Shown here: positions 1 to 64,000 of the stretch, in pieces
How the letters are laid out: each line of letters begins with the position of its first letter
Numbering within the stretch: the first letter of the stretch is position 1
DNA from: Microcoleus vaginatus WJT46-NPBG5
GTDB taxonomy: Bacteria; Cyanobacteriota; Cyanobacteriia; Cyanobacteriales; Oscillatoriaceae
Length of the DNA: 64,000 nt
Direction: 5' to 3'
NCBI GenBank assembly: GCA_019359355.1
Contig: JAHHHM010000020.1
Location: 1 to 64,000 of the forward strand
Program-made: the position numbers and the translations under genes
Notes under the pieces: generated by a model
Database searches by the model: none
The model's input: the letters and a program-made list of their open reading frames with translations, nothing else
Told to the model about the DNA's origin: nothing

Positions 1-1
1 A

Positions 2-154
2 CCGCAAGACCCTGTGCTATTCCAAGTCTGTCGAGATGCTGAAGTGTTCACTGCGTTTACTGCTTCACTACTTAAAGTACCGAACAGTTCCCCTGCCAGC
101 TTAGTTCATTACATTTTCAGCAACGCCAGAAAAAGACAAAGAACAACTTTATAG
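2..154 (+). CDS. Possible 3' end of a gene cut by the window edge
   Basis: One frame stays open from the first bases of the window to a TAG at 152-154, giving about 50 codons that end in RKRQRTTL. The stop overlaps the AGGAG (153-157) that may serve as ribosome binding site for the next gene, as in a close operon. I recognise no family in the fragment. A 50-codon open stretch can occur by chance, so this is weak. Confidence 0.25.
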   Translation, partial: PQDPVLFQVCRDAEVFTAFTASLLKVPNSSPASLVHYIFSNARKRQRTTL

Positions 155-169
155 GAGCATCTGCCGGCT

Positions 170-1078
170 ATGAGGGAAAGTATTGATCGCCTCACTCAAA
201 ATCTAAATCAAACGATTGTCGGTAAAGCTGATGCCATTCGCTTAGTGGTGGTTGCCTTGCTTGCCGGTGGCCATGCCCTGCTTGAAGACGTACCCGGTGT
301 GGGTAAAACCCTGTTAGCCAAATCCCTCGCCCGCTCAATTGCCGGTGAGTTTAAGCGCATTCAGTGTACCCCCGATCTTTTACCCAGCGATATCACCGGC
401 ACCAACATTTGGAACCCCCGCAAAGGAGAATTTGAATTTTTAGCCGGCCCTGTTTTTGCCAATATCCTGCTAGCCGACGAAATTAACCGCGCCACTCCCC
501 GCACCCAGTCTGCCTTACTAGAAGTCATGGAGGAACACCAAGTCACCGTAGATGGCTTCCCCCATCCTGTTCCTAGACCGTTTTTTGCCATTGCCACTCA
601 GAACCCCGTTGAGTATCAAGGCACCTTCCCCCTGCCTGAAGCGCAAATGGATCGCTTCACCCTCTCCCTTTCTTTGGGCTACCCCACCGAAGCCGAAGAA
701 ATGCAAATGCTGCAACGGCTGCACCAGGGCATCAGTGTAGACGAACTACAGCCCTGTATTACCTTAGAAGAAGTGCGACAGTTAAGTGCTCTGTGTGCCC
801 AAGTCAAAGTGGAAACGTCTTTGCAACAGTACATCCTCAACCTAGTGCGGGCAACACGGGAAGACGAAGAAATCACCCTTGGCGTCAGTCCTCGTGGTGC
901 CGTGGCTTTGCAGCGATCCACTCAAGCTTTTGCATTTCTTGAAGGTCGTGACTACGCCATCCCGGATGATATTAAATTTCTCGCGCCCCATGTGCTGGCC
1001 CACCGAATTATCCCAGCCGGCGGACGGCGGTCGAAGACGATTGTAGATCGCTTACTGCGCTCAATCCCCATTCCTTAG
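170..1078 (+). CDS. MoxR-family AAA+ ATPase
   Basis: This is a 302-residue MoxR-type AAA+ ATPase, a chaperone-like cytoplasmic ATPase that usually works with von Willebrand factor A proteins to mature or insert cofactors in target complexes. Walker A is GVGKT (residues 43-47), Walker B ILLADEINR (99-107), sensor 1 ATQNP (142-146), and an SPRG sensor-2 motif lies near residue 242. Length is typical of the family. An AGGAG lies 12 bases before the ATG, a rather long spacing. No VWA-domain partner lies downstream; the next gene is a diheme cytochrome, so the target is unknown. Family assignment is firm, role is not. Confidence 0.93.
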   Translation: MRESIDRLTQNLNQTIVGKADAIRLVVVALLAGGHALLEDVPGVGKTLLAKSLARSIAGEFKRIQCTPDLLPSDITGTNIWNPRKGEFEFLAGPVFANILLADEINRATPRTQSALLEVMEEHQVTVDGFPHPVPRPFFAIATQNPVEYQGTFPLPEAQMDRFTLSLSLGYPTEAEEMQMLQRLHQGISVDELQPCITLEEVRQLSALCAQVKVETSLQQYILNLVRATREDEEITLGVSPRGAVALQRSTQAFAFLEGRDYAIPDDIKFLAPHVLAHRIIPAGGRRSKTIVDRLLRSIPIP

Positions 1079-1090
1079 ACTTGCGAATCC

Positions 1091-1138
1091 CTAATGGCTA
1101 ATGGTTAATTAAATTAGTCATTAGCCATTAGCCATTAG
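1091..1138. repeat. Inverted heptamer repeat (CTAATGG / CCATTAG)
   Basis: CTAATGGCTAATG (1091-1103) is followed by its perfect complement CATTAGCCATTAG (1119-1131) and a further CCATTAG. The hairpin separates the MoxR gene from the cytochrome gene and is built from heptamers of the STRR kind found elsewhere in the window. It could end transcription of the ATPase gene, but it has no T tract. Confidence 0.7.
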
Positions 1139-1149
1139 TGCAATTAAAT

Positions 1150-1680
1150 ATGCCAAATTTTATCCTGTTAAAACCGCAACAACAAAAACGTCGGCGCACA
1201 TTCGTTGTGCTGTTATTGTCAGTCTTAATCTGCACTCTAGTCATGGGAAAAGCCTTAGCCCAATCCCTAGAACCTTCGAGAATTAGCACAATAGATCCCA
1301 TCGGCAAAAGCCACCAACTGGGAAAAGAACTGTATTTGGAAAACTGCGCCGGCTGCCATGTGGCGCTGCCACCAGAAGTGATGCCTACAGAAACTTGGCG
1401 GCAGTTGCTACTAGATCCCCAACATTATGGCCGGCAATTACAACTGCCGGTGGGTCCCCCTCGCATCCTAATATGGAATTATCTGCGAGATTTTTCTCGC
1501 CCCCATACTAAAGAGGAAGAAATTCCCTACCGGCTGCCGCAATCTCGCTATTTTAAAGCCCTTCACCCTCGCGTCAAACTGCCCAGACCAACCAGTGTTG
1601 GCACTTGTCTCACCTGTCATCCCTCTGCAGATCGATACAATTTCCGGCAGCTAGCGCCAGAGTGGCAGGATTCTCCTTAA
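1150..1680 (+). CDS. Secreted diheme cytochrome c
   Basis: A 176-residue exported c-type cytochrome. The N-terminus is basic (QQQKRRR), followed by a hydrophobic segment and an ALAQS signal-peptidase-like site, so the mature protein should be in the lumen or periplasm. Two heme-attachment motifs are present: CAGCH near residue 66 and CLTCH near residue 153, counted from this start. I chose the ATG at 1150; the frame can be opened at GTG 1138, but that codon lies in the heptamer repeat. It resembles the cyanobacterial diheme cytochrome c proteins of unknown electron partner. It lies between a MoxR ATPase and secA, with no other redox gene adjacent. Confidence 0.85.
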   Translation: MPNFILLKPQQQKRRRTFVVLLLSVLICTLVMGKALAQSLEPSRISTIDPIGKSHQLGKELYLENCAGCHVALPPEVMPTETWRQLLLDPQHYGRQLQLPVGPPRILIWNYLRDFSRPHTKEEEIPYRLPQSRYFKALHPRVKLPRPTSVGTCLTCHPSADRYNFRQLAPEWQDSP

Positions 1681-1817
1681 TATAGGATCAAGAAGAACTG
1701 TGAAGTATCTGTCGTCACTGGGTTGGCACAGGTGGAGATTGCCCCACTAACCCCAGGCCGCAGACCGCTAACATCCTTCATCCTCGATCCTCCATCCTTT
1801 CGACTCCCTCTCCTGCC

Positions 1818-4628
1818 ATGCTGAAAAATTTGCTCGGAGATCCAAACGCACGCAAACTAAAGAGATATCAGCCCCTTGTCGCTGATGTCTACATTCTGGA
1901 GCAAGAAATCCAGGCGCTCTCCGATGAGGCTTTAACAGCCAAGACAGCAGAATTCAAACAGCGGCTAAAATCAGCCAAATCTCTCAACGAAGAGAAAGAA
2001 ATGCTGGATGAACTGCTACCGGAAGCCTTTGCGGTGGTTCGGGAAGCAGCTAGGCGGGTTTTGGGTATGAGACATTTTGATGTCCAAATCCTTGGCGGCA
2101 CGATCCTCCACAAAGGACAAATTGCCGAAATGAAAACCGGCGAGGGCAAAACCCTGGTTGCTACCCTACCTTCCTACTTAAACGCACTCAACGGCAAAGG
2201 TGTACACGTTGTCACCGTCAACGACTACCTGGCTCGCCGGGACGCTGAATGGATGGGACAGGTGCATCGTTTCCTGGGATTAAGCGTAGGTTTGATCCAG
2301 CAGGGGATGAATCCGGATGAGCGCCGGCGCAACTACAACTGTGATATCACTTATGCGACAAACAGTGAGCTAGGCTTCGACTACTTGCGCGACAATATGG
2401 CCAGCTCAATGGCAGAAGTGGTGCAGCGACCCTTCAACTACGCCATCATTGACGAAGTTGACTCGATTTTAATTGACGAAGCCCGCACCCCGCTGATTAT
2501 TTCAGGACAAGTTGAACGCCCCACAGAGAAATATCTGCAGGCGGCTGAAATCGCCAATGCCCTGCAAAATGAAGAACATTACGAAGTGGATGAAAAAGCT
2601 CGCAACGTTCTTTTAAGCGACGAAGGGTTTGCGGAATCTGAGAAACTCTTAGGGGTTAAGGATCTCTACGACCCGAACGATCCTTGGGCGCACTATATTT
2701 TTAACGCCATTAAAGCGAAAGAATTGTTCATCAAAGACAAAAACTACATCATTTTTGAAGATGAGGTGGTGATCGTTGATGAATTTACAGGCCGCGTCCT
2801 TCAAGGCCGGCGCTGGAGTGATGGCTTGCACCAGGCAATAGAAGCGAAAGAAGGGGTAGAAATTCAACCAGAAACCCAAACCCTGGCCACCATTACCTAT
2901 CAAAACTTTTTCTTGCTCTATCCCAAGCTGTCGGGCATGACCGGCACGGCGAAAACAGAAGAAGCCGAATTTGAAAAAATTTACAGCTTAGAAGTCACCG
3001 GCATCCCCACTAACCGTTCTGCTGGACGCCGGGATTTGCCCGATGTGGTTTATAAAACCGAAGCCGGCAAATGGATTGCTGTGGCGGAAGAGTGCGCGGA
3101 AATGCACGAAAAGGGCCGCCCGGTGTTGGTGGGAACAACCAGTGTGGAAAACTCAGAACAGCTTTCTGTATTGCTGCGTGAACGCGGCATTCCCCACAAC
3201 CTGCTCAATGCTAAGCCAGAGAACGTTGAGCGAGAATCAGAAATTGTGGCCCAAGCCGGACGTAAAGGCGCTGTAACCATTGCCACGAACATGGCCGGTC
3301 GAGGCACCGACATCATTCTAGGTGGGAACGCCGACTACATGGCAAGGCTGAAAGTGCGGGAATACTTCATGCCGCTGATCGTGCAGCCAGAAGATGAAAG
3401 CAACTTTGGTTCCATGCGCGTGGCGGCAGCCGGTGGCAGAAACAATGCTCAAGGTTTCGGCACCACTAAGAAAGTCAAAACTTGGAAAGTCTCTCCCCAG
3501 ATTTTCCCCACTCAACTTTCCCGCGAAGCCGAGCAAATGCTCAAAAATGCTGTGCAGTTTGCCGTGCAAACCTATGGGGAACGCTCTCTGTCAGAACTAG
3601 AGGCAGAAGACAAAGTGGCGGTTGCCTCAGAAAAAGCCCCCACGGATGATCCCGTCATTCAAAAGCTGCGGGAAGTTTACAATCTAACTCGCCAGGAGTA
3701 TGAACACTACACCAGCCGCGAACACGATGAAGTGGTGAACCTGGGCGGGTTGCACGTCATCGGCACCGAACGCCACGAATCTCGCCGGATTGACAACCAA
3801 TTGCGGGGACGTTGTGGCCGGCAGGGTGACCCCGGTTCCACCAAATTCTTCCTCAGCTTGCAGGATAACTTGTTGCGGATTTTTGGCGGGGATCGCGTAG
3901 CGGGCTTGATGAATGCCTTCCAAGTCGAGGAAGATATGCCCATCGAGTCGAGAATGCTGACGCGTTCCCTCGAAGGCGCTCAGAAAAAGGTTGAAACGTA
4001 CTACTACGACATCCGTAAACAGGTGTTTGAGTACGACGAAGTAATGAATAACCAGCGTCGGGCGATTTATGCCGAACGCCGGCGGGTGTTAGAAGGTCTT
4101 GACCTCAAAGAGCAAGTCATCAAGTATGCGGAAAAAACGATGGATGACATCGTTGAAGCTTACGTGAACCCAGATTTGCCTTCGGAAGAATGGGAACTCA
4201 ACAAATTAGTTGAGAAGGTGAAGGAATTTGTCTATCTGCTGCGCGATATGGAACCCGAGCAGTTGGAAGACTTGTCGATGGAGGAAATTGAAACTTTCCT
4301 GCATGAACAAGTTCGGATCGCCTACGACTTAAAAGAAGCTCAGGTGGATCAAATCCAACCCGGTTTGATGCGTCAAGCCGAACGGTTTTTTATCTTGCAA
4401 CAGATTGACACCCTCTGGCGTGAACACTTGCAACAGATGGATGCTCTGCGGGAATCGGTGGGACTGCGTAGCTACGGTCAAAAAGACCCCTTGATTGAAT
4501 ACAAGAGTGAAGGCTACGAACTTTTCCTCGACATGATGACCGATATTCGCCGGAATGTGGTGTATTCCCTGTTCCAATTCCAGCCGCAGGTGCAACAGCC
4601 GGTGCAAGCCTCCTCGGAGATGGTGTGA
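1818..4628 (+). CDS. secA: Preprotein translocase ATPase SecA
   Basis: SecA drives ATP-dependent export of unfolded preproteins through SecYEG in the plasma and thylakoid membranes. The 936-residue product has Walker A GEGKT (108-112), the DEVD helicase box in [10 protein letters not shown] (211-220), the NMAGRGTD motif near residue 495, and [12 protein letters not shown] in the second nucleotide-binding fold. Helical wing and scaffold regions follow. The C-terminus ends in a Gln/Val-rich tail without the CxCx8CH zinc motif that binds SecB in proteobacteria, as usual for cyanobacteria. The upstream 137 bases hold no gene. Confidence 0.98.
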
Positions 4629-4708
4629 AGAAGGGGCTAGGGACTAGGGAAGATGGGGAGAATTTTTTTATTTCCCAATGCCCTATGCCCCATTCCCCAT
4701 CCCCAAAC

Positions 4709-7501
4709 TTACTTTTTACTGATGAGAGGCATGAGGAGCTGGCTGGTAATGCGGCCATCTTCTAGCTGGTAAAAATTTAGCTGTCCGCCCATTTGTCGCA
4801 TTACACGCTGGCAAATAACCAAATGTAGACCGGGAGGCTGTTCTAGGCTGGAGGGAACCAGTAAGTCTAGATCAGGACCGGCCTGTAACTCGGTCAGCAG
4901 CAGAGTCGGCATTTCCCCAGAATCCGTAATCGACAGTTCTAAACGGTTATCGTCAAAAGGCCGGCACCAAATATCTATTCTTGCACCCGTTTCAGACCGG
5001 CGGCACGCTGCCAACAGCACCTCATAAAGCACCCACTCAATTTTGATCGAGTCACCGTTGACATTGAGATGAGTTTCACTGTGCACCTGAGTCCAGAGTT
5101 GGCGCTGATGAATTACCCCTCCGGCACGATCCAGTGTTCGCCGCAACAAACTAGCAACGGGAATAATTTCACCTTGGGTTTGCAGATGCCACTGTTCCTG
5201 TTTCAGCAGATCGCGCATCGATTGAATCGAACTGCCTAACTGCCGCAAAATCTGCTGGAGATGCATGATCTGCAAGGAACCGAAACTGCCTTTATGATTG
5301 CCCAGTTCGGTTAGTTTTTTCACCCCCGACTGCATGGCTCGAAAAAAGTCCTCCAAGCGCCGGTTTTTGTACCAATTCAAACATTCCAACTCTTCTCGCT
5401 GCCATTGAAGTGATGAAGTCAGCATCAGATAACGGCGAGACCAAGCAAGTTGGTTAACTAAAAAAGTCATCGCCCTCACGGCATTGGGCGACCATCGGCG
5501 ATCTGCCTGATCGGCAACCACCAAAATTCCCGTTGGCTGATGAGCCGGTGAAGTTCGCAGCGCCATCACCAAAATCTGGCCAACTCCCGAGCCATTGAGC
5601 CACTGCCTCGTGTCCAAAGGCAAATCGGTTGCTTTCACCTCCAGCGGTTCTGACATTTGCAGCAGCGCCCATTGAACCAGGGCATCCGTTTGGACGGGGA
5701 CACCAATCTCGGTATTCAGCGTAAACAAACTATTGGCGATCACCGGCGCAACAATCCGGCCTACAGCCCTCCCCGGCAACCACGTCACCAACGTCACAAG
5801 AGGACAGCTCATCACTTGAGCCAACTGCTGCACCCCCAACCGTTCTATCTCCTCCAGCGGCAAATGGCCTGATTGCAGCAAATTTGTCAACCCTGATTGA
5901 ATCATCGTCAGAAGTTGTTGCTGTTGCTCATTAGAGGCTTGTAGCTGCCACTGGTGCAGAATCAGACCAATCTGCTGACTCACCACGGCGATCAATTCTC
6001 GCTCTCTATGGCTCCAAGAACGCGTGGTTTCGCTGGCCACCACCAACAGCCCTTCAATGCCATGACCTGGAGAGGTGCCGCACACCAAAAGTGAACGCAT
6101 CCCTAAATCGAAAAACGCAGGACGCCAAGCCATCAACTTGAAATCTTCGTTCCAATTTTCAATCGCGATCGCTTCGGGACTTCCTTGCAACATCTGAGTG
6201 TCTACCTCTGTGAGGGGACTCAGCGGCGTTGATACCGTCCGTCGGTTGGCCGGCTGATTTTGATAGCAGATGTCAAACTGATTGTGTTCAGGATTGTAGA
6301 GAAGCACAAGAAATCGATCAGCCTTGAGGTGTGCTAAAAGTTGCTCTCCACAGGTTTTTAACGTGGTCTTCCAGTCATCGTCACTGTAAATCGCATGGGT
6401 GACGCCGGCAGTTAAGGCCCGATCCAACTTTGTTTGGTCGAGGGTGGCTTCCATTTGAGACAAAGGAGCAACCAGGGCCAGTAGTTGAGCCGCACCCCGG
6501 ACATAGTTTTTCTCTTGTTCCTGCCAAATTCGGGCATCATTGCCTTCCACTGCCAGAAACCCCAAAATTTCCTTTTGAAACAAAATGGGGGCCGCCAGCA
6601 GCGATCTCGCCCGGATCTGCTGCATTAAGCGAGCGGTAATATCCCCTTTGAGGGAGGAATGAGCTTCTCCAATGGAAACAATTTGATCGCTCAGTAGCGC
6701 TTGATAGAAGCCCCCCAGATCTGACACCATGATGCCTGAGGCGGCTTGATTGTTTTCTCCAAAAGGTGATGTTTTGTGATGATTGCCCACCCTGCGCCAG
6801 AAGTAGCGCCGAGTCGGCTCAAACCAGTAGACATTGGTTCGGTTGGGGGCAACAAATTTATGCGTTTCTTCAACAACTGCCTCTAAGCATTGATCTAGGG
6901 TGGTGAGAGAACGCAGCCGGGGAAGCAATGCCAGCAAAGGCTGTTCGGCGTGCTTGGTTTGCCGGCACTGCCAGTCAATCTCTAGCCGGTAAAAAGCTGC
7001 CGCCAGCCCGCCCAAAATGATAGACAGCCGCGCCTTCTCGTGGGCTTTGGGTGAGACGCCCCACAAGTTAGAACCCAGCAAGGCAACACCAAAGCAGCGA
7101 TCTTTGTAGCGCATGGGAAAAATTAGCGTGCCTTGGATGCCCAATTGTTGGGCGGCTTTGCGCCACTCTCCAGCCCGCGTTTCTTCTCGCAAATCCGGCA
7201 CGCCCACAGGTCGTTGCTGGATCACCACCTGCTCTAAAATATCACCGGGAGTGAGGTTAAAACGCTGTTTGAGAATAGAGGATTCTCCATTGCCACTGCG
7301 CCCTCCCTTGCCTAATAATCGGTGATCGAGGCGATCATAGACGCCAATCCAAAGCAATTGATAGTCAAATGCGATTTCAAGGTATGAGAGGGTAGTTTCA
7401 ATTAGAACATCGACATTCTCCTCTTCTCGGAGAGTCTGGAGAGTACGCCCCAAGGCAATGAGCTGTTTTTCGTAGGTCGTCGGCTGTTTTTGCTGACCCA
7501 T
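4709..7501 (-). CDS. Multi-GAF sensor protein with a degenerate histidine-kinase end
   Basis: This 930-residue cytoplasmic protein has about four GAF-like modules (roughly 30-180, 190-345, 360-520, 535-690) followed by a helical segment and a GHKL ATPase-like fold. Remnants of the ATPase boxes are visible: DSGEMP for the G1 box and PGLHLVICQRVMRQMGGQL for the G2 region. The N box lacks the usual Asn-rich helix (EWVLYEVLLAACRR), and the dimerisation helices contain no HE/HD phosphoacceptor motif. It is therefore probably a sensor or scaffold that does not autophosphorylate. It is convergent with secA. The ligand of the GAF domains is unknown; no bilin-binding Cys context is obvious. Confidence 0.85.
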   Translation of the reverse strand: MGQQKQPTTYEKQLIALGRTLQTLREEENVDVLIETTLSYLEIAFDYQLLWIGVYDRLDHRLLGKGGRSGNGESSILKQRFNLTPGDILEQVVIQQRPVGVPDLREETRAGEWRKAAQQLGIQGTLIFPMRYKDRCFGVALLGSNLWGVSPKAHEKARLSIILGGLAAAFYRLEIDWQCRQTKHAEQPLLALLPRLRSLTTLDQCLEAVVEETHKFVAPNRTNVYWFEPTRRYFWRRVGNHHKTSPFGENNQAASGIMVSDLGGFYQALLSDQIVSIGEAHSSLKGDITARLMQQIRARSLLAAPILFQKEILGFLAVEGNDARIWQEQEKNYVRGAAQLLALVAPLSQMEATLDQTKLDRALTAGVTHAIYSDDDWKTTLKTCGEQLLAHLKADRFLVLLYNPEHNQFDICYQNQPANRRTVSTPLSPLTEVDTQMLQGSPEAIAIENWNEDFKLMAWRPAFFDLGMRSLLVCGTSPGHGIEGLLVVASETTRSWSHRERELIAVVSQQIGLILHQWQLQASNEQQQQLLTMIQSGLTNLLQSGHLPLEEIERLGVQQLAQVMSCPLVTLVTWLPGRAVGRIVAPVIANSLFTLNTEIGVPVQTDALVQWALLQMSEPLEVKATDLPLDTRQWLNGSGVGQILVMALRTSPAHQPTGILVVADQADRRWSPNAVRAMTFLVNQLAWSRRYLMLTSSLQWQREELECLNWYKNRRLEDFFRAMQSGVKKLTELGNHKGSFGSLQIMHLQQILRQLGSSIQSMRDLLKQEQWHLQTQGEIIPVASLLRRTLDRAGGVIHQRQLWTQVHSETHLNVNGDSIKIEWVLYEVLLAACRRSETGARIDIWCRPFDDNRLELSITDSGEMPTLLLTELQAGPDLDLLVPSSLEQPPGLHLVICQRVMRQMGGQLNFYQLEDGRITSQLLMPLISKK

Positions 7502-7509
7502 CTCAACAA

Positions 7510-7596
7510 TTTTAGATTTTAGATTTTAGATTTTAGATTGGAGATTGGGGATTGGAAAGATTACTTACCACCCGCTACCCATTACCCATTACCCAC
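7510..7596. repeat. Heptamer repeats (TTTTAGA)n and (TACCCAT)n
   Basis: Four exact copies of TTTTAGA run from 7510 to 7537, then a degenerate GATTGGG stretch, then TACCCATTACCCATTACCCA (from 7576). They fill most of the spacer between the divergent GAF protein and pyrD. The same TTTTAGA heptamer recurs at 38326-38343. These look like the short tandemly repeated repetitive (STRR) sequences known from filamentous cyanobacteria. Confidence 0.8.
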
Positions 7597-7635
7597 TACT
7601 TGGTCTTTAGTTACTAGCCACTGTGAGGATTGATC

Positions 7636-8799
7636 TTGGATATTTATCGATCAGGTATACGTCCTGTTTTGTTTTCTGGATTGAATGTTGATTCAGAGTG
7701 GTTGCATCATCAGACTATGGATATGCTGAGCTGGCTTAACCGGCAAGGCGATCACCCGCCCGCTAGTTGGATTCAATCACAATTTCAGCGCTCTTGTTGT
7801 TTTTCTGACACCCGATTGGAACAAAAATTGTGGGGGCTGAATTTTTCTAATCCCGTTGGTTTAGCCGCTGGGTTTGATAAGGATGGGGTTGCCGCCGGCG
7901 TTTGGGCAAGTTTTGGCTTTGGCTTTGCTGAATTGGGAACTGTCACCTTGCAAGCTCAAGCCGGTAATCCCCGCCCTCGATTGTTTCGCTTGCCGGCAGA
8001 TCAAGCTGTCCTGAATCGCATGGGCTTTAACAATCAGGGGGCTGCGGCTATGGCAGCGAGGTTATCTTCTTCCCCTCCTCATTTGCCGGTGGTAGATGAA
8101 CCCGAAGCAGTGACTGATCGCAAAATCCCGATTGGAATTAATCTGGGTAAATCTAAGGTAACACCGCTAGAGGAAGCTGCGGCAGACTATCTTGGTAGCT
8201 TTCAACTTCTCAAAGATTTGGGAGATTATTTTGTGGTGAATGTGTCGTCTCCCAATACTCCCGGACTGCGTTCCCTACAAGATGCCGGCCAGCTAGCCAC
8301 GATTTTGGACGCTTTGCAACAAGAAAACCAGAACAGTAAGCCGATTTTGGTTAAAATCGCACCGGATCTAGAATGGGAGGCGATTTCACAGGCGATTGAG
8401 GTGGCTAAACAGTACCGGCTGGCTGGAATTATTGCAACGAACACCACCATTCGCCGGGATACTTTGAAGACTGGTATTATATCACAAACAGGGAAATCTG
8501 TCAAAGAAGAAGCGGGGGGAATTAGCGGATTCCCGCTGAAACAGCGATCAACAGAGGTGATCCGGTTTATCTGGCAGCAAACTGAAGGACAGTTGGCAAT
8601 TATTGGCACCGGCGGGGTATTTACCGCTGAGGATGCCTGGGAAAAAATTACTGCCGGTGCAAGTTTACTGGAAATTTACACGGGTTTTGTTTATGAGGGA
8701 CCCTGGATGGTGCGCCGAATTCTCACCGGCTTACTACAAAAGCTGGAGGAACAAGGATTGACTCATATTTCTGAAGCGGTGGGATTGGAAGGAGAGTAA
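7636..8799 (+). CDS. pyrD: Quinone-dependent dihydroorotate dehydrogenase
   Basis: PyrD oxidises dihydroorotate to orotate in pyrimidine synthesis, passing electrons to membrane quinone (class 2). The sequence shows the N-terminal helical membrane-binding extension ([13 protein letters not shown]), the FMN-binding core with [21 protein letters not shown], the class 2 serine region [14 protein letters not shown], and the phosphate-binding IIGTGGV near the C-terminus. Length (387) fits. I start it at the TTG at 7636 because GAGG (7625-7628) sits seven bases before it and the resulting N-terminus (M)DIYRSGIRP matches the family; a TTG at 7630 is also possible. A TTG start is unusual. Confidence 0.95.
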
Positions 8800-8812
8800 A
8801 GGAGGTTTGAGT

Positions 8813-8908
8813 GCCCAATGCCCAATGCCTCATGCCCCATGCCCCATGCCCATACCTTTAGGTTGGCGCAGCCTTACCCCATGCCCAATGCCCCATGCCC
8901 AATGCCCA
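8813..8908. repeat. STRR heptamer array (GCCCAAT / GCCCCAT)
   Basis: About a dozen heptamers alternating between GCCCAAT and GCCCCAT fill the space after pyrD. The array is broken in the middle by about 20 bases (8855-8874) that contain a small GGTTGGCGCAGCC hairpin. Similar arrays lie at 24437, 32732 and 43955. Confidence 0.85.
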
Positions 8909-8970
8909 GTTTTTAAGCACGATAAGTCTGCTAAAACATAAAGGTTCAATGCTGCTGTCATTTTAGATTT

Positions 8971-9630
8971 ATGCTGCATAAAAGGTTTCTCTTGCGCCGG
9001 CGCTTTGTCTTAGTGCTATTAGGATTGAGTGCGGCGCTGACACCACTGATGTTGAACTACTATGTCAATGCTGTGACTAGCAGCCGGCGCTACACGGATA
9101 TTTCTCAAGTGCCTGAAGAGGATGTGGCTGTTGTTTTTGGGGCGGGTGTGTGGGAGGATGGTAGCCCGACGCCGATGCTGGCTGATCGGGTACAAGCTGC
9201 GGTGGATCTCTACAAAGAAGGGCGGGTTCGCAAAGTTTTGATGACTGGCGATAACAGCAGCGAAGATTATAACGAAGTGAAAGCAATGCAGGAATATGCT
9301 GCTGAACGTGGGGTGCCGGCTAAGGATATTCAGTTGGATTATGCCGGTTTCAGCACTTATGAAAGCTGCTATCGGGCGAAGGAAATTTTTGGTGTGAAAC
9401 AGGCTGTTTTAATTACTCAAAGTTACCATTTACCGCGTGCAGTTTATACTTGCCGGCAGCTAGGTGTGGATGCTGTTGGTTTAGGAACGCCTGATTGGGA
9501 AAAATATCGAGATCGCTCAATGATGCGTTATGCAGGGCGTGAGGTACTGGCTGTGATTAAGGCGCTATGGGAGGTTCATGTTACTCGTCCAGAACCGACT
9601 TTTTTGGGTCCATTTGAGGGGATTAAGTGA
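8971..9630 (+). CDS. YdcF/SanA/ElyC-type DUF218 envelope protein
   Basis: This 219-residue protein begins with basic residues and one hydrophobic membrane segment (about 9-30), then a DUF218 domain. Visible family features are VVFGAGVWEDGSPTPML, the LMTGDNS turn, SYHLPRAV and the conserved ESCYRAKEIF helix. Family members (SanA, ElyC) are linked to envelope integrity and vancomycin resistance in enterobacteria; the biochemical activity is not settled. The gene stands alone between a repeat array and the transaldolase gene. Confidence 0.85.
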   Translation: MLHKRFLLRRRFVLVLLGLSAALTPLMLNYYVNAVTSSRRYTDISQVPEEDVAVVFGAGVWEDGSPTPMLADRVQAAVDLYKEGRVRKVLMTGDNSSEDYNEVKAMQEYAAERGVPAKDIQLDYAGFSTYESCYRAKEIFGVKQAVLITQSYHLPRAVYTCRQLGVDAVGLGTPDWEKYRDRSMMRYAGREVLAVIKALWEVHVTRPEPTFLGPFEGIK

Positions 9631-9660
9631 TGTGTTGTAGGGGGTTGGAAAGAGTTTTTT

Positions 9661-9761
9661 AACCACAGATTTCGCAGGGGAAACTTGAATGTGCTGTGCT
9701 CGTCATCCAAGTTCCACCTGCGACCACAGATAAACACAGATGTAGACATAGTCTGTGGTTA
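9661..9761. repeat. Composite repeat: CACAGAT units around a 50-bp palindrome
   Basis: AACCACAGAT is followed by a 50-bp near-palindrome (9673-9722, arms CGCAGGGGAAACTTG and CAAGTTCCACCTGCG) and then ACCACAGATAAACACAGATG; a reversed CTGTGGTT closes the unit near 9755. The same 50-bp element, in the opposite orientation and with the same flanks, occurs at 46270-46319. The remainder of the 267-base spacer up to 9897 holds only the upstream region of the next gene, including GGGGA shortly before its ATG. Confidence 0.75.
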
Positions 9762-9897
9762 GGTATTGGCAGATAATTTGATGGCTTTTGTGATAGAAAC
9801 ATTGCCTGCTGGGGATTTTTGTAAGCGGGTGAGTTTTGGATTTAACCGGCACTATGCTTGGCTGTTCATAAAGATAATATTAGTTTGGGGAAAGTAA

Positions 9898-10536
9898 ATG
9901 GCTCTTTATCTTGATTCGGCAATCATTAGTGAAGCTCAAGCTGCTAGCAAACTGGGGTGGGTTACTGGCATTACAACAAACCCGACTCTTTTAGGTAAAA
10001 GTGATTTAGCGCCGGCAGAAACGCTTCGGCAATTGAAAGCGATTATTTATGGAGAGTTGTATTACCAACTCACGGCTTCTGATTTTGATGGAATGGTGGC
10101 GGAAGGAAAGGCGGCATTTGAATTGATTGGCGAGCAAACTGTGTTGAAAGTGCCGGCAACTGAGGTAGGTTTTCGGGTTGTGGCGTCTCTGTCGCCGAAT
10201 ATACCTTGTTCAGTTACAGCAATTTATAGTCCAGCGCAGGCGGTTGTGGCAAAAGAAGCGGGAGCAAAATATGCGATCGCTTATGTTAACCGCGCCACTC
10301 GGCTATTAGGGGATGGGGTGGCTTTGGTGCGAGATATGGCTAGTGTGTTAGTAGGCAGTCAGACAAAAATTTTAGCAGCGAGTGTAAAATCTCCAGAAGA
10401 AGCGATAGCGACATTACAAGCGGGGGCGCATCATTTAACTTTACCGCTGCCGGTTTTGCTAGCAATGGCTACTCATGAGTTATCGCAGCAAACTGTTGAT
10501 GAGTTTGCCAAGAATGGACGCGGCATTTTGGGATGA
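9898..10536 (+). CDS. FSA-type transaldolase / fructose-6-phosphate aldolase
   Basis: A short (212-residue) transaldolase of the FSA/TalC group, a Schiff-base TIM-barrel aldolase acting on fructose 6-phosphate or sedoheptulose 7-phosphate. Key marks are LDSA at the N-terminus, GITTNPTLL (24-32), the Schiff-base Lys84 in VLKVPAT, and the AGAHHLTLPLPVL segment near the C-terminus. A GGGGA ribosome binding site precedes the ATG. Whether it acts as transaldolase or aldolase cannot be told from sequence. It is convergent with the Crp-type regulator downstream. Confidence 0.92.
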   Translation: MALYLDSAIISEAQAASKLGWVTGITTNPTLLGKSDLAPAETLRQLKAIIYGELYYQLTASDFDGMVAEGKAAFELIGEQTVLKVPATEVGFRVVASLSPNIPCSVTAIYSPAQAVVAKEAGAKYAIAYVNRATRLLGDGVALVRDMASVLVGSQTKILAASVKSPEEAIATLQAGAHHLTLPLPVLLAMATHELSQQTVDEFAKNGRGILG

Positions 10537-10737
10537 AAATATGCTGGTGATTGGAGTTAATTGTGTAAGTTTAGGAAATGGTGAGCGTTCGGACTTTGAG
10601 AAATTAAATTATATTGCAATAGCAACGCAGGTTGCAGCGGAATTTAGCTTGAAAAGCCGACAGATTTTTTTTTCTTATGTGGCATCGGTTATCCAATTTT
10701 GGCAGCAAGTGTATTAAGAGAAACGTGTGATGTCTAG

Positions 10738-10760
10738 GTGGCGGTTGCCGGCACCGCCAC
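10738..10760. terminator. Hairpin between convergent genes
   Basis: GTGGCGG and CCGCCAC form a perfect seven-base stem around TTGCCGGCA. It lies between the convergent transaldolase and regulator genes and could end transcription in either direction, although neither side has a strong T tract. Confidence 0.45.
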
Positions 10761-10810
10761 TCTTAACTTAGCAAGCATCATGCTTTTTCCGCCCGTAGTA
10801 GAGTCCGGCA

Positions 10811-11989
10811 TTAAAGCTTGCCATTCTGAAGACTGACATCTTTTAAAATAATGTGCTGCTTGCTATCAAACAGGATCTTCCCTTGTTGCTGTAATTTACT
10901 CAGTAGTCGGGTGATTGTCACCCTGGTGGTACAGCAAGTGTTAGCCAGATCCTCATGGGTGAGACGAACGCTCAAACGAGATCCTTCCTCTACAGGTTCA
11001 CCAATTTGCTGTTTTAGAAGATGCAACAAACAGGTTAATCGGTCGATGACACGCCGCTGTCCAAAAATCGCTAATAACGATTCTGTGTGCTGTAGGCGTT
11101 GGTTCATTTGAGTTAAAAGAGCTTGGGCTAGAATTGGCGAAGCTGTGATTTCTGCTTCAGAAAAACACACCAGATGAACGTCGGAAAGCGCTTTTGCTTC
11201 GTAAGTTTGTAGGGAAGTGGAACTCAGTCCAAAGTGCATTTGTGGCCCTAACAAACCCACGATTACCTCTTCGCCATTTGCACAAAGAGTGCTTAACTTC
11301 ACCAGTCCCTTAGAGACTTGCCAAATTACCTGGGGCTTGAGGGAGATAATTTCCCCTTTGGTATAAACATAAGCAGGACGATCTTGGCGACTGTCGCTGC
11401 CATTATTTTCTCTTTGCGCTCGTTTTTGCTCCGTAATGTCACGCAGCAGCCACAGTAGGACAACTGGCTGGTTCGGGGTGCGGATAGTGGCAACTCTCAT
11501 CGCCGCCTCCAGCATTTCACCGTGACGCTGCTGTAGGCGCATTTCCCCCCATATTGCTTGATTGTCGTGGTACAGCCGATTGACTTGGGTGCGAAAGTCT
11601 TTACGTTCTTCTGGCGGGATGAAAATGGCCAGCGGTTTACCGGCTAATGCCATCTGCGAAACGTTGAGCATCTGGGCGGCGGCCCGGTTTGCTTCGATGA
11701 TCTTCCCGTCGCGATCGGTTACTATGTAGCCGTCTGGGGCGAATTCAAACAAATCTTCATAGCGCTGACGTTCGGCTTCTAACGCGGCTCGTGCTGATGT
11801 TAGTTCCTCATTCTTCAGCTGTAGCTCTTCCACGGCTACTTGCAGTTCTTCAGAAGCAATGCCGAGTTCCTTGAAGGCTGCCGGCAGCAAATTCGGTTGC
11901 TCATCAACGGAAGAATAAGCGTATTGATAAAGCTCGGCCAGCTGCCAGTGAAATGTCTCTACTTTCTTAGCAAATAACTTTACGTTCAC
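10811..11989 (-). CDS. PAS domain fused to a Crp/Fnr-type regulator
   Basis: The 392-residue protein starts with a helical and coiled segment, has a PAS domain at about 73-190 (DLFEFAPDGYIVTDRDGKII; PAC end LLWLLRDITEQKRAQ), a short cyclic-nucleotide-binding-like beta fold (about 215-300), and a C-terminal winged helix-turn-helix (LTHEDLANTCCTTRVTITRL, about 340-362) of the Crp/Fnr type. It is probably a DNA-binding regulator that senses a PAS signal. The nucleotide pocket looks shortened, so cAMP binding is doubtful. The start is GTG, preceded by AGAGGTGG. Confidence 0.85.
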   Translation of the reverse strand: MNVKLFAKKVETFHWQLAELYQYAYSSVDEQPNLLPAAFKELGIASEELQVAVEELQLKNEELTSARAALEAERQRYEDLFEFAPDGYIVTDRDGKIIEANRAAAQMLNVSQMALAGKPLAIFIPPEERKDFRTQVNRLYHDNQAIWGEMRLQQRHGEMLEAAMRVATIRTPNQPVVLLWLLRDITEQKRAQRENNGSDSRQDRPAYVYTKGEIISLKPQVIWQVSKGLVKLSTLCANGEEVIVGLLGPQMHFGLSSTSLQTYEAKALSDVHLVCFSEAEITASPILAQALLTQMNQRLQHTESLLAIFGQRRVIDRLTCLLHLLKQQIGEPVEEGSRLSVRLTHEDLANTCCTTRVTITRLLSKLQQQGKILFDSKQHIILKDVSLQNGKL

Positions 11990-12311
11990 TGTCCACCTCT
12001 ACCTTTTGTGCCTAGCAACTGAAGCATATAAACGTTTGAGCTAGTTTTGCCACAACCCAATGAGATATTTTTAAAGAAATTCCGAATAACTTTGGCTGAG
12101 TTATAGAATTTTACACAAAAATACCATAAAAAAACAAACGGGCGTAATAAAGAGGGTGAAGTCAACCTTCCCAGACTTTTAAGAATTTCTTGTGTTCTTT
12201 GGCACAGCTAAATTTAATCCTGCTGTGTCTCTCCAGGCAGATGATTCAAGAGGGCAGCAGCGATAATTTGTTAAAAATGCCAAAAAAGCTAAAAATACAA
12301 GGATTAATGTC
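11990..12311. other. Intergenic region, divergent regulator and KGG gene
   Basis: These 322 bases separate the PAS-Crp gene from the KGG stress gene and must hold both promoters. The sequence is A/T-rich; AAGGA shortly before the ATG at 12312 is a plausible ribosome binding site. I see no operator or RNA gene that I can support. Confidence 0.4.
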
Positions 12312-12545
12312 ATGTCAGATACCAGCAAGCGTGGTTTTGCCTCTATGGATCAAGATAAGCAGCGTGAGATCGCTAGCAAGGGAGGTCATGCTGCACACGA
12401 AAAAGGAACCGCGCACGAATTTTCATCTGAGGAGGCTAGAGAAGCTGGCCGCAAGGGTGGTGAAGCTGTAAGCAAAAATCGGGAACACATGGCTGCAATT
12501 GGCCGTGAAGGTGGCAAGAAAAGCCGCAAAAAAAGTAAGGAGTAA
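12312..12545 (+). CDS. KGG-repeat general stress protein (YciG/con-10 type)
   Basis: A 77-residue, highly charged, probably disordered protein with three KGG-type repeats: GFASMDQDKQREIASKGG, SSEEAREAGRKGG and NREHMAAIGREGGKK. This is the stress-induced bacterial acidophilic repeat family, which includes YciG and fungal con-10 and is typically induced by general or desiccation stress. The lysine-rich tail (KKSRKKSKE) could contact nucleic acid; that is inference. AAGGA precedes the ATG. A longer overlapping frame (12190-12471) is a shadow. Confidence 0.85.
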   Translation: MSDTSKRGFASMDQDKQREIASKGGHAAHEKGTAHEFSSEEAREAGRKGGEAVSKNREHMAAIGREGGKKSRKKSKE

Positions 12546-13142
12546 TTACATTTGCAGCACAAGAATATTTCGCAAGCGCTGTCTGTTGCTGATTTAAAAT
12601 CTAGAATCAGTCATCCATAGAATTTATCCAAGCATCTCTTTAGGTTTTCTGACCTTGTCCTGTCCTTTAACAGCGCCGTGCTTACACCCGATGAACTCCA
12701 ACCCCGGTTCAAAAACTGGGGTATTTTTTTGCCGGCTAAATATAAATTGCTGGGTGATCGCCATCTCATCCCATGTCGCACTCACAGGTGTGATCAGATT
12801 GGTATTGCTATCTCGCTGCCGGCAAGTCTGAATGCAACTAACTGCTTAGAAATCTAGAAATTAAAGTCAAGTCAAATGTCGTTTGAATATTTTAAACCAA
12901 CCTTTAAACTTTTTGTCATTTTTATATAAAATGGTAATCATAAAAAATTAACTGTAAAATAAGATTAGCGTGAGCACAGCAAAAAAATATTCCCTTATGT
13001 ATTAATTGATACTAAAAAATTTTACACTAAGCCTATTCTTCAGATAGATAGTTGAATTAAAAACTAGCCGTTATTCTATTAAACAGAGATAGCAACTCAC
13101 ATCTAACAGCAAAATAGTTGGGAGGATTGCAAAAGCCCATAA
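12546..13142. other. About 600-base A/T-rich spacer
   Basis: No convincing gene lies here. The only clear element is the terminator hairpin at 12701-12730. The second half (12840-13100) is very A/T-rich. Confidence 0.5.
12701..12730 (+). terminator. Intrinsic terminator
   Basis: ACCCCGGTT and AACTGGGGT (one G-T wobble) form a nine-base stem with a CAAA loop, followed by a run of seven T after one A. It is about 155 bases past the KGG stop, so it ends either that transcript or an unseen small RNA. Confidence 0.75.
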
Positions 13143-13220
13143 GTGAACCGCTTTTGTAAGTACCTCGTTTGGTTGGCACTTGGCTTCCTCCCAAACTTTT
13201 TTCATTTTGAGAAACACAGA

Positions 13221-13409
13221 ATGGCTATTGAAGATACGCACACCCAACAACGATTAACTTTATCTTGTTGTGATGATTACGCATTTGATGTGTGGCAATT
13301 GTCTAGGCTACCCCGTCACTGTCAAGCAAGGGAAATCTGGAAAAATATCAGTTTAGCCGGCTGTAAATATCAAGTAACCCCAGCAAAGATAGAAAGAGCA
13401 AAGATATAA
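13221..13409 (+). CDS. Small hypothetical protein
   Basis: A possible 62-residue protein beginning MAIEDTHTQQ; the frame can be opened earlier at GTG 13143. It ends 18 bases before the DUF7219-like gene and could be co-transcribed with it. I recognise no domain; it contains a CC pair and a CQAREIW segment. Support is weak. Confidence 0.3.
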   Translation: MAIEDTHTQQRLTLSCCDDYAFDVWQLSRLPRHCQAREIWKNISLAGCKYQVTPAKIERAKI

Positions 13410-13427
13410 AATAAAAGTTGAAGAAAA

Positions 13428-13667
13428 ATGTTTGATTCTGAATCAGTTGATAAGTTAAACTTTTTTTATCCCCGGAGCCGTTACCAAGGCGAGTTTACCC
13501 CGCAACAGCTTGCTTTTAATGCGAATCTGCAAGAATTTTCTCAGAAAATTAGCTATATCTCTGCTTTAGAAACTGGCGGTAAGATTTCTCCAGAGCAAGC
13601 GTATCAAGATATCAAACGTCTCTGGAAGGAATTAAAGCGCAGCAAGAAAGAACTGATGCCTGATTAA
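13428..13667 (+). CDS. Small conserved cyanobacterial protein (DUF7219-like)
   Basis: A 79-residue soluble, helical protein. The FYPRSRYQGEFTPQQLAFN and FSQKISYISALETGGKISPE segments, then a LWKELKRSKKEL tail, match what I remember of a small family conserved across cyanobacteria (DUF7219), of unknown role. AAGAAAA lies just before the ATG. The family name comes from memory and was not searched. Confidence 0.7.
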   Translation: MFDSESVDKLNFFYPRSRYQGEFTPQQLAFNANLQEFSQKISYISALETGGKISPEQAYQDIKRLWKELKRSKKELMPD

Positions 13668-13813
13668 ATGACTGTATCCTGCTTGGAAATAGCAATTTTA
13701 GTAAATTAGTTGTAACATTTCTAGCGGGCCAGATGTCCGTCCTACAAGCTTTCTAGTATTAATAGAAAACACCGGCAGACGGTTTCTTCAGATTGCCGGC
13801 TGATGAAAGCCAA

Positions 13814-13841
13814 TGCCCCTATGTATTTCAGCGTAGGGGCA
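13814..13841. terminator. Hairpin, terminator-like
   Basis: TGCCCCTA and TAGGGGCA form a perfect eight-base stem with a 12-base loop, followed on the plus strand by ATTGTTTTC. It lies between the DUF7219-like gene and the small minus-strand ORF, and may serve both. Related AGGGGCAT hairpins occur at 19707 and 24359. Confidence 0.5.
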
Positions 13842-13950
13842 ATTGTTTTCAGTATTTTGTGAATGCGTTTAACAAGTTCAATAATCTGCCGGCACCGCAG
13901 CAAGCCGGCGAGGGTGTGAAGTGGGCGAAGCAAACACACTCAGAACGTAT

Positions 13951-14097
13951 TTACTTCTTATCAAGCAACCCAACTTGCGCCCAAATCGAATGAACTGCTA
14001 AAGCACGGACTAAAGCTTTCATATCTTCAGACAGTTTGTCCTCAGTTTTATCAGACTGAAGCTGTGTCTGTGCCGGCGCGAACTCTTTTTTGGCCAT
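13951..14097 (-). CDS. Small hypothetical protein, 48 residues
   Basis: An ATG-to-TAA frame of 48 codons begins MAKKEFAPAQTQLQ and ends AVHSIWAQVGLLDKK. The composition is convincing for a soluble peptide: a charged N-terminal half, then an amphipathic helix (EDMKALVRALAVHSIWAQVG). No family is recognised and no strong ribosome binding site is visible. The hairpin at 13814-13841 lies downstream. Conservation in other genomes would decide. Confidence 0.4.
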   Translation of the reverse strand: MAKKEFAPAQTQLQSDKTEDKLSEDMKALVRALAVHSIWAQVGLLDKK

Positions 14098-14401
14098 AAT
14101 TGTGAGTTGTTGAGTTTCGTGTACGGTCATATTCTGATGACCCTCCTTTATTGCGTTACAACTCCTGTATACCTACTATGCCGTGTTTTCCCTGAGACTT
14201 CTGTGACGGTTGTCGCCGGCACCTGTGACACTCGTCTCCCATTGCTGCGATCATTGTCAAATTCCCTAGCCAACTTGGGTTGGCGAAGAAGACTCAGAGG
14301 GAAAAAATTAAATGTGGGTTAACCGATTTTAAAAAGCTTTTATCTAATTAAGCCGGCTATCGATCAGCACATTCCCTGTGTTTCAGTACCTTCACAGAGA
14401 A

Positions 14402-15769
14402 CTAGTGGGGCTTAAACGAAAATCAAGGGATAATCAAGATATCATCCAAACAGGGCAGTTAGTTCACGTTAAGGAGTGAGCGATGAAAGAGACAACTCCT
14501 GCCGCCATGCCTCCTTGCTTTGATAGATGGTGCCAACGCTTTGATGATATTTTTAGCCATATTGCCCAAAAACGGGAATTTAGAAACTATATCGGGGGAT
14601 TATTAGGGGAAAGTGAGCGAAAAAACCTGTCTCAAATGGCCAATAACGCCCTAGGAGTGACTTACCACCGATTACATCATTTTCTGACGGAAGCCCCTTG
14701 GGATGCCCAACAGGTAAATGAGCGCCGCCTGGTAGTCATGAATCAGTGCAGTCAAACTTGAATCAAAAGAGGATTCACGTTAATTGTGGATGATTCAGGA
14801 CATAGGAAAAGTGGCAATTTCACGGCGGGAGTGGGACGGCAGTAGATTGGAGAAATCGGGAAAACAGACAACGGGATAGTAGTGGTAACAACACATCTAT
14901 ATGATGGAAAGAAAAGCCTGCCATTAGATATTGAATTATATCAACACGCCAGTTCTTTACCTCAAGGAAAAAAAGATATTGAATTCAAGAAAAAGCCGGA
15001 ACTGGCATTAGCATTAGTTGACCGCAGCTTGGAGAGAGGATATCGACCAGGTATCATATTAATTGATGCGGGCTATGGCAATAATACAACGTTTGTGCTG
15101 GAGCTGGAAAAAAGGAAGCTCAAGTATATAGGAGGAGTCGCCAAGAATCGTAAGGTAATAGCTGAAATAGGGGCCAATAAATTCCAAGAAATTCGCTTAG
15201 ATAAGCTGGCTGAATCTTTGCCTATTGAGGCATTCACTCCGATTCAACTGAATTTAGATAAACCGAAAACTATTTGGGTAGCAACGGTTAAAGTTGAACT
15301 GTCACAGCTTGAAGGAGCGAGAACAATAGCTATCGTCATGAATGCCTCAACCTTCGACCAAGCTACTGAGATTGACTATTTGATAACTAATGTTGACTCA
15401 ACAACAGCTACAGCCGAGTGGATAGTAACTACCTATGCTCAAAGAAATTGGGTAGAAGTTTTTTATCGGGAAGCCAAAGGATGGCTGGGGCTTAGGGAAT
15501 ATCAAGTTAGAGATTATCGGAGCTTAATACGTCATTTCATTCTAGTGTTTTGTGCCTATACATTTATTTTATGGCACACCAAAACTGGCGGATTAAGACG
15601 GCGTTGGGCCTCGAAATCTTTAAATACCTTTGTTGAGGCATTAGAGGCTTTTCGCACAGCAATATCTTTCCGCTTCATCGAGTGGTTGAACCACAATCGC
15701 GACGTATTTGCCTCCTACAAAGCGGCTAGGGGCTTTGTTTGGGCTTAATATCTGTTTAAGTCCCGCTAG
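14402..15769 (+). mobile_element. IS701-family insertion sequence, inactivated
   Basis: The element is bounded by imperfect inverted repeats: CTAGTGGGGCTTAAAC (14402-14417) and, reversed, CTAGCGGGACTTAAAC (15754-15769), 14 of 16 identical. The outermost CTAG is palindromic, so it may be part of the repeat or a four-base target duplication. The only gene inside is a DDE transposase with two nonsense codons. About 1.37 kb fits the family. Confidence 0.8.
14483..15748 (+). pseudogene. IS701-family DDE transposase with two in-frame stops
   Basis: Reading one frame from ATG 14483 to the stop at 15748 gives a full-length 421-codon transposase, interrupted only by TGA at 14759-14761 and TAG at 14843-14845. 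No frameshift is needed: the two open pieces (14483-14761, 14882-15748) are in the same frame and the intervening codons read IKRGFTLIVDDSGHRKSG and onward. The catalytic residues can be placed: first Asp in IVDDSGHRKSG, second in IILIDAGYGN, Glu in WVEVFYREAKGW. With two stops it should be inactive unless read through. Confidence 0.88.
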
Positions 15770-16034
15770 AACGTGCCACTTCATAAATTGTCTACTTTCA
15801 TCAGCCATCTGCTTAACTTTTAGCAGACTCATCAATGCACGGTTGTGTTGCTTTAAATTCGGGATGCCGGCGGGAATTGTTTAAGCCGGCGTGAGTGCCT
15901 GTAGTTAAATTCAACATTTGCTCCCCGGCTGTCAATTTACAGAGTGACACACCACTGAAGGCTTCACTCAATGCAACTAACATAAATTAGGCAACAAGTG
16001 AGACACACTTTTAAGATATCAGGGGAGCAAATCG

Positions 16035-16175
16035 ATGTGGGAAAAACTAATTCAAGCCGCGTTGATCACATTTTTACTTTATCATTTTTTGAATCTCACT
16101 CCTTCGGCAACCTACTCCACATCAAATGAATATCAGCTTTCTTTTTCAGAACTCTTAAAAGGCTATGACCCTTGA
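16035..16175 (+). CDS. Small single-pass membrane protein, 46 residues
   Basis: ATG at 16035 is preceded by a strong AGGGGAG (16021-16027) at good spacing. The 46-residue product has a short N-terminus (MWEKLIQ), a hydrophobic segment (about 8-22) and a polar tail with LSFSELLKGYDP. The tail loosely recalls the segment that follows the first membrane helix of FtsH proteases (SYSEF), but it is too short to claim kinship. It lies just downstream of the insertion sequence. Confidence 0.5.
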   Translation: MWEKLIQAALITFLLYHFLNLTPSATYSTSNEYQLSFSELLKGYDP

Positions 16176-16396
16176 AAGTGTTTAATTTTGAAAAGCTGAT
16201 CACCTGCAAAAAATCGCCGACTAAACACCCGACAGCTTTGACTTGTTAAGCAATAAGACTTTTTATTGCTTTCTGGTAAGAATTTTGTATTACAAGCAAA
16301 ACTGCTGGGCTTGGAGCTTTGGAATCGAGTACACCTGAAGCAAAGCCAAACAAACGACTTCTGGAACAGAATTTTCTGACAATTTAGAGGTAAATT

Positions 16397-17032
16397 ATGG
16401 AAACTCTTGCTTACACACATCTAGCGGCAGCGTATGAAGAACCAGCTAACAACGAGCTACGTTTAGCCGGCATCAACTGGAAAAAGCTTTCTAGCCGTAC
16501 TTTTATTCGTTTCCTGTCCCTAGCAATGGCGCTGAGTGTTGTCAGCATGGCCGGCAACGCATTTGCCGCACTGCGCCGTGGCAATAGTGGCCCACAAGTC
16601 ACCAATCTCCAAAATCGCCTAATCTATGCCGGCTATTATAATGGCCCTGTCACCGGCTACTTTGGCAGCCTGACTGAGGCAGCCGTCAAACGCTTTCAGC
16701 AAGCCAAGAAGATATCTGCCGATGGCGTTGCCGGTTCGGTGACACTGTCATACCTGCCAAACGGTAGCGGTGGTGGTGGCGGTACTGGCTATCCCAGCCG
16801 TACCCTCTCTCGCGGTTCCAGTGGCCAAGATGTGGTGAATCTCCAGAATAAGTTACGCTCATCTGGCTTTTATAATGGGCCGGTGACGGGATATTATGGC
16901 TCCTTGACTGAGGCAGCGGTGAAGCGCTTCCAACAGTATTACGGGTTAAAGAGCGATGGAATTGCCGGTTCTCGGACGCTTGGGGTGATGCAAAATGTGG
17001 CCATTGTGCCCTCACCCGCTCGCCTGTCGTAG
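16397..17032 (+). CDS. Exported protein with two peptidoglycan-binding domains
   Basis: A 211-residue protein with an unusually long N-terminus, then a hydrophobic signal segment (about 35-55) ending in a NAFAALRRG cleavage-like site, and two PG_binding_1 repeats (about 58-112 and 132-190) joined by a Gly-rich linker (SGGGGGTG). Both repeats carry the GxxGPxV, GYxNGPVTGY and LTEAAVKRFQ pattern. No catalytic domain follows, so it probably binds wall peptidoglycan without cutting it. AGAGG precedes the ATG; the 220-base leader holds no gene. Confidence 0.92.
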   Translation: METLAYTHLAAAYEEPANNELRLAGINWKKLSSRTFIRFLSLAMALSVVSMAGNAFAALRRGNSGPQVTNLQNRLIYAGYYNGPVTGYFGSLTEAAVKRFQQAKKISADGVAGSVTLSYLPNGSGGGGGTGYPSRTLSRGSSGQDVVNLQNKLRSSGFYNGPVTGYYGSLTEAAVKRFQQYYGLKSDGIAGSRTLGVMQNVAIVPSPARLS

Positions 17033-17112
17033 ACTGGGGAACGAACACCCCAGCGAATAGACGTGTCGGCGCGTCCCTACAATTTCCCAAAAGCGCATGA
17101 AATTAAATCAAA

Positions 17113-17158
17113 CCGGCATCAATAAAAAGTTGATGCCGGCTCTTTTACGCTTTTTTTT
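17113..17158 (+). terminator. Intrinsic terminator of the peptidoglycan-binding gene
   Basis: CCGGCATCAA (17113-17122) and TTGATGCCGG (17130-17139) form a perfect ten-base stem with a seven-base loop, followed by CTCTTTTACG and eight T. It lies about 80 bases after the stop. Confidence 0.85.
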
Positions 17159-17381
17159 ATTTAACTTTTTTTAACATTTCGTAATAAAATGTAGGGAAAG
17201 AAACAAAAGCGATTGATCATAAACTGCTCATGCCATTGCCAAGTCTAAGTGTTGGCATCGGCTAAAACGTCGAGGCAGATCGCACCACTTAGCTTTGCCG
17301 GCATTGACAAGGGCTAATGTCACCAAGCATTGAGCCAAAACCCGTGCAGCTATCTGACACACCACAGTAAGGAGAATCAGA

Positions 17382-17678
17382 ATGGGTAACATCAAATTTG
17401 AACAAGAAAATCGGGAAGTGGTTGCAGCAGATGGGGCGAACTTAAGGCTCAAAGCCCTAGAAAATGGCATCGACCTCTACAAACCCTGGGGAAAGATGAT
17501 GAATTGCGGGGGCTACGGTCAGTGCGGCACTTGCTTAGTGGAAATCGTCGAAGGGATGGAAAATCTCTCGCCCCGCACTGAGGTGGAAAATCGCAAATTG
17601 AAGAAGAAACCTGAAACTTATCGCTTAGCCTGCCAAACCCTCGTCAATGGGCCGATCACTGTGAAAACAAAGCCGTGA
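17382..17678 (+). CDS. [2Fe-2S] ferredoxin-like protein
   Basis: A 98-residue plant-type ferredoxin. The ligands are Cys42, Cys48 and Cys51 ([10 protein letters not shown]) and Cys84 (LACQT). The first spacing is CX5C rather than the CX4C of photosynthetic PetF, and the protein is more basic near its C-terminus, so it is probably a specialised ferredoxin and not the main electron acceptor of photosystem I. AAGGAG precedes the ATG. psbM follows 45 bases later on the same strand, which suggests co-transcription. Confidence 0.92.
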
Positions 17679-17723
17679 TATTCTAGAATTACTGAATTTT
17701 GAGATAACACAGAGGCCGGTTTA

Positions 17724-17840
17724 ATGGAAGTTAATGATTTAGGATTTATTGCGAGTATCCTGTTTGTGCTAGTCCCAACCGTTTTCCTCTTGATTCTTTA
17801 CATTCAAACGGCTAGCCGCGAGAGCAAAAGAGGTTCTTAG
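17724..17840 (+). CDS. psbM: Photosystem II protein M
   Basis: The 38-residue product begins [19 protein letters not shown] and continues with one transmembrane helix and a [10 protein letters not shown] stromal tail, as in PsbM, a small subunit at the photosystem II dimer interface in the thylakoid membrane. Its length and sequence fit closely. AGAGG lies nine bases before the ATG. It follows the ferredoxin-like gene closely. Confidence 0.95.
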
Positions 17841-17871
17841 GAGTTGGCTATAACTGACTCAATACAACAAC

Positions 17872-17901
17872 AGGCACCCGGAGAGTTTTCCGTTGGTGCC
17901 T
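17872..17901 (+). terminator. Hairpin after psbM
   Basis: AGGCACC and GGTGCCT pair, and inside them CGGA and TCCG pair around GAGTTT, giving an 11-base-pair stem with a two-base bulge. The following TTGCTGT is only weakly T-rich. It lies 32 bases after the psbM stop and just before the convergent stress-protein gene. Confidence 0.65.
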
Positions 17902-17934
17902 TTGCTGTATTAAAGCGCGTCGAGAGTGTGTGCG

Positions 17935-18771
17935 TTATGCCTCAGCCACACTCCGGGCTAATAACACCGGACAGTTGGCATACACTCGGACGTAGTCTGA
18001 CAGAGAATTGCCAAGAAGCCGGTCGAGATCAACAAAGCTTTTTGCAATTGAAGGACGCCGATCTGGGGAACCCAGCATCAACAGGTCAACATTTGACTCC
18101 TCGGCAATGCGGCAAATTTCTTCGCCGGCTTTCCCTTTGGCAGTGAGGCAGCGCGTGGCTACGCCGTACTTTTTCGCCTCTGCCACTGCCGCCGCTAACA
18201 CCGGGTCAGTTTCAGGTTTAGCGGTGGGATCGGGGGGGTTGACGTGGGTTAGCACCAATTGCCCGCCTTTGATATCTCGCAGCAAGAATAAAGCCAGCTT
18301 CAAGCAATTCTGGGCGGACTCGGATTTGTTCATCGCCACCATGATGCTTTTGATCCGTTTGACATAAATATCATCCTTAACCAGGAGCATCGGGCGAGAG
18401 GTGAGCTGGAAAACGTACTGACTGACAGAGTTTTCCAAGATCGATTGCAGCCGGCCTAGGCCGCGCGAACCCATAATAATTAGGTCAGCATCGATTTCCT
18501 CAGCGATTTCACAAACAGTGGTTTTGGGGTCGCCTTGCTTCAGCCTTGCCGTAACTTTTTTGGGGTCTAACTTCAAAGTCTGAATCGCTTCAGCGAGAAT
18601 TTTGCCCCCTTCTTCCAGTTTGGCAGCCATTGCGTCAGCGCTGACTTGCTCTGGCACGACGTGCAACACGGTGACGGATGCCTTTTGGATTGAAGGAATT
18701 TCCATAAGCATCTTGAGCATCTGTTCGCATAGCCCCCGACCGGCAACGCCTATCAAAATTTTTTCTATCAT
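17935..18771 (-). CDS. Tandem universal stress protein (two Usp domains)
   Basis: A 278-residue cytoplasmic protein made of two UspA folds (about 1-140 and 145-275). The first carries the ATP-binding signature GSRGLGRLQSILENSVSQYV; the second has the equivalent GSPDRRPSIAKSF followed by LLGNSLSDYV. Tandem Usp proteins bind ATP or AMP and help in energy or oxidative stress. AAGGAG precedes the ATG on the minus strand. It is convergent with psbM. Confidence 0.93.
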   Translation of the reverse strand: MIEKILIGVAGRGLCEQMLKMLMEIPSIQKASVTVLHVVPEQVSADAMAAKLEEGGKILAEAIQTLKLDPKKVTARLKQGDPKTTVCEIAEEIDADLIIMGSRGLGRLQSILENSVSQYVFQLTSRPMLLVKDDIYVKRIKSIMVAMNKSESAQNCLKLALFLLRDIKGGQLVLTHVNPPDPTAKPETDPVLAAAVAEAKKYGVATRCLTAKGKAGEEICRIAEESNVDLLMLGSPDRRPSIAKSFVDLDRLLGNSLSDYVRVYANCPVLLARSVAEA

Positions 18772-18868
18772 GGGTTCATCTCCTTAAAATAGTTGGGTGT
18801 GTTGGGCATCAGGCTCGGTAATTTCTTTGACTTGTTAAAGGGAGAGAATCTCTGTTCCATCCTAGCTT

Positions 18869-19045
18869 TGTTGCAAAAATCCCTCTACCGCTCACCTTGT
18901 GGCCCGGTGACTACAAGCACTCGTCTTGCCTCCAGGCGGGTTTCAAGCTAAATTTTCTCTCAGTCTGCCGTTGCCGGCTGCTTCGCGTCTGCGCTGACCC
19001 CTATATGAGAGTTGGCATTTCCAATCTTTTGGGATTTTTGCAACA
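18869..19045. mobile_element. MITE-like element with 15-bp terminal inverted repeats
   Basis: TGTTGCAAAAATCCC (18869-18883) is exactly repeated in inverse at 19031-19045 (GGGATTTTTGCAACA). The 177-bp interior has no open frame and does not resemble its neighbours. The element sits in the 366-base spacer between the divergent stress-protein and thioesterase genes. Both outer flanks contain a TAG, but no clear target duplication is visible. The rest of the spacer (18772-18868, 19046-19137) holds only upstream regions. Confidence 0.65.
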
Positions 19046-19137
19046 GGTTTAGTGAGCCGGCCATTTACGATTTAAGGATAAAATTGAGTCCGCACTCGGA
19101 ATTTGTAGAAATTTAGCGTTTTTCAACAATTTGTAAC

Positions 19138-19632
19138 GTGTCTGAGCAAAACCAATTACAACCGCAACTGCAACCCACGGTCGCACTGGACAAGGTGTCG
19201 TCTGCGACATCGGGAACTTGGTTTGAGTATCCGGTACGAGTGCAACCGCACCACACAGACTATAGCGGCAACGTCTGGCATGGTTCCTACATTGCCTGGA
19301 TGGAAGAGGCGCGGGTGGAATGCTTACGATCGCTTGGCATCAACTTTGCCGATCTCGTCGCGTTGGGATGCGATCTGCCGGTGGTGGAACTCACCGTACG
19401 CTACCACCGTTCTGTGCAGATGGGAATGGCGGTTGTCGTCAGGACGCGCATGGATGAGCTCGAAGGGGTGCGGCTGAATTGGGATTATCAAATTCAGTCG
19501 CCCGATGGCCAACAGCTATATTTGACGGGTCGGGTGACGTTGGTGGCGGTTGACCGCGAAAAGGGTAAGATTCTGCGTCAATTGCCGCCGGCAGTTAAAG
19601 ATGCCTTAGCCCGACTTACGGGTGGGGGGTAG
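19138..19632 (+). CDS. Hotdog-fold acyl-CoA thioesterase
   Basis: A 164-residue single-domain thioesterase of the 4-hydroxybenzoyl-CoA/YbgC group. The catalytic Asp region reads HHTDYSGNVWHGSYIAWMEEAR, followed by the PVVELTVRYHRSVQMGM strand pair. In cyanobacteria one member of this superfamily cleaves 1,4-dihydroxy-2-naphthoyl-CoA in phylloquinone synthesis; this protein could do that or hydrolyse other acyl-CoA esters. The start is GTG. The first 25 residues are low-complexity Gln-rich and may be disordered. Confidence 0.85.
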   Translation: MSEQNQLQPQLQPTVALDKVSSATSGTWFEYPVRVQPHHTDYSGNVWHGSYIAWMEEARVECLRSLGINFADLVALGCDLPVVELTVRYHRSVQMGMAVVVRTRMDELEGVRLNWDYQIQSPDGQQLYLTGRVTLVAVDREKGKILRQLPPAVKDALARLTGGG

Positions 19633-19706
19633 TTCTGTGATGTTGAACTTAGATTACTCGGCTTCTCGTCAATGACAGATCTGCCAGGAAACTACGAAAC
19701 TCTCTC

Positions 19707-19774
19707 AGGGCATAGCATTCGCATATAAAAATCGTCGCTGAACACGATTAGTTATTCTCGAATGCTTTGCCCCT
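19707..19774. repeat. Inverted repeat between convergent genes
   Basis: AGGGCATAGCATTCG and CGAATGCTTTGCCCCT are imperfect complements 37 bases apart, between the convergent thioesterase and epimerase genes. It may act as a bidirectional terminator. The same AGGGGCAT theme returns at 24359. Confidence 0.5.
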
Positions 19775-19788
19775 ACAGAACCGACACG

Positions 19789-20748
19789 TTAAATACTGTT
19801 GACGATTTGTCGCAGGGTTTCTTCAACTGAACGTGGTTGCCACCCGAGTTCTTGTCGTGCTTTACCGGCATCTACTCGAACGCAGCGATCGTAAACATAG
19901 TGAACTCGCTCTCGGCTGAGGGGCGGTTGCCAGGAGAAAAAACGTCCAATCGGATCGAGGAGATTGCCGGCTAGCCTAACGATAAATTTCGGGGCTTCAG
20001 CCGGCACTTTAATGCCAGTTTCCTGACTAAAAATCCCAAACATTTCGCGAGTGGAGAGATCGCCGGCAGAGATAATGTAGTGTTCCCCCGGTTTGCCGCG
20101 TTCTGCCGCCAAAATCATCGCGGTGGCCAAGTCATCGACGTGAACGATGCCGGTGATCCGATCGCCTCCCGCCCACAACTTCAGACCTCCCTTGAGAAAT
20201 TGCTTCATCACCGGCCCAAAATGAGGGTCATCGCTGCCAAAAATTCCCGAAGGCAGAAGACTCACCACCGGCAGCCCTTCCTTAGCAAATTGATCTACCA
20301 ACTGCTGCGCTTCGTATTTGGTGCGATCGTAGGCAGAGGAGAAGCCGGTTTGCGTGCGTTTAAACGTTTCACTGACAACCTGCCCGCCGGTATCTCCAAA
20401 CACCCCGATGGTGCTGCAATAGACCATTTTTTGCACACCGGCAGCCTTTGCCGCTTCCAGTACGGCGCGGGTTCCTTCCACATTCACCCGGTGCATTTGC
20501 GCCTCATTGACTATACCCAGTTCCACATAAGCCGCTGTGTGAAAGACAGTATCCGCGCCGGCAATTGCTGCTTTCAAGGCTTCGCTGTCGCTAATATCGC
20601 CATAAGCGAGCGTGATATTGCAATCTGCAAGGCGAGATAAATCGCTGGACTTTCGCACAAAGCCGATAACTGAGTGGCCTTGCGCCAACAGCAATCGCAC
20701 CAAGTGAGAGCCGGTGAATCCATTTGCGCCGGTGACAAGTGCTTTCAT
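19789..20748 (-). CDS. NAD-dependent epimerase/dehydratase (extended SDR)
   Basis: A 319-residue extended short-chain dehydrogenase. The dinucleotide-binding motif is VTGANGFTGSHLV; the catalytic part has YCSTIGVFG and YDRTK (YxxxK). The substrate is probably a nucleotide sugar or an isoprenoid-linked sugar; it resembles the hopanoid-associated HpnA group as well as dihydroflavonol reductase-like SDRs. I prefer the ATG at 20748 because AGGG precedes it; an ATG at 20754 is also in frame. It lies a few bases after the peptidoglycan-binding gene and is probably co-transcribed. Confidence 0.88.
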   Translation of the reverse strand: MKALVTGANGFTGSHLVRLLLAQGHSVIGFVRKSSDLSRLADCNITLAYGDISDSEALKAAIAGADTVFHTAAYVELGIVNEAQMHRVNVEGTRAVLEAAKAAGVQKMVYCSTIGVFGDTGGQVVSETFKRTQTGFSSAYDRTKYEAQQLVDQFAKEGLPVVSLLPSGIFGSDDPHFGPVMKQFLKGGLKLWAGGDRITGIVHVDDLATAMILAAERGKPGEHYIISAGDLSTREMFGIFSQETGIKVPAEAPKFIVRLAGNLLDPIGRFFSWQPPLSRERVHYVYDRCVRVDAGKARQELGWQPRSVEETLRQIVNSI

Positions 20749-20759
20749 AACCACCCTGA

Positions 20760-21293
20760 TTAAACTGGTTCAATAAACTTACGGTTTGCTCTCACGAAGA
20801 ACGCTGCGCCCCTTTCATTGACGACCATCCACGGCTTACCTACCCAATCAAATTGAATGGGATGGGTGTAGTCTTGATGGGGAGAAAACCTCTGACCTTT
20901 CGGGAATACGTACTCAACCGGGTATTCCAGTCCAGGGCCACTGCGACCATTCAGACCGCTAGCAATGACACGCCATGCCGGCCAGCGTCCCTCGATAAAA
21001 TCTCCACTGATATTGGGTTCAGGGCGCGAAGCGGGAGCGGCAAACTGTTCCAGCGCCCCTCCGATATTCGGGATGGTGACAATGCCCTGAGTTGCCTGAC
21101 TTAGCGCCCCGCTGGTTGTTGGGCCAACAATCCCGTCAATTTTAAGTCCTGCTTCTTCTTGAAAAGCTTTGACAATGTCATCGGTTCGCGCGTCGAATTC
21201 AGCGTTAATTCGGCCAATACTGTATCCCAAAGTTTCTAATTGTCGCTTTAATTGCTCAACTTCAGAACTTCGATCTCCCTGTTTTAAAGCCAT
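20760..21293 (-). CDS. Peptidoglycan-binding protein with an SH3-like module
   Basis: The 177-residue protein has an N-terminal PG_binding_1 domain (about 5-60; GDRSSEVEQLKRQLETLGY and GIVGPTTSGALSQ), a linker, and a C-terminal SH3b-like segment (LNGRSGPGLEYPVEYVFPKG). No signal peptide is visible, so how it would reach the wall is unclear. AGGTC lies seven bases before the ATG. The epimerase gene follows directly. Confidence 0.85.
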   Translation of the reverse strand: MALKQGDRSSEVEQLKRQLETLGYSIGRINAEFDARTDDIVKAFQEEAGLKIDGIVGPTTSGALSQATQGIVTIPNIGGALEQFAAPASRPEPNISGDFIEGRWPAWRVIASGLNGRSGPGLEYPVEYVFPKGQRFSPHQDYTHPIQFDWVGKPWMVVNERGAAFFVRANRKFIEPV

Positions 21294-21475
21294 TTTTTGA
21301 CCTCCGCTATTAATTCACGTTTGCGCTCACAGCGAGTCTAGCTTGCTTTTGGGTTCAGACTTATCGCGGTTTGCCAGTAGCTTACCACACCGATGTCTGG
21401 GGCAGATTTGAGCGTTCGTTTGTCACTTTGGCAACCGAGATTATTTTAAACCAGCCTATACAGTTTTTCCGGCTC

Positions 21476-22462
21476 TCACTTGGTTAGAAAAGTGCTGTCA
21501 TTTGACACCGACACTGATTGCGTCACCGACATTGATCCAATGTACTTTTGTGGATCTTCTGCTACCCAACCGAGTTGAGTGGAGTAGCGAATTTCAAAAT
21601 GCAAATGCGCTTCCTTGACATCAGGACTGCCGGTGGAACCCACTGTGCCTAAAGGATCTCCCTGATTAATCTGTTGGCCAGCTTTTACGGAAATAGTGTC
21701 AAGGTGTGCATAACGAGTTTGTTTTCCGCGCGGGTGATTCACAACCACTAAATTGCCGTAATTGCCTTGTTCGCCGGCAAATGCGACGATGCCGATGCCG
21801 GCTGCCAAAATAGGCGTTCCCGCCTTCGCTTGCAAGTCTATGCCGCTGTGGAATCCTACTTCACCCCGCAATGGCATGAGTTGCCAGCCATAGCGCAAAA
21901 TCACAGGCGCTTCTTCAGCCAAAGGATAGCCGGCAACGCCATTGGCATCGCGATCCGTTGTATTTGGTGTATTTTGTTCTGCTGGATCTTTTGGCGACCA
22001 ATTCACTCCCGGCACAAATACTACTTGCGGTGCCGGTTGGCAGCCATTGACCTCGAAAAGCACGTCCGGACGAACATTGTAGGTCGTTGCGATACTTTCC
22101 CACGTTTTGCCGGCGGGAACTTCTACACGAATGCCATTGTAAGGCGGAATTAAAATTTCACTGCCCACCGGCACCTCACCCTTCTGCAAAATTGGGTTCA
22201 TTCCCATTAATGTTGACGGAATGAGATTATATTGAGCTGCAATACTTTCTAGCGTTTCGCCGGCAGCAATGGTGTGCTGTTTCACCCGAGACAGTGCCGG
22301 TGCTTGGCAATTCCCGCTTTTCGTTGGCTGCGCGTTCACCTGAGTTTCTAAACTACCAATTCCCAAGCACAGCAGAGTTATGAAAAAAGAGCGCAATTTT
22401 AGGTTTTTGCTTTGAGATTTTGGCTTAAAAATTACCTGAGAGATTTTCTGGAGTTTCAGCAT
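21476..22462 (-). CDS. LysM and M23-family murein endopeptidase
   Basis: A 328-residue exported protein. A hydrophobic segment (about 24-43) ends at VNAQP; two LysM repeats follow (about 65-110, 112-155: HTIAAGETLESIAAQYN and VEVPAGKTWESIATTYN), then a linker and a peptidase M23 domain (about 205-310). The zinc ligands are visible in FHSGIDLQA (HxxxD) and HLHFE. The enzyme should cut peptide cross-links in peptidoglycan, as in NlpD/EnvC-like proteins. It belongs to a run of minus-strand wall-related genes. Confidence 0.92.
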   Translation of the reverse strand: MLKLQKISQVIFKPKSQSKNLKLRSFFITLLCLGIGSLETQVNAQPTKSGNCQAPALSRVKQHTIAAGETLESIAAQYNLIPSTLMGMNPILQKGEVPVGSEILIPPYNGIRVEVPAGKTWESIATTYNVRPDVLFEVNGCQPAPQVVFVPGVNWSPKDPAEQNTPNTTDRDANGVAGYPLAEEAPVILRYGWQLMPLRGEVGFHSGIDLQAKAGTPILAAGIGIVAFAGEQGNYGNLVVVNHPRGKQTRYAHLDTISVKAGQQINQGDPLGTVGSTGSPDVKEAHLHFEIRYSTQLGWVAEDPQKYIGSMSVTQSVSVSNDSTFLTK

Positions 22463-22759
22463 TTTACAACTTGACTCAAAACTAATAATTCTCTAACAAT
22501 TCGTTGGGATAATTCAAAAAAATTATGCTATTTTCATGCACAACAGATAGAAGTCACCATTCAACTTAGATATTAGATAAAATTGAAAGTTTTAATGTTC
22601 CTGAAAAATTTTCATAACAATTAAGCGAATCTTTAAAGGTTGCGTTTGCTAAGTAGCTTTCATCTATGTTCTAAGTTATTCGCAATCCTGATTTATTATA
22701 ATATCTATCTTTCCTGATAGGAAAGGAGAAAGAAACCAAGTCTCTCCCGCTTTCCTCGC
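22463..22759. other. A/T-rich spacer of about 300 bases
   Basis: It separates the nucleotidase stop from the start of the M23 peptidase gene on the minus strand and presumably holds the peptidase promoter. I see no gene or clear hairpin in it. Confidence 0.4.
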
Positions 22760-24319
22760 TTATCTGTGAACAACTGCCGGCAAGGCTAACGATTGCTTTG
22801 CTTGAGGGCGTAATTTAGAAGAAACTGAAGAATTTTGCCGTTTTAGCTCGTCTATCAAAGCAAAACGCATATCACGCTTTTTCTCAATGACTTGCACACC
22901 CGGTTGGTCTGGCGTTAAGAAAGTTAAATTCTTTTCTTTGCCTTTCAGTAAAAAATCATTAATCGCTACCAGATAGCGCCGGCTGAGGTCAATTGGTTTG
23001 CCGGCAATCAGCCAAGTGCGACCCTCTGGACTTAAACTCACATTAGCCGTTTGCAGATAGCCGCCGGTGCCTTGGTTAGCAATTCCTTGATCCAGCACCC
23101 GTTTAAGCACCTGACCTTCCATTGATACAGCCAAAACATCCCCACCAAAGGGCATAATCCGAATCACATCATATTCCGTCACCGGCCCTGGTGGAATCAC
23201 ATCATCAATCCGAATCGAACCGCTATTAAAAATAGCGACATCCGCATTGGTTACTTCCCGCAACATTCCCATTGCAATTAACTCAGTCAGCAAAGTAGGC
23301 CGGTTGCGAACGCTTGCTTCCAAACCATCAAGCGCTACAGAAGTTGTCGATACCTGTTTTTCCGGTGCGAAGCCATTCGCACGAAATCCCTGAAAACCCC
23401 GTTCTTGCCATTCTTGAACCACTTTTGCAGTTTCAGGATCTTCGGGAATGTCCGATGTAAGCGGGGTCAGGCGAGATTCAACTTTGATACTGCGGGTTTT
23501 TGGGTTGTAATGCAGATGATGAATATAAACAGTGCGGACATTAGAATCAGCTTTAAATAAGGGAGTTAAATCGCTGCCGCGCCACTGTTGGATGTTTTCA
23601 TGTTCATGTCCGCCTAGAACTAAATCAATTTCTGGGACAGATTCAGCGAGTTCTTGATCTCGCGCTAAATTCAGGTGAGTGACTGCGATGATAATATCAG
23701 CACGACCTTTAAGCGCTTGCACCTGTTCTCTCGCTGTTTCAATCGGATCGCGGTAGCTAACATAATTGGGGCGAGTGCTGTCAATTGTAACCCCAATTAA
23801 TCCAATTTTAACGACCGCTCCATCCTTACTTTTAACACTAATAATTTCAGATAACGGTACATCTGGAAAAGATTTACCAGCAGCGTCAAAGACATTACTA
23901 GAAAACCATTTAAACTTAGATTCTTTAAGTCGCCGGTAAAACTGATCTTCTTTCAGGTCAAACTCATGATTACCAAAGGTTGCATATTCCAAACCCATTG
24001 CATTCAAAACTGCCACCATTTGTTGGCCGGCAAGGGGTTCACCATTAACTTTTGCCGTGCCAAGTGCGGAAGGACTAAAAAAATCGCCGGCGAGAATCGT
24101 GTAAGTGCGGGGGTTCTGCGCTAAAAGACGCTTGCGGATAGTGGCCACACGAGCCAATCCCCCCATTTTTCCACCGGCAACCGGCGTAATTTCATAAACA
24201 TCATTGAACTGCAACAACGTGATGTCAACAGGTTGGGCGAAAGCCGGCCTGATTAAAGCAATCGCCAATACCAGCAGCACCAGAATTAACACTTGCCATT
24301 TTCGTTTCATAGCCGGCAT
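22760..24319 (-). CDS. Secreted 5'-nucleotidase / metallophosphoesterase
   Basis: A 519-residue exported bifunctional nucleotidase of the UshA type. After a signal peptide (hydrophobic stretch ending in RPAFAQP) comes a calcineurin-like metallophosphoesterase domain with LLQFNDVYEI, GDFFSP, FGNHEFD and GGHEHEN, then the C-terminal 5'-nucleotidase domain with FNSGSIRIDD and RIMPFGGD. It probably hydrolyses periplasmic nucleotides or sugar nucleotides for phosphate and nucleoside uptake. A second ATG at 24310 gives MKRKWQ, a more usual signal-peptide start. Confidence 0.92.
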   Translation of the reverse strand: MPAMKRKWQVLILVLLVLAIALIRPAFAQPVDITLLQFNDVYEITPVAGGKMGGLARVATIRKRLLAQNPRTYTILAGDFFSPSALGTAKVNGEPLAGQQMVAVLNAMGLEYATFGNHEFDLKEDQFYRRLKESKFKWFSSNVFDAAGKSFPDVPLSEIISVKSKDGAVVKIGLIGVTIDSTRPNYVSYRDPIETAREQVQALKGRADIIIAVTHLNLARDQELAESVPEIDLVLGGHEHENIQQWRGSDLTPLFKADSNVRTVYIHHLHYNPKTRSIKVESRLTPLTSDIPEDPETAKVVQEWQERGFQGFRANGFAPEKQVSTTSVALDGLEASVRNRPTLLTELIAMGMLREVTNADVAIFNSGSIRIDDVIPPGPVTEYDVIRIMPFGGDVLAVSMEGQVLKRVLDQGIANQGTGGYLQTANVSLSPEGRTWLIAGKPIDLSRRYLVAINDFLLKGKEKNLTFLTPDQPGVQVIEKKRDMRFALIDELKRQNSSVSSKLRPQAKQSLALPAVVHR

Positions 24320-24358
24320 TTGGAGAAAGTAAAAATTGAGTAGAGAAAGAGTGGTTCA

Positions 24359-24406
24359 TAGGGGCATTTCGCATACCATTCTTGTTGGCTGCACCTAATG
24401 CCCCTA
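24359..24406. terminator. Inverted repeat between glgA and the nucleotidase gene
   Basis: TAGGGGCATT (24359-24368) and AATGCCCCTA (24397-24406) are perfect complements 28 bases apart. The hairpin lies downstream of glgA on the minus strand and may end its transcript. Confidence 0.45.
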
Positions 24407-24436
24407 CACAGAGGGTGAGATCGGCAAAAATACTTA

Positions 24437-24470
24437 ATGCCCAATGCCCCATGCCCAATGCCCCATGCCC
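24437..24470. repeat. STRR heptamer array (ATGCCCA / ATGCCCC)
   Basis: Five heptamers alternate between ATGCCCA and ATGCCCC and run right up to the glgA stop codon (24470-24472). Confidence 0.8.
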
Positions 24471-25894
24471 TATTTTGCCTTTGCCAATTTTGTCTGTGGC
24501 TGCGGAGCTGCTGGTTCGTCGGTGATGCCTAAAATTGAGTTGTACAGCCTGACATACTCCTTGGCAGATTTAGTCCAGCTAAAGTCTTGTTGCATTCCCC
24601 GCTTTTGCAATTCCTGCCATTTGTCATGGAAACGGTAGGCTTCGGAGGCACGAACCATAGAGGTATAAAGGTCTAGCGGTTCGTAGCGGTCGAAGCAGTA
24701 GCCGGTGCCGGCATTAGTATTGGGTTCATGGTGAGAAACCGTATCCACTAAGCCGCCGGTCCGCCGCACAATCGGAACGCAACCGTAGCGCATAGCCAGC
24801 ATTTGGCTGATGCCGCAAGGCTCAAACCGGCTCGGCATCAGGAAGGCATCGCAGCCGGCGTAAATGCGCCGCGAAAGGGCATCGTTATACAGCAAATAGG
24901 TAGCCATACGACCCGGAAAACGCGAGGCAATCTGCCACATTTGCGTTTCGTAATAGCGATCGCCGGTGCCTAGCAAAATCAACTGGGAATCCGTATAAGC
25001 CATAAATCGATCAAGGATCTGCAAGATCAGATCGATTCCCTTTTGTTCCACTAACCGCGTCACAATGCCAATTAAGAAAGCACCCTTGTTGACTTCTAAG
25101 CCCACTTCTTCTTGCAAAGAAATTTTATTCGCAATGCGGTTATCAAGGGTTTCAGTCGTGAACGTTTCAGGGAGATATTTGTCAGTGGCCGGGTTATAGC
25201 TTTCGGTATCGATACCGTTAACAATGCCGCTTAATTTACTGCTGATAAAAGATAGCAACCCTTCAATTTGTTCTCCATAAGCCGCTGTCTTGATCTGCTC
25301 GGCATAGGTGGGAGAAACCGTGTTAACCCGATCTGCAAACTGCACAGCAGCCGCCATTGTGTTATGACCCTGCATATACCAAGGGCACCAGGTAATTTTA
25401 TCTAAATACCAACGCCACGGCCCTTGATAGGCGAGGTTGTGAATCGTGAAGACAGTGCTGATATCAGGATCTTGGTGCATCCACACGGGGATCATGCCGG
25501 TGTGCCAGTCGTGGCAGTGAATAATCTGGGGTTTCCAATAGTTCCAGGCAAACTCAGCAGCTCCGTTGGCAAACAGGGTGAAGCGCCAATCTTCGTCATC
25601 GCCAGAGTAGATGCGGCGAGGTAAGAAGGAGGGATGGCCAAATAAGTACAGGGGGACATCGGTGCCGGGGAGAACGCTTTCGTAAACGCTAAAGCTCTGG
25701 AACATGGCATATCCTTGCCAGACAGGCTCTTTGGGAACCTTCATTTTGTCCGAAACGAAGCCATAGTAAGGCATGAAGATGCGGACATCATGCCCCATTT
25801 TTCGCAACACTTTAGGCAAGGCACCGACAACATCGCCCATGCCACCCACTTTTGCTATGGGAGCCGCTTCTGCGGCAACAAAAAGAATTCGCAT
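24470..25894 (-). CDS. glgA: Glycogen synthase
   Basis: GlgA extends alpha-1,4-glucan chains from ADP-glucose. The 474-residue GT5 enzyme begins [21 protein letters not shown] with the ADP-glucose-binding KxGG (15-18) and has the starch-synthase catalytic domain ([18 protein letters not shown]) and the C-terminal GT domain ([36 protein letters not shown]). I start it at ATG 25894, preceded by AGGGA; the frame opens 15 codons earlier but that extension is not family-like. The C-terminus ends in a short Pro/Gln/Lys tail. Cyanobacteria often carry two GlgA forms. Confidence 0.96.
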
Positions 25895-25995
25895 TATTTC
25901 TTGGTGTTCCCTGATATGGTCAGTTCGTACCGTCATCATACCTGTGCGATAGCACAGCTGTACTCTATGCCGGCACTAACGCCTCTTTGAATTCT

Positions 25996-26745
25996 TTATT
26001 GAGACTGTTTGAGCGTCACCACGACTTCTTCAAGCAGGTTGATGACTTGCGCTAGTTTTTCAACTATCTTGTCTTTCTTTTCCGAATTAACGCTTAACTG
26101 GGGACTGAGAGCCTCTTCCTGACTTCCTTGCTCCTCTAAAGCATGAGGGTTTGTCTGGTTAACAGTGGCGGTGTTAGTCTCCGCAACGGCTACATCCCCA
26201 CCGGCAGAGGTTTCGTTGTTAAGCTGGCTAATTAAGCGCAGTAAGTCCTTATCCCGATTCAGCCATCCCTCTAAAAAGATTTTATGGCTGGGGGTTGATT
26301 TGACTCGCTGCTGCCGATAGTCGAGCCGGCACTGACAATAACGCTTAGCTGTTTTTAGGTTATTTGCTTGCTGCAGTGCTGTCATTGTTTTGGGGCCAAA
26401 ATCGCCGTCCACCGGCACTCCACCCAGTGCTTCTTGCAGAAATTTCGTGCTGCCGGTGACGCCAAAATTCACAGATGTATCGAAGTGGACGATCGCCAGG
26501 GGCAAACACATCAAGTCTGCTTTCCCTGGCTTCCAGAAAAGTTCAAGATAGGCTTCTTCAACTTCTGCTTCGGTAATTTTGCTAACTGTTTGTATGGCTA
26601 AACTTTTGCTTTGACGATAAGTGTCGTAGGTGGCTTGAGTAATTCCGCGATTCACCGCACCATTCACATCATTGGGGGAATAACCTCCTTCCCATTTAAG
26701 GGTGAACTGAAGTGCTGTTTTAAACGCATCAATGGGTTGAGTCAT
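25996..26745 (-). CDS. GH108-type lysozyme with a peptidoglycan-binding domain
   Basis: A 249-residue protein with a glycoside hydrolase 108 domain: the catalytic Glu19 lies in KWEGGYSPND, followed by GAVNRGITQATYD. A PG_binding_3 domain follows (VPVDGDFGPKTMTAL near 135), then a C-terminal linker rich in Ala, Thr and Gln and a short coiled-coil. GH108 enzymes are typical phage endolysins. No signal peptide or holin is seen. I start at ATG 26745, the family-like start; an upstream extension of 32 codons is unlikely. Confidence 0.88.
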   Translation of the reverse strand: MTQPIDAFKTALQFTLKWEGGYSPNDVNGAVNRGITQATYDTYRQSKSLAIQTVSKITEAEVEEAYLELFWKPGKADLMCLPLAIVHFDTSVNFGVTGSTKFLQEALGGVPVDGDFGPKTMTALQQANNLKTAKRYCQCRLDYRQQRVKSTPSHKIFLEGWLNRDKDLLRLISQLNNETSAGGDVAVAETNTATVNQTNPHALEEQGSQEEALSPQLSVNSEKKDKIVEKLAQVINLLEEVVVTLKQSQ

Positions 26746-26842
26746 ATTTTCGGTTTTGAATTTAAAACCGCAGATCAATTGCCGACATTTCTGCCTACGC
26801 CAGAATATATAGCAGTTCTCACTTATATGAGGCTCAGCCAAT

Positions 26843-26886
26843 CACCCTTTTTGGAGGGTGTTTGGGGGAGGCAACCGTCCCCCAAA
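26843..26886 (-). terminator. Twin hairpins downstream of hemC
   Basis: TTTGGGGGA and TCCCCCAAA (26861-26869, 26878-26886) form a perfect nine-base stem; directly beside it CACCCT and AGGGTG (26843-26860) form a second. Both lie after the hemC stop on the minus strand and before the GH108 gene, so they probably end the hemC transcript. Confidence 0.5.
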
Positions 26887-27048
26887 GTCTTTCTGGCTTG
26901 TACAAGTTTTTTATCCAACAAATATTTTTAGGATTTAAAAATATCTGCCGCCGGCTGTGTTTATCTGCGATTTTTATAGTTTTGAGCTACTGGTGAGATT
27001 CAACCGATTGTCATTCTCACCAGGAATTCTCAACCTAAAATCTTGGAT

Positions 27049-28026
27049 CTAATGTTTTTGCTCCCGTTGAATTTGGGCAAAGATTTCTGCCAAGATTTCT
27101 TGTGCGCCTTGTTCCCGCAATTTGTGGGCGAGTTCGATGCCAAGTTGCTCGGCGTTTTCTGCAGGGCCGGTGATGCTATCTTTGACCAATTGCTTGCCGT
27201 CGAGGCTGGCGACCATGCCGGTTAAAGTCAGTTGATCCCCTTCAATTGTGGTATTTACGCCAATCGGAACTTGACAACCCCCTTCAAGTGTGCGTAACAG
27301 AGCGCGTTCTGCATAGCAGCGCTGGGCGGTGGGGGTATGTTCGAGGACTTTAAGAAGATTTAAAATTTCCGTGTCGCCGGCACGACATTCGATGCCGAGT
27401 GCGCCCTGCCCGACGGCGTGGAGGGAAATTTCAGCGGGGATGACTTGGTGGATGCGATCACTCATTCCCAGCCGGTGTAGGCCGGCAACCGCTAAGATAA
27501 TCGCGTCATACCCGCCCTCATCCAGTTTCGCCAGTCGGGTGTTCAGGTTGCCCCGAATATCTTTAAATTCCAAATGGGGATAGTGGTGACGCAATTGAGC
27601 AAGGCGTCGCAAAGAGGAGGTGCCAATCACTGCACCCGCCGGCAACGTTTCTAGTTGCTTGTCTTTGTGCTTTTCATGCACCACCAAGGCATCTGCTGGG
27701 TTTTCCCGTTCGCTAACGCATCCGAGAATTAAGCCTTCGGGTAAGTTAGTGGGCAAATCTTTGAGGGAATGCACGGCTAAATCCGTCTCATTCTGGAGCA
27801 TTCCGACTTCGAGTTCTTTCGTAAAAAGTCCTTTATCACCAATTTTGGCGAGGGCGACATCTAGAATTTTGTCACCTTGAGTGGACATGGTGTGGACTTC
27901 AAAGGTGCAATCTGGGTAGTGTTTCTGGAGTTGTTCTTGCACCCAGTAAGTTTGGACAAGGGCGAGTTGACTTTTGCGGGAACCGATGCGAACTGTGCGA
28001 GTAGGGGCAGATACGATTGGGGACAT
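27049..28026 (-). CDS. hemC: Porphobilinogen deaminase (hydroxymethylbilane synthase)
   Basis: HemC joins four porphobilinogen units into hydroxymethylbilane in heme and chlorophyll synthesis. The 325-residue product has [13 protein letters not shown] at the N-terminus, the active-site segment [18 protein letters not shown] and [14 protein letters not shown], and the dipyrromethane-binding Cys in [11 protein letters not shown]. Length is normal, with about ten extra residues before the core. It is divergent from the Uma2 gene. Confidence 0.97.
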
Positions 28027-28143
28027 AGAACGATCGCGTCAAATGAGCGAATAAAGTCACTTTATCTAGGCTACCGCAGTGCGTGACTCCTAAATACGTT
28101 GAGGTTAATTTGGGGGATAAAGTAGAGATGGCACCGGCATGGG

Positions 28144-29010
28144 ATGTCCCGACATAAACTTTCTCCCACAGTGGAAGTGAGGCTTGTGATGTTTCGATTC
28201 AAGTATCCGGTTGAGCAAAGCGATCCGCCCCTTTCTCCGAGGGAAACGCTGCCCACAATGTATGATTTGCCCAGCGAAAACCCGGAGGAACCTGGTTTGC
28301 CTGACGAATTTCATGATTTACAACCGGAATTGCTGCGTCGCACCTTCTGCCCTCGCCCTTATTTTCCAGATCAGGTGTTTGCCGGCAGCGACATAAATCT
28401 TTACTACGATGTGCATCACCAAAATAGGTATAAACGCCCAGATTGGTTTGGAGCCGTCGGCGTGCCGAGGCTCTACGACGGGCATGATCTACGCATGAGT
28501 TATGTGATTTGGCAAGAAGGAGTCAGTCCTTTTGTGGTGGTGGAATTACTATCACCAGGAACAGAAAAGGAAGACTTGGGAGAAACTGAGCGGGATGCTA
28601 ACCAACCGCCTGGGAAGTGGGAGGTTTACGAGCAAATTTTGCGGATTCCTTATTATGTCGTGTTTAATCGCTACAACGACCAGCTACGTGCCTTTAGTTT
28701 ACAAGCCGGTAACTATCAGGAGTTAGAGCTGAATGAACCGAAAATCTGGATGCCTGATATTGAATTAGGTTTAGGCTTATGGCAGGGAGTTTATGACGGT
28801 TTAGATCGCTTGTGGTTGCGCTGGTATGACGCTGACGGAAATTGGGTTTTGACTGAAGAGGAAGCAGCACAGCGACAGGCTGAGGCGGCACAGCGACAAG
28901 CTGAGGCTTCACAACAGCAGTTAGAAAAGGAGCGACAACGGGCGGAAGAAGCCGAAAGACGCGCTGAGGAATTAGCGCAAAGATTGCGGGATTTAGGAAT
29001 TGAATTGTAG
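28144..29010 (+). CDS. Uma2-family (DUF820) putative nuclease with a coiled-coil tail
   Basis: A 288-residue member of the Uma2 family, which is greatly expanded in cyanobacteria and has a PD-(D/E)XK-like fold. The core includes AGSDINLYYD, PDWFGAVGVPR, FVVVELLSPGTEKEDLG, KWEVYEQILRIPYYVVFNR and MPDIELGLGLWQG. The last 50 residues are a charged coiled coil with repeated AAQRQAEA units. The start is unclear: ATG 28144 and ATG 28189 (MFRFKYPVEQ) are both in frame, and the family normally begins near the latter. Confidence 0.85.
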   Translation: MSRHKLSPTVEVRLVMFRFKYPVEQSDPPLSPRETLPTMYDLPSENPEEPGLPDEFHDLQPELLRRTFCPRPYFPDQVFAGSDINLYYDVHHQNRYKRPDWFGAVGVPRLYDGHDLRMSYVIWQEGVSPFVVVELLSPGTEKEDLGETERDANQPPGKWEVYEQILRIPYYVVFNRYNDQLRAFSLQAGNYQELELNEPKIWMPDIELGLGLWQGVYDGLDRLWLRWYDADGNWVLTEEEAAQRQAEAAQRQAEASQQQLEKERQRAEEAERRAEELAQRLRDLGIEL

Positions 29011-29248
29011 AAAATGGACACTGGACGCGAAATTGATTTTTGAATAGAGCTATGAAGCAAATATTCCTGAACTCAACAAGCTTCCAGATGTCATGATTTC
29101 TACAAATGAAGCTTATTTTTAAGACGGATACTTTTGAGGAAATGAGGGGGTAACGTTGTTGACTGCTCAACTTTTTTATGACAATCGGCACATTTAGCCA
29201 GACAATAAAGAAAAATAATCTTGCTGGATTGCTGATCCATGAGGTCGA

Positions 29249-30115
29249 ATGAGTCAACGTGCACTGCTGCTAGTTAATCCTAACGCTCGCCTGGGACAGG
29301 AAGGCCGGCTGCAAGCTATTCAACATTTGCAAGAATTAGGGCTGGAACTGATAGAGGAGTCTGCTGAAAACCCAAAAGCATTACCCGATCTGATCCGACA
29401 ACACCGGCAACAAATCGATTATGTGATTGTCGGGAGTGGCGATGGCACGATCAATGCTGCCTTAGATGGCTTGGTAGACACCGGCTTGCCTTTAGGAATC
29501 TTGCCATTAGGCACTGCGAATAATCTAGCCCGTAATTTAGGAATTCCCCAATCTTTGCCGGCAGCTTGTGAAATTATTGCCCAAGGTAAACTCCGCACGA
29601 TAGATATTGGTTGTGTCAATGGCAAATACTTTCTCAATGTTGCCGGTATCGGGCTGAGTGCTGAAATTAATAAGCGAGTGTCAAAACAATTTAAGCGACG
29701 CTGGGGATCAATTGCCTACGCTGCCACCGCTTTACAAGTTCTCTGGCAAAGCCGGCCTTTTTGGGCAGATATTCAAGGTAATAACCAGTATATTCGCGTT
29801 AAAACTGTTCAAATTACTGTCTGTAACGGTCGCTATTATGGCAGTGGTTTGAGCGTATCTGAAAATGCGACAATTGATGACCAAAGGCTGGATCTCTATT
29901 GCGTAGAAATCCAGCACTGGTGGGATCTAATTCCCTTATTACCGGCGATTATTAAAGGCAAACCTGGTCGTGGCGTGCAGACATTGCAAGCCCAAACTAT
30001 CGATATCCAAACGCGCCGCTCTTACTTAATTGATGCGGATGGTGAATTAAGTGGCAACACACCCGCGCAATTTCGGATTATCCCACAAGCACTATCTGTT
30101 TTCGTGCCGGAGTAA
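29249..30115 (+). CDS. YegS/DgkB-type lipid kinase
   Basis: A 288-residue diacylglycerol-kinase catalytic-domain protein. Visible motifs are LLVNPNARLG, the ATP loop VGSGDGTINAALDGL (GSGDGT in place of the usual GGDGT), LGILPLGTANNLARNLGI, and DADGELSGNTPAQFRI near the C-terminus. It should phosphorylate a membrane lipid such as diacylglycerol or a ceramide-like lipid. GAGG lies four bases before the ATG. The gene is convergent with the CHAT gene, with only 20 bases between stops. Confidence 0.92.
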   Translation: MSQRALLLVNPNARLGQEGRLQAIQHLQELGLELIEESAENPKALPDLIRQHRQQIDYVIVGSGDGTINAALDGLVDTGLPLGILPLGTANNLARNLGIPQSLPAACEIIAQGKLRTIDIGCVNGKYFLNVAGIGLSAEINKRVSKQFKRRWGSIAYAATALQVLWQSRPFWADIQGNNQYIRVKTVQITVCNGRYYGSGLSVSENATIDDQRLDLYCVEIQHWWDLIPLLPAIIKGKPGRGVQTLQAQTIDIQTRRSYLIDADGELSGNTPAQFRIIPQALSVFVPE

Positions 30116-30135
30116 CTACAGCAGATATCTAAAAC

Positions 30136-31614
30136 TTACCAAGGGCTGCCAATTATCATAAAAGCTGCCCAATAGAAAGGATGGGCTAAATTTTGAGTTT
30201 CAAGGGCTTTCAATTCTGCCGGCAGAGGCAAACTCCAAGTTGATCCCTGTAGCTTGCCATTTTCTACACGGACTTTTCCTTGAATCATAGCAATTTGAGC
30301 TTCACGCAGCGCCTCGGCTTTAATGGGTGCTGTTTGTAGATGCTGATAAAACTCACTCATTAGGGCTAAAGTGCCGGTATCGCTAACATACCACAGACTC
30401 GCCAGCGCTGATTTTACACCGCTTTGAACGGCTAAACCCCCAAAACTTAATTCCGCTTTATCATCCCCGAAAGCAGTTTTGCAAGCACTCAGCACCAGCA
30501 AATTAACTGGAGGGTTATTCCAGCCCAGTCCTTTCATTTTATCGAGTGTTAACCTACTGTCCCAAAACTGAATAAACGAGTTACTGGGTTGCCCCGGTTT
30601 GAACTCTGCATGAGTAGCAAGATGAACAATCAAAAATGGTTGCTGCCGGCGTTGAGATTGTAAGTTTTCTAGCGTAAATGTTTGGTTTAAAAAAGATTGA
30701 CCATTCCCCACTTTTTCTGTAATATTAGACAGCTCCACGGGCACAGCCGGCAAGGGAGTGAGTTCTTGGAATTCTGAAGCTCCCATTGCCAAAACTTGTG
30801 AATTTTGGATATTTACATAAACTGGATCGATTAATTTGAAAGCAGGAATTCGGGTGAAGCTGTACTTTTCTACTAAAAACTGTTTTCCATCATGCAATGC
30901 TCCGTAAGGAATCGTGCCTAAGTTTTTCCCCAAACATAATAGTAGAGTATCTATTTCTTGACTTTCTAAGTCTGACTCTAAAGGCGCAATCATCCACTGA
31001 TAAAGTTGCTGAGCTGCCGGCAAATAAGAACTTGTGCGCGTTTCGGCTGGATTTGCTGTAGTATTGCGAAACTCTTTAACGACCTTCAGCAGTGCTTCTT
31101 GATTGGCTTCTGGTAAAGTTTTACGAATTAATTTACCATTGGGAGTAACGAGCAAAAGTTCTAGCTGCTCTTGGGTAGACGTTATATAAATGAGAGCCGA
31201 CTTTACTTGAGATTGCTTTTCAACTTCTGACAAAACACCGACTATCTTATCCGCCGTCATTACCTCATCAGAAAAATTGACATCCCAGTAACCTTCATAA
31301 ACACTTTCCCAGTGGTTTTCTAATTGCTGAACTGTGTCAGCTAAGTTCATTACTTTAAAAAGGATCGCCAGATTATTGGTAAAATTAATCTCGATTCCTG
31401 AAAAACTTTTTTTTGGAGTGGGAATAGGGTTGGCGTTGCCGGCAGCCAAGACAGACGATTGTGCCGGCACTAAACAAGGAAAAAGCAACCCAACAAAACT
31501 AAACAGTAAAAAATATTTACGCAAACCCTTTGCCTTGCGACCATTGCCTTCTTCAGCGCCTTTTGCCTTGAGGTATTGGCTAATCCATCTCGCTGTTAAT
31601 TTCATGGCTCTCAC
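30136..31614 (-). CDS. Exported CHAT-domain (caspase-like) protein
   Basis: A 492-residue protein with a basic N-terminus, a hydrophobic signal or anchor segment (about 33-58) and a C-terminal CHAT domain (about 200-492). The caspase-like His-Cys dyad is intact: His in VHLATHAEF, Cys in LVLSACKTAFG; GLAVQSGVKSALASLWYVSD and the C-terminal PFYWAAFMIIGSPW follow. Many cyanobacterial CHAT proteins carry TPR repeats; this one does not. It is presumably a peptidase acting outside the cytoplasm, or a membrane-anchored one. The target is unknown. ATG 31605 is an alternative start. Confidence 0.88.
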   Translation of the reverse strand: MRAMKLTARWISQYLKAKGAEEGNGRKAKGLRKYFLLFSFVGLLFPCLVPAQSSVLAAGNANPIPTPKKSFSGIEINFTNNLAILFKVMNLADTVQQLENHWESVYEGYWDVNFSDEVMTADKIVGVLSEVEKQSQVKSALIYITSTQEQLELLLVTPNGKLIRKTLPEANQEALLKVVKEFRNTTANPAETRTSSYLPAAQQLYQWMIAPLESDLESQEIDTLLLCLGKNLGTIPYGALHDGKQFLVEKYSFTRIPAFKLIDPVYVNIQNSQVLAMGASEFQELTPLPAVPVELSNITEKVGNGQSFLNQTFTLENLQSQRRQQPFLIVHLATHAEFKPGQPSNSFIQFWDSRLTLDKMKGLGWNNPPVNLLVLSACKTAFGDDKAELSFGGLAVQSGVKSALASLWYVSDTGTLALMSEFYQHLQTAPIKAEALREAQIAMIQGKVRVENGKLQGSTWSLPLPAELKALETQNLAHPFYWAAFMIIGSPW

Positions 31615-31999
31615 TAAGGCTAAACTACCTTAATTGATTTAGAGTTCTGTGGCTGTAGTTTAACAAAAGTATTCGTCCGATTACTGGCTCATCGCAAATT
31701 TCCAGTCAATCGCTGCGATTTGGCTTAACAGTCTTCGTTTCAACTGCAACAAAAGCCTCATTGAACACTTCACGCCGGCTTTCCGCGCCTCCCTCACAGA
31801 CAAGCCCAGCACAGAGGTAAAATTTTTATTAAGGAAAGGCGCACATCCCCGGCAGAGGTAAAACGAGTGCCGGATACTTATCTGTACAGTGACGGGCAGC
31901 AAGCACTCGCCTTTGCCGGCAATAATATTCGGTGAAGTTTTACAATACTTCAAAGGACAAGGCTTGTTTTCTATTTGAAACCTCCTAGGGCTGGATTCT
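31615..31999. other. Intergenic region between the CHAT and DUF3318-like genes
   Basis: These 385 bases separate two divergent genes and should contain both promoters. A 90-codon minus-strand frame (31681-31953) has a Cys-rich, unlikely composition and I do not accept it. No RNA gene is recognisable. Confidence 0.4.
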
Positions 32000-32662
32000 A
32001 TGACATCTTATGCAACCTCCACGGCTAAAGCCGAAATGAATGAACTCCGGCGCTTGAAAGGCTTACTGCCGCCGGAATTGCAAAGTTGGGTCATGGTAGA
32101 AAAAACCACTGAGATTAATCCCCCTCTGCTGCGATCTGAAGAAATTGGCAAAGATCAAGTGGAGATTCAGATTGACCTCATTCGGTGGGAACAACTGGCC
32201 CTCGATCAGCGAAATTTGTTGTTTTGGCATGAAGTGGCCAGAATTCAGAACGACACGATCCCTAAAGAGGGATGGGAAATGGCAGCGCTCGCTATTGGCA
32301 TGGGGGGTGCTGTGGGCGAACTTTGGGTTCAGGATGGATTACTGCTGGTGTTAGCCTTAGCGCTGTGTGGGGTAGCCGGCTACCGGCTTTATCAAAAAAA
32401 TAATGGCGATAAGCAACTGACTGAAGCAATTGATGCTGACGAAAAAGCCATCGCACTCGCCACTCGCTTTGGTTATTCCCTTCCCAACGCTTACAAAAGC
32501 TTAGGCAGTGCTTTAAAAGCCTTGATCGAGCAAACCCCCAAGAAACGGGTACGTTCTAAATACGAAGCGCGGTTACAAGCTCTCAAACGCAGCGCTAACA
32601 AAGCTAAAACCAAAGCGAAATCTGGCCGCGAACCCAACATACAATCCGAGAGTATTTATTAA
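32000..32662 (+). CDS. DUF3318-like membrane protein
   Basis: A 220-residue protein of a family I know only from cyanobacteria. It has a soluble N-terminal part with LLPPELQSWV and LLFWHEVARIQND, then two membrane helices (about 95-132: MAALAIGMGGAVGELW and LLLVLALALCGVAGYRLY), and a basic, Lys/Ala-rich C-terminus. The function is unknown. The spacer downstream carries an STRR array. Confidence 0.8.
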   Translation: MTSYATSTAKAEMNELRRLKGLLPPELQSWVMVEKTTEINPPLLRSEEIGKDQVEIQIDLIRWEQLALDQRNLLFWHEVARIQNDTIPKEGWEMAALAIGMGGAVGELWVQDGLLLVLALALCGVAGYRLYQKNNGDKQLTEAIDADEKAIALATRFGYSLPNAYKSLGSALKALIEQTPKKRVRSKYEARLQALKRSANKAKTKAKSGREPNIQSESIY

Positions 32663-32731
32663 AAGTGCTGGGTGCTAAGTAGGAGAGGGTGAGTGGGAGT
32701 GGGGAAGAGTGGTAGACCATTATTAATTAAC

Positions 32732-32776
32732 CATTCCCCATGCCCTATGCCCTATGCCCTATGCCCCATGCCCCAT
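32732..32776. repeat. STRR heptamer array (ATGCCCT / ATGCCCC)
   Basis: CCATTCCCC is followed by five ATGCCC heptamers ending in CCCCATTC. It lies between the convergent DUF3318-like and queE genes. Confidence 0.8.
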
Positions 32777-32821
32777 TCGCCAACACCTACCAAATCATCT
32801 GTCGTTGAAATTCAACTAAAA

Positions 32822-33646
32822 TTACAATTGCCCCAGCATTTTATGTGTTTGTGGCACAACGCGGACGTGCTTAAGCCGGCACTTCATCAACGCCTGCCAT
32901 TCCAACACTTGTTCTGGTGAAGGCGGCGAGAATAAAGCCACGCTTTTGCCTTCTTCCTTCCCTAGCGCCGTCACCGGCTGCAAAAACACCGGCACTTCAG
33001 GATTTACCTCTGCCACTAACTCAGCCGTCTTTTCTAACTCCGCTGGGTCGGTTTGATGGGAAATAATTATCTTGACAAATACTTCAGTTTGTGATTCGTG
33101 ACATAACTGTAGAAACTCTGCGTGAGCCGGCCAGTGAGATTCCCCACTAACGCTGGGCAGCTTTATGTCCATGCCCACCAAATCCAAATCGGGTAAAATC
33201 ATCGCCAACTGTTCTGGACGGTGTCCCCCCGTTTCCAGATAAATTGGTAAGCCGGTGGCTGCCCGCACTTGAGGCAAAAATTCCACCAAGAAAGGGGCAT
33301 GAAGCAACGGTTCCCCGCCGGTAATACTGATGCTGTCGTGAAGTCCCGGTTGATTTTGCCGGCTCACCCATTCCAGCAACGTTGCCATTTCTACTGGATT
33401 TGAATGAGTTTCAAAGTCACGCAGGCCTGCAGTTCGCTCAATCTGACAGGTTGTCGGTGCGTGCCAAGTATGGGCACTATCGCAAAACCGACAGCGCAGA
33501 TCGCAAATCGCAAAGCGAATAAAAAGTTGGCGAGTGCCCACATTTAGCCCCTCCCCTTGGATGGCGGAAAAGACTTCAATTAGCCTTGCAGTAGGGGAAT
33601 TAGAAGAGGGGGAGAGGGGGGGAAGGGGAGAAGGGAAGAGGGACAT
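32822..33646 (-). CDS. queE: 7-carboxy-7-deazaguanine synthase (radical SAM)
   Basis: QueE converts 6-carboxytetrahydropterin to 7-carboxy-7-deazaguanine in queuosine/preQ1 synthesis. The radical SAM cluster ligands are Cys48, Cys52 and Cys55 (CDLRCRFCDSAHTWH); IQGEGLNVG precedes them and SITGGEPLLH follows. Length (274) is slightly above the usual. The first 20 residues are Pro/Ser-rich, encoded by a purine-rich repeat-like stretch (plus strand 33600-33645), and probably not part of the fold. The gene starts 22 bases after the amidase stop, so the two are likely co-transcribed. Confidence 0.93.
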   Translation of the reverse strand: MSLFPSPLPPLSPSSNSPTARLIEVFSAIQGEGLNVGTRQLFIRFAICDLRCRFCDSAHTWHAPTTCQIERTAGLRDFETHSNPVEMATLLEWVSRQNQPGLHDSISITGGEPLLHAPFLVEFLPQVRAATGLPIYLETGGHRPEQLAMILPDLDLVGMDIKLPSVSGESHWPAHAEFLQLCHESQTEVFVKIIISHQTDPAELEKTAELVAEVNPEVPVFLQPVTALGKEEGKSVALFSPPSPEQVLEWQALMKCRLKHVRVVPQTHKMLGQL

Positions 33647-33668
33647 GGGGCTAGTAGAGACTCAGGAC

Positions 33669-35081
33669 TTAGGATTGCTGGGCAAAAGCAGGGCGGTGTT
33701 CGCGCCAAGGTTTCGCGGCTTCGATTTGGGCGGCTAGGGCTAGGATCGTGGTTTCTGCTGCCGGCCTGCCGACGAGTTGGACACCCACCGGCATCCCTGC
33801 ACTATCGAAACCGGCAGGGATGGAGATCGCCGGCTGTCCCGTCGCGTTGAAAGCTGGACAGGGCGCAACCCATTGAATCACCTTATGCATGGTTTCTTCA
33901 GGCGTCAGATTTGCCCATTCGCCGATGCGGATGGTGGGAGACATATAAACCGGCAGCACCAAAACGTCAAAGTTCTCAAAAAATCCGACAATTCGCCGGG
34001 AAATCATTTGCATTTGCGCCACAGCCCGCAAATACTGGCCGGCAGCACAGGTATGTTCTAGTAGCCAGCGATTCATCGGTTCCAACAATTCCGGGGGAAC
34101 CCCAGAGGCACCCACACCGGCTTGCCATACCACTGTAAACGGCTCAATTAAGCCGGCGAAATCCGGGCATCCCTCGCTGACGCTGTGCCCCATTTCTTCA
34201 AGCAATTGCACGGTATCTAACACCGCTTTAGCACAACTGGGCGCAGTATCACCCACAGGTGCCAGCGTTGTGGAAAAAGCAATTCGCAAGGAATCCAGCC
34301 GTTCTTGGGTGGCTGCTAAAAACGAGGTTTCTGGCTTTGACAACCAGTAGGGATCGCCGGTGACGTAGCCGGAAACAACGTCCAGGAAAGCGGCAGCATC
34401 AGCAACCGTACGGGTTAAAGGGCCACTGGTAGCAATCCCGCTTTGATAATCACCCACCGGCGCACTAGATATGCGTCCCCGTGACGGTTTCAGCCCAACG
34501 ATCCCGCAGCAGTTCGCAGGGCCGCGAATTGAACCGCCGCCATCAGAACCTTGGGCCATTGGAGACAAGCCGGCTGCCACCGCTGCTGCTGCCCCCCCAC
34601 TCGAACCACCAGGGGTGTAATCTAGGTTCCAGGGGTTCCGGGCTGGGGGAAAGCCTTGGGGTTCTGTATAGGGCATTGTTCCTAACTGGGCTGTAGCAGT
34701 TTTGCCGAGAATAGTAAAGCCGGCCTGCTTAATCTTTGTTACGACGTTATCATCATGGGCGGCTACCTGACTCCGCAGTGCTGCTGTGCCGTAGCTACAG
34801 GGGACACCGGCAACTGGGTTGAGGTCTTTAACGGAAATGGGTACGCCAAAGAAGGGTGGCAGTTCTGTGGAGTCTGCGAATTTGGCGAGATATTCTGTTT
34901 TAACTTTGGCATCAGCGAGGGCAAGGTCTCCGGTAACTGTGAAATAGCTGCCCAGTTGACTATCAAGGAGTTCTATGCGTTCTAGGTAAAGTTCAACTAA
35001 TTCCACTGGCGACACTTGCTTTCGACGGATTAGCTGGGCTTGTTCGAGTGCCGGTGTAAAAGCTAATTCTTCCTGATTCAT
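33669..35081 (-). CDS. Amidase-signature family amidase
   Basis: A 470-residue amidase-signature hydrolase. The Ser-cisSer-Lys triad can be placed: Lys in [13 protein letters not shown], Ser in [10 protein letters not shown], and the nucleophile Ser in [10 protein letters not shown]. It is more like the bacterial broad-specificity amidases than GatA, since the C-terminal part lacks the GatA insert. I start at ATG 35081 ([10 protein letters not shown]); an upstream frame adds 13 unlikely residues. queE follows closely on the same strand. Confidence 0.9.
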
Positions 35082-35628
35082 AATTATTTCTTTATATTTG
35101 TAACTTTCTAATAGGGGCAATGGGCGTGAATACTGAAATCCTACCTTGCTTGAGTAATTTTTTCATTCTAGGGTGCCGGTTAAATCTAGGCTAGCCGGTT
35201 GTTTAACTACACAATTGTGCCGGCAATTAAACACTTTCGTTAAATTTTCTTTTTTTTGTGAGCCAGAAGGTTTTCAGTTGTTCAATACTCATAAATTAAG
35301 TTATTTCACATTCTTGCTACAATTTTTCAGGGTATTTTGGTTATATTCTTTACAGTCTCTCCCATAATTTACAAGGTTATTGTTAACACAAATATTTTTT
35401 TGATGACTTTAAAACGACTCCAAAATTATTGCAGCTATAAAATTTTTCCAAGCTAGAATTTCCTTATTTTATTTTTCTAGAACAATGGGTTTTTATTGAG
35501 TAACGAGTGCTTTAATTTTTTCTAACGGTTTATCCTGCAATTCGCTTCTTAAAAAAAAACAAAAGACGTTGCCGGCAACGTCTCTAATGCTTATTTTATT
35601 TGAGCAACCGCAGGTAAAGCTCGACTGA
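35082..35628. other. A/T-rich spacer of about 550 bases
   Basis: It lies between map and the amidase gene, both on the minus strand. Apart from the map terminator (35550-35583) I see only A/T-rich sequence with no supported gene. Confidence 0.4.
35550..35583 (-). terminator. Intrinsic terminator of map
   Basis: AGACGTTGCCGGCAACGTCT (35564-35583) is a perfect 20-base palindrome, followed on the minus strand by TTTG and nine T. It lies 45 bases past the map stop and is one of the clearest terminators in the window. Confidence 0.9.
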
Positions 35629-36456
35629 TTAAACTTTCGTTCGATCTGTCAAAATCTCATAACCGTCCTCAGTCACCAGTACCGTATGCTCGAATTGAGC
35701 GGATAGGGCATTATCTACGGTGACTGCCGTCCATTTATCACTTAATATCTTAGTGAATCGAGAACCGGCATTTAAAATAGGTTCAATCGCTAATGTCATG
35801 CCGGCGCGAAGCTTGACATTTGGCATCTCGCGGGTGCGGAAATTGAACACAGAAGGCTCTTCATGCAAATTTCGCCCCACACCATGCCCGGTGAAATCTT
35901 CCACAACACAAAAGTTATTTGCCTTCACATGGTCTTCAATCGCACCGGCAATGTCAAGCAAGTAGTTGCCGGCTTTCACTTGTTCAATGCCTTTATAAAG
36001 CGCTTCCTCAGCCACCCGAATTAACTTAGCCGCATCCGGTGTCACTTCAACAACGCCAATTGTGATGCAGGAATCTCCATGAAAGCCTTCGTAATAAGCG
36101 CCGGTGTCTACTTTCAACACATCGCCGGCACGAATCACCTTTTTGCGGCTAGGAATTCCATGTACCACTTCATTATTAATACTGGAGCAAATCGAGGCAG
36201 GAAATCCGTGATAGCCTTTAAAACTAGGAGTCGCGCCCATTTCACGAATCCGCTTTTCTGCGTGAGCATCCAAATCAGCCGTCGTCATTCCAGGCTCAAC
36301 CATCTCAGAAATTTCTTTGAGTACGGTTGCCACAATCCTCGCCGCCTGCCGCATAATTTCAATTTCGCGCTGCGACTTAATCTCAACGCCACGGCGCTGC
36401 TTTTTCACACGGGGAGGCTGGGAGGCTTGGGAAAGAAGATTGCCAAGAATGTTCAT
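35629..36456 (-). CDS. map: Type I methionyl aminopeptidase
   Basis: Map removes the initiator Met from nascent proteins. The 275-residue metalloenzyme shows the ligand-bearing segments [15 protein letters not shown] (two Asp), [12 protein letters not shown] (His), and MTLAIEPIL and [12 protein letters not shown] (two Glu), and the substrate-binding His in [10 protein letters not shown]. The first 25 residues ([20 protein letters not shown]) are an extension beyond the common short form and may be a mislocated start. It is divergent from the CNNM gene and ends at a strong terminator. Confidence 0.95.
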
Positions 36457-38092
<1,636 letters not shown>

Positions 38093-38183
38093 GTGTTATC
38101 TCCTTTCCCTGCCAGGGATGAGCGAACTGCAAAGCGGCCATAGCCTGGATTTCACCGACTCGAATCAAATTTCAAAAAAATGC

Positions 38184-38212
38184 TTGGTATTTTAGAATTG
38201 TTGTGCTAGGAT
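38184..38212 (+). promoter_or_regulatory. Probable promoter of the tRNA-Tyr/Thr pair
   Basis: TTGGTA (38184-38189) and TAGGAT (38207-38212) are spaced by exactly 17 bases, and the -10 box has the TG extension. tRNA-Tyr begins 20 bases later. Confidence 0.5.
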
Positions 38213-38231
38213 TAGTTTCCGTGGGTAGAGA

Positions 38232-38316
38232 GGGTCGGTGCCCGAGCGGTTAATGGGGGCGGACTGTAAATCCGCTGGCTACGCCTACGCTGGTTCAAAT
38301 CCAGCCCGGCCCACCA
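38232..38316 (+). tRNA. tRNA-Tyr (GTA)
   Basis: The acceptor arms GGGTCGG and CCGGCCC pair (one G-T), the anticodon arm GCGGA-CTGTAAA-TCCGC carries GTA, the long variable arm (TGGCTACGCCTAC) is of class II type, and the T arm GCTGG-TTCAAAT-CCAGC is intact. A CCA tail is encoded (38314-38316) after discriminator A. Confidence 0.95.
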
Positions 38317-38371
38317 CGAAAATTGTAGATTTTAGATTTTAGATGACTCATCAAAATCCAAAATCCTCCTT

Positions 38372-38443
38372 GCCCGTGTAGCTCAGTGGTAGAGCACACC
38401 CTTGGTAAGGGTGAGGTCATGAGTTCAATCCTCATCACGGGCT
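38372..38443 (+). tRNA. tRNA-Thr (GGT)
   Basis: Acceptor arms GCCCGTG and CACGGGC pair fully; the anticodon arm ACCCT-TGGTAAG-GGT carries GGT; the T loop is TTCAATC. No CCA is encoded. It follows tRNA-Tyr by 55 bases, which contain a TTTTAGA heptamer repeat (38326-38343). Confidence 0.95.
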
Positions 38444-38462
38444 TTTAAATAAAAGAAGAGAT

Positions 38463-38497
38463 AAGGGTTCTGCAGGTTATCAACCATCAGAACCCTT
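38463..38497. terminator. Hairpin after tRNA-Thr
   Basis: AAGGGTTCTG and CAGAACCCTT form a perfect ten-base stem, and GGTT/AACC can pair inside the loop. The following bases (AAATTATT) are only weakly T-rich. It probably ends the tRNA-Tyr/Thr transcript. Confidence 0.6.
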
Positions 38498-38622
38498 AAA
38501 TTATTGTACCTATGGGTATCTGGCCGGTTGATAGCGCTCAGCCGCCAGTTATGCAGCCGCCGACCGGCAGCCCACAGGAAGGACAAAACTTAAGCGCGGT
38601 TTTAAATTAAAAATTGTTGAAG

Positions 38623-38696
38623 CCCCCCAGGTAGGACTTGAACCTACGACTCTCGGTTTAGAAAACCGATGCTCTATCCGGCTGAGCTACTGGAGG
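38623..38696 (-). tRNA. tRNA-Arg (TCT)
   Basis: On the minus strand the acceptor arms CCTCCAG and CTGGGGG pair (one G-T), the anticodon arm TCGGT-TTTCTAA-ACCGA carries TCT, and the T arm GTAGG-TTCAAGT-CCTAC is intact. CCA is not encoded. Confidence 0.94.
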
Positions 38697-39080
38697 AAAG
38701 TTGTACAGGCGTGCCGGCATAGCCGAATACCACCAAGCAAGGGACTGAGTGATAAGAGCCTCAGACCATCTAGTATGATAAGGCAATTAGCTCTGTTTAA
38801 GCTATGAGCTTAGGGTATCAAAATTGTATCTGGGCTAGCCGGCTAGAAGCAAGCTAACAAGACAGACTTAACCCTTGGACTGTGAGGTGCAACTCGCTTT
38901 AGGATAAATGTACACTAAAAACCAGATAATAAAGCATGGATTAAGATAGGGTGTTAATCAACGCGAAGGCGACTCGGCTAACTCCCTAATCAGGCATTCT
39001 GCAAATCGAGACCGTCGCTGAGTGATGATCGTGTACTCTCACAGCACCCCCGGCTCTGACAGGACTTAATTGGCATTGTC
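38697..39080. other. Intergenic region of about 380 bases
   Basis: It lies between the divergent tRNA-Arg and the conserved gene at 39081 and should contain both promoters. I see no supported gene or strong hairpin. Confidence 0.4.
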
Positions 39081-39755
39081 ATGTTTATTCTGAAACGGCA
39101 GGATGTTGATATCTCTAGTATTCAGCACCCCAAAACGGGCCAGCAGGTTCCCATTCTCAATTATCAGGGGCAGACCTTTCGCTTAATCAGCGTGTTCAGC
39201 GCCAAGCAGGAGGAAGAAGCCAAAGCTTTCTGGCGGGATCTGACAGATAACCGTGGGAAAGCGTGTGTGCTGCTCGAAGAGCCAGATCGATACAGTGTCT
39301 GGGGCAAAATCCGCATCGATCAACTGAATGAAGAAGGTGGTGGCGGCAGCAGTGTCGCAGTTGCTCCATTTTTTATTCAAGCGAGCCTGTTACTATTGCA
39401 GGCAATTTATTTTGACGTAGAAGACTTGCTCGGTCCAAGACAAGCCGGCTCATTCCAGAAAGACATCACGGATGTGTTTCGGCAGTGGAAATTCCCCCAA
39501 ACCGACTCGGCAGATGCGATCAATCAATTACTCACTCAAGATCCCCTAGAGAGTACCCAGATGCCCTCGTGGCAGGAGCATCACCTCAATACCCTCTTGC
39601 AAGAACTGCATCGCTTGGGCAAGGGGTACTTCGGTAACTCTAACTTTACAGAGCGAGTCATTGACGCTCTGCAAGATATGCCCGACAGTGAGCGCAAGCA
39701 GTTTATCAGTTGGTTAAACCAATCGCGCCTCGGCCAGCTGTGGGCGACAGGTTAA
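39081..39755 (+). CDS. Conserved cyanobacterial protein of unknown function
   Basis: A 224-residue soluble protein with no membrane segment. It starts MFILKRQDVDISSIQHPKTG, has a beta-rich first half (LNYQGQTFRLISVFSA; ACVLLEEPDRYSVWGKIRID), a Gly-rich turn (EEGGGGSS) and a helical C-terminal half (HLNTLLQELHRLGKGYFGN). I believe it belongs to a family annotated in cyanobacteria as Npun_F0813, but this is from memory. No function is known. Confidence 0.8.
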   Translation: MFILKRQDVDISSIQHPKTGQQVPILNYQGQTFRLISVFSAKQEEEAKAFWRDLTDNRGKACVLLEEPDRYSVWGKIRIDQLNEEGGGGSSVAVAPFFIQASLLLLQAIYFDVEDLLGPRQAGSFQKDITDVFRQWKFPQTDSADAINQLLTQDPLESTQMPSWQEHHLNTLLQELHRLGKGYFGNSNFTERVIDALQDMPDSERKQFISWLNQSRLGQLWATG

Positions 39756-39902
39756 AGAATGGTTTACAATTTCGCCGCAGCCCACCGAGATATGCGACGC
39801 TGGATGACAGACGGGAGTTGAGATGCTGATTTATAAGCCGGTCAATTCGCATCTACCCAGTTGTTAGCAACAAAATTGCTAGTTAGACCTCTTGAGACCC
39901 CT

Positions 39903-40961
39903 ATGAGCAGCACATCAGAAAAATCATCGACTTCTCAATCCTTCCTATCAGCCCAGGCGATCGTCATGGCGGGGATTGTGTGGGCTGTTTTATCACTGTT
40001 GTTTTTTCTACTGTTTAGCGTTCCCGCCAAGGGCGAAGAGTTGCCGTTTTGGTATGTAATTGGGACTTACGTTTTTGAACTGGGCGCACAACTGGCAGCA
40101 GCTTTACTGTGTTTGAGAAATTGGCGCAGCCCTCAAATTGTCAGCGGGCGGAATGTCTGGCTGGGAATTGGTTTGGGCGTGCTCTCATACTTGATCGGGA
40201 ATTTATTGTTTGGCTGCTGGGAAGTGGTGTGGGGTCTTGATCCCGATGTGTCCCTTGGGGATGTATTTTATATCGCCGCCTACTTTTTGCTGGCGTGGGG
40301 GATGATTTTAGCCGTGATCTCCAGGCGGCTTAATTTGGAAATTTGGCAGTGGGGGGTGCTGGCGGCAATTGCGGCTGGTGGGATTGCTTTGGCTGTGTGG
40401 GTGGCTGCCCCCAGCAACAAACTAACACCGGCAGGGGCAATAAACCCGGCGGTAACTGAGCAAGTGGCCACATCGGTTGCCCCGACAGCAAAGGCTCCCA
40501 AAGCGCCGGCAATCAAGCCGGCTTCTAAACCTGCTGCCAAGACACCCGCTAAGCCGGCTGTTACTGAGGAAGGTGAGGAAGCGGAAGCAGAGGAAGCAGC
40601 TGAAGCACCGTCATGGGTTCAAGCACTCGACAAGCAACTTGAACCGTATGCTTATCCGGTGAATTTGTTTTACATCATTGGCGATGTCTTCCTGCTAATT
40701 ATTGCCACAGCCCTGCTGCTAGCCTTCTGGGGCGGTCGCTTTTCTAATTCTTGGCGGATGATCGCTGCCGCTACTTTTTCGCTCTACATTGCGGATATGT
40801 GGTTTAAATACGCCGAGACTCGGATTCAAGGTGAGTACCAAAGCGGCAGCCTTCTAGAAGTATTTTTTGTGTTCATGGGCGTCTTGTTTGGCATTGGTGC
40901 TGTTTTGGAACATGACATCTCCACCCGCTCTCGCCGGCCTGGACGCAAACAGCGCGGATAG
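39903..40961 (+). CDS. Polytopic membrane protein with an Ala/Pro/Lys linker
   Basis: A 352-residue membrane protein with about four to five N-terminal helices (from about 18 to 170), a long low-complexity linker (about 190-240: KAPKAPAIKPASKPAAKTP then an EEGEEAEAEEAAE run), and about three C-terminal helices. The segment SLGDVFYIAAYFLLAWGMIL resembles the membrane sensory modules found before GGDEF/EAL domains, but no output domain follows. I start at ATG 39903; a TTG at 39861 is also in frame. Its function is unknown. Confidence 0.75.
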   Translation: MSSTSEKSSTSQSFLSAQAIVMAGIVWAVLSLLFFLLFSVPAKGEELPFWYVIGTYVFELGAQLAAALLCLRNWRSPQIVSGRNVWLGIGLGVLSYLIGNLLFGCWEVVWGLDPDVSLGDVFYIAAYFLLAWGMILAVISRRLNLEIWQWGVLAAIAAGGIALAVWVAAPSNKLTPAGAINPAVTEQVATSVAPTAKAPKAPAIKPASKPAAKTPAKPAVTEEGEEAEAEEAAEAPSWVQALDKQLEPYAYPVNLFYIIGDVFLLIIATALLLAFWGGRFSNSWRMIAAATFSLYIADMWFKYAETRIQGEYQSGSLLEVFFVFMGVLFGIGAVLEHDISTRSRRPGRKQRG

Positions 40962-41141
40962 TCATTTGTCAGCAGGTAAGGGTGGGTGCGTGCCGATTAA
41001 TCTCGGTTTCCACCGTTACAATCTAACAAAACCGCCCTTAGCGCTCTTTGAGCGTTAATGACCAATGACCCTCAGCGCCTCTAAAATAGAAGTGGCCAAC
41101 TTATCTCTCAGCAGTTTCGCTCTTTTGCGTGGCTTAGCGGC

Positions 41142-42038
41142 ATGACTCCTAGAAAATTATCCGATTCTGATAAACGTGAGATTCTCGAGCAATACCGGCA
41201 GCCAGGAGAAACCACTGTCACCTTGGCGAATCGCTATGGGGTGAGTAACTCGACGATTAGCCGCATCCTCAAAAGCAGCTTTTCGGATGAAGAATACAAA
41301 GAACTCGTTCAGCACAAGCGCTCTGCCAATAGCGTCAGTAACGTCCCAGTTGCTGCCGAGCTTGAGGAAGTTGAAGAGCCGGTGGAGTTAGAAATAGAAG
41401 CCGCACCTTCACTGCCAGTTCCGAAAGTTCGCCGCCGGCAGCGAACCTCTGAGGCTACGGAGGCCGACACTCAAACCATCGCCCAGAATGCAATTCAACT
41501 GGAATTGTTACAGAATTTAGACTTGGTAAATCATTCCAGTGTCGAGTCACTGGACAAACATTCAGAAGCCGAGGTGAAAGTCCTTGAGGAAATGCTGGGG
41601 GACGATATTCTAGATCAGGAGGACTTCTCAGATTTAGATGAGGATGACGATGATTTAGACGATTACAACGGGGATGACCTTGACGATGATGATATGCCAC
41701 TGCCGCAGCGGAAAGTGCGGCCAACTGGCATCATTCAGGTCTTGCCGCTGTCGGAAGCGACGCTTCCCAAAACTTGCTATTTAGTCGTAGATCGGGCGGC
41801 AGAACTGATTACTCGGCCCCTGAGAGACTTTGGCGATTTGGGGGAAATTCCCACCTTAGAGATTCAGCAAAAAACGCTGCCGGTTTTTGACAATCACCGG
41901 GTTGCCCGCCGGTTTTCCAATCGCAGTCAGCGTGTAGTGAAGGTTCCTGATGGCAGAATGCTGCAAAAAACAAGTTCTTACCTGCAAGCGAAAGGAATCA
42001 CGCGCCTGCTGATTGACGGTCAGGTTTATTCCCTGTAA
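41142..42038 (+). CDS. Helix-turn-helix protein with an acidic linker
   Basis: A 298-residue protein. The N-terminus (about 1-55) is a homeodomain-like/transposase-type helix-turn-helix (SDSDKREILEQYRQPG; LANRYGVSNSTISRILKS). A long acidic linker (about 145-190) is rich in Asp and Glu. The C-terminal domain (about 195-298; LPKTCYLVVDRAAELITRPL, SYLQAKGITRLLIDGQVYSL) is conserved-looking but unknown to me. It may be a domesticated DNA-binding domain acting as a regulator; no transposase catalytic core is present. Confidence 0.8.
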   Translation: MTPRKLSDSDKREILEQYRQPGETTVTLANRYGVSNSTISRILKSSFSDEEYKELVQHKRSANSVSNVPVAAELEEVEEPVELEIEAAPSLPVPKVRRRQRTSEATEADTQTIAQNAIQLELLQNLDLVNHSSVESLDKHSEAEVKVLEEMLGDDILDQEDFSDLDEDDDDLDDYNGDDLDDDDMPLPQRKVRPTGIIQVLPLSEATLPKTCYLVVDRAAELITRPLRDFGDLGEIPTLEIQQKTLPVFDNHRVARRFSNRSQRVVKVPDGRMLQKTSSYLQAKGITRLLIDGQVYSL

Positions 42039-42060
42039 AGGTCAAGAAAGAAGCGTTTCG

Positions 42061-42354
42061 TTACCAGGTTTGCCGATCATCTGGGGAAACTTGATAAGCG
42101 TTTCCTCGCCGGCTGTTTGACCCAGGCAACGTGTCTGGGTTATCGGATTTGCGCCAAAGCAGTTGAGCGATTGCGCCGCCCATTAACCCGACACCGGCAC
42201 TGATGGCCAAAACAACGCCCACCGGCATCTGAATCGATTGGAAACTCAGAAATTTTAAAAAGACTGGTGTTGCATTTTGTACGGAAAGGATGGCCATTGC
42301 GACCAACCAAAAGGCCACAACCAAGGAAGTGATGACAGGAGCGATGGGTTTCAT
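42061..42354 (-). CDS. LapA-type (DUF1049) small membrane protein
   Basis: A 97-residue protein with two membrane helices (about 5-27 and 42-65) separated by the typical SVQNATPVFLKFLSF segment, as in LapA/YciS proteins. In enterobacteria LapA helps control lipopolysaccharide synthesis; the cyanobacterial role is unclear. I start at ATG 42354 (MKPIAPVITS); an earlier start would read into the repeat next to it. Confidence 0.82.
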   Translation of the reverse strand: MKPIAPVITSLVVAFWLVAMAILSVQNATPVFLKFLSFQSIQMPVGVVLAISAGVGLMGGAIAQLLWRKSDNPDTLPGSNSRRGNAYQVSPDDRQTW

Positions 42355-42360
42355 TGATAA

Positions 42361-42426
42361 AACCGCAGATAAACGCAGATGAACACAGATTAGCATTTGC
42401 TATCTCTGTGTTGCTCTGCGTTGCTG
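42361..42426. repeat. CACAGAT-family interspersed repeat
   Basis: AACCGCAGATAAACGCAGAT (from 42361), then GAACACAGAT, a short loop and the reversed ATCTCTGTGTTGCTCTGCG. Similar units lie at 9661, 45010, 46253 and 60004. Confidence 0.75.
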
Positions 42427-42431
42427 CGTCC

Positions 42432-43871
42432 TTAGACGGCTACAGGTTGCAGATCGTTGATCACGCGCTGCATATATTCGGCGACTTGGGCTTCTTTTTC
42501 AGGAGAATTGGTTTCCATGTAGACGCGCATCAAAGGTTCTGTGCCAGAGGGACGCAACAGAACCCAGCCGCCATCTTCTAAATAAAGTTTAATTCCGTCT
42601 TTGCGGCCTAATTCTTTAACCCCAATACCGGCCACTTCTTTGGGCGGGTTCTTGGTGAAAGAATCGAGGACAGCCGCCTTATGGGCATCATCTAAGTGTA
42701 GATCCAGACGTGTGTTGTAGAGCGGGCCGCCGGCTTCGCTAATCGCTTCTGCTACAAGCTGAGATAAGGGCTTGCCTTCATAAGCGATGACTTCGGCAAC
42801 CAGCATATCGGCTAAAATTCCATCTTTTTCTGGAATGTGGCCAATAACGCTCAATCCGCCGGATTCTTCGCCGCCGATGAGTACAGCAGTTTCCCGCATC
42901 TTTTCGCCGACGTATTTAAAGCCTACGGCAGTTTCATAGATTTGCAGGCCATAGGTGGCAGCCAGGTTATCTAACAGGTGGGTGGTGGCAACGGTACGGA
43001 CAATTGCGCCGGTTTTGCCTTTGTTTTTAACCAGGTGACGCGCCAGCAGCAGCAGGATGGTGTTGGGGGTCAGGACGTTGCCCTGTTCGTCTACAATGCC
43101 GAAACGGTCGCTGTCACCATCGGTTGCCAACCCTAAATCAGCGCTATCTTTCTTAACCGCTTCCACCAGTTCGACTAACTGTTCTCCCTTGGGTTCGGGC
43201 ATTCCACCACCAAACAGCACATCCCGGTAGGTGTGGAAAGATTCTGTCTGGCAACCGCAGTGTTCTAGAACGGTATCCAGGTAGCCACGGGAGGTGGAGT
43301 AGAGGGCGTCATACTTCACATTCAGTTTGGCACTGCGAATGCGTTCAACGTCGATGAGGGTGTAGAGAAACTTGAGATAATCGGGTTTGGGGTCGAAGGT
43401 GGAAATTTTGTCGGAATTTTTGCCAGAGGGGGGTGCATCAGATGCCCCTTCAATATTGGCCACAATTGTATCAGTAATTTCGGTTGTAGCCGGCCCTGCA
43501 TAGTCGGGGATATATTTAATGCCGCAGTAGGGCGCTGGGTTGTGACTAGCGGTGAACATCAGCGCACCGGCAGAGTTCAGGTGCTTGGCGTTGTAGGCAA
43601 TCACCGGCGTTGGGCAATCGCGGTCAACAACCTTGACAGTCCAACCCAAATCTGCGAGCACTTCAGCCGCCGTATGGGCAAATTGGTCGGCTAAGAAACG
43701 GGTGTCGTAGCTAACCAAAACGGGCCGGTCTTTGCTGTAAGCATTTTCTAAATAGCTGGCAATCGCTCGAGTTACCTTGCACACATTGGCAAAGGTAAAG
43801 TCTTTAGCAATAAGGCCGCGCCATCCGTCGGTTCCAAACTTGATTTGTCCTGAATTGCTGGCTGCACTCAT
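42432..43871 (-). CDS. Phosphoglucomutase/phosphomannomutase family protein
   Basis: A 479-residue alpha-D-phosphohexomutase. Domain 1 holds FGTDGWRG and the catalytic phosphoserine loop TASHNPAPYCGIK, domain 2 the metal-binding DGDSDRFG, domain 3 GGEESGGLSV, and domain 4 the phosphate-binding RPSGTEPLMRVY. It interconverts hexose 1- and 6-phosphates, feeding glycogen and cell-wall sugar synthesis. Whether glucose, mannose or glucosamine is preferred cannot be told here. An STRR array lies upstream. Confidence 0.93.
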   Translation of the reverse strand: MSAASNSGQIKFGTDGWRGLIAKDFTFANVCKVTRAIASYLENAYSKDRPVLVSYDTRFLADQFAHTAAEVLADLGWTVKVVDRDCPTPVIAYNAKHLNSAGALMFTASHNPAPYCGIKYIPDYAGPATTEITDTIVANIEGASDAPPSGKNSDKISTFDPKPDYLKFLYTLIDVERIRSAKLNVKYDALYSTSRGYLDTVLEHCGCQTESFHTYRDVLFGGGMPEPKGEQLVELVEAVKKDSADLGLATDGDSDRFGIVDEQGNVLTPNTILLLLARHLVKNKGKTGAIVRTVATTHLLDNLAATYGLQIYETAVGFKYVGEKMRETAVLIGGEESGGLSVIGHIPEKDGILADMLVAEVIAYEGKPLSQLVAEAISEAGGPLYNTRLDLHLDDAHKAAVLDSFTKNPPKEVAGIGVKELGRKDGIKLYLEDGGWVLLRPSGTEPLMRVYMETNSPEKEAQVAEYMQRVINDLQPVAV

Positions 43872-43954
43872 ATCTGCCTCTTCCTCCTCGATTCACCCTT
43901 TATAGTACCGGAAGGTCGGTAGCGTAGGAATGCAGCCACGCGAATGAGTTTCAA

Positions 43955-43999
43955 CGGGGCATTGGGGATTGGGCATGGGGAATTGGGCATGGGGGATTG
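43955..43999. repeat. STRR heptamer array (GGGCATT / GGGGATT)
   Basis: GGGGCATTGGGGATTGGGCA and related heptamers run to 43999, the minus-strand version of the arrays at 8813, 24437 and 32732. Confidence 0.8.
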
Positions 44000-44042
44000 C
44001 CCTACAGCTCAATTTCAGGGCAAATGAAGGTTAAGGACAAAG

Positions 44043-44777
44043 TTAATTTGAAGGTTTGGCGCATTCTTGACCCCGACAATCAACGAGCACTGAGCGAATT
44101 GTTGCGTTTTCGCGATATTCGTTAGTTTCTTGGAATTCGTTTGTCGAGGTTGGATAGATCCCTGCCAAGCTGTTATCCCCAGCCGCCCCCAGATTAAACG
44201 CGATATTTTTAGCCGGCCCTTTCTCAAATTTGATATATTCTCTGCCTTCGTTGGCGAGATTGTAAGACAAGGTCGCATCGCCGTAAACTTCTTCAGCTTG
44301 TTTGATGGGCGTACCTGGGCCAACTCCTGTGTCCGTTCGGTACTTGGGATTATCCGTTAGCAAAAATCGGATGGGATCTGAATCTTCCAGGGGCGTTGCG
44401 GCTGGATAGAGGATGTAATATTGCACAGTGCCGGCCTCGCTAACTGCAATGGCATCAAAATCTACGATGTAAGGCGACTGAACTGTAAATTCGGCAGTTG
44501 TACCGAGTTTCTCTTTGAGTTCGCCTAAAGTCATTCCCACTGTGGCAGATCCAATGCCTAATTCTGAAATTGTCTGGCTATTCGCGCCGGCTGGTGTGTC
44601 CTTGGCTGGGGTGTCATTGGGAGACTCTGCCGATGATTGGGGTGCAACGATGCTGCCGGGTGGTGGAGGGGGTGGCGGCAGTGGCGTCGTGCTAGATCCG
44701 GGAGTATTGTTGGCTGCTGGGTTCGTACAGCCGGCGAGGGCGATGAAGATGCCGGTGAGTAACCAATGAAGTTTCAT
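44043..44777 (-). CDS. Predicted lipoprotein, duplicate B
   Basis: A 244-residue exported lipoprotein: the signal peptide MKLHWLLTGIFIALAGC ends in a lipobox with Cys17. After a Pro-rich stretch (PLPPPPPPPG) comes a domain with IGSATVGMTLGELKEKLG, VQYYILYPA, TGVGPGTPIKQAEEVYGDA and EYRENATIRSV, which looks like a small family of exported proteins with an N-terminal GIGxxxxGMT motif. It is a paralogue of the next gene (45308-46021), made by a local tandem duplication. The function is unknown. Confidence 0.8.
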   Translation of the reverse strand: MKLHWLLTGIFIALAGCTNPAANNTPGSSTTPLPPPPPPPGSIVAPQSSAESPNDTPAKDTPAGANSQTISELGIGSATVGMTLGELKEKLGTTAEFTVQSPYIVDFDAIAVSEAGTVQYYILYPAATPLEDSDPIRFLLTDNPKYRTDTGVGPGTPIKQAEEVYGDATLSYNLANEGREYIKFEKGPAKNIAFNLGAAGDNSLAGIYPTSTNEFQETNEYRENATIRSVLVDCRGQECAKPSN

Positions 44778-45009
44778 CTTTTTCTTTGAAAAACGGTTAT
44801 TCCATTATTTAAGCTTAAATTTTCAAAAATTTTGCTCCTGATCTTTTGCCATTTGTTTTTCTTAAGGTGCCCACAGACCTACAGTCGGGTTACTTTTTTT
44901 TCTTTATCTGCTAGTTGTTGATTGAATTAGAAAAACTGATAAAACTTAAAAGGTTACTAACATTTATCTGCCCTTCTATCCCGATACCTAACAACAGAAC
45001 ATCGCCTAA

Positions 45010-45041
45010 ATCTGTGTTTATCTGTGTGCATCTGTGGTTAA
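45010..45041. repeat. CACAGAT-family repeat, without the palindrome
   Basis: AATCTGTGTTTATCTGTGTG followed by CATCTGTGGTTAAAAA. It is the counterpart, in duplicate B, of the unit at 46253-46337 in duplicate A, which carries an extra 50-bp palindrome. Confidence 0.75.
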
Positions 45042-45044
45042 AAA

Positions 45045-45254
45045 TCAACCATTTACATTATCCAAAATCGTCAAAGCTAGCTGATAAATCTGACGTCGGA
45101 GAAGAGACGTTTGCTGCGCCAATAACCGGCTGGCTTCAGAACGGGAAATTCCCTGATTTAACAGCGCTTGTAATTTCGCTTTGAGCGTTTCCTCAGAAAT
45201 TGCATGCCTCTCCATCTCGCAGTCGGCAACCACCAAAGTCAACTCACCTTTCAC
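45045..45254 (-). pseudogene. 3' fragment of rsmI left by duplication
   Basis: The 69-codon frame repeats the C-terminus of the intact RsmI at 46354-47214: ISEETLKAKLQALLNQGIS and SRSEASRLLAQQTSLLRRQ differ at only a few positions from the full-length protein. It has no catalytic part and opens only with an internal GTG. It is a by-product of the tandem duplication and most likely not translated. Confidence 0.85.
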
Positions 45255-45307
45255 TTAACAATTACCATCATACGGGGTTGTTTTTTTGCGATGGGTGCCG
45301 GCTATTT

Positions 45308-46021
45308 CTACAATTTTGAGCAGTCTCCGCGTGGACACTGAACATATACTGCGCGAATGGTGGCGTTTTCGCGATATTCCTTTGTTTGGTGGTGTTCGCC
45401 ACTGGTATTCGGATAAATTCCTGCTAAGCGGTTCTCACCTTTACCATAAGCTGAACCCAAGATAAAACTGATATTCGCCGGCCCGTTGGCAAATCTGACA
45501 GATTCTCTGCCATGATTGGCGAGATGGTAACCTAAGGTGGCGTCTCCGTAAACTTCCTCAGCTTTTTTGAGCGATGTACCGGGGCCAACGTTTTTATCGG
45601 TTCGATATTGGGAATTTTCGGTGCTTAAATCTTCGATAATATCGGAATCTTTAAGCGGCTCTCTGGCTGGGTAGACAATGTAATATTGCACGATTCCGCC
45701 TTGGCTGACGGCTACTGCGTCAAAGTCCACCATGTAACGCAACGTTGTAAATTCAGTATTTGCACCTAACTGCTGTTTAAGTTCTGCGAATGTCATTCCC
45801 AACTTGGCAGATCCAATGCCATTGGCTGAGATTTGTAGGTTTTGAGAGGCGACGAGGTTGCCGGGACTCGGTGCCGCCAGCGACTGGGGTGTGATGATGC
45901 TGCCTGGAGGCGGTGGTGCCGGCAGTGCGGTGGTGATCGAGGCGGGGGAATTTTCTGCTGCCAGTTCAGTAGAGCCGGTGAGTGCGATGAATATGCCGGT
46001 GAGTAACCAATGAAATTTCAT
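45308..46021 (-). CDS. Exported protein, duplicate A, lipobox cysteine lost
   Basis: A 237-residue paralogue of the lipoprotein at 44043-44777. Its signal region is nearly identical (MKFHWLLTGIFIALTGS) but residue 17 is Ser in place of the lipobox Cys, so it should not be lipidated and may be cleaved elsewhere or stay anchored. The body keeps IGSAKLGMTFAELKQQLG, VQYYIVYPA, VGPGTSLKKAEEVYGDA and EYRENATIRAV. It lies after intact rsmI on the same strand. Confidence 0.8.
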   Translation of the reverse strand: MKFHWLLTGIFIALTGSTELAAENSPASITTALPAPPPPGSIITPQSLAAPSPGNLVASQNLQISANGIGSAKLGMTFAELKQQLGANTEFTTLRYMVDFDAVAVSQGGIVQYYIVYPAREPLKDSDIIEDLSTENSQYRTDKNVGPGTSLKKAEEVYGDATLGYHLANHGRESVRFANGPANISFILGSAYGKGENRLAGIYPNTSGEHHQTKEYRENATIRAVYVQCPRGDCSKL

Positions 46022-46252
46022 ATTTTTCTTTAAACAACGGTGAGTTTATTATATAAGCTTAAAACTTCAAAAAATTTGCTTCTGATCTTTTGCCTTTTAT
46101 TGTCCTTAAGCTCCCCAATCACCCACAATCAGCTCACCCTATTTTTCTTTTTCTGCGAATTCTTGATTAAATTTAAAAAGTTTCTCGAATTTAAGAGTTT
46201 ACTGACATTCATATGCGCTTATCTGCCTATCCCTGCCGACAAGCTATCGCCC

Positions 46253-46337
46253 ACATCTGTATCTGTGGACGCAGGTGGAACTTGAATGACGAGCAAAGCA
46301 CATTCCAGTTTCACCTACGGAATCTGTGGTTAAAAAA
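46253..46337. repeat. CACAGAT-family repeat carrying the 50-bp palindrome
   Basis: CACATCTGTATCTGTGGA, then a 50-bp near-palindrome (46270-46319, arms CGCAGGTGGAACTTG and CAGTTTCACCTACG), then GAATCTGTGGTTAAAAA. The same composite occurs in reverse at 9661-9761. Confidence 0.78.
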
Positions 46338-46353
46338 ATTCCTTATCCTCCCT

Positions 46354-47214
46354 CTAATCACTCTCATCCAAAATCGTCAAAGCCAACTGATAAATCTGAC
46401 GGCGAGGAAGAGACGTTTGCTGCGCCAATAACCGGCTGGCTTCAGAACGAGAAATTCCCTGATTTAACAGTGCTTGTAATTCCGCTTTGAGCGTTTCCTC
46501 AGAAATTGCCGGCACTTCCAACTCGCAGCCGGCAACGACCAAACTTATCTCACCTTTCACTTGAAAATTGCCATCATAGTGTGCAGTCGCTTCTTCAAGC
46601 GTTCCCCGCCAAAACTCTTCATGCAACTTCGTCAACTCTCTAGCAACAACAATCTGCCGGCTATTTCCTAAAAAAGTCTTTAAATCTTGTAGAGTTTGTA
46701 GCAGCCGGTGCGGTGCTTCGTATAAAATCATCGTGCGAGATTCAATTTGTAAAGCTTGCAGACGAGATTGCCGATCTTTACCTTTTGCCGGCAAAAAACC
46801 TTCAAATACAAACCGATCTGCCGGCAAACCACAAGCACAAAGCGCCGCAATAGCAGCAGTCGGTCCCGGAACCGGCACCACTGTAATTTCCGCCTCAACA
46901 CACGCCTTAACCAACTCATATCCCGGATCAGAAATTGCCGGCATTCCCGCATCCGTCACCAAAGCAATCGTCTGTCCCTGAAGCATCATTTCAACTAACT
47001 GAGGAATGCGCTGCTGCCGGTTATGTTCGTGATAGCTAATTTGTGAAGTTTTAATTTGAAAATGCTGTAACAGCTTGCCGGTGTGGCGCGTATCCTCAGC
47101 AGCGATTACATCCACCGCTTGCAAAATCCGTACCGCCCGAAACGTCATATCTTCCAGATTGCCAATCGGCGTACCAACAACATAAAGTGTGCTGGGCTTT
47201 GGTTCAGTTTCCAT
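46354..47214 (-). CDS. rsmI: 16S rRNA 2'-O-methyltransferase RsmI
   Basis: RsmI methylates the 2'-O of C1402 in 16S rRNA using S-adenosylmethionine. The 286-residue tetrapyrrole-methylase-fold protein has VGTPIGNLED, AAEDTRHTGKLL, VTDAGMPAISDPG, VVPVPGPTAAIAALCACGLP and FEGFLPAKGKDR. The C-terminal ISEETLKAELQALLNQGIS region is shared with the duplicated fragment at 45045-45254. I start at ATG 47214 (METEPKPSTLYVV); the frame opens 14 codons earlier. It begins 36 bases after the stop of the ethylene receptor-like gene and is likely co-transcribed. Confidence 0.95.
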   Translation of the reverse strand: METEPKPSTLYVVGTPIGNLEDMTFRAVRILQAVDVIAAEDTRHTGKLLQHFQIKTSQISYHEHNRQQRIPQLVEMMLQGQTIALVTDAGMPAISDPGYELVKACVEAEITVVPVPGPTAAIAALCACGLPADRFVFEGFLPAKGKDRQSRLQALQIESRTMILYEAPHRLLQTLQDLKTFLGNSRQIVVARELTKLHEEFWRGTLEEATAHYDGNFQVKGEISLVVAGCELEVPAISEETLKAELQALLNQGISRSEASRLLAQQTSLPRRQIYQLALTILDESD

Positions 47215-47249
47215 TAAAATCGTCAAAAATGAAGTCTTAAAACCGAAAA

Positions 47250-50200
47250 TTAACAAAGGTCGTGAGTGTTTTCAATTCTAAACGATTTATGTTCAACTGT
47301 GATCAATCGCTGCGGCATAGCAATTTCATAACCTTGTGCATAATCTACGCCCAAACTTTTAATTTTCTCCAAAATAATCTCATCAGACACAAACTCTGCA
47401 ATTGTTTTCAATCCCATCACATGACCGATTCGGTTAATCGCTTCCACCATAACAAAATCAATCGGATCATCTGCGATATCTTTAACAAAATTACCATCAA
47501 TTTTTAAGTAATCCACCGGCAAGCTTTTGAGATAAGCAAAAGAAGACATTCCGGTTCCAAAATCATCCAAAGCGAATTGGCAACCTAAAGCCTTCAGTTT
47601 GCGAATCAGTTGTGCCGCCTTGGTTAAGTTGGAAATTGCCACGGTTTCAGTAATTTCAAAACAAATCGCCTGGGGGGGAATTTGATACCTTGAAAACTGC
47701 TCTTGCAAGAAATCTATAAATTCGTCATCATTCACACTCGCACCCGACAAATTGATGGCATAAAGATTATGGGGTTGATCTTTTCTCCACTGTCCTGAGT
47801 CAGGCAATACTGTTCCGTGATCAATGACATAAGACAAATAAGCAAAAAACTTGTTAATTACCCAGCGATCAATCATTGGCATTAAGTTATATCGCTCAGC
47901 TGCCGGCAAAAAAGCCATCGGTGGAATCAAGTCCCCGTTTTCTGCCACCAAACGCAGCAGCACTTCGTAATGCTCTCCAACTTCGCAACCAACCGTCAGA
48001 CAGCTAATCGGTTGAAAATACAGACAGAACTGATGCTCCTCACAAGCTTTATTAATCCGCGTCACCCACTGCGCCTCGCTGCGCTGCTGAGCTACGTCAC
48101 TATCATTTGGTTGGTAAATATGCACGCGATTTCGCCCTCGATTTTTAGCGGCATAGCAAGCTGCATCCGCCGCACTTAGCAAACTAGCTGTCGAGGTGCT
48201 AGCCGTCAGACTCATCAGCTCGGCATCAATCGTTACCAAACCGATACTTGCACCAATATTAAACGTTTTTTCTTGCCACATAAAGCGGAATTCTTGAAAG
48301 CTTTCGAGCAGCGCCTGGGCAACTTGCCGGCCTTTTTCCAAGGAACATTGCGTTAACAGCAAAGCAAATTCATCGCCACCAAAGCGAGCGAGAATATCCG
48401 TTTTGCGACAGCGAGATTGCAACAGTGAGCTAACTTGGCGCAAAAGTTCATCTCCAGCCACATGACCGCAAGTATCGTTAACAATTTTGAACCGATCCAG
48501 ATCCAAAAAACACAAAGTGTGCTGTTGGTTTTTCGTGGCAGCCGTAACCGCGCATTGCTCTAGATATTGTTCAAATTCCCGACGGTTAGCCAGTCCAGTC
48601 AGCGGATCATGGCTGGCTTGCCAAGATAATTGATGGGCTAAGTTACGCCGTTCCGTGACATCTCGAAACACTAAAACTACGCCTAAAATTTGCCCATCTT
48701 TGGTTTGGATGGGAGCGGCAGAGTCCTCAATCGCGTATTCTTTTCCATGACGAGAAATCAGCAGGGTATGGTTAGCAAGACCCACAATACGCTGCTCTTT
48801 GAAAACGGTTTCTACAGGGTTCTCCGCCGGCTCTCGTGTCGTTTCATCGACAATGCGGAATCTTTCTATTAAAGGCAATCCTTTGGCGTCTTCGATTTTC
48901 CAGCCGGTGAGCTTTTCTGCAATTGGGTTGAGATAAACGATTTTGCCAAGCGCATCAGTCGTGATCACCGCATCCCCAATGGATTGCAATGTAACTTGAG
49001 CAAGTTCCTTTTCTTGAAATAGCGCTTGTTCCATTTGTTTGCGCTCGGTAATATCCTCCAAAATTCCAGCCGTGCGATAAACTTCTCCTACCTCATTTCT
49101 AACGGGAAAGCCTCGCGTCCAGATCCAGCGGACTGAGCCATCGGGTCGGATAATTCGATACTCGTGATTAAAATATTTGCCTTCGCGGTGTTGTTGGCTA
49201 GCAACGATGAAAGATTGCACATCTTCTGGATGGATGCTGTCAAGAAAGGTCTGCGGGTTGTTGTATAGCTCAGCACAGGAACGTCCCCAGATTTTTTCGT
49301 AAGCGGGACTGACGTAAATGATCTGAGTCTTTCCAACTGCGGCGATCCAAAAAACCTCAGTAATATTTTCTGCGAGCTGGCGGAACTTCTCCTCACTTGA
49401 GCGAAGCGCCTCCTCGGTTTTCTGGCGCTCAATGGCTGTAGAGAGGACGTTGGCGACGGCTTGTAAAAAATAAATGTCATCTTGGGTAAACTGCCGGCGA
49501 GAGCGCGTGTGTGCCCCCAGAACCCCAAAAGGCTGATCTCTACCGGCAATTGTCACACTCAAGCCGGCAATCACGCCGTGTTCGTGCAGTAGTGCCGGCC
49601 CTGTAAACCGGGTTTCCTGACGTAAATCTTCGACGATCACCGGCTCACCCACGTGCAGAGTGTAACCGGCTTGAGAATTAAGATCAGCACCCACGGTAGC
49701 GTAACCAACTAGCCCCTGTTGCCACCCGATGCCGGCTCGCAAAAGAAATGCTCCCACCTCTGGCAAGAGTTCCAGCACATTGCAATATTCAACTTGCAGC
49801 GTTTCGGCAACCAGCGCCACTGCTTCATCCATCAGACAGGAAAGCTCAGTGCCGGCCAGTGCTCGCTGACCCACTTGGGCCACCGCTCGCTGCTGCCGCG
49901 CCCTTGTTTCTAATTGTTCATTAGCAAACCTTAACTGTGCAGTTCGCTGGGTTACTCGTCCTTCCAACTCTGCGTTTAAATTGCGAATCTCTTCCTCTGC
50001 CTGCTTGCGCTGTCTGATGTCCTCCACCATGCTAATGGTGTATTGCGGCATTCCTTCAGCGTCTCGGATCGGCGAAACCGTGAGATTGGCCCACACTAGC
50101 TGCCGATCACTGCGGATATATAGCTTTTCTAGCTGGTAGCTGTCGCGTTCCCCTGCCACGAGTTGCCGGTACAATGCCTCATCAGCATCAAGATCATCTG

Positions 50201-50846
50201 GGGCCGTGAATGCTGGGTAACCCATTCCGCGCAGCTCGCTCTCGCTGTAACCTAGCATCTGCTGGAATGCGGAGTTTGTCTCTAAAATCTGCCCTTCCAA
50301 GTCTCCCAGGGCGATGCCAATCGCGGCGGACTCAAAAATTGAGCGGAAGCGGGCTTCACTCTCTCGCAACGCCTCCTCTGTGCGCTGATGCGCTTGGATT
50401 TCTTGAGCCAACTTTTCGTTAGCTGCTCTTAATTGGGCGGGACTCGCCAGTGCTAGTGCTTGAGGGATCAGGGGAAACAGTGCCACAGCCGTGTACAGGG
50501 AAACGGTCGCTGTAACCGCTTTAATGCCACCCGACAGCCAGTAACTTGGATGCCACAGCGTCCAGACTTCCATTAGATGGGTCGTGCCACAAGCAGCGAT
50601 GAATGCCCCAAACAGCCAAAACATCGCGGAAAAAGGCACATCGCTCCGCTGGCGGACAAAGTAGCCGAGGCTGAGGGCGATTATATAATAGGCCAGGGCA
50701 ATCAGAAAATCTGACAGGAAGTGTACCGCCACTAACTCTGGCTTCCAGAGATAGCAGTGCCCGTGGGGCATCAAAGTCGAGGCTAAGTAAGAACTGAACG
50801 GCATCAACGGGTTTAAGAAAAAAGGGTAGTTTAGGAGTTCCAACAT
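47250..50846 (-). CDS. Predicted ethylene receptor with PAS, GAF, GGDEF and EAL domains
   Basis: A 1198-residue membrane sensor. The N-terminal three-helix domain (about 30-135) matches the plant ethylene-binding domain: HFLSDFLIALAYYIIALSL and FGAFIAACGTTHLMEVWTLW. Asp46, Cys86 and His90 correspond to ETR1 Asp25, Cys65 and His69, the last two binding Cu(I). Then come PAS (about 165-285), a coiled coil, GAF (about 305-480), two PAS domains (about 485-740), GGDEF with intact RFGGDEF (about 750-920) and EAL (about 930-1190; EVLLR, DDFGTG). It should link ethylene or a similar ligand to cyclic di-GMP. ATG 50846 is chosen over TTG 50855. Confidence 0.9.
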   Translation of the reverse strand: MLELLNYPFFLNPLMPFSSYLASTLMPHGHCYLWKPELVAVHFLSDFLIALAYYIIALSLGYFVRQRSDVPFSAMFWLFGAFIAACGTTHLMEVWTLWHPSYWLSGGIKAVTATVSLYTAVALFPLIPQALALASPAQLRAANEKLAQEIQAHQRTEEALRESEARFRSIFESAAIGIALGDLEGQILETNSAFQQMLGYSESELRGMGYPAFTAPDDLDADEALYRQLVAGERDSYQLEKLYIRSDRQLVWANLTVSPIRDAEGMPQYTISMVEDIRQRKQAEEEIRNLNAELEGRVTQRTAQLRFANEQLETRARQQRAVAQVGQRALAGTELSCLMDEAVALVAETLQVEYCNVLELLPEVGAFLLRAGIGWQQGLVGYATVGADLNSQAGYTLHVGEPVIVEDLRQETRFTGPALLHEHGVIAGLSVTIAGRDQPFGVLGAHTRSRRQFTQDDIYFLQAVANVLSTAIERQKTEEALRSSEEKFRQLAENITEVFWIAAVGKTQIIYVSPAYEKIWGRSCAELYNNPQTFLDSIHPEDVQSFIVASQQHREGKYFNHEYRIIRPDGSVRWIWTRGFPVRNEVGEVYRTAGILEDITERKQMEQALFQEKELAQVTLQSIGDAVITTDALGKIVYLNPIAEKLTGWKIEDAKGLPLIERFRIVDETTREPAENPVETVFKEQRIVGLANHTLLISRHGKEYAIEDSAAPIQTKDGQILGVVLVFRDVTERRNLAHQLSWQASHDPLTGLANRREFEQYLEQCAVTAATKNQQHTLCFLDLDRFKIVNDTCGHVAGDELLRQVSSLLQSRCRKTDILARFGGDEFALLLTQCSLEKGRQVAQALLESFQEFRFMWQEKTFNIGASIGLVTIDAELMSLTASTSTASLLSAADAACYAAKNRGRNRVHIYQPNDSDVAQQRSEAQWVTRINKACEEHQFCLYFQPISCLTVGCEVGEHYEVLLRLVAENGDLIPPMAFLPAAERYNLMPMIDRWVINKFFAYLSYVIDHGTVLPDSGQWRKDQPHNLYAINLSGASVNDDEFIDFLQEQFSRYQIPPQAICFEITETVAISNLTKAAQLIRKLKALGCQFALDDFGTGMSSFAYLKSLPVDYLKIDGNFVKDIADDPIDFVMVEAINRIGHVMGLKTIAEFVSDEIILEKIKSLGVDYAQGYEIAMPQRLITVEHKSFRIENTHDLC

Positions 50847-51172
50847 CGAAGGCAACCCAGACTTGGGGTTGAGACAAATTTCTGGTTTTAGCCGGCCCGT
50901 GACAGCATTTCAGGCTTTGAGAAGACTTTTTTTAAGGCTGACTTCTTGAAAACAAAGATTGTAAAAATCCAGTTTTTGGGGAAAATTTAGTTTTTTCTAC
51001 ACCCAACTTGATAATATAATTGATAGCTTATTATATCTTCTGTTTTTCAAAGCTGGCTGGCTATCAATTAGCCGGTTCACGCTAGTTTAAAAAGCTTGCA
51101 GGTTTAATCGTTGATATCAATATCAATGTTAGCCGCCGGAATCGAAGCGGTAGAAGAGGTTAAAACTGAATC
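50847..51172. other. Divergent promoter region of 326 bases
   Basis: It separates the ethylene receptor-like gene and the PfkB kinase gene. It is A/T-rich, with several TATAAT-like hexamers near 51010-51040. No supported gene. Confidence 0.4.
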
Positions 51173-52042
51173 GTGAGCGCACAATTGGCTAGGCACGGAC
51201 TGTTCGTAGGATTATCAACTCTGGACTTAGTCTATTTAGCGGCAAGTCCTCCTCACAATAATCAAAAAATTGTAGCCTCCGATTACATGGTTGCTGCCGG
51301 CGGACCCGCTACCAATGCCGCCATAACTTTCAGCCACTTGGGCAATCAGGCAACATTACTGGGGGTTGTGGGGGTTCATCCAATTGCCCAACTAATTCGC
51401 GCTGATTTAGAAAGTTATGGCGTAAAAATTGTAGATTCCGATCCCAACCGGATTGATCCTCCAGCAATTTCTTCGATTATTGTTACTCAAAGCACTGGGG
51501 ATCGGGCTGTGGTTTCTATCAATTCCCTTAAGTCACAAATTGCTGCTGAACAACTGCCGGCAATAGATTTGGACAACGTTAATATTATTTTAATCGATGG
51601 CCATCAAATGGCAATAAGCAAAGTCATTGCTCAGCAAGCTAAATCAAAAAATATCCCAATTGTGATTGATGGAGGAAGCTGGAAAGCTGGGGTTGAAGAA
51701 GTATTACCTTTAGCCAACTATGTAATTTGTTCAGCAAACTTTCATCCTCCTAATTGCTGCCGGCCTGAAGAAGTTTTTGCCTATCTTAGAGAGATGGGAA
51801 TTCCTCACGTCGCGATTACTCACGGTGGAAAATCAATTCAATATTCCAGTATTGACGAGATCGGTGAAGTGCCGGTGCCGGCAGTTAATCCTGTAGATAC
51901 CCTGGGTGCCGGTGACATTTTTCACGGCGCGTTTTGCCACTACATTCTCCAAGAGAATTTTACCAACGCCCTAACATTATCCGCGAAAGTTGCCTCCCGT
52001 TCCTGTCAATTTTTTGGCACCCGCCAGTGGATGAAGGAATAA
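51173..52042 (+). CDS. PfkB-family (ribokinase-like) sugar kinase
   Basis: A 289-residue carbohydrate kinase. The N-terminal signature region reads AAGGPATNAAITFSHLGNQ, and the C-terminal PfkB signature NPVDTLGAGDIFHGAF carries the catalytic Asp. The substrate is unknown; ribose, adenosine and fructose-type substrates are all possible. The start is GTG, with AGAGG somewhat upstream. It stands alone between two signalling genes. Confidence 0.9.
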   Translation: MSAQLARHGLFVGLSTLDLVYLAASPPHNNQKIVASDYMVAAGGPATNAAITFSHLGNQATLLGVVGVHPIAQLIRADLESYGVKIVDSDPNRIDPPAISSIIVTQSTGDRAVVSINSLKSQIAAEQLPAIDLDNVNIILIDGHQMAISKVIAQQAKSKNIPIVIDGGSWKAGVEEVLPLANYVICSANFHPPNCCRPEEVFAYLREMGIPHVAITHGGKSIQYSSIDEIGEVPVPAVNPVDTLGAGDIFHGAFCHYILQENFTNALTLSAKVASRSCQFFGTRQWMKE

Positions 52043-52112
52043 ATTCAAGCCGGCATTTCATAAGGATTTTTTTATTAAATTCTTATTTAACAAATTTATA
52101 AACAATGTAGAA

Positions 52113-54161
52113 TTAACCCTTCGGCATCAGCGGCAACGTCACAGTAAACGTCGTTCCTACCCCAACCTTACTCGCCACAGAAATTTCACCCTCGTGTAAA
52201 TCTACACACCGTTTGACAATTGCCAACCCTAACCCCGTCCCAGCGATATTGCCAACATTTTTAGCTCGATGAAAAGACTCAAATAGATGAGTGATATCCT
52301 CGTCTGGGATACCAATGCCTTGATCTTTAATCAGAAAAATTGCCTTGCACTCCTGACAAATCAGTTCCAATCGAACGTCTCCCCCTTCAGCAGAATATTT
52401 AAGCGCGTTCGAGAGCAAATTGCTGAGAATTTGCCGCAGTAACTTTTCGTCCATACAAGCCGGCACATCAGATGTGGTGAGAATATTTGGGTGAATTTCT
52501 ACAAAATGAATCTTGTGTTTGCTTGTCACGCAAAGCTGGATTTCCGCCACCAACTGACTGCAAAACTGTGTTAAGTTCAGCGGCAGGGGATTGAAAGGAA
52601 GTTTGCCGGCATCTGTACGACCGATAAACAAAACATCTTCTAACAATTCTGTCATATTAACGGCAGAAACTTGAATTCGCTGGATGTATTCGAGGAGTTT
52701 TTTGTCAGAATTTTCAAAAGGCTCTTGTTGCAGGTAATATTCCAGCAAATCAGCAGAAGAAAGTACAGTAGTCAAGGGAGTACGGAACTCATGGGAAACC
52801 ATCGAAATCAAGCGATTTTTAAGTTCGCCCAGTTCTTTTTCCTTAGCAAGTGCTTTTAGCGTTTCTTCTTCAGCTCGCTTGCGCTCCGTAATGTCTATGC
52901 CTACAGCTTGATACTCAATAAAGCGACCCAAAGAGTCAAAAATGGCGCGACCTGTCCAATGTTGAGTGCGAACTTCTCCTGAAGGCAAAACGACTTTTTG
53001 TTCCCGAGAAATAAGGGGATATTTAAAAGGGTCACGCTCAATATCAGGAATCAGCAGCACAAGAGATTTATCTCTCAAATTTTCTTGAGTTACGCCGAAA
53101 TAGCGACAGTAAGCATCATTAACAAAAGTCACCGTGCCATCCAGCGCAAACCGACAAATAAGTTCAGTTTGATCCTCAACAATAGCCCGATAGCGAGCCT
53201 CACTTTCCCGGAGGGCTGACACAGCCTTTGAGCGCTCTTGGTGCAGCGAAATAGCCGCTGCTGCTGCCCGTAAAAACTCAACTTCCGAGGTAGACCAAGC
53301 TTCTGAACAATCGCAATGTTCAAAGCCGAGACAACCGAAATACTCCCCATTAACTGTTAGAGGCAAAAGCAAAATTTTGAGAATACCCAGTGACTCTAAA
53401 ATGAGACGTTCTTCCGGGGGAAACTCAGAGGCAGAACCCACAATAATCTCGCCTTTTGCTAGCATTTCTACCCACCGAGGAGGAAACAGGCATAAAGTAG
53501 GAAATAAATGATTAGAATCTTTTATTTTGATTTTTTCTGCTTGACTTTTTTCTTCATTAGCCCACCATTGAGTACAGACAATCGGCGCTTGATGAGTTTC
53601 CTCTCCTAACAGAGCACCTGCCGCATTCCAGCAGTTTTCGACGATATAAACACGGCCGGCACCAGCAGTTTTTCCCAGCAGTTCTACAATTTGGTTGTAG
53701 CAGTTGTCATCACTGTTAAAAGCTAGCAACCGGCGCTGTACTTCCACCAGTGCTGCCAAATGTTGGTTTGCTTGACTTAATTGTTGCGTTAATTGCCGTG
53801 AACGCAAACCGGCTCTCACCCGCGCCAGTAACTCCTCAGGTTCAATGGGTTTAGTCAGAAATTCATCTGCCCCAGCATCTAGTCCTCTGACGCGATCAGA
53901 CACCTGTTCCCGTGCGGTTAGCAGAATCACAAAGGTTCTTGCTAGTTCTGGATTAGTTTTCACCCGCCGGCATACTTCCAACCCATCAAGACGTGGCATC
54001 ATCCAATCGCAAATCATTAAATCGGGATGCCATCTGTGTACTTCAAGTAAAGCTTCTTCTCCATCACCTACGACCCTAACTTCACAATTTTCATCTTCAA
54101 GTAAGTGCCGCAATACTAACTGAACGGTTAAATCATCATCAATAACTAATATTTTAGGCAT
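52113..54161 (-). CDS. Hybrid sensor kinase: REC-GAF-PAS-HisKA-HATPase
   Basis: A 682-residue cytoplasmic protein starting with a receiver domain (about 1-125; phospho-acceptor Asp in DLMICDWMMPRLDG), then a GAF domain (about 140-310), a PAS domain (about 320-450), a histidine-kinase dimerisation helix with SHEFRTPL, and an ATPase with NLLSNALKYS, DQGIGIPDED and GTGLGLAIVKR. It is probably a phosphorelay kinase whose own receiver is set by a partner. I start at ATG 54161 (MPKILVIDDD); the open frame runs 102 codons further upstream only because a 51-bp repeat keeps it open. Confidence 0.93.
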   Translation of the reverse strand: MPKILVIDDDLTVQLVLRHLLEDENCEVRVVGDGEEALLEVHRWHPDLMICDWMMPRLDGLEVCRRVKTNPELARTFVILLTAREQVSDRVRGLDAGADEFLTKPIEPEELLARVRAGLRSRQLTQQLSQANQHLAALVEVQRRLLAFNSDDNCYNQIVELLGKTAGAGRVYIVENCWNAAGALLGEETHQAPIVCTQWWANEEKSQAEKIKIKDSNHLFPTLCLFPPRWVEMLAKGEIIVGSASEFPPEERLILESLGILKILLLPLTVNGEYFGCLGFEHCDCSEAWSTSEVEFLRAAAAAISLHQERSKAVSALRESEARYRAIVEDQTELICRFALDGTVTFVNDAYCRYFGVTQENLRDKSLVLLIPDIERDPFKYPLISREQKVVLPSGEVRTQHWTGRAIFDSLGRFIEYQAVGIDITERKRAEEETLKALAKEKELGELKNRLISMVSHEFRTPLTTVLSSADLLEYYLQQEPFENSDKKLLEYIQRIQVSAVNMTELLEDVLFIGRTDAGKLPFNPLPLNLTQFCSQLVAEIQLCVTSKHKIHFVEIHPNILTTSDVPACMDEKLLRQILSNLLSNALKYSAEGGDVRLELICQECKAIFLIKDQGIGIPDEDITHLFESFHRAKNVGNIAGTGLGLAIVKRCVDLHEGEISVASKVGVGTTFTVTLPLMPKG

Positions 54162-54227
54162 ATCAAACGAATGGTTTATCAAAGCTATTATTGTCTTTTT
54201 TCTTAATCTTTTGAAAAAATTTAATAA

Positions 54228-54329
54228 ATCAAGCTTAAGTATAGTTGTGTAGGGTATTGAAATAAAAACAAATAAAAAATCAAGCTTAAGTATAGTTGTG
54301 TAGGGTATTGAAATAAAAACAAATAAAAA
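54228..54329. repeat. Exact tandem duplication of a 51-bp unit
   Basis: The unit beginning ATCAAGCTTAAGTATAGTTG occurs twice without a mismatch (54228-54278 and 54279-54329), upstream of the hybrid kinase. Because 51 is a multiple of three, it adds a repeated 17-residue block to an otherwise non-coding upstream frame. Confidence 0.92.
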
Positions 54330-54473
54330 ATTAAATTTTGAAAAATTAGTTTTTAAACCTGTTAAAAATTCAAGAGTTACAATCAGCCTGTATTGATAAA
54401 TTCGACAACCTAGTTTAGTAGAAAACTCGCTGATTAAAGTAAAATCCTTCTCACAATCACTTGGCATCCCCAG

Positions 54474-54520
54474 AACCCTTAAAGCAACAATCGCTTTATA
54501 TGCGGGGGTTTTCTTTTTCT
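54474..54520 (+). terminator. Terminator-like hairpin without an upstream gene
   Basis: AACCC/GGGTT with an inner AAAGC/GCTTT pair, followed by TTCTTTTTCT. No plus-strand gene precedes it, so it may end a small RNA or be fortuitous. Confidence 0.4.
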
Positions 54521-54991
54521 AGCGGATATTTGTCTCATTGCTTCCTAGCTCAATACAGGCTATTTATTCAGCATAACTTGCGGGTTGATAGGGTGGTCTT
54601 TTATGACCAAAAACTTTGCAGAAGTTGCCCGCTAAAAATAGCAAAATGGTAAAGACACTAAAATTCTTGCAGAAGAATGGCAGCTTTTGAGGCGTCTGCA
54701 CTTTCTTCAAGGTACAATTCCCCCAAGTTTGGGGAATTAGCCCACTGACAGACAACTGCCGGCCTGAGCATCCGCAACAAACAACCTTGCAGATGCAAAA
54801 TTGCCTGAATTTTCAACCGCAGCCGGCACCGCCACTGTCCCGCACGCTGAGAAAACCATAAAGTGAGATTAATGAGAACAAGTTGCAGCTGTCCCAAAAA
54901 TTGGGGGAAAATCCTGAAGTGAAGGCTGCCGGCTTAGCGCTAGAAAAATGTCAAGATAAGATTGAAGGGAAGAGTGACAGATAAAAAGCCC

Positions 54992-55558
54992 ATGAGTGCT
55001 GAAGTTTTGGTTGAAAAGAAAAAGTTAAACAAACCCCCACTGGAGATTCACTATCTTGGGGATCGGGCATTGCGCCAAAATGCCAAACGGATTACCAAGG
55101 TAGATCGGGAAATCCGCCAGCTGGTGAAAGAAATGCTACAAACCATGTACAGCGCTGATGGCATTGGTTTGGCAGCACCCCAAGTGGGGATTCAAAAACA
55201 ACTGATTGTGGTGGACTGCGAACCGGATAACCCAGCCACACCGCCTTTGGTGCTGATCAACCCAACGATCAAGCAGTACAGTGACGACGTTTGTCTGTTC
55301 CAAGAGGGTTGTTTGAGTATTCCTGGGGTTTATATGGATGTCAAACGTCCAGAAATGATTGAGGTGGCATATAAAGACGAACAGGGGCGTCCCCAGATGA
55401 TCATCGCTACAGAGATGTTGTCCCGCGCAATTCAGCACGAGATGGATCATCTTAACGGGGTGCTATTTGTGGATCGGGTAGAAAATCAGCTAGCGCTAAC
55501 TGAGGAACTAACGAAGCATAAGTTTTCCCATCGGGCTGTTAAACCTGTTGCGTTGTAA
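54992..55558 (+). CDS. def: Peptide deformylase
   Basis: Def removes the formyl group from the initiator Met of new proteins. The 188-residue product has all three metal-site motifs: GIGLAAPQVG, EGCLSIPG (Cys ligand) and the HExxH-type HEMDHLNG. It starts with ATG 54992 (MSAEVLVEKKK); a TTG at 54962 is also in frame. The last residues (HKFSHRAVKPVAL) extend past the core. Confidence 0.95.
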   Translation: MSAEVLVEKKKLNKPPLEIHYLGDRALRQNAKRITKVDREIRQLVKEMLQTMYSADGIGLAAPQVGIQKQLIVVDCEPDNPATPPLVLINPTIKQYSDDVCLFQEGCLSIPGVYMDVKRPEMIEVAYKDEQGRPQMIIATEMLSRAIQHEMDHLNGVLFVDRVENQLALTEELTKHKFSHRAVKPVAL

Positions 55559-55719
55559 AGCTGCGAGGGATAAGTGCAAAGTGCAAAGTGAGGATTTGTT
55601 TGATTTGTCTGTTGTCAATGAGGGCATTTTTCACTTTGCTTTGACTTGTTTCTCTTTTTCCAGAATTTTCTTGGCAACCTAGATGCGGTAGGCTCTTGAT
55701 AGTCTTGTGGTTTTAGCTT

Positions 55720-55926
55720 GTGATGATGACTGGAACTCCTAAAAGTGCTTTGTTTCTAGGTGCGTGCTGTGTGGCTGCGATTGCTGCTGTGGGTTCGGTT
55801 TTTGAGCTGTCTTCTGGCCACCCCCAGTTAGGGAGTTCAGTCACCGGCATTATTTTGGCAATTAGTGTGCCGGCGGTGGGGTTACTTTTTTATGCGGCAG
55901 TGCGGGACGCGAATGCCAACCAATAA
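55720..55926 (+). CDS. Small two-helix membrane protein
   Basis: A 68-residue protein with two hydrophobic helices (about 9-30 and 40-60), a short SSGHPQLGSS loop and a polar end (AVRDANANQ). Three consecutive ATG codons open the frame, so the exact start is uncertain. I do not recognise a family; its composition is typical of small conserved cyanobacterial membrane proteins. Confidence 0.6.
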   Translation: MMMTGTPKSALFLGACCVAAIAAVGSVFELSSGHPQLGSSVTGIILAISVPAVGLLFYAAVRDANANQ

Positions 55927-55954
55927 ACGGGGAAAACTGGAAGGGTTCAACGTG

Positions 55955-55989
55955 AAGCGTGAGGTGCAAGTATTTCACACTTCACGCTT
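55955..55989. terminator. Hairpin between the small membrane gene and the FHA gene
   Basis: AAGCGTGAGGTG and CACTTCACGCTT form a 12-base stem with one wobble and an 11-base loop. It lies just before the start of the FHA-PrsW gene and may end the upstream transcript. Confidence 0.55.
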
Positions 55990-56019
55990 TGGTTCTGTTG
56001 ATCGCAGCATTTCACAGGA

Positions 56020-57360
56020 ATGACCGGCTACCCCAAATATCGTGTATTTTTGCGCCAGCTGAACACGACTGTGGCAGCCGGCACACAACCTTTCCTCTAT
56101 CCCCTATCTGAGGCACAGCCGGTGGCCATCGGGCGAGAACCCAGCTGTGAAATTGTCTTGGATTCAGGACTGTATGGGGGTGTGTCCCGGCGTCACGCCA
56201 CAGTTGCCTATCAGCCCCAAATTCAAGCCGGCTCAAATTTAGGCCGGTGGCAAGTTTGCGATCTTAATAGTGCCAATGGCACCTATTTAAATGGCCAGCG
56301 CTTGCAGGGATGCCGATTTTTGCAAGCCGGGGATCGAATTGCCCTGGGTGTCAATGGCCCGGAATTTATCTTTGAGAACAAACGGGTTACCCCTGTGCCG
56401 GCGGCAAATGTGGGGAATGCCGGCATCAATCAAACAGAGGCAGTCACCTTAAGCCAATTATTTCCTATTCTCTCAACAGGCCGGGAATTGAGGAGCAAAG
56501 CTTACTTGGTGCCGGCGACTGTTACCGTTACCTTCGTAGTGTTGCTATTTGCCTCGATTGGTAACTCCCCTGCGTTTAACCTGCTGCTGGCAGCTTATTT
56601 GGGCGGCGTGGCGTATTACTTTGTCTATCAATTGTGTGGCAAGCACAAGCCTTGGTGGTGGCTCTTGGGCTGTTGCTTTTTGACGATAGCGATCCTGCTA
56701 AGCCCGATCCTGACAGGCTTTGTTGTGGTATTTCGTGAGATTTTACCCGGACGTTTGCCGGGAGAACATGAGTCTCTCAGCTTCGGTTTGCGGTTAGTGC
56801 GAATGTTTTTTGGTGCCGGCTTGATGGAAGAATTGCTCAAAGCGCTGCCGGTGCTAGGGGCTGTTCTCATCGGTTACTGGCTGCGATCTCCTTGGCGAGA
56901 GCGTTTGGGAGTCTGGGAACCCCTAGATGGCATTTTGTTGGGAACGGCTTCTGCGGTTGGCTTTACCCTGTTGGAAACCCTGGGGCAGTACGTTCCTGAA
57001 ATTATTCAAAATGTCACCCTGCAAGCGGGAAAAGACTTAGGGGAACTGGCGGGATTACAGTTACTTATTCCCCGCATTTTAGGTTCTGTTGCCGGCCACA
57101 TGGCTTATAGCGGCTATCTGGGGTATTTCATCGGTCTGAGTGTCCTCAAGCCCAAACAGCGCTGGCTCATTCTGACAGTGGGCTATCTCACAGCTGCTGG
57201 ACTTCATACCCTCTGGAATACGACCGGCTCCATCAGCGTGCTGCTATTAGCCTGTGTGGGGATGGTTTCCTATGCTTTTTTGGCAGCCGCTATTCTCAAA
57301 GCGCGGGCACTTTCTCCCACACGCTTACAAAATTTTGCGACTCGCCTTTCCGGGAAGTGA
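56020..57360 (+). CDS. FHA domain fused to a PrsW-type intramembrane protease
   Basis: A 446-residue protein. The N-terminal FHA domain (about 30-115) keeps the phosphothreonine-binding residues: VAIGREPSCEIVL, SRRHATVAY and NSANGTYLNGQ. After a linker come about eight membrane helices (about 165-425) with PrsW motifs: MEELLKALP (EExxK), FTLLE, GHMAYSGYLGYF and LHTLWN. PrsW proteases cut membrane substrates such as anti-sigma factors. The FHA domain suggests control by a Ser/Thr kinase. A CHAT-FHA gene lies nearby (58202-59839). Confidence 0.88.
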   Translation: MTGYPKYRVFLRQLNTTVAAGTQPFLYPLSEAQPVAIGREPSCEIVLDSGLYGGVSRRHATVAYQPQIQAGSNLGRWQVCDLNSANGTYLNGQRLQGCRFLQAGDRIALGVNGPEFIFENKRVTPVPAANVGNAGINQTEAVTLSQLFPILSTGRELRSKAYLVPATVTVTFVVLLFASIGNSPAFNLLLAAYLGGVAYYFVYQLCGKHKPWWWLLGCCFLTIAILLSPILTGFVVVFREILPGRLPGEHESLSFGLRLVRMFFGAGLMEELLKALPVLGAVLIGYWLRSPWRERLGVWEPLDGILLGTASAVGFTLLETLGQYVPEIIQNVTLQAGKDLGELAGLQLLIPRILGSVAGHMAYSGYLGYFIGLSVLKPKQRWLILTVGYLTAAGLHTLWNTTGSISVLLLACVGMVSYAFLAAAILKARALSPTRLQNFATRLSGK

Positions 57361-57481
57361 GTCTTGAGTTGGGGAGTTGGGAGTATCTAAACCTTAAGTT
57401 GGCAAAACTGATATAAGTGAGAAGGCAGTTTGATCTAAATTTTTAGGCTTCACGCTTGACTATCTTCTCACGTTGTTCGCT

Positions 57482-58102
57482 TCATTTTTCAGTTTGTAAT
57501 TTGGTCAGAGCGTAACGAGCGACTGCTAAAGTGATGCGAGCTTGTTCAATTTCTGATAACTCTGTCCAAGGTACAGGAGCTGTGCCGCTCAGGGTAGATT
57601 CAACACCGGCGACTTCGCTTCCCCGCATAGCATAGGCGATCGGTCTGGCTAACACCTGCAAATCTTCTTCTGCCCAGTGAGGTAGGAGTTTATGCACGCA
57701 TTGCACGAGCTTTTCGGCAACAGAGAGGTTGCTTGAGAGCAAATGCTGGGCTTGATTGGCGATAGTCTCTAGCCAGCTAGCCGGCAGATAGGCTGCAAAC
57801 TGCTGCTGCAAATCGTTGCCAAGTGCGCTGAGGGGTTGCATAGACTTGCTGCCGGTATTTGCAACCGGCCACAATTGCTCTAGTTGAGTGTACAAAACTT
57901 GGGAACGCGCCTCTACTTCATCTGCCGGCCAATCTTCAAGCACAAACTCTTGTTCTAAAGCAGCCAAGTAGGTTTCTGATTCAGGGGATGCTGGATTCCA
58001 CGGATAGGTCACATCAGCCAGCAGAAGCGCTTCTAACAGCTCTAGCTGAGCCTGTGATTGAGAATCCTGGAAATTTTCAGGCCGAATGCGTTTATTTGTC
58101 AT
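57482..58102 (-). CDS. Hypothetical protein next to the CHAT-FHA gene
   Basis: A 206-residue soluble, acidic, helical protein with no membrane segment. Recognisable blocks are LLEALLLADVTYPWNP, VEARSQVLYTQLEQLW and LPHWAEEDLQVLARPIAYAMRG. It lies 99 bases downstream of the CHAT-FHA gene on the same strand and could be co-transcribed with it. I recognise no family. Confidence 0.7.
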   Translation of the reverse strand: MTNKRIRPENFQDSQSQAQLELLEALLLADVTYPWNPASPESETYLAALEQEFVLEDWPADEVEARSQVLYTQLEQLWPVANTGSKSMQPLSALGNDLQQQFAAYLPASWLETIANQAQHLLSSNLSVAEKLVQCVHKLLPHWAEEDLQVLARPIAYAMRGSEVAGVESTLSGTAPVPWTELSEIEQARITLAVARYALTKLQTEK

Positions 58103-58201
58103 AAATGGCTGCTATGTGCGTGAAAGGATTAGCCTCGGTACGGGTAGATACACCCTCAGTCCTTCCCGTTCCGCAATAAAGGGCACTTTACCCCAATCTG
58201 T

Positions 58202-59839
58202 TTAGGTTTGAATAGATGATTGAGGAGAGTCAATTACAAAATCCCACGTTTGACCTTGGGAACTGCCAAATTTTAGCTGAACACCTGATTGCAGGGGGAC
58301 TTCCTGATGGTGGATTTTTTGCCAACCGGCCGGCAATAAAATGAGCGTGCCATAGCGAGAAAAATCACGCAAAAAGTAGGTCGGTGACGGATAACCATTT
58401 GAGGCGGTATCGCGGCAGAAAATTTCAGCGTGTCTTTGAGACACCCAGCGCTCTTGAATGACCAAGTCGTTTTCCCAAAGCCGGCCTACCCGCATTAATC
58501 CGCCGCGAATTGGCCAAACTTTGTCAAGCGTACCCACGGCGCGCAGGAACGCTCCCGGCATAGATTGCCCAATCCAAGTCGTAGAATTTTTGGGAAGTTC
58601 TGTACAGACTTCATCCACCGGCTCGATCAGTTCGCCGTGAAACTCTGGGTGCATATACAGCACCGGCAGCGTCCAAGCCGGTTGATTGAATTTATACAAT
58701 GTGAGCAATTGTTGTCTGGCAACTGCTGCCGCTCGATCAACCGGCATCCGTTCTGCCAAAGCCTGGGCAAAGGCTTGAATAAAGCTCAAGGCTTCTTGGT
58801 CGGCTATCGAGTCTCGCATGGCCAAAACAGCAGGTACACCATGATGGATCAAGACCTCTGCTAAACTGCTGCGAGGGCTAGGCGCATGATTGTAGCGGTC
58901 ACTTTGAGCGCCCCAGCAAGCGTTAAAGACGGCTAGGGTGACGCGACGGGACACTAGGACTTGTGCCAATTCTGTGCCGCTGAGGGTGGTGCCGGGACGC
59001 AACAGCAGTTGGCCACCGGCAGGAGCCGGCATCCCATGACCGGCATAAAAGAAAATATTGTAATTGCCATTCTCCAGACGTTCGATTAATTCGGCTGGGG
59101 TTGGCTGGATCAGCGTATCAACTTGGCAGGGGGCACTAAAAGTATCTTCGCCGGTGATATCGGCTTGAGGACACTGTTCTAGAATTTGAGCGAGTGCTGC
59201 GGCTTCTTGTTGCAGTTGCAGCCGGTTTTGCTGTCCGCCAACTGAGGCAAGGGCATCCTCTCCTAAAACGAGCAAAATATTTAAGGATTGAGCCGGGTTA
59301 CGGTTAGGTAGGGGATCTACATCACTGACGGTGCGGCTAAACAGAAGCTGCTGGTTGAGAGAAATGGCCGATTGGCCGGCTTGGGGTTGCATAATTTCCC
59401 AAGGCAAAGCAATTAATTCTGGATCGCGAATTTCCAGCCGCAGTCGCAGAGGTTTATCCTGTCCAATGGCAATGCCTCGGCTTTGGGCAAAACTGTTTTG
59501 AATAACGCCGGCAAACAGCCACTGCCAGAGGCTTAACCCCAGTTGTTGCATCAGGCGTGCGCTGTAACTGGTTGCTTGGCCGGCAGATGCTAGGGGAATG
59601 GCCGGAATTACTGCAGTCGGCTGGGTGGCAGCAACCGGCAAGGGTATACTCTCTAGGGAAAATAGCTGTTGCCAAGCGTACCAAGTCTGGCTCAAGTCTG
59701 CCGGCCACATACAATCGTGATGGACGTATCCACCGGGATAAGGCGCTTTGAGAACCCAGATAGCAAAGTGTTCTGCTGAGGCAGTGGCTTTTAGGCGGGC
59801 GATGCAAATGCTGAGGCAAGGACTCTCAGACCGAGACAT
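58202..59839 (-). CDS. CHAT-domain (caspase-like) protein with a C-terminal FHA domain
   Basis: A 545-residue cytoplasmic protein. The CHAT domain (about 110-385) keeps the caspase-like dyad: His in FFYAGHGMP, Cys in LAVFNACWGAQS; VPAVLAMRDSIAD follows. The C-terminus (about 435-540) is an FHA fold with MRVGRLWENDLVIQE, WVSQRHAEIF and FSRYGTLILLPAG, so phosphothreonine recognition is likely. No signal peptide. It may be a phospho-regulated peptidase. The small gene at 57482 follows on the same strand. Confidence 0.88.
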   Translation of the reverse strand: MSRSESPCLSICIARLKATASAEHFAIWVLKAPYPGGYVHHDCMWPADLSQTWYAWQQLFSLESIPLPVAATQPTAVIPAIPLASAGQATSYSARLMQQLGLSLWQWLFAGVIQNSFAQSRGIAIGQDKPLRLRLEIRDPELIALPWEIMQPQAGQSAISLNQQLLFSRTVSDVDPLPNRNPAQSLNILLVLGEDALASVGGQQNRLQLQQEAAALAQILEQCPQADITGEDTFSAPCQVDTLIQPTPAELIERLENGNYNIFFYAGHGMPAPAGGQLLLRPGTTLSGTELAQVLVSRRVTLAVFNACWGAQSDRYNHAPSPRSSLAEVLIHHGVPAVLAMRDSIADQEALSFIQAFAQALAERMPVDRAAAVARQQLLTLYKFNQPAWTLPVLYMHPEFHGELIEPVDEVCTELPKNSTTWIGQSMPGAFLRAVGTLDKVWPIRGGLMRVGRLWENDLVIQERWVSQRHAEIFCRDTASNGYPSPTYFLRDFSRYGTLILLPAGWQKIHHQEVPLQSGVQLKFGSSQGQTWDFVIDSPQSSIQT

Positions 59840-60469
59840 TCAATACCGGGGGTAAGAGGTTTTTTATCAGTCTATCTGTTCCATCGCCGGTTTGAAATTT
59901 CGATCTTCAGGCGTCTTGACTAAATTATCTTATTTTTGGTTGGGTCTTTAAAAGATATTTTCATTTTTTAAAGCTTGATAGGATTTTTTAAAAGATTATT
60001 TTTTAACCGCAGATAAACGCAGATGATAGTGCCGCGTACCGTTAGGCATAGGCAGATAAATATATAGAAATTAACGCTTTTATAATTTTTTGTGGGCTTT
60101 TAAAGTCTTCTTTCTTACATTTATAGAAAAATGACTTAAAAGTTTAAATAACAGAGGAATTAAGTCCAAAAAAGATAAACATCAAGATAATTTTAGACGA
60201 CTTTAAAAAAGGTGGTGAATGCAATCAGGTTAATGAGCAGGCAAGGGAACTTTTAGAAGCTATAGCGGGGCCACAGGTTCACACAGGCATGATTGAACAG
60301 AAGTTTTGACGTTTTAATCTAGGCAAGACTCAGAAAAAATCAATCTAAAGGAAGAGATTTAAATCTACTGTAAATCAGTTTGCAAATGGGATGTTTTTTC
60401 TGAAGAAATTTTCTAAATTAGGAAGAGAATCACATCTGCAGCTCATTCTTGGAGCGATAAAGGTTTTTT
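59840..60469. other. Spacer of about 630 bases with repeat and possible gene remnant
   Basis: A/T-rich. AACCGCAGATAAACGCAGAT (from 60004) is a CACAGAT-family repeat. From 60148 to 60309 a plus-strand frame reads LDDFKKGGECNQ and ARELLEAIAGPQVHTGMIEQ with no start codon early on, possibly a gene remnant. A/T-rich sequence then leads to the ferritin-like gene. Confidence 0.4.
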
Positions 60470-61216
60470 ATGAATTTCTTTACCCATGTCCTGCATCTTG
60501 TGGGTTCTGGTGCTGTTGCCTATATTTCTGCCCGCAATTTGCGAGATCCTCTGACTCGACCTAATACCCTAGCAGGGCTACAATTGGCAGAATCTGGCTC
60601 AGTTCCTTTCTTAGAAGCGCTCTCACAGCGAGCTGCCGGTGAAGGGGATACCTGGCTTGCAGAAAAATTGGCTCGCCATGCAGCTGACGAAAAGCGTCAC
60701 GGTCAAATTTTTGCCCACGCTCTGAAACAGCTTAACAAGCAAGTGATTGATTTCAAGAATTTGCCCAAGCCGGCAGAAGCCGGCAAGCAAGACAAACCCA
60801 AGCGCAGTCCGTTCTTTGGCGCTTATTTCGAGGGTTATGATCAAGCACAGCTTAAGCCTGAGAATATTGACTGGAACGTGTTTATGGCGAGCACATATAT
60901 TCTGGAACTCGATGCCAGCAACGATTTCGCGCGCATGGCAAACGTCCTGCCGGATGACGATCTGCACAGCGCTAACCTGAAGAAGGGAATGCTCAGCGTT
61001 GCTAACGATGAAACCGGCCATGCTGCTTATCTATATGAAGCAATGCAGCGCCGGCTTTCGGCTGCCGGTGCTCAGCAACTAATTGATGAGTGGCGCACTC
61101 GCAAGATAAATGCGATGCTAGCAATGGCCGGCAACTTCTTGCAAGGAAAACCGCAGCCTTCCTTAGTTCAGGATGGTGCGCCGGTTGAAATGCCTGAACC
61201 CACTTTTGCAAAATGA
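60470..61216 (+). CDS. Ferritin-like (diiron) protein
   Basis: A 248-residue helical protein with a four-helix ferritin-like fold. Candidate iron ligands are Glu in LAESGSVPFLEAL, the ExxH pair in DEKRHGQIF, Glu in TYILELDASNDF and the ExxH pair in NDETGHAAYLYEA. It could be an oxidase, hydroxylase or iron-handling protein. A hydrophobic N-terminus (VLHLVGSGAVAYISA) may touch membrane. AAGG lies eight bases before the ATG. It is convergent with the sugar-transferase gene. Confidence 0.82.
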   Translation: MNFFTHVLHLVGSGAVAYISARNLRDPLTRPNTLAGLQLAESGSVPFLEALSQRAAGEGDTWLAEKLARHAADEKRHGQIFAHALKQLNKQVIDFKNLPKPAEAGKQDKPKRSPFFGAYFEGYDQAQLKPENIDWNVFMASTYILELDASNDFARMANVLPDDDLHSANLKKGMLSVANDETGHAAYLYEAMQRRLSAAGAQQLIDEWRTRKINAMLAMAGNFLQGKPQPSLVQDGAPVEMPEPTFAK

Positions 61217-61352
61217 TTACAACAGATGGGCTAAAGTTTTCCCCAATAGCCTTCTAATCGCAAGTTTCCCCTCAAATTTCCTGGGGGGATTTTAACAGTT
61301 TTATGCCCTAAATCCCCTTCTCCTATACTTTGAGTAGCAACAGGAAGACTGA

Positions 61353-62357
61353 TTATTTGCTGGCAAATGAGTGGGTTCGCAAATAAGTTTCTCCTACGAT
61401 AATGGCACCGGCAATACCAACTAGGCTCAACCATGCTCCAGCCGGCCCCAGATAGTAAATACTGCCTGCAACTAACACAGTGATGCCAATGTATGTACTA
61501 GCAACTTGTGCATGAGACCAGCCAGACTGCTGTAGCTTTTGATATAAATGAGTGCGATGAGCTTTAAAAATATTCTCGCGACGTATTAAACGACGAGCGA
61601 GGGTGTATATAGCATCAGCGATTAGGGGGAGGGTAATGGCGAGTGCTGACCACGATCCAACAGCGTCGCTGTGGGTGTTGAATAGGGAGATTGCAACAAT
61701 CGCACCTAAAACTGTGCTGCCGGCATCACCCATAAAAATTTTAGCGGGAGACCAGTTCCACCACAGAAAGCCGAGGAGTGCGGCGACAATGAGCCAAAGT
61801 ATCGGCTGATTCACGTAGATAGCTAAGAAGCTCAGTTGAACTGCGCTAACACCGGCAACCAGACCATCAAGGCCATCCATAAAATTGTAGAAGTTTATCA
61901 GGGCCGTCATGCCAACTACGGTAAGGGCAATCGCAGTAAGTTGTCCGACAATCCCGAAGTTAGTTAGCCAAGGTTGAGGAAAGGGGCCAAAACAGGCAAC
62001 GGCAATGCCAGATACCCCCAGTTGCACCAGGTATCGCACGCCGGCGGGCACACCGCGCTGGTCATCTATAATGCCAACAATAGCCAGGGGTATGAGAATT
62101 AGCCATAACCAACCTAAATTGGGGTAGATCAGTTGGTTGGGAAATGAGTCGGAAAAATAGCGAACTAAGATCGCCGCACTCCCACTGGTAAGTGCAAAAG
62201 CAATAATAAACCCCAAACCGCCGCCGCGTGGGGTTGGCTGGGTGTGGGAACTACGCTCATTGGGGATATCAAGCAGCTGTTGATTGAAGCGTTGCTTAAT
62301 CAGGCCAACGCTGAGCAGGCTAAGTAGAAAACTGGCCAATACCAGTATGAGGTACAT
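61353..62357 (-). CDS. Polyprenyl-phosphate sugar-1-phosphate transferase (MraY/WecA type)
   Basis: A 334-residue membrane enzyme with about ten helices. Catalytic loops include FYNFMDGLDGLVAG, KIFMGDAGST and HRTHLYQKL. It transfers a sugar phosphate from a nucleotide sugar to undecaprenyl phosphate to start an exopolysaccharide, O-antigen or wall polymer. I start at ATG 62357, preceded by GAGG at six bases; a TTG at 62369 overlaps the stop of the upstream epimerase gene. It forms an operon with the epimerase and the glycosyltransferase at the window edge. Confidence 0.92.
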   Translation of the reverse strand: MYLILVLASFLLSLLSVGLIKQRFNQQLLDIPNERSSHTQPTPRGGGLGFIIAFALTSGSAAILVRYFSDSFPNQLIYPNLGWLWLILIPLAIVGIIDDQRGVPAGVRYLVQLGVSGIAVACFGPFPQPWLTNFGIVGQLTAIALTVVGMTALINFYNFMDGLDGLVAGVSAVQLSFLAIYVNQPILWLIVAALLGFLWWNWSPAKIFMGDAGSTVLGAIVAISLFNTHSDAVGSWSALAITLPLIADAIYTLARRLIRRENIFKAHRTHLYQKLQQSGWSHAQVASTYIGITVLVAGSIYYLGPAGAWLSLVGIAGAIIVGETYLRTHSFASK

Positions 62358-62365
62358 GAGAATCC

Positions 62366-63256
62366 TCAAATAATTCCTTGGCTACGCAGTAACTCTACCT
62401 CCTGCTGTAGTCCAACTTCCAGAGTTCGAGGGAAAAATTTGAGATCCCGTTGAGCAGCATCATGAGGATAGGCTTTATCTTCTTGTAGACGGAGGATTTG
62501 TTCACGCCTCACAGGCGAACGTTGTCCTAGCAATGCTTCCAATCTTGTTGCAAACCATACACCCAAGTTGAGTGGGAAAGAAATTTGTCGAACCGGCTTG
62601 CCAATCACTCTTGCCACCAACGCTAAAAGTTCTCGGAATGCTACTACACTCCCACCAGAAAGGTCGTAAGCACCTTGAATTTCTGGGCGTTGGTAGGCAG
62701 CCAGAATCCCTTGAGCTAAATCATCTGCATGGACGGGTTGTAGCAAGCAATTACCAGGGCCAAAAACCGGAAAAAAGCCATAGCGGTTACAAAAAACGAT
62801 CAGTTTGTGCAAGTTTAAATCGCGGTGCGAACCGTAGATCATTGTGGGGCGCAGTAAACAGGAAGAACCGGGATACTCAGCCAGTTGACTTTCAATATCT
62901 TTGTAAATCGCTGAATATTGGTTGTATTGAGAATAAACGCCGGTGGTGCCAATGACGATCAATCGTGGAGCCTGTCCAGCTTTTTTTAAACTCTGGAGAA
63001 TAATGGGGATATGCCTGATTGAAGCAATGTGGATAATTGTTTCCGGCTTATCCACAGTCAGCAATTCGTCCCAGGTTTGGCTTGTGGAACTGTCACCTGT
63101 GAAGTAGTTGATATCTGCTTTTAAGTTTTCCAGAGAGCGAGTATCAGTGGTAGGACGGACTAAACAAACGATTTCAATATCTTTTTCGGATGCGGCAAGA
63201 CGCTCCATAAATAAAGAACCTGTCATGCCGGCGGCTCCAGTAACTAGAAGCTTCAT
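62366..63256 (-). CDS. NAD-dependent epimerase/dehydratase
   Basis: A 296-residue extended SDR with the nucleotide-binding VTGAAGMTGSLFMERL and a downstream LRPTMIYGSHRD segment. The usual YxxxK pair is not at normal spacing (YSAIYK), so catalysis may differ. Position between a polyprenyl sugar transferase and a glycosyltransferase suggests that it modifies a nucleotide or lipid-linked sugar. Confidence 0.86.
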   Translation of the reverse strand: MKLLVTGAAGMTGSLFMERLAASEKDIEIVCLVRPTTDTRSLENLKADINYFTGDSSTSQTWDELLTVDKPETIIHIASIRHIPIILQSLKKAGQAPRLIVIGTTGVYSQYNQYSAIYKDIESQLAEYPGSSCLLRPTMIYGSHRDLNLHKLIVFCNRYGFFPVFGPGNCLLQPVHADDLAQGILAAYQRPEIQGAYDLSGGSVVAFRELLALVARVIGKPVRQISFPLNLGVWFATRLEALLGQRSPVRREQILRLQEDKAYPHDAAQRDLKFFPRTLEVGLQQEVELLRSQGII

Positions 63257-63289
63257 TAATTATTGATTTAACTCTACAACTGTGATCTT

Positions 63290-64000
63290 TTAAAGATTAG
63301 ACACTAAAAACTCATAGTAATCTACTAGAGCCTTAGTTATTCTCTCTTTTGGAAATTCTTCAATGGCCCTTCTGTAGGCATTAGCTGCCATTTCTTGCCT
63401 CAAAGAGATATCATCTGTTAACTGTAGCATTGCTTCAAAAATTGACTCTACATCGGCTGGTTTATGAAGCAATCCAGTGATATTTTCTTCAATCGCATCT
63501 GTTATGCCATAAATTTTTGATCCGATTGCCGGTAGCCCGACGGCTGCTGCCTCTATAATTACACTACCAAATCCTTCTCGGTAACTTGGTAAACATAAAA
63601 TATCTGATGCAGCCATATAATGCTCTGGTACATTCGTATAATCAACGAAAGTTATTCTGTCATAAAAACTCTCATATTGCTGTTTTATTGCCGGCACTAT
63701 CTCTTCTTCATCAGGCCCAACAATTAACAATTGTACTTCTTCTCTGATTTGACAAAGTTTAACAAAGGCTTGAGCCAGATCGAGAATTCCTTTATCACGA
63801 GTCAGTCTACCTAAAAATAAAAAAACTGTAGTTGATTCAGCAATTTTTAATTCATCTCTAATTTCACTTCTAGCAGTTTTATTATGAGCAAAACGTAAGG
63901 TATCTACTCCACTTATAGAGCCTTTCCCTAAAACCATAGATTGGTTTGGTTTAACAACATTTTCATCAATTAAAAAATTTTGCTGGGATAGGCTGTCTAC
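63290..64000 (-). CDS. Glycosyltransferase family 4, partial
   Basis: The frame stays open to the window edge, so the N-terminal domain is missing. The visible part, about 236 codons, has the GT-B C-terminal domain: GKGSISGVDTLRF, FLFLGRLTRDKGILDLAQAF, LLIVGPDEEE and ILCLPSYREGFGSVIIEAAA (the EX7E donor site). It probably adds a hexose to the polymer built by the neighbouring genes. An internal ATG at 63937 is not the start. Confidence 0.92.
   Translation of the reverse strand, partial: VDSLSQQNFLIDENVVKPNQSMVLGKGSISGVDTLRFAHNKTARSEIRDELKIAESTTVFLFLGRLTRDKGILDLAQAFVKLCQIREEVQLLIVGPDEEEIVPAIKQQYESFYDRITFVDYTNVPEHYMAASDILCLPSYREGFGSVIIEAAAVGLPAIGSKIYGITDAIEENITGLLHKPADVESIFEAMLQLTDDISLRQEMAANAYRRAIEEFPKERITKALVDYYEFLVSNL

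Follow-up and report, generated by a model that had tools for sequence, protein, structure and literature searches.

An ethylene-binding-type membrane domain joined to GGDEF and EAL domains in Microcoleus vaginatus, and its recurrence among cyanobacteria

A gene of Microcoleus vaginatus WJT46-NPBG5 raises the question of whether an ethylene-receptor-type membrane domain can act within a single protein on the metabolism of cyclic di-GMP (c-di-GMP), a lifestyle-switching messenger, and whether ethylene would then be the signal. The gene lies on the minus strand, as do all features given below, at 47250..50846 of the 64,000-nucleotide stretch of DNA that was analysed (the window). It starts with an ATG at 50846, its stop codon ends at 47250, and the 1198-aa product has the order EBD-PAS-GAF-PAS-PAS-GGDEF-EAL. 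In Pfam the ethylene-binding-type domain (EBD; ETR1_N, PF25487) occupies residues 38-133 (50448..50735) and is followed by PAS 1 (residues 172-282; 50001..50333), a GAF domain matching PF01590 (335-472; 49431..49844), PAS 2 (509-595; 49062..49322), PAS 3 (618-730; 48657..48995), GGDEF (744-907; 48126..48617) and EAL (930-1178; 47313..48059). The E-values are so low (4.8e-40 for ETR1_N, with 136 bits against a cut-off of 27, 5.9e-42 for GGDEF and 2.5e-62 for EAL) that chance is excluded for these three assignments, and the junction of an EBD to GGDEF and EAL that a sequence-only reading had placed at these ORF coordinates holds. The Pfam matches include neither HisKA nor HATPase, and the output is thus GGDEF and EAL rather than a histidine kinase of the SynEtr1 type. 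Among the best 25 of 51 NCBIfam families, all matches besides the PAS and GGDEF domain models lie under their own cut-offs, and the stretch 50600-51400 gave no match to a sigma-70-like promoter.

Six of the seven residues of an ethylene site are present in the membrane domain. Aligned with the AtETR1 sequence, which shows the expected letters at the seven positions, Asp46 (50709..50711) and Cys86 to His90 (50577..50591) match D25, C65 and H69 with the spacings of 40 and 4 residues that the sequence-only reading had pointed out, and Tyr53, Ile56 and Ile83 also match essential residues of ETR1. Together the seven positions read DYIAICH, with Ala57 (50676..50678) in place of Pro36. An AlphaFold2 model built on 55 aligned EBDs (mean pLDDT 87.8, about 50-60 at residues 1-30) predicts helices at 36-66, 73-98 and 102-132 and a fourth at 136-164 (50355..50441) that links the EBD to the first PAS domain. 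Asp46 falls in helix I of the three and Cys86 and His90 both fall in helix II, the ETR1_N arrangement and the placement on which the claim of an ETR1-like site had depended. In ETR1 itself, Cys65 and His69 have been linked to copper binding (PMC6586836). Searches for a solved EBD structure gave no sequence match at E<=1 and nothing in Foldseek at E<=0.001, and among the 15 matches listed in a plasmid search none covers the EBD core, since none starts before query residue 110. The explanation we favour, with a probability of roughly 0.55, is a membrane-anchored one-component receptor in which a Cu(I)-site EBD would act through PAS and GAF domains on a GGDEF-EAL output like that of Pseudomonas aeruginosa RbdA, and would thereby set c-di-GMP locally.

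This design recurs outside the window. ETR1_N, searched with Pfam in 386 genomes of the phylum, is present in 90, and the 153 distinct EBD ORFs among the matches listed together with the window genome comprise 141 kinases, 4 GGDEF proteins, 3 GGDEF+EAL proteins and 5 with no output found, some of these loci covering only 1.5 kb downstream. In a set of 60 relatives, which counts the window genome and had part of its EBDs classified, fusions occur in 12 genomes or more. The earlier EBDs, further loci of the relatives set and 80 named loci, which contributed 74 distinct EBDs, gave 253 in total (224 kinase, 13 GGDEF+EAL, 5 GGDEF, 11 no output), a biased set in which 20 regions were chosen partly for their fusion look or c-di-GMP neighbours and the named loci were taken for their close resemblance to c-di-GMP EBDs; in it, 18 of the 253 EBD proteins, from at least 12 genera by genus codes, carry GGDEF or GGDEF-EAL. 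All six sister fusions submitted to Pfam (L285, L249, L041, L154, L252 and L202) were confirmed as ETR1_N with GGDEF, with or without EAL, and the remaining fusions were called with profiles built in this analysis. Named carriers are Nostoc punctiforme NIES-2108 (L285), Nostoc sp. WHI (L249), Nostoc sp. NMS4 (L274) and Aphanothece sp. CMT-3BRIN-NPC111 (L252). Uniqueness of the window design is rejected by this recurrence, as is the singularity implied by the contrast that had been drawn with the kinase-output receptor.

In a tree built from 242 EBD rows, poorly resolved with its 132 columns, the c-di-GMP versus kinase label takes 12 changes, 3 of them forced by well-supported branches, against a mean of 17.5 for shuffled labels; several origins of the fusion are likely. 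The EBD-to-PAS distance, taken with a simple pattern that located the first PAS in 10 of the 18 fusions, is 67 residues in six of these ten (the window gene, its two orthologs in the genus, L252, L202 and L201) and 74 in one other, and among EBD-PAS kinases the joint commonest distances are 67 and 106 residues, with 14 each. Since the 67-residue spacing is common to the fusions and to EBD-PAS kinases, the input module looks interchangeable between kinase and c-di-GMP outputs.

The one altered residue bears directly on the question of the ligand. A 2006 study by Wang et al. is said to give the full list of seven as D25, Y32, I35, P36, I62, C65 and H69. The seven ethylene-binding residues of AtETR1 were defined by alanine scanning (PMC11819568), I35, P36 and I62 are listed as essential alongside C65 and H69 (PMC6586836), and P36L in CpETR1A is among the receptor mutations called gain-of-function (PMC8012379). 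At column 36, 231 of the 253 distinct EBDs have Pro, 8 have Ala, 8 have Ser and 6 have another residue, and all seven residues are present in 217. Both congeneric orthologs of the window gene (G387 and G386) also have Ala. The paralogs L160 and L161 no longer have Pro36 in the window genome, although their best matches in both congeners retain it, so that on these alignments the genus has seen more than one change at position 36. Among the 18 fusions, 12 keep all seven residues; the six altered ones are the window gene and its two orthologs with Ala36, L202 with Ser36, and L201 and L203, which are more altered. A true ethylene receptor controlling c-di-GMP, with Ala57 tolerated in bacteria, would be a special case of the favoured explanation, and we place it somewhat short of even odds. 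The six matching residues, which include the copper-linked Cys and His, the lowest dN among eight EBD paralogs (below) and the intact sites of the 12 fusions argue for it, whereas the prevalence of Pro at position 36, and the fact that alanine scanning in AtETR1 tested substitutions of this kind (PMC11819568), argue against it. The proposal of the sequence-only reading that ethylene sets c-di-GMP is plausible in view of the conserved EBD and the canonical fusions, and is weaker than stated because Ala replaces Pro36.

For the membrane-anchored receptor that we favour, selection on the EBD is informative. Two congeners (G387, 93% identity; G386, 92%) have an ortholog of the window gene, likewise at the rsmI/pfkB locus, and a stop codon in the G387 ortholog takes away only the tail after EAL. 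The EBDs of eight window-genome paralogs were compared with the best match in each of these two congeners, every dN/dS value resting on 4 to 20 nonsynonymous changes. The window-gene EBD has a dN of 0.018 against both, the lowest of the eight (others 0.031-0.096), and dN/dS of 0.07 and 0.13 on 4 nonsynonymous changes each. Two paralogs with all seven residues give 0.10-0.18, and one fully canonical paralog lies below the window gene against the same congener (0.105 versus 0.126). A paralog with Glu or Gln for Asp25 and Gly for Cys65 has 0.24 and 0.29, and the remaining four range over 0.16-0.41, including the pair L160/L298, whose downstream parts are unlike and which may not be true orthologs. 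The Ala-bearing EBD would so appear to be under constraint like that on an intact one, on small counts, and it looks maintained, with ligand preference possibly altered. Decay of the domain looks unlikely given dN/dS of 0.07-0.13, small as the counts of changes are.

A maintained domain need not have kept ethylene. The EBD may have lost it and become a sensor of Cu(I), redox state or another small molecule, or may serve mainly as an anchor and dimeriser with the PAS and GAF domains as the real input; we regard this as possible, with the odds leaning against it. Such a change would fit Ala57, which both orthologs share with the window gene, as well as other EBDs in the genus whose site residues vary or have been lost (EYIPLGH, HYISVCH and DYVAFCH). 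An EBD that has no copper Cys is kept beside an RR-GGDEF gene in the same genus, and EBD-like domains can therefore persist without the copper site. A mere anchor, however, would not be expected to have the lowest dN of eight with Asp, Tyr, Cys and His kept.

The output half is intact at the level of its motifs. The segment RKTDILARFGGDEF (48366..48407) contains the RxxD inhibitory site (I-site) and the GGDEF active site, and the GGDEF motif had rightly been called intact. The EAL domain matches 7/7 catalytic motif patterns (EVLLR, NLSG, EITET, DDFG, KID, AEF and QGY), and both congeneric orthologs likewise match seven and keep GGDEF and RxxD. Across the EAL-bearing fusions, GGDEF is found in 13/13, RxxD in 12/13 and all seven EAL patterns in 7/13; the other six miss at least one pattern, and L252 and L201 are substituted at EAL motif residues. 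The five fusions that have no EAL domain show GGDEF in one, GGEEF in one and GGEEM or GGEEI in three. Because the motif state varies in this way, output activity and its direction probably differ between fusions. The GGDEF motif alone does not tell synthesis from breakdown. Among solved structures the output is closest to RbdA (PDB 5xgb; E 3.7e-142 in a sequence search), of which a PAS-GGDEF-EAL construct is reported to be a cyclase and a GTP-enhanced phosphodiesterase, the tandem alone being a phosphodiesterase only (PMC7825114). Since RbdA is the nearest solved relative and has these activities, we mildly prefer net c-di-GMP breakdown by the window protein. That the GGDEF-EAL half is enzymatically silent, a scaffold binding c-di-GMP or GTP, is improbable, for the altered EAL motifs of the sister fusions L252 and L201, and the patterns missed by six of the 13, are set against complete motifs in the window protein and both orthologs and an active RbdA (PMC7825114).

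Several known systems share parts of this architecture. Synechocystis SynEtr1/UirS (Slr1212), which has been shown to bind ethylene (PMC5812497, PMC10419127), likewise has an N-terminal EBD followed by GAF by description; its output is a histidine kinase with response regulators, and its GAF is a bilin-binding photoreceptor. Geitlerinema GeiEtr1 and GeiEtr2 belong to the same cyanobacterial EBD family but have kinase output and seven of seven residues conserved (PMC6682694), and Azospirillum AzoEtr1 combines EBD and PAS, with a histidine kinase, a separate response regulator and all seven residues (PMC11819568). A metabolomics screen of Azospirillum, which has an ethylene-binding receptor, showed lower c-di-GMP on ethylene treatment, by a route stated as unknown (PMC11819568). 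On the output side, RbdA (PA0861) has the PAS-GGDEF-EAL order and is the best output match among solved structures, whereas its sensing is assigned to a heme PAS (table of PMC8846402) and no EBD is mentioned for it in the accounts consulted. Synechocystis Cph2 is a cyanobacterial receptor wired straight to GGDEF that controls motility (PMC7076178), and is set apart by description as a sensor of light, not gas. The MHYT-GGDEF-EAL proteins join a membrane sensor domain to c-di-GMP enzymes (PMC8846402), and by description their membrane domain is another one, with six helices.

Some kinases with an EBD also stand directly before GGDEF/EAL genes. Among the 184 EBD-kinase genes whose downstream sequence extends to 700 nt or more, 18 have a GGDEF/EAL gene on their own strand no more than 350 nt downstream, with a receiver domain in 17 cases (nominal p 0.03, with 5 of the 18 loci having been picked for such neighbours). 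Once the picked loci are removed the difference is not significant (13/175 versus 5/145 other window-genome kinases, p 0.15, the control using a different distance rule and 150 of 187 candidate kinases being scored), nor is it when the window genome is left out as well (11/169, p 0.30). Several genera do have such gene pairs, without a significant excess over ordinary kinases. A diguanylate cyclase gene grouped with GeiEtr2 was reported independently (PMC6682694).

The membrane-anchored receptor that we favour could work as follows. The three-helix N-terminal domain with its Cu(I)-site residues most likely binds a small ligand, either ethylene, bound with an affinity that may be altered, or a different ligand of Cu(I). 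Binding there would shift the helix bundle, and the helix at 136-164 would hand the occupancy signal to the PAS/GAF chain, whose domains probably contribute a second signal. A GGDEF-EAL dimer would then change its balance and set c-di-GMP locally, with a possible effect on attachment or motility; copper in the site and the direction of the output are likewise presumed. This explanation draws on the Pfam domains and motifs, the predicted helices, the lowest EBD dN, the orthologs at the rsmI/pfkB locus, the 67-residue spacing, the recurrent fusions and the fall of c-di-GMP in Azospirillum, and it is weakened by Ala57 for Pro36, the persistence of an EBD lacking the Cys, the lower dN/dS of a canonical paralog and the lack of a significant excess of GGDEF/EAL genes beside EBD kinases.

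In the open-access literature, as far as its accessible text goes, no description of an EBD-GGDEF/EAL fusion and no binding or enzyme data for an EBD-GGDEF(-EAL) protein were found; subscription reviews may mention the architecture. Both PMC5812497 and PMC10419127 name the ethylene-binding domain and GGDEF/EAL, with UirS and GGDEF handled separately, and a word search of the main text of the 2022 census of c-di-GMP stimuli (PMC8846402) did not find 'ethylene'. The fusion is real, well formed, recurrent and apparently uncharacterised. With one of seven residues altered, whether the window protein senses ethylene has to be a matter for measurement; for an ethylene test the fully canonical fusions are better suited than the window copy. 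In Synechocystis both phototaxis and biofilm respond to ethylene (PMC6682694, PMC5812497), and a receptor and enzyme in one protein would make the link between ethylene and c-di-GMP directly measurable. The natural Pro36 variants are a chance to test the role of the proline in the ethylene site. In a broader and rather unlikely reading, made slightly less likely by the lack of a significant excess of GGDEF/EAL genes beside EBD kinases, cyanobacteria may have repeatedly plugged a Cu(I) olefin-receptor domain, which in bacteria corresponds to the ethylene receptor of plants, straight into c-di-GMP metabolism, through fusions as well as, for some lineages, response-regulator gene pairs, and this genus may have fixed a Pro36-to-Ala site that recognises a ligand other than ethylene.

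Only two of the eight loci encoding proteins with an ethylene-binding domain (EBD) in the window genome carry the full set of seven ETR1 residues. In the EBDs of three loci (L162, at G000:C10, L217 and L307) Gly replaces the copper cysteine and Glu or Gln replaces Asp25, and this EBD with Gly at the copper-cysteine position is retained across three congeners. A response regulator (RR)-GGDEF gene lies downstream of the cysteine-less EBD gene in L162 and L217.

Near the EBD gene of the window is a hybrid kinase ORF (52113-54467; receiver-GAF-PAS-HisKA-HATPase), with a pfkB-family kinase gene between the two on the opposite strand. A tandem repeat (54222-54331; 2.2 copies of a 51-bp unit) falls within this ORF, in its 5′ portion and upstream of the receiver domain; the true start is probably nearer to that domain. 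In L198, the ortholog of the window gene in the congener G387, the C-terminal tail is cut by a stop codon directly after the EAL domain.

An RR-GGDEF-EAL gene follows an EBD-GAF/PAS-hybrid kinase gene in a pair that recurs across several genera (L048, L053, L064, L067, L085, L102, L105 and L128). At four further loci, L208, L209, L241 and L124, an EBD histidine kinase gene overlaps or abuts an RR-PAS-GGDEF-EAL gene; in L208 the pair is the gene at 1161-3269 on the minus strand and its upstream ORF. At these four loci EBD sensing is likely to be coupled to cyclic di-GMP through a two-component route.
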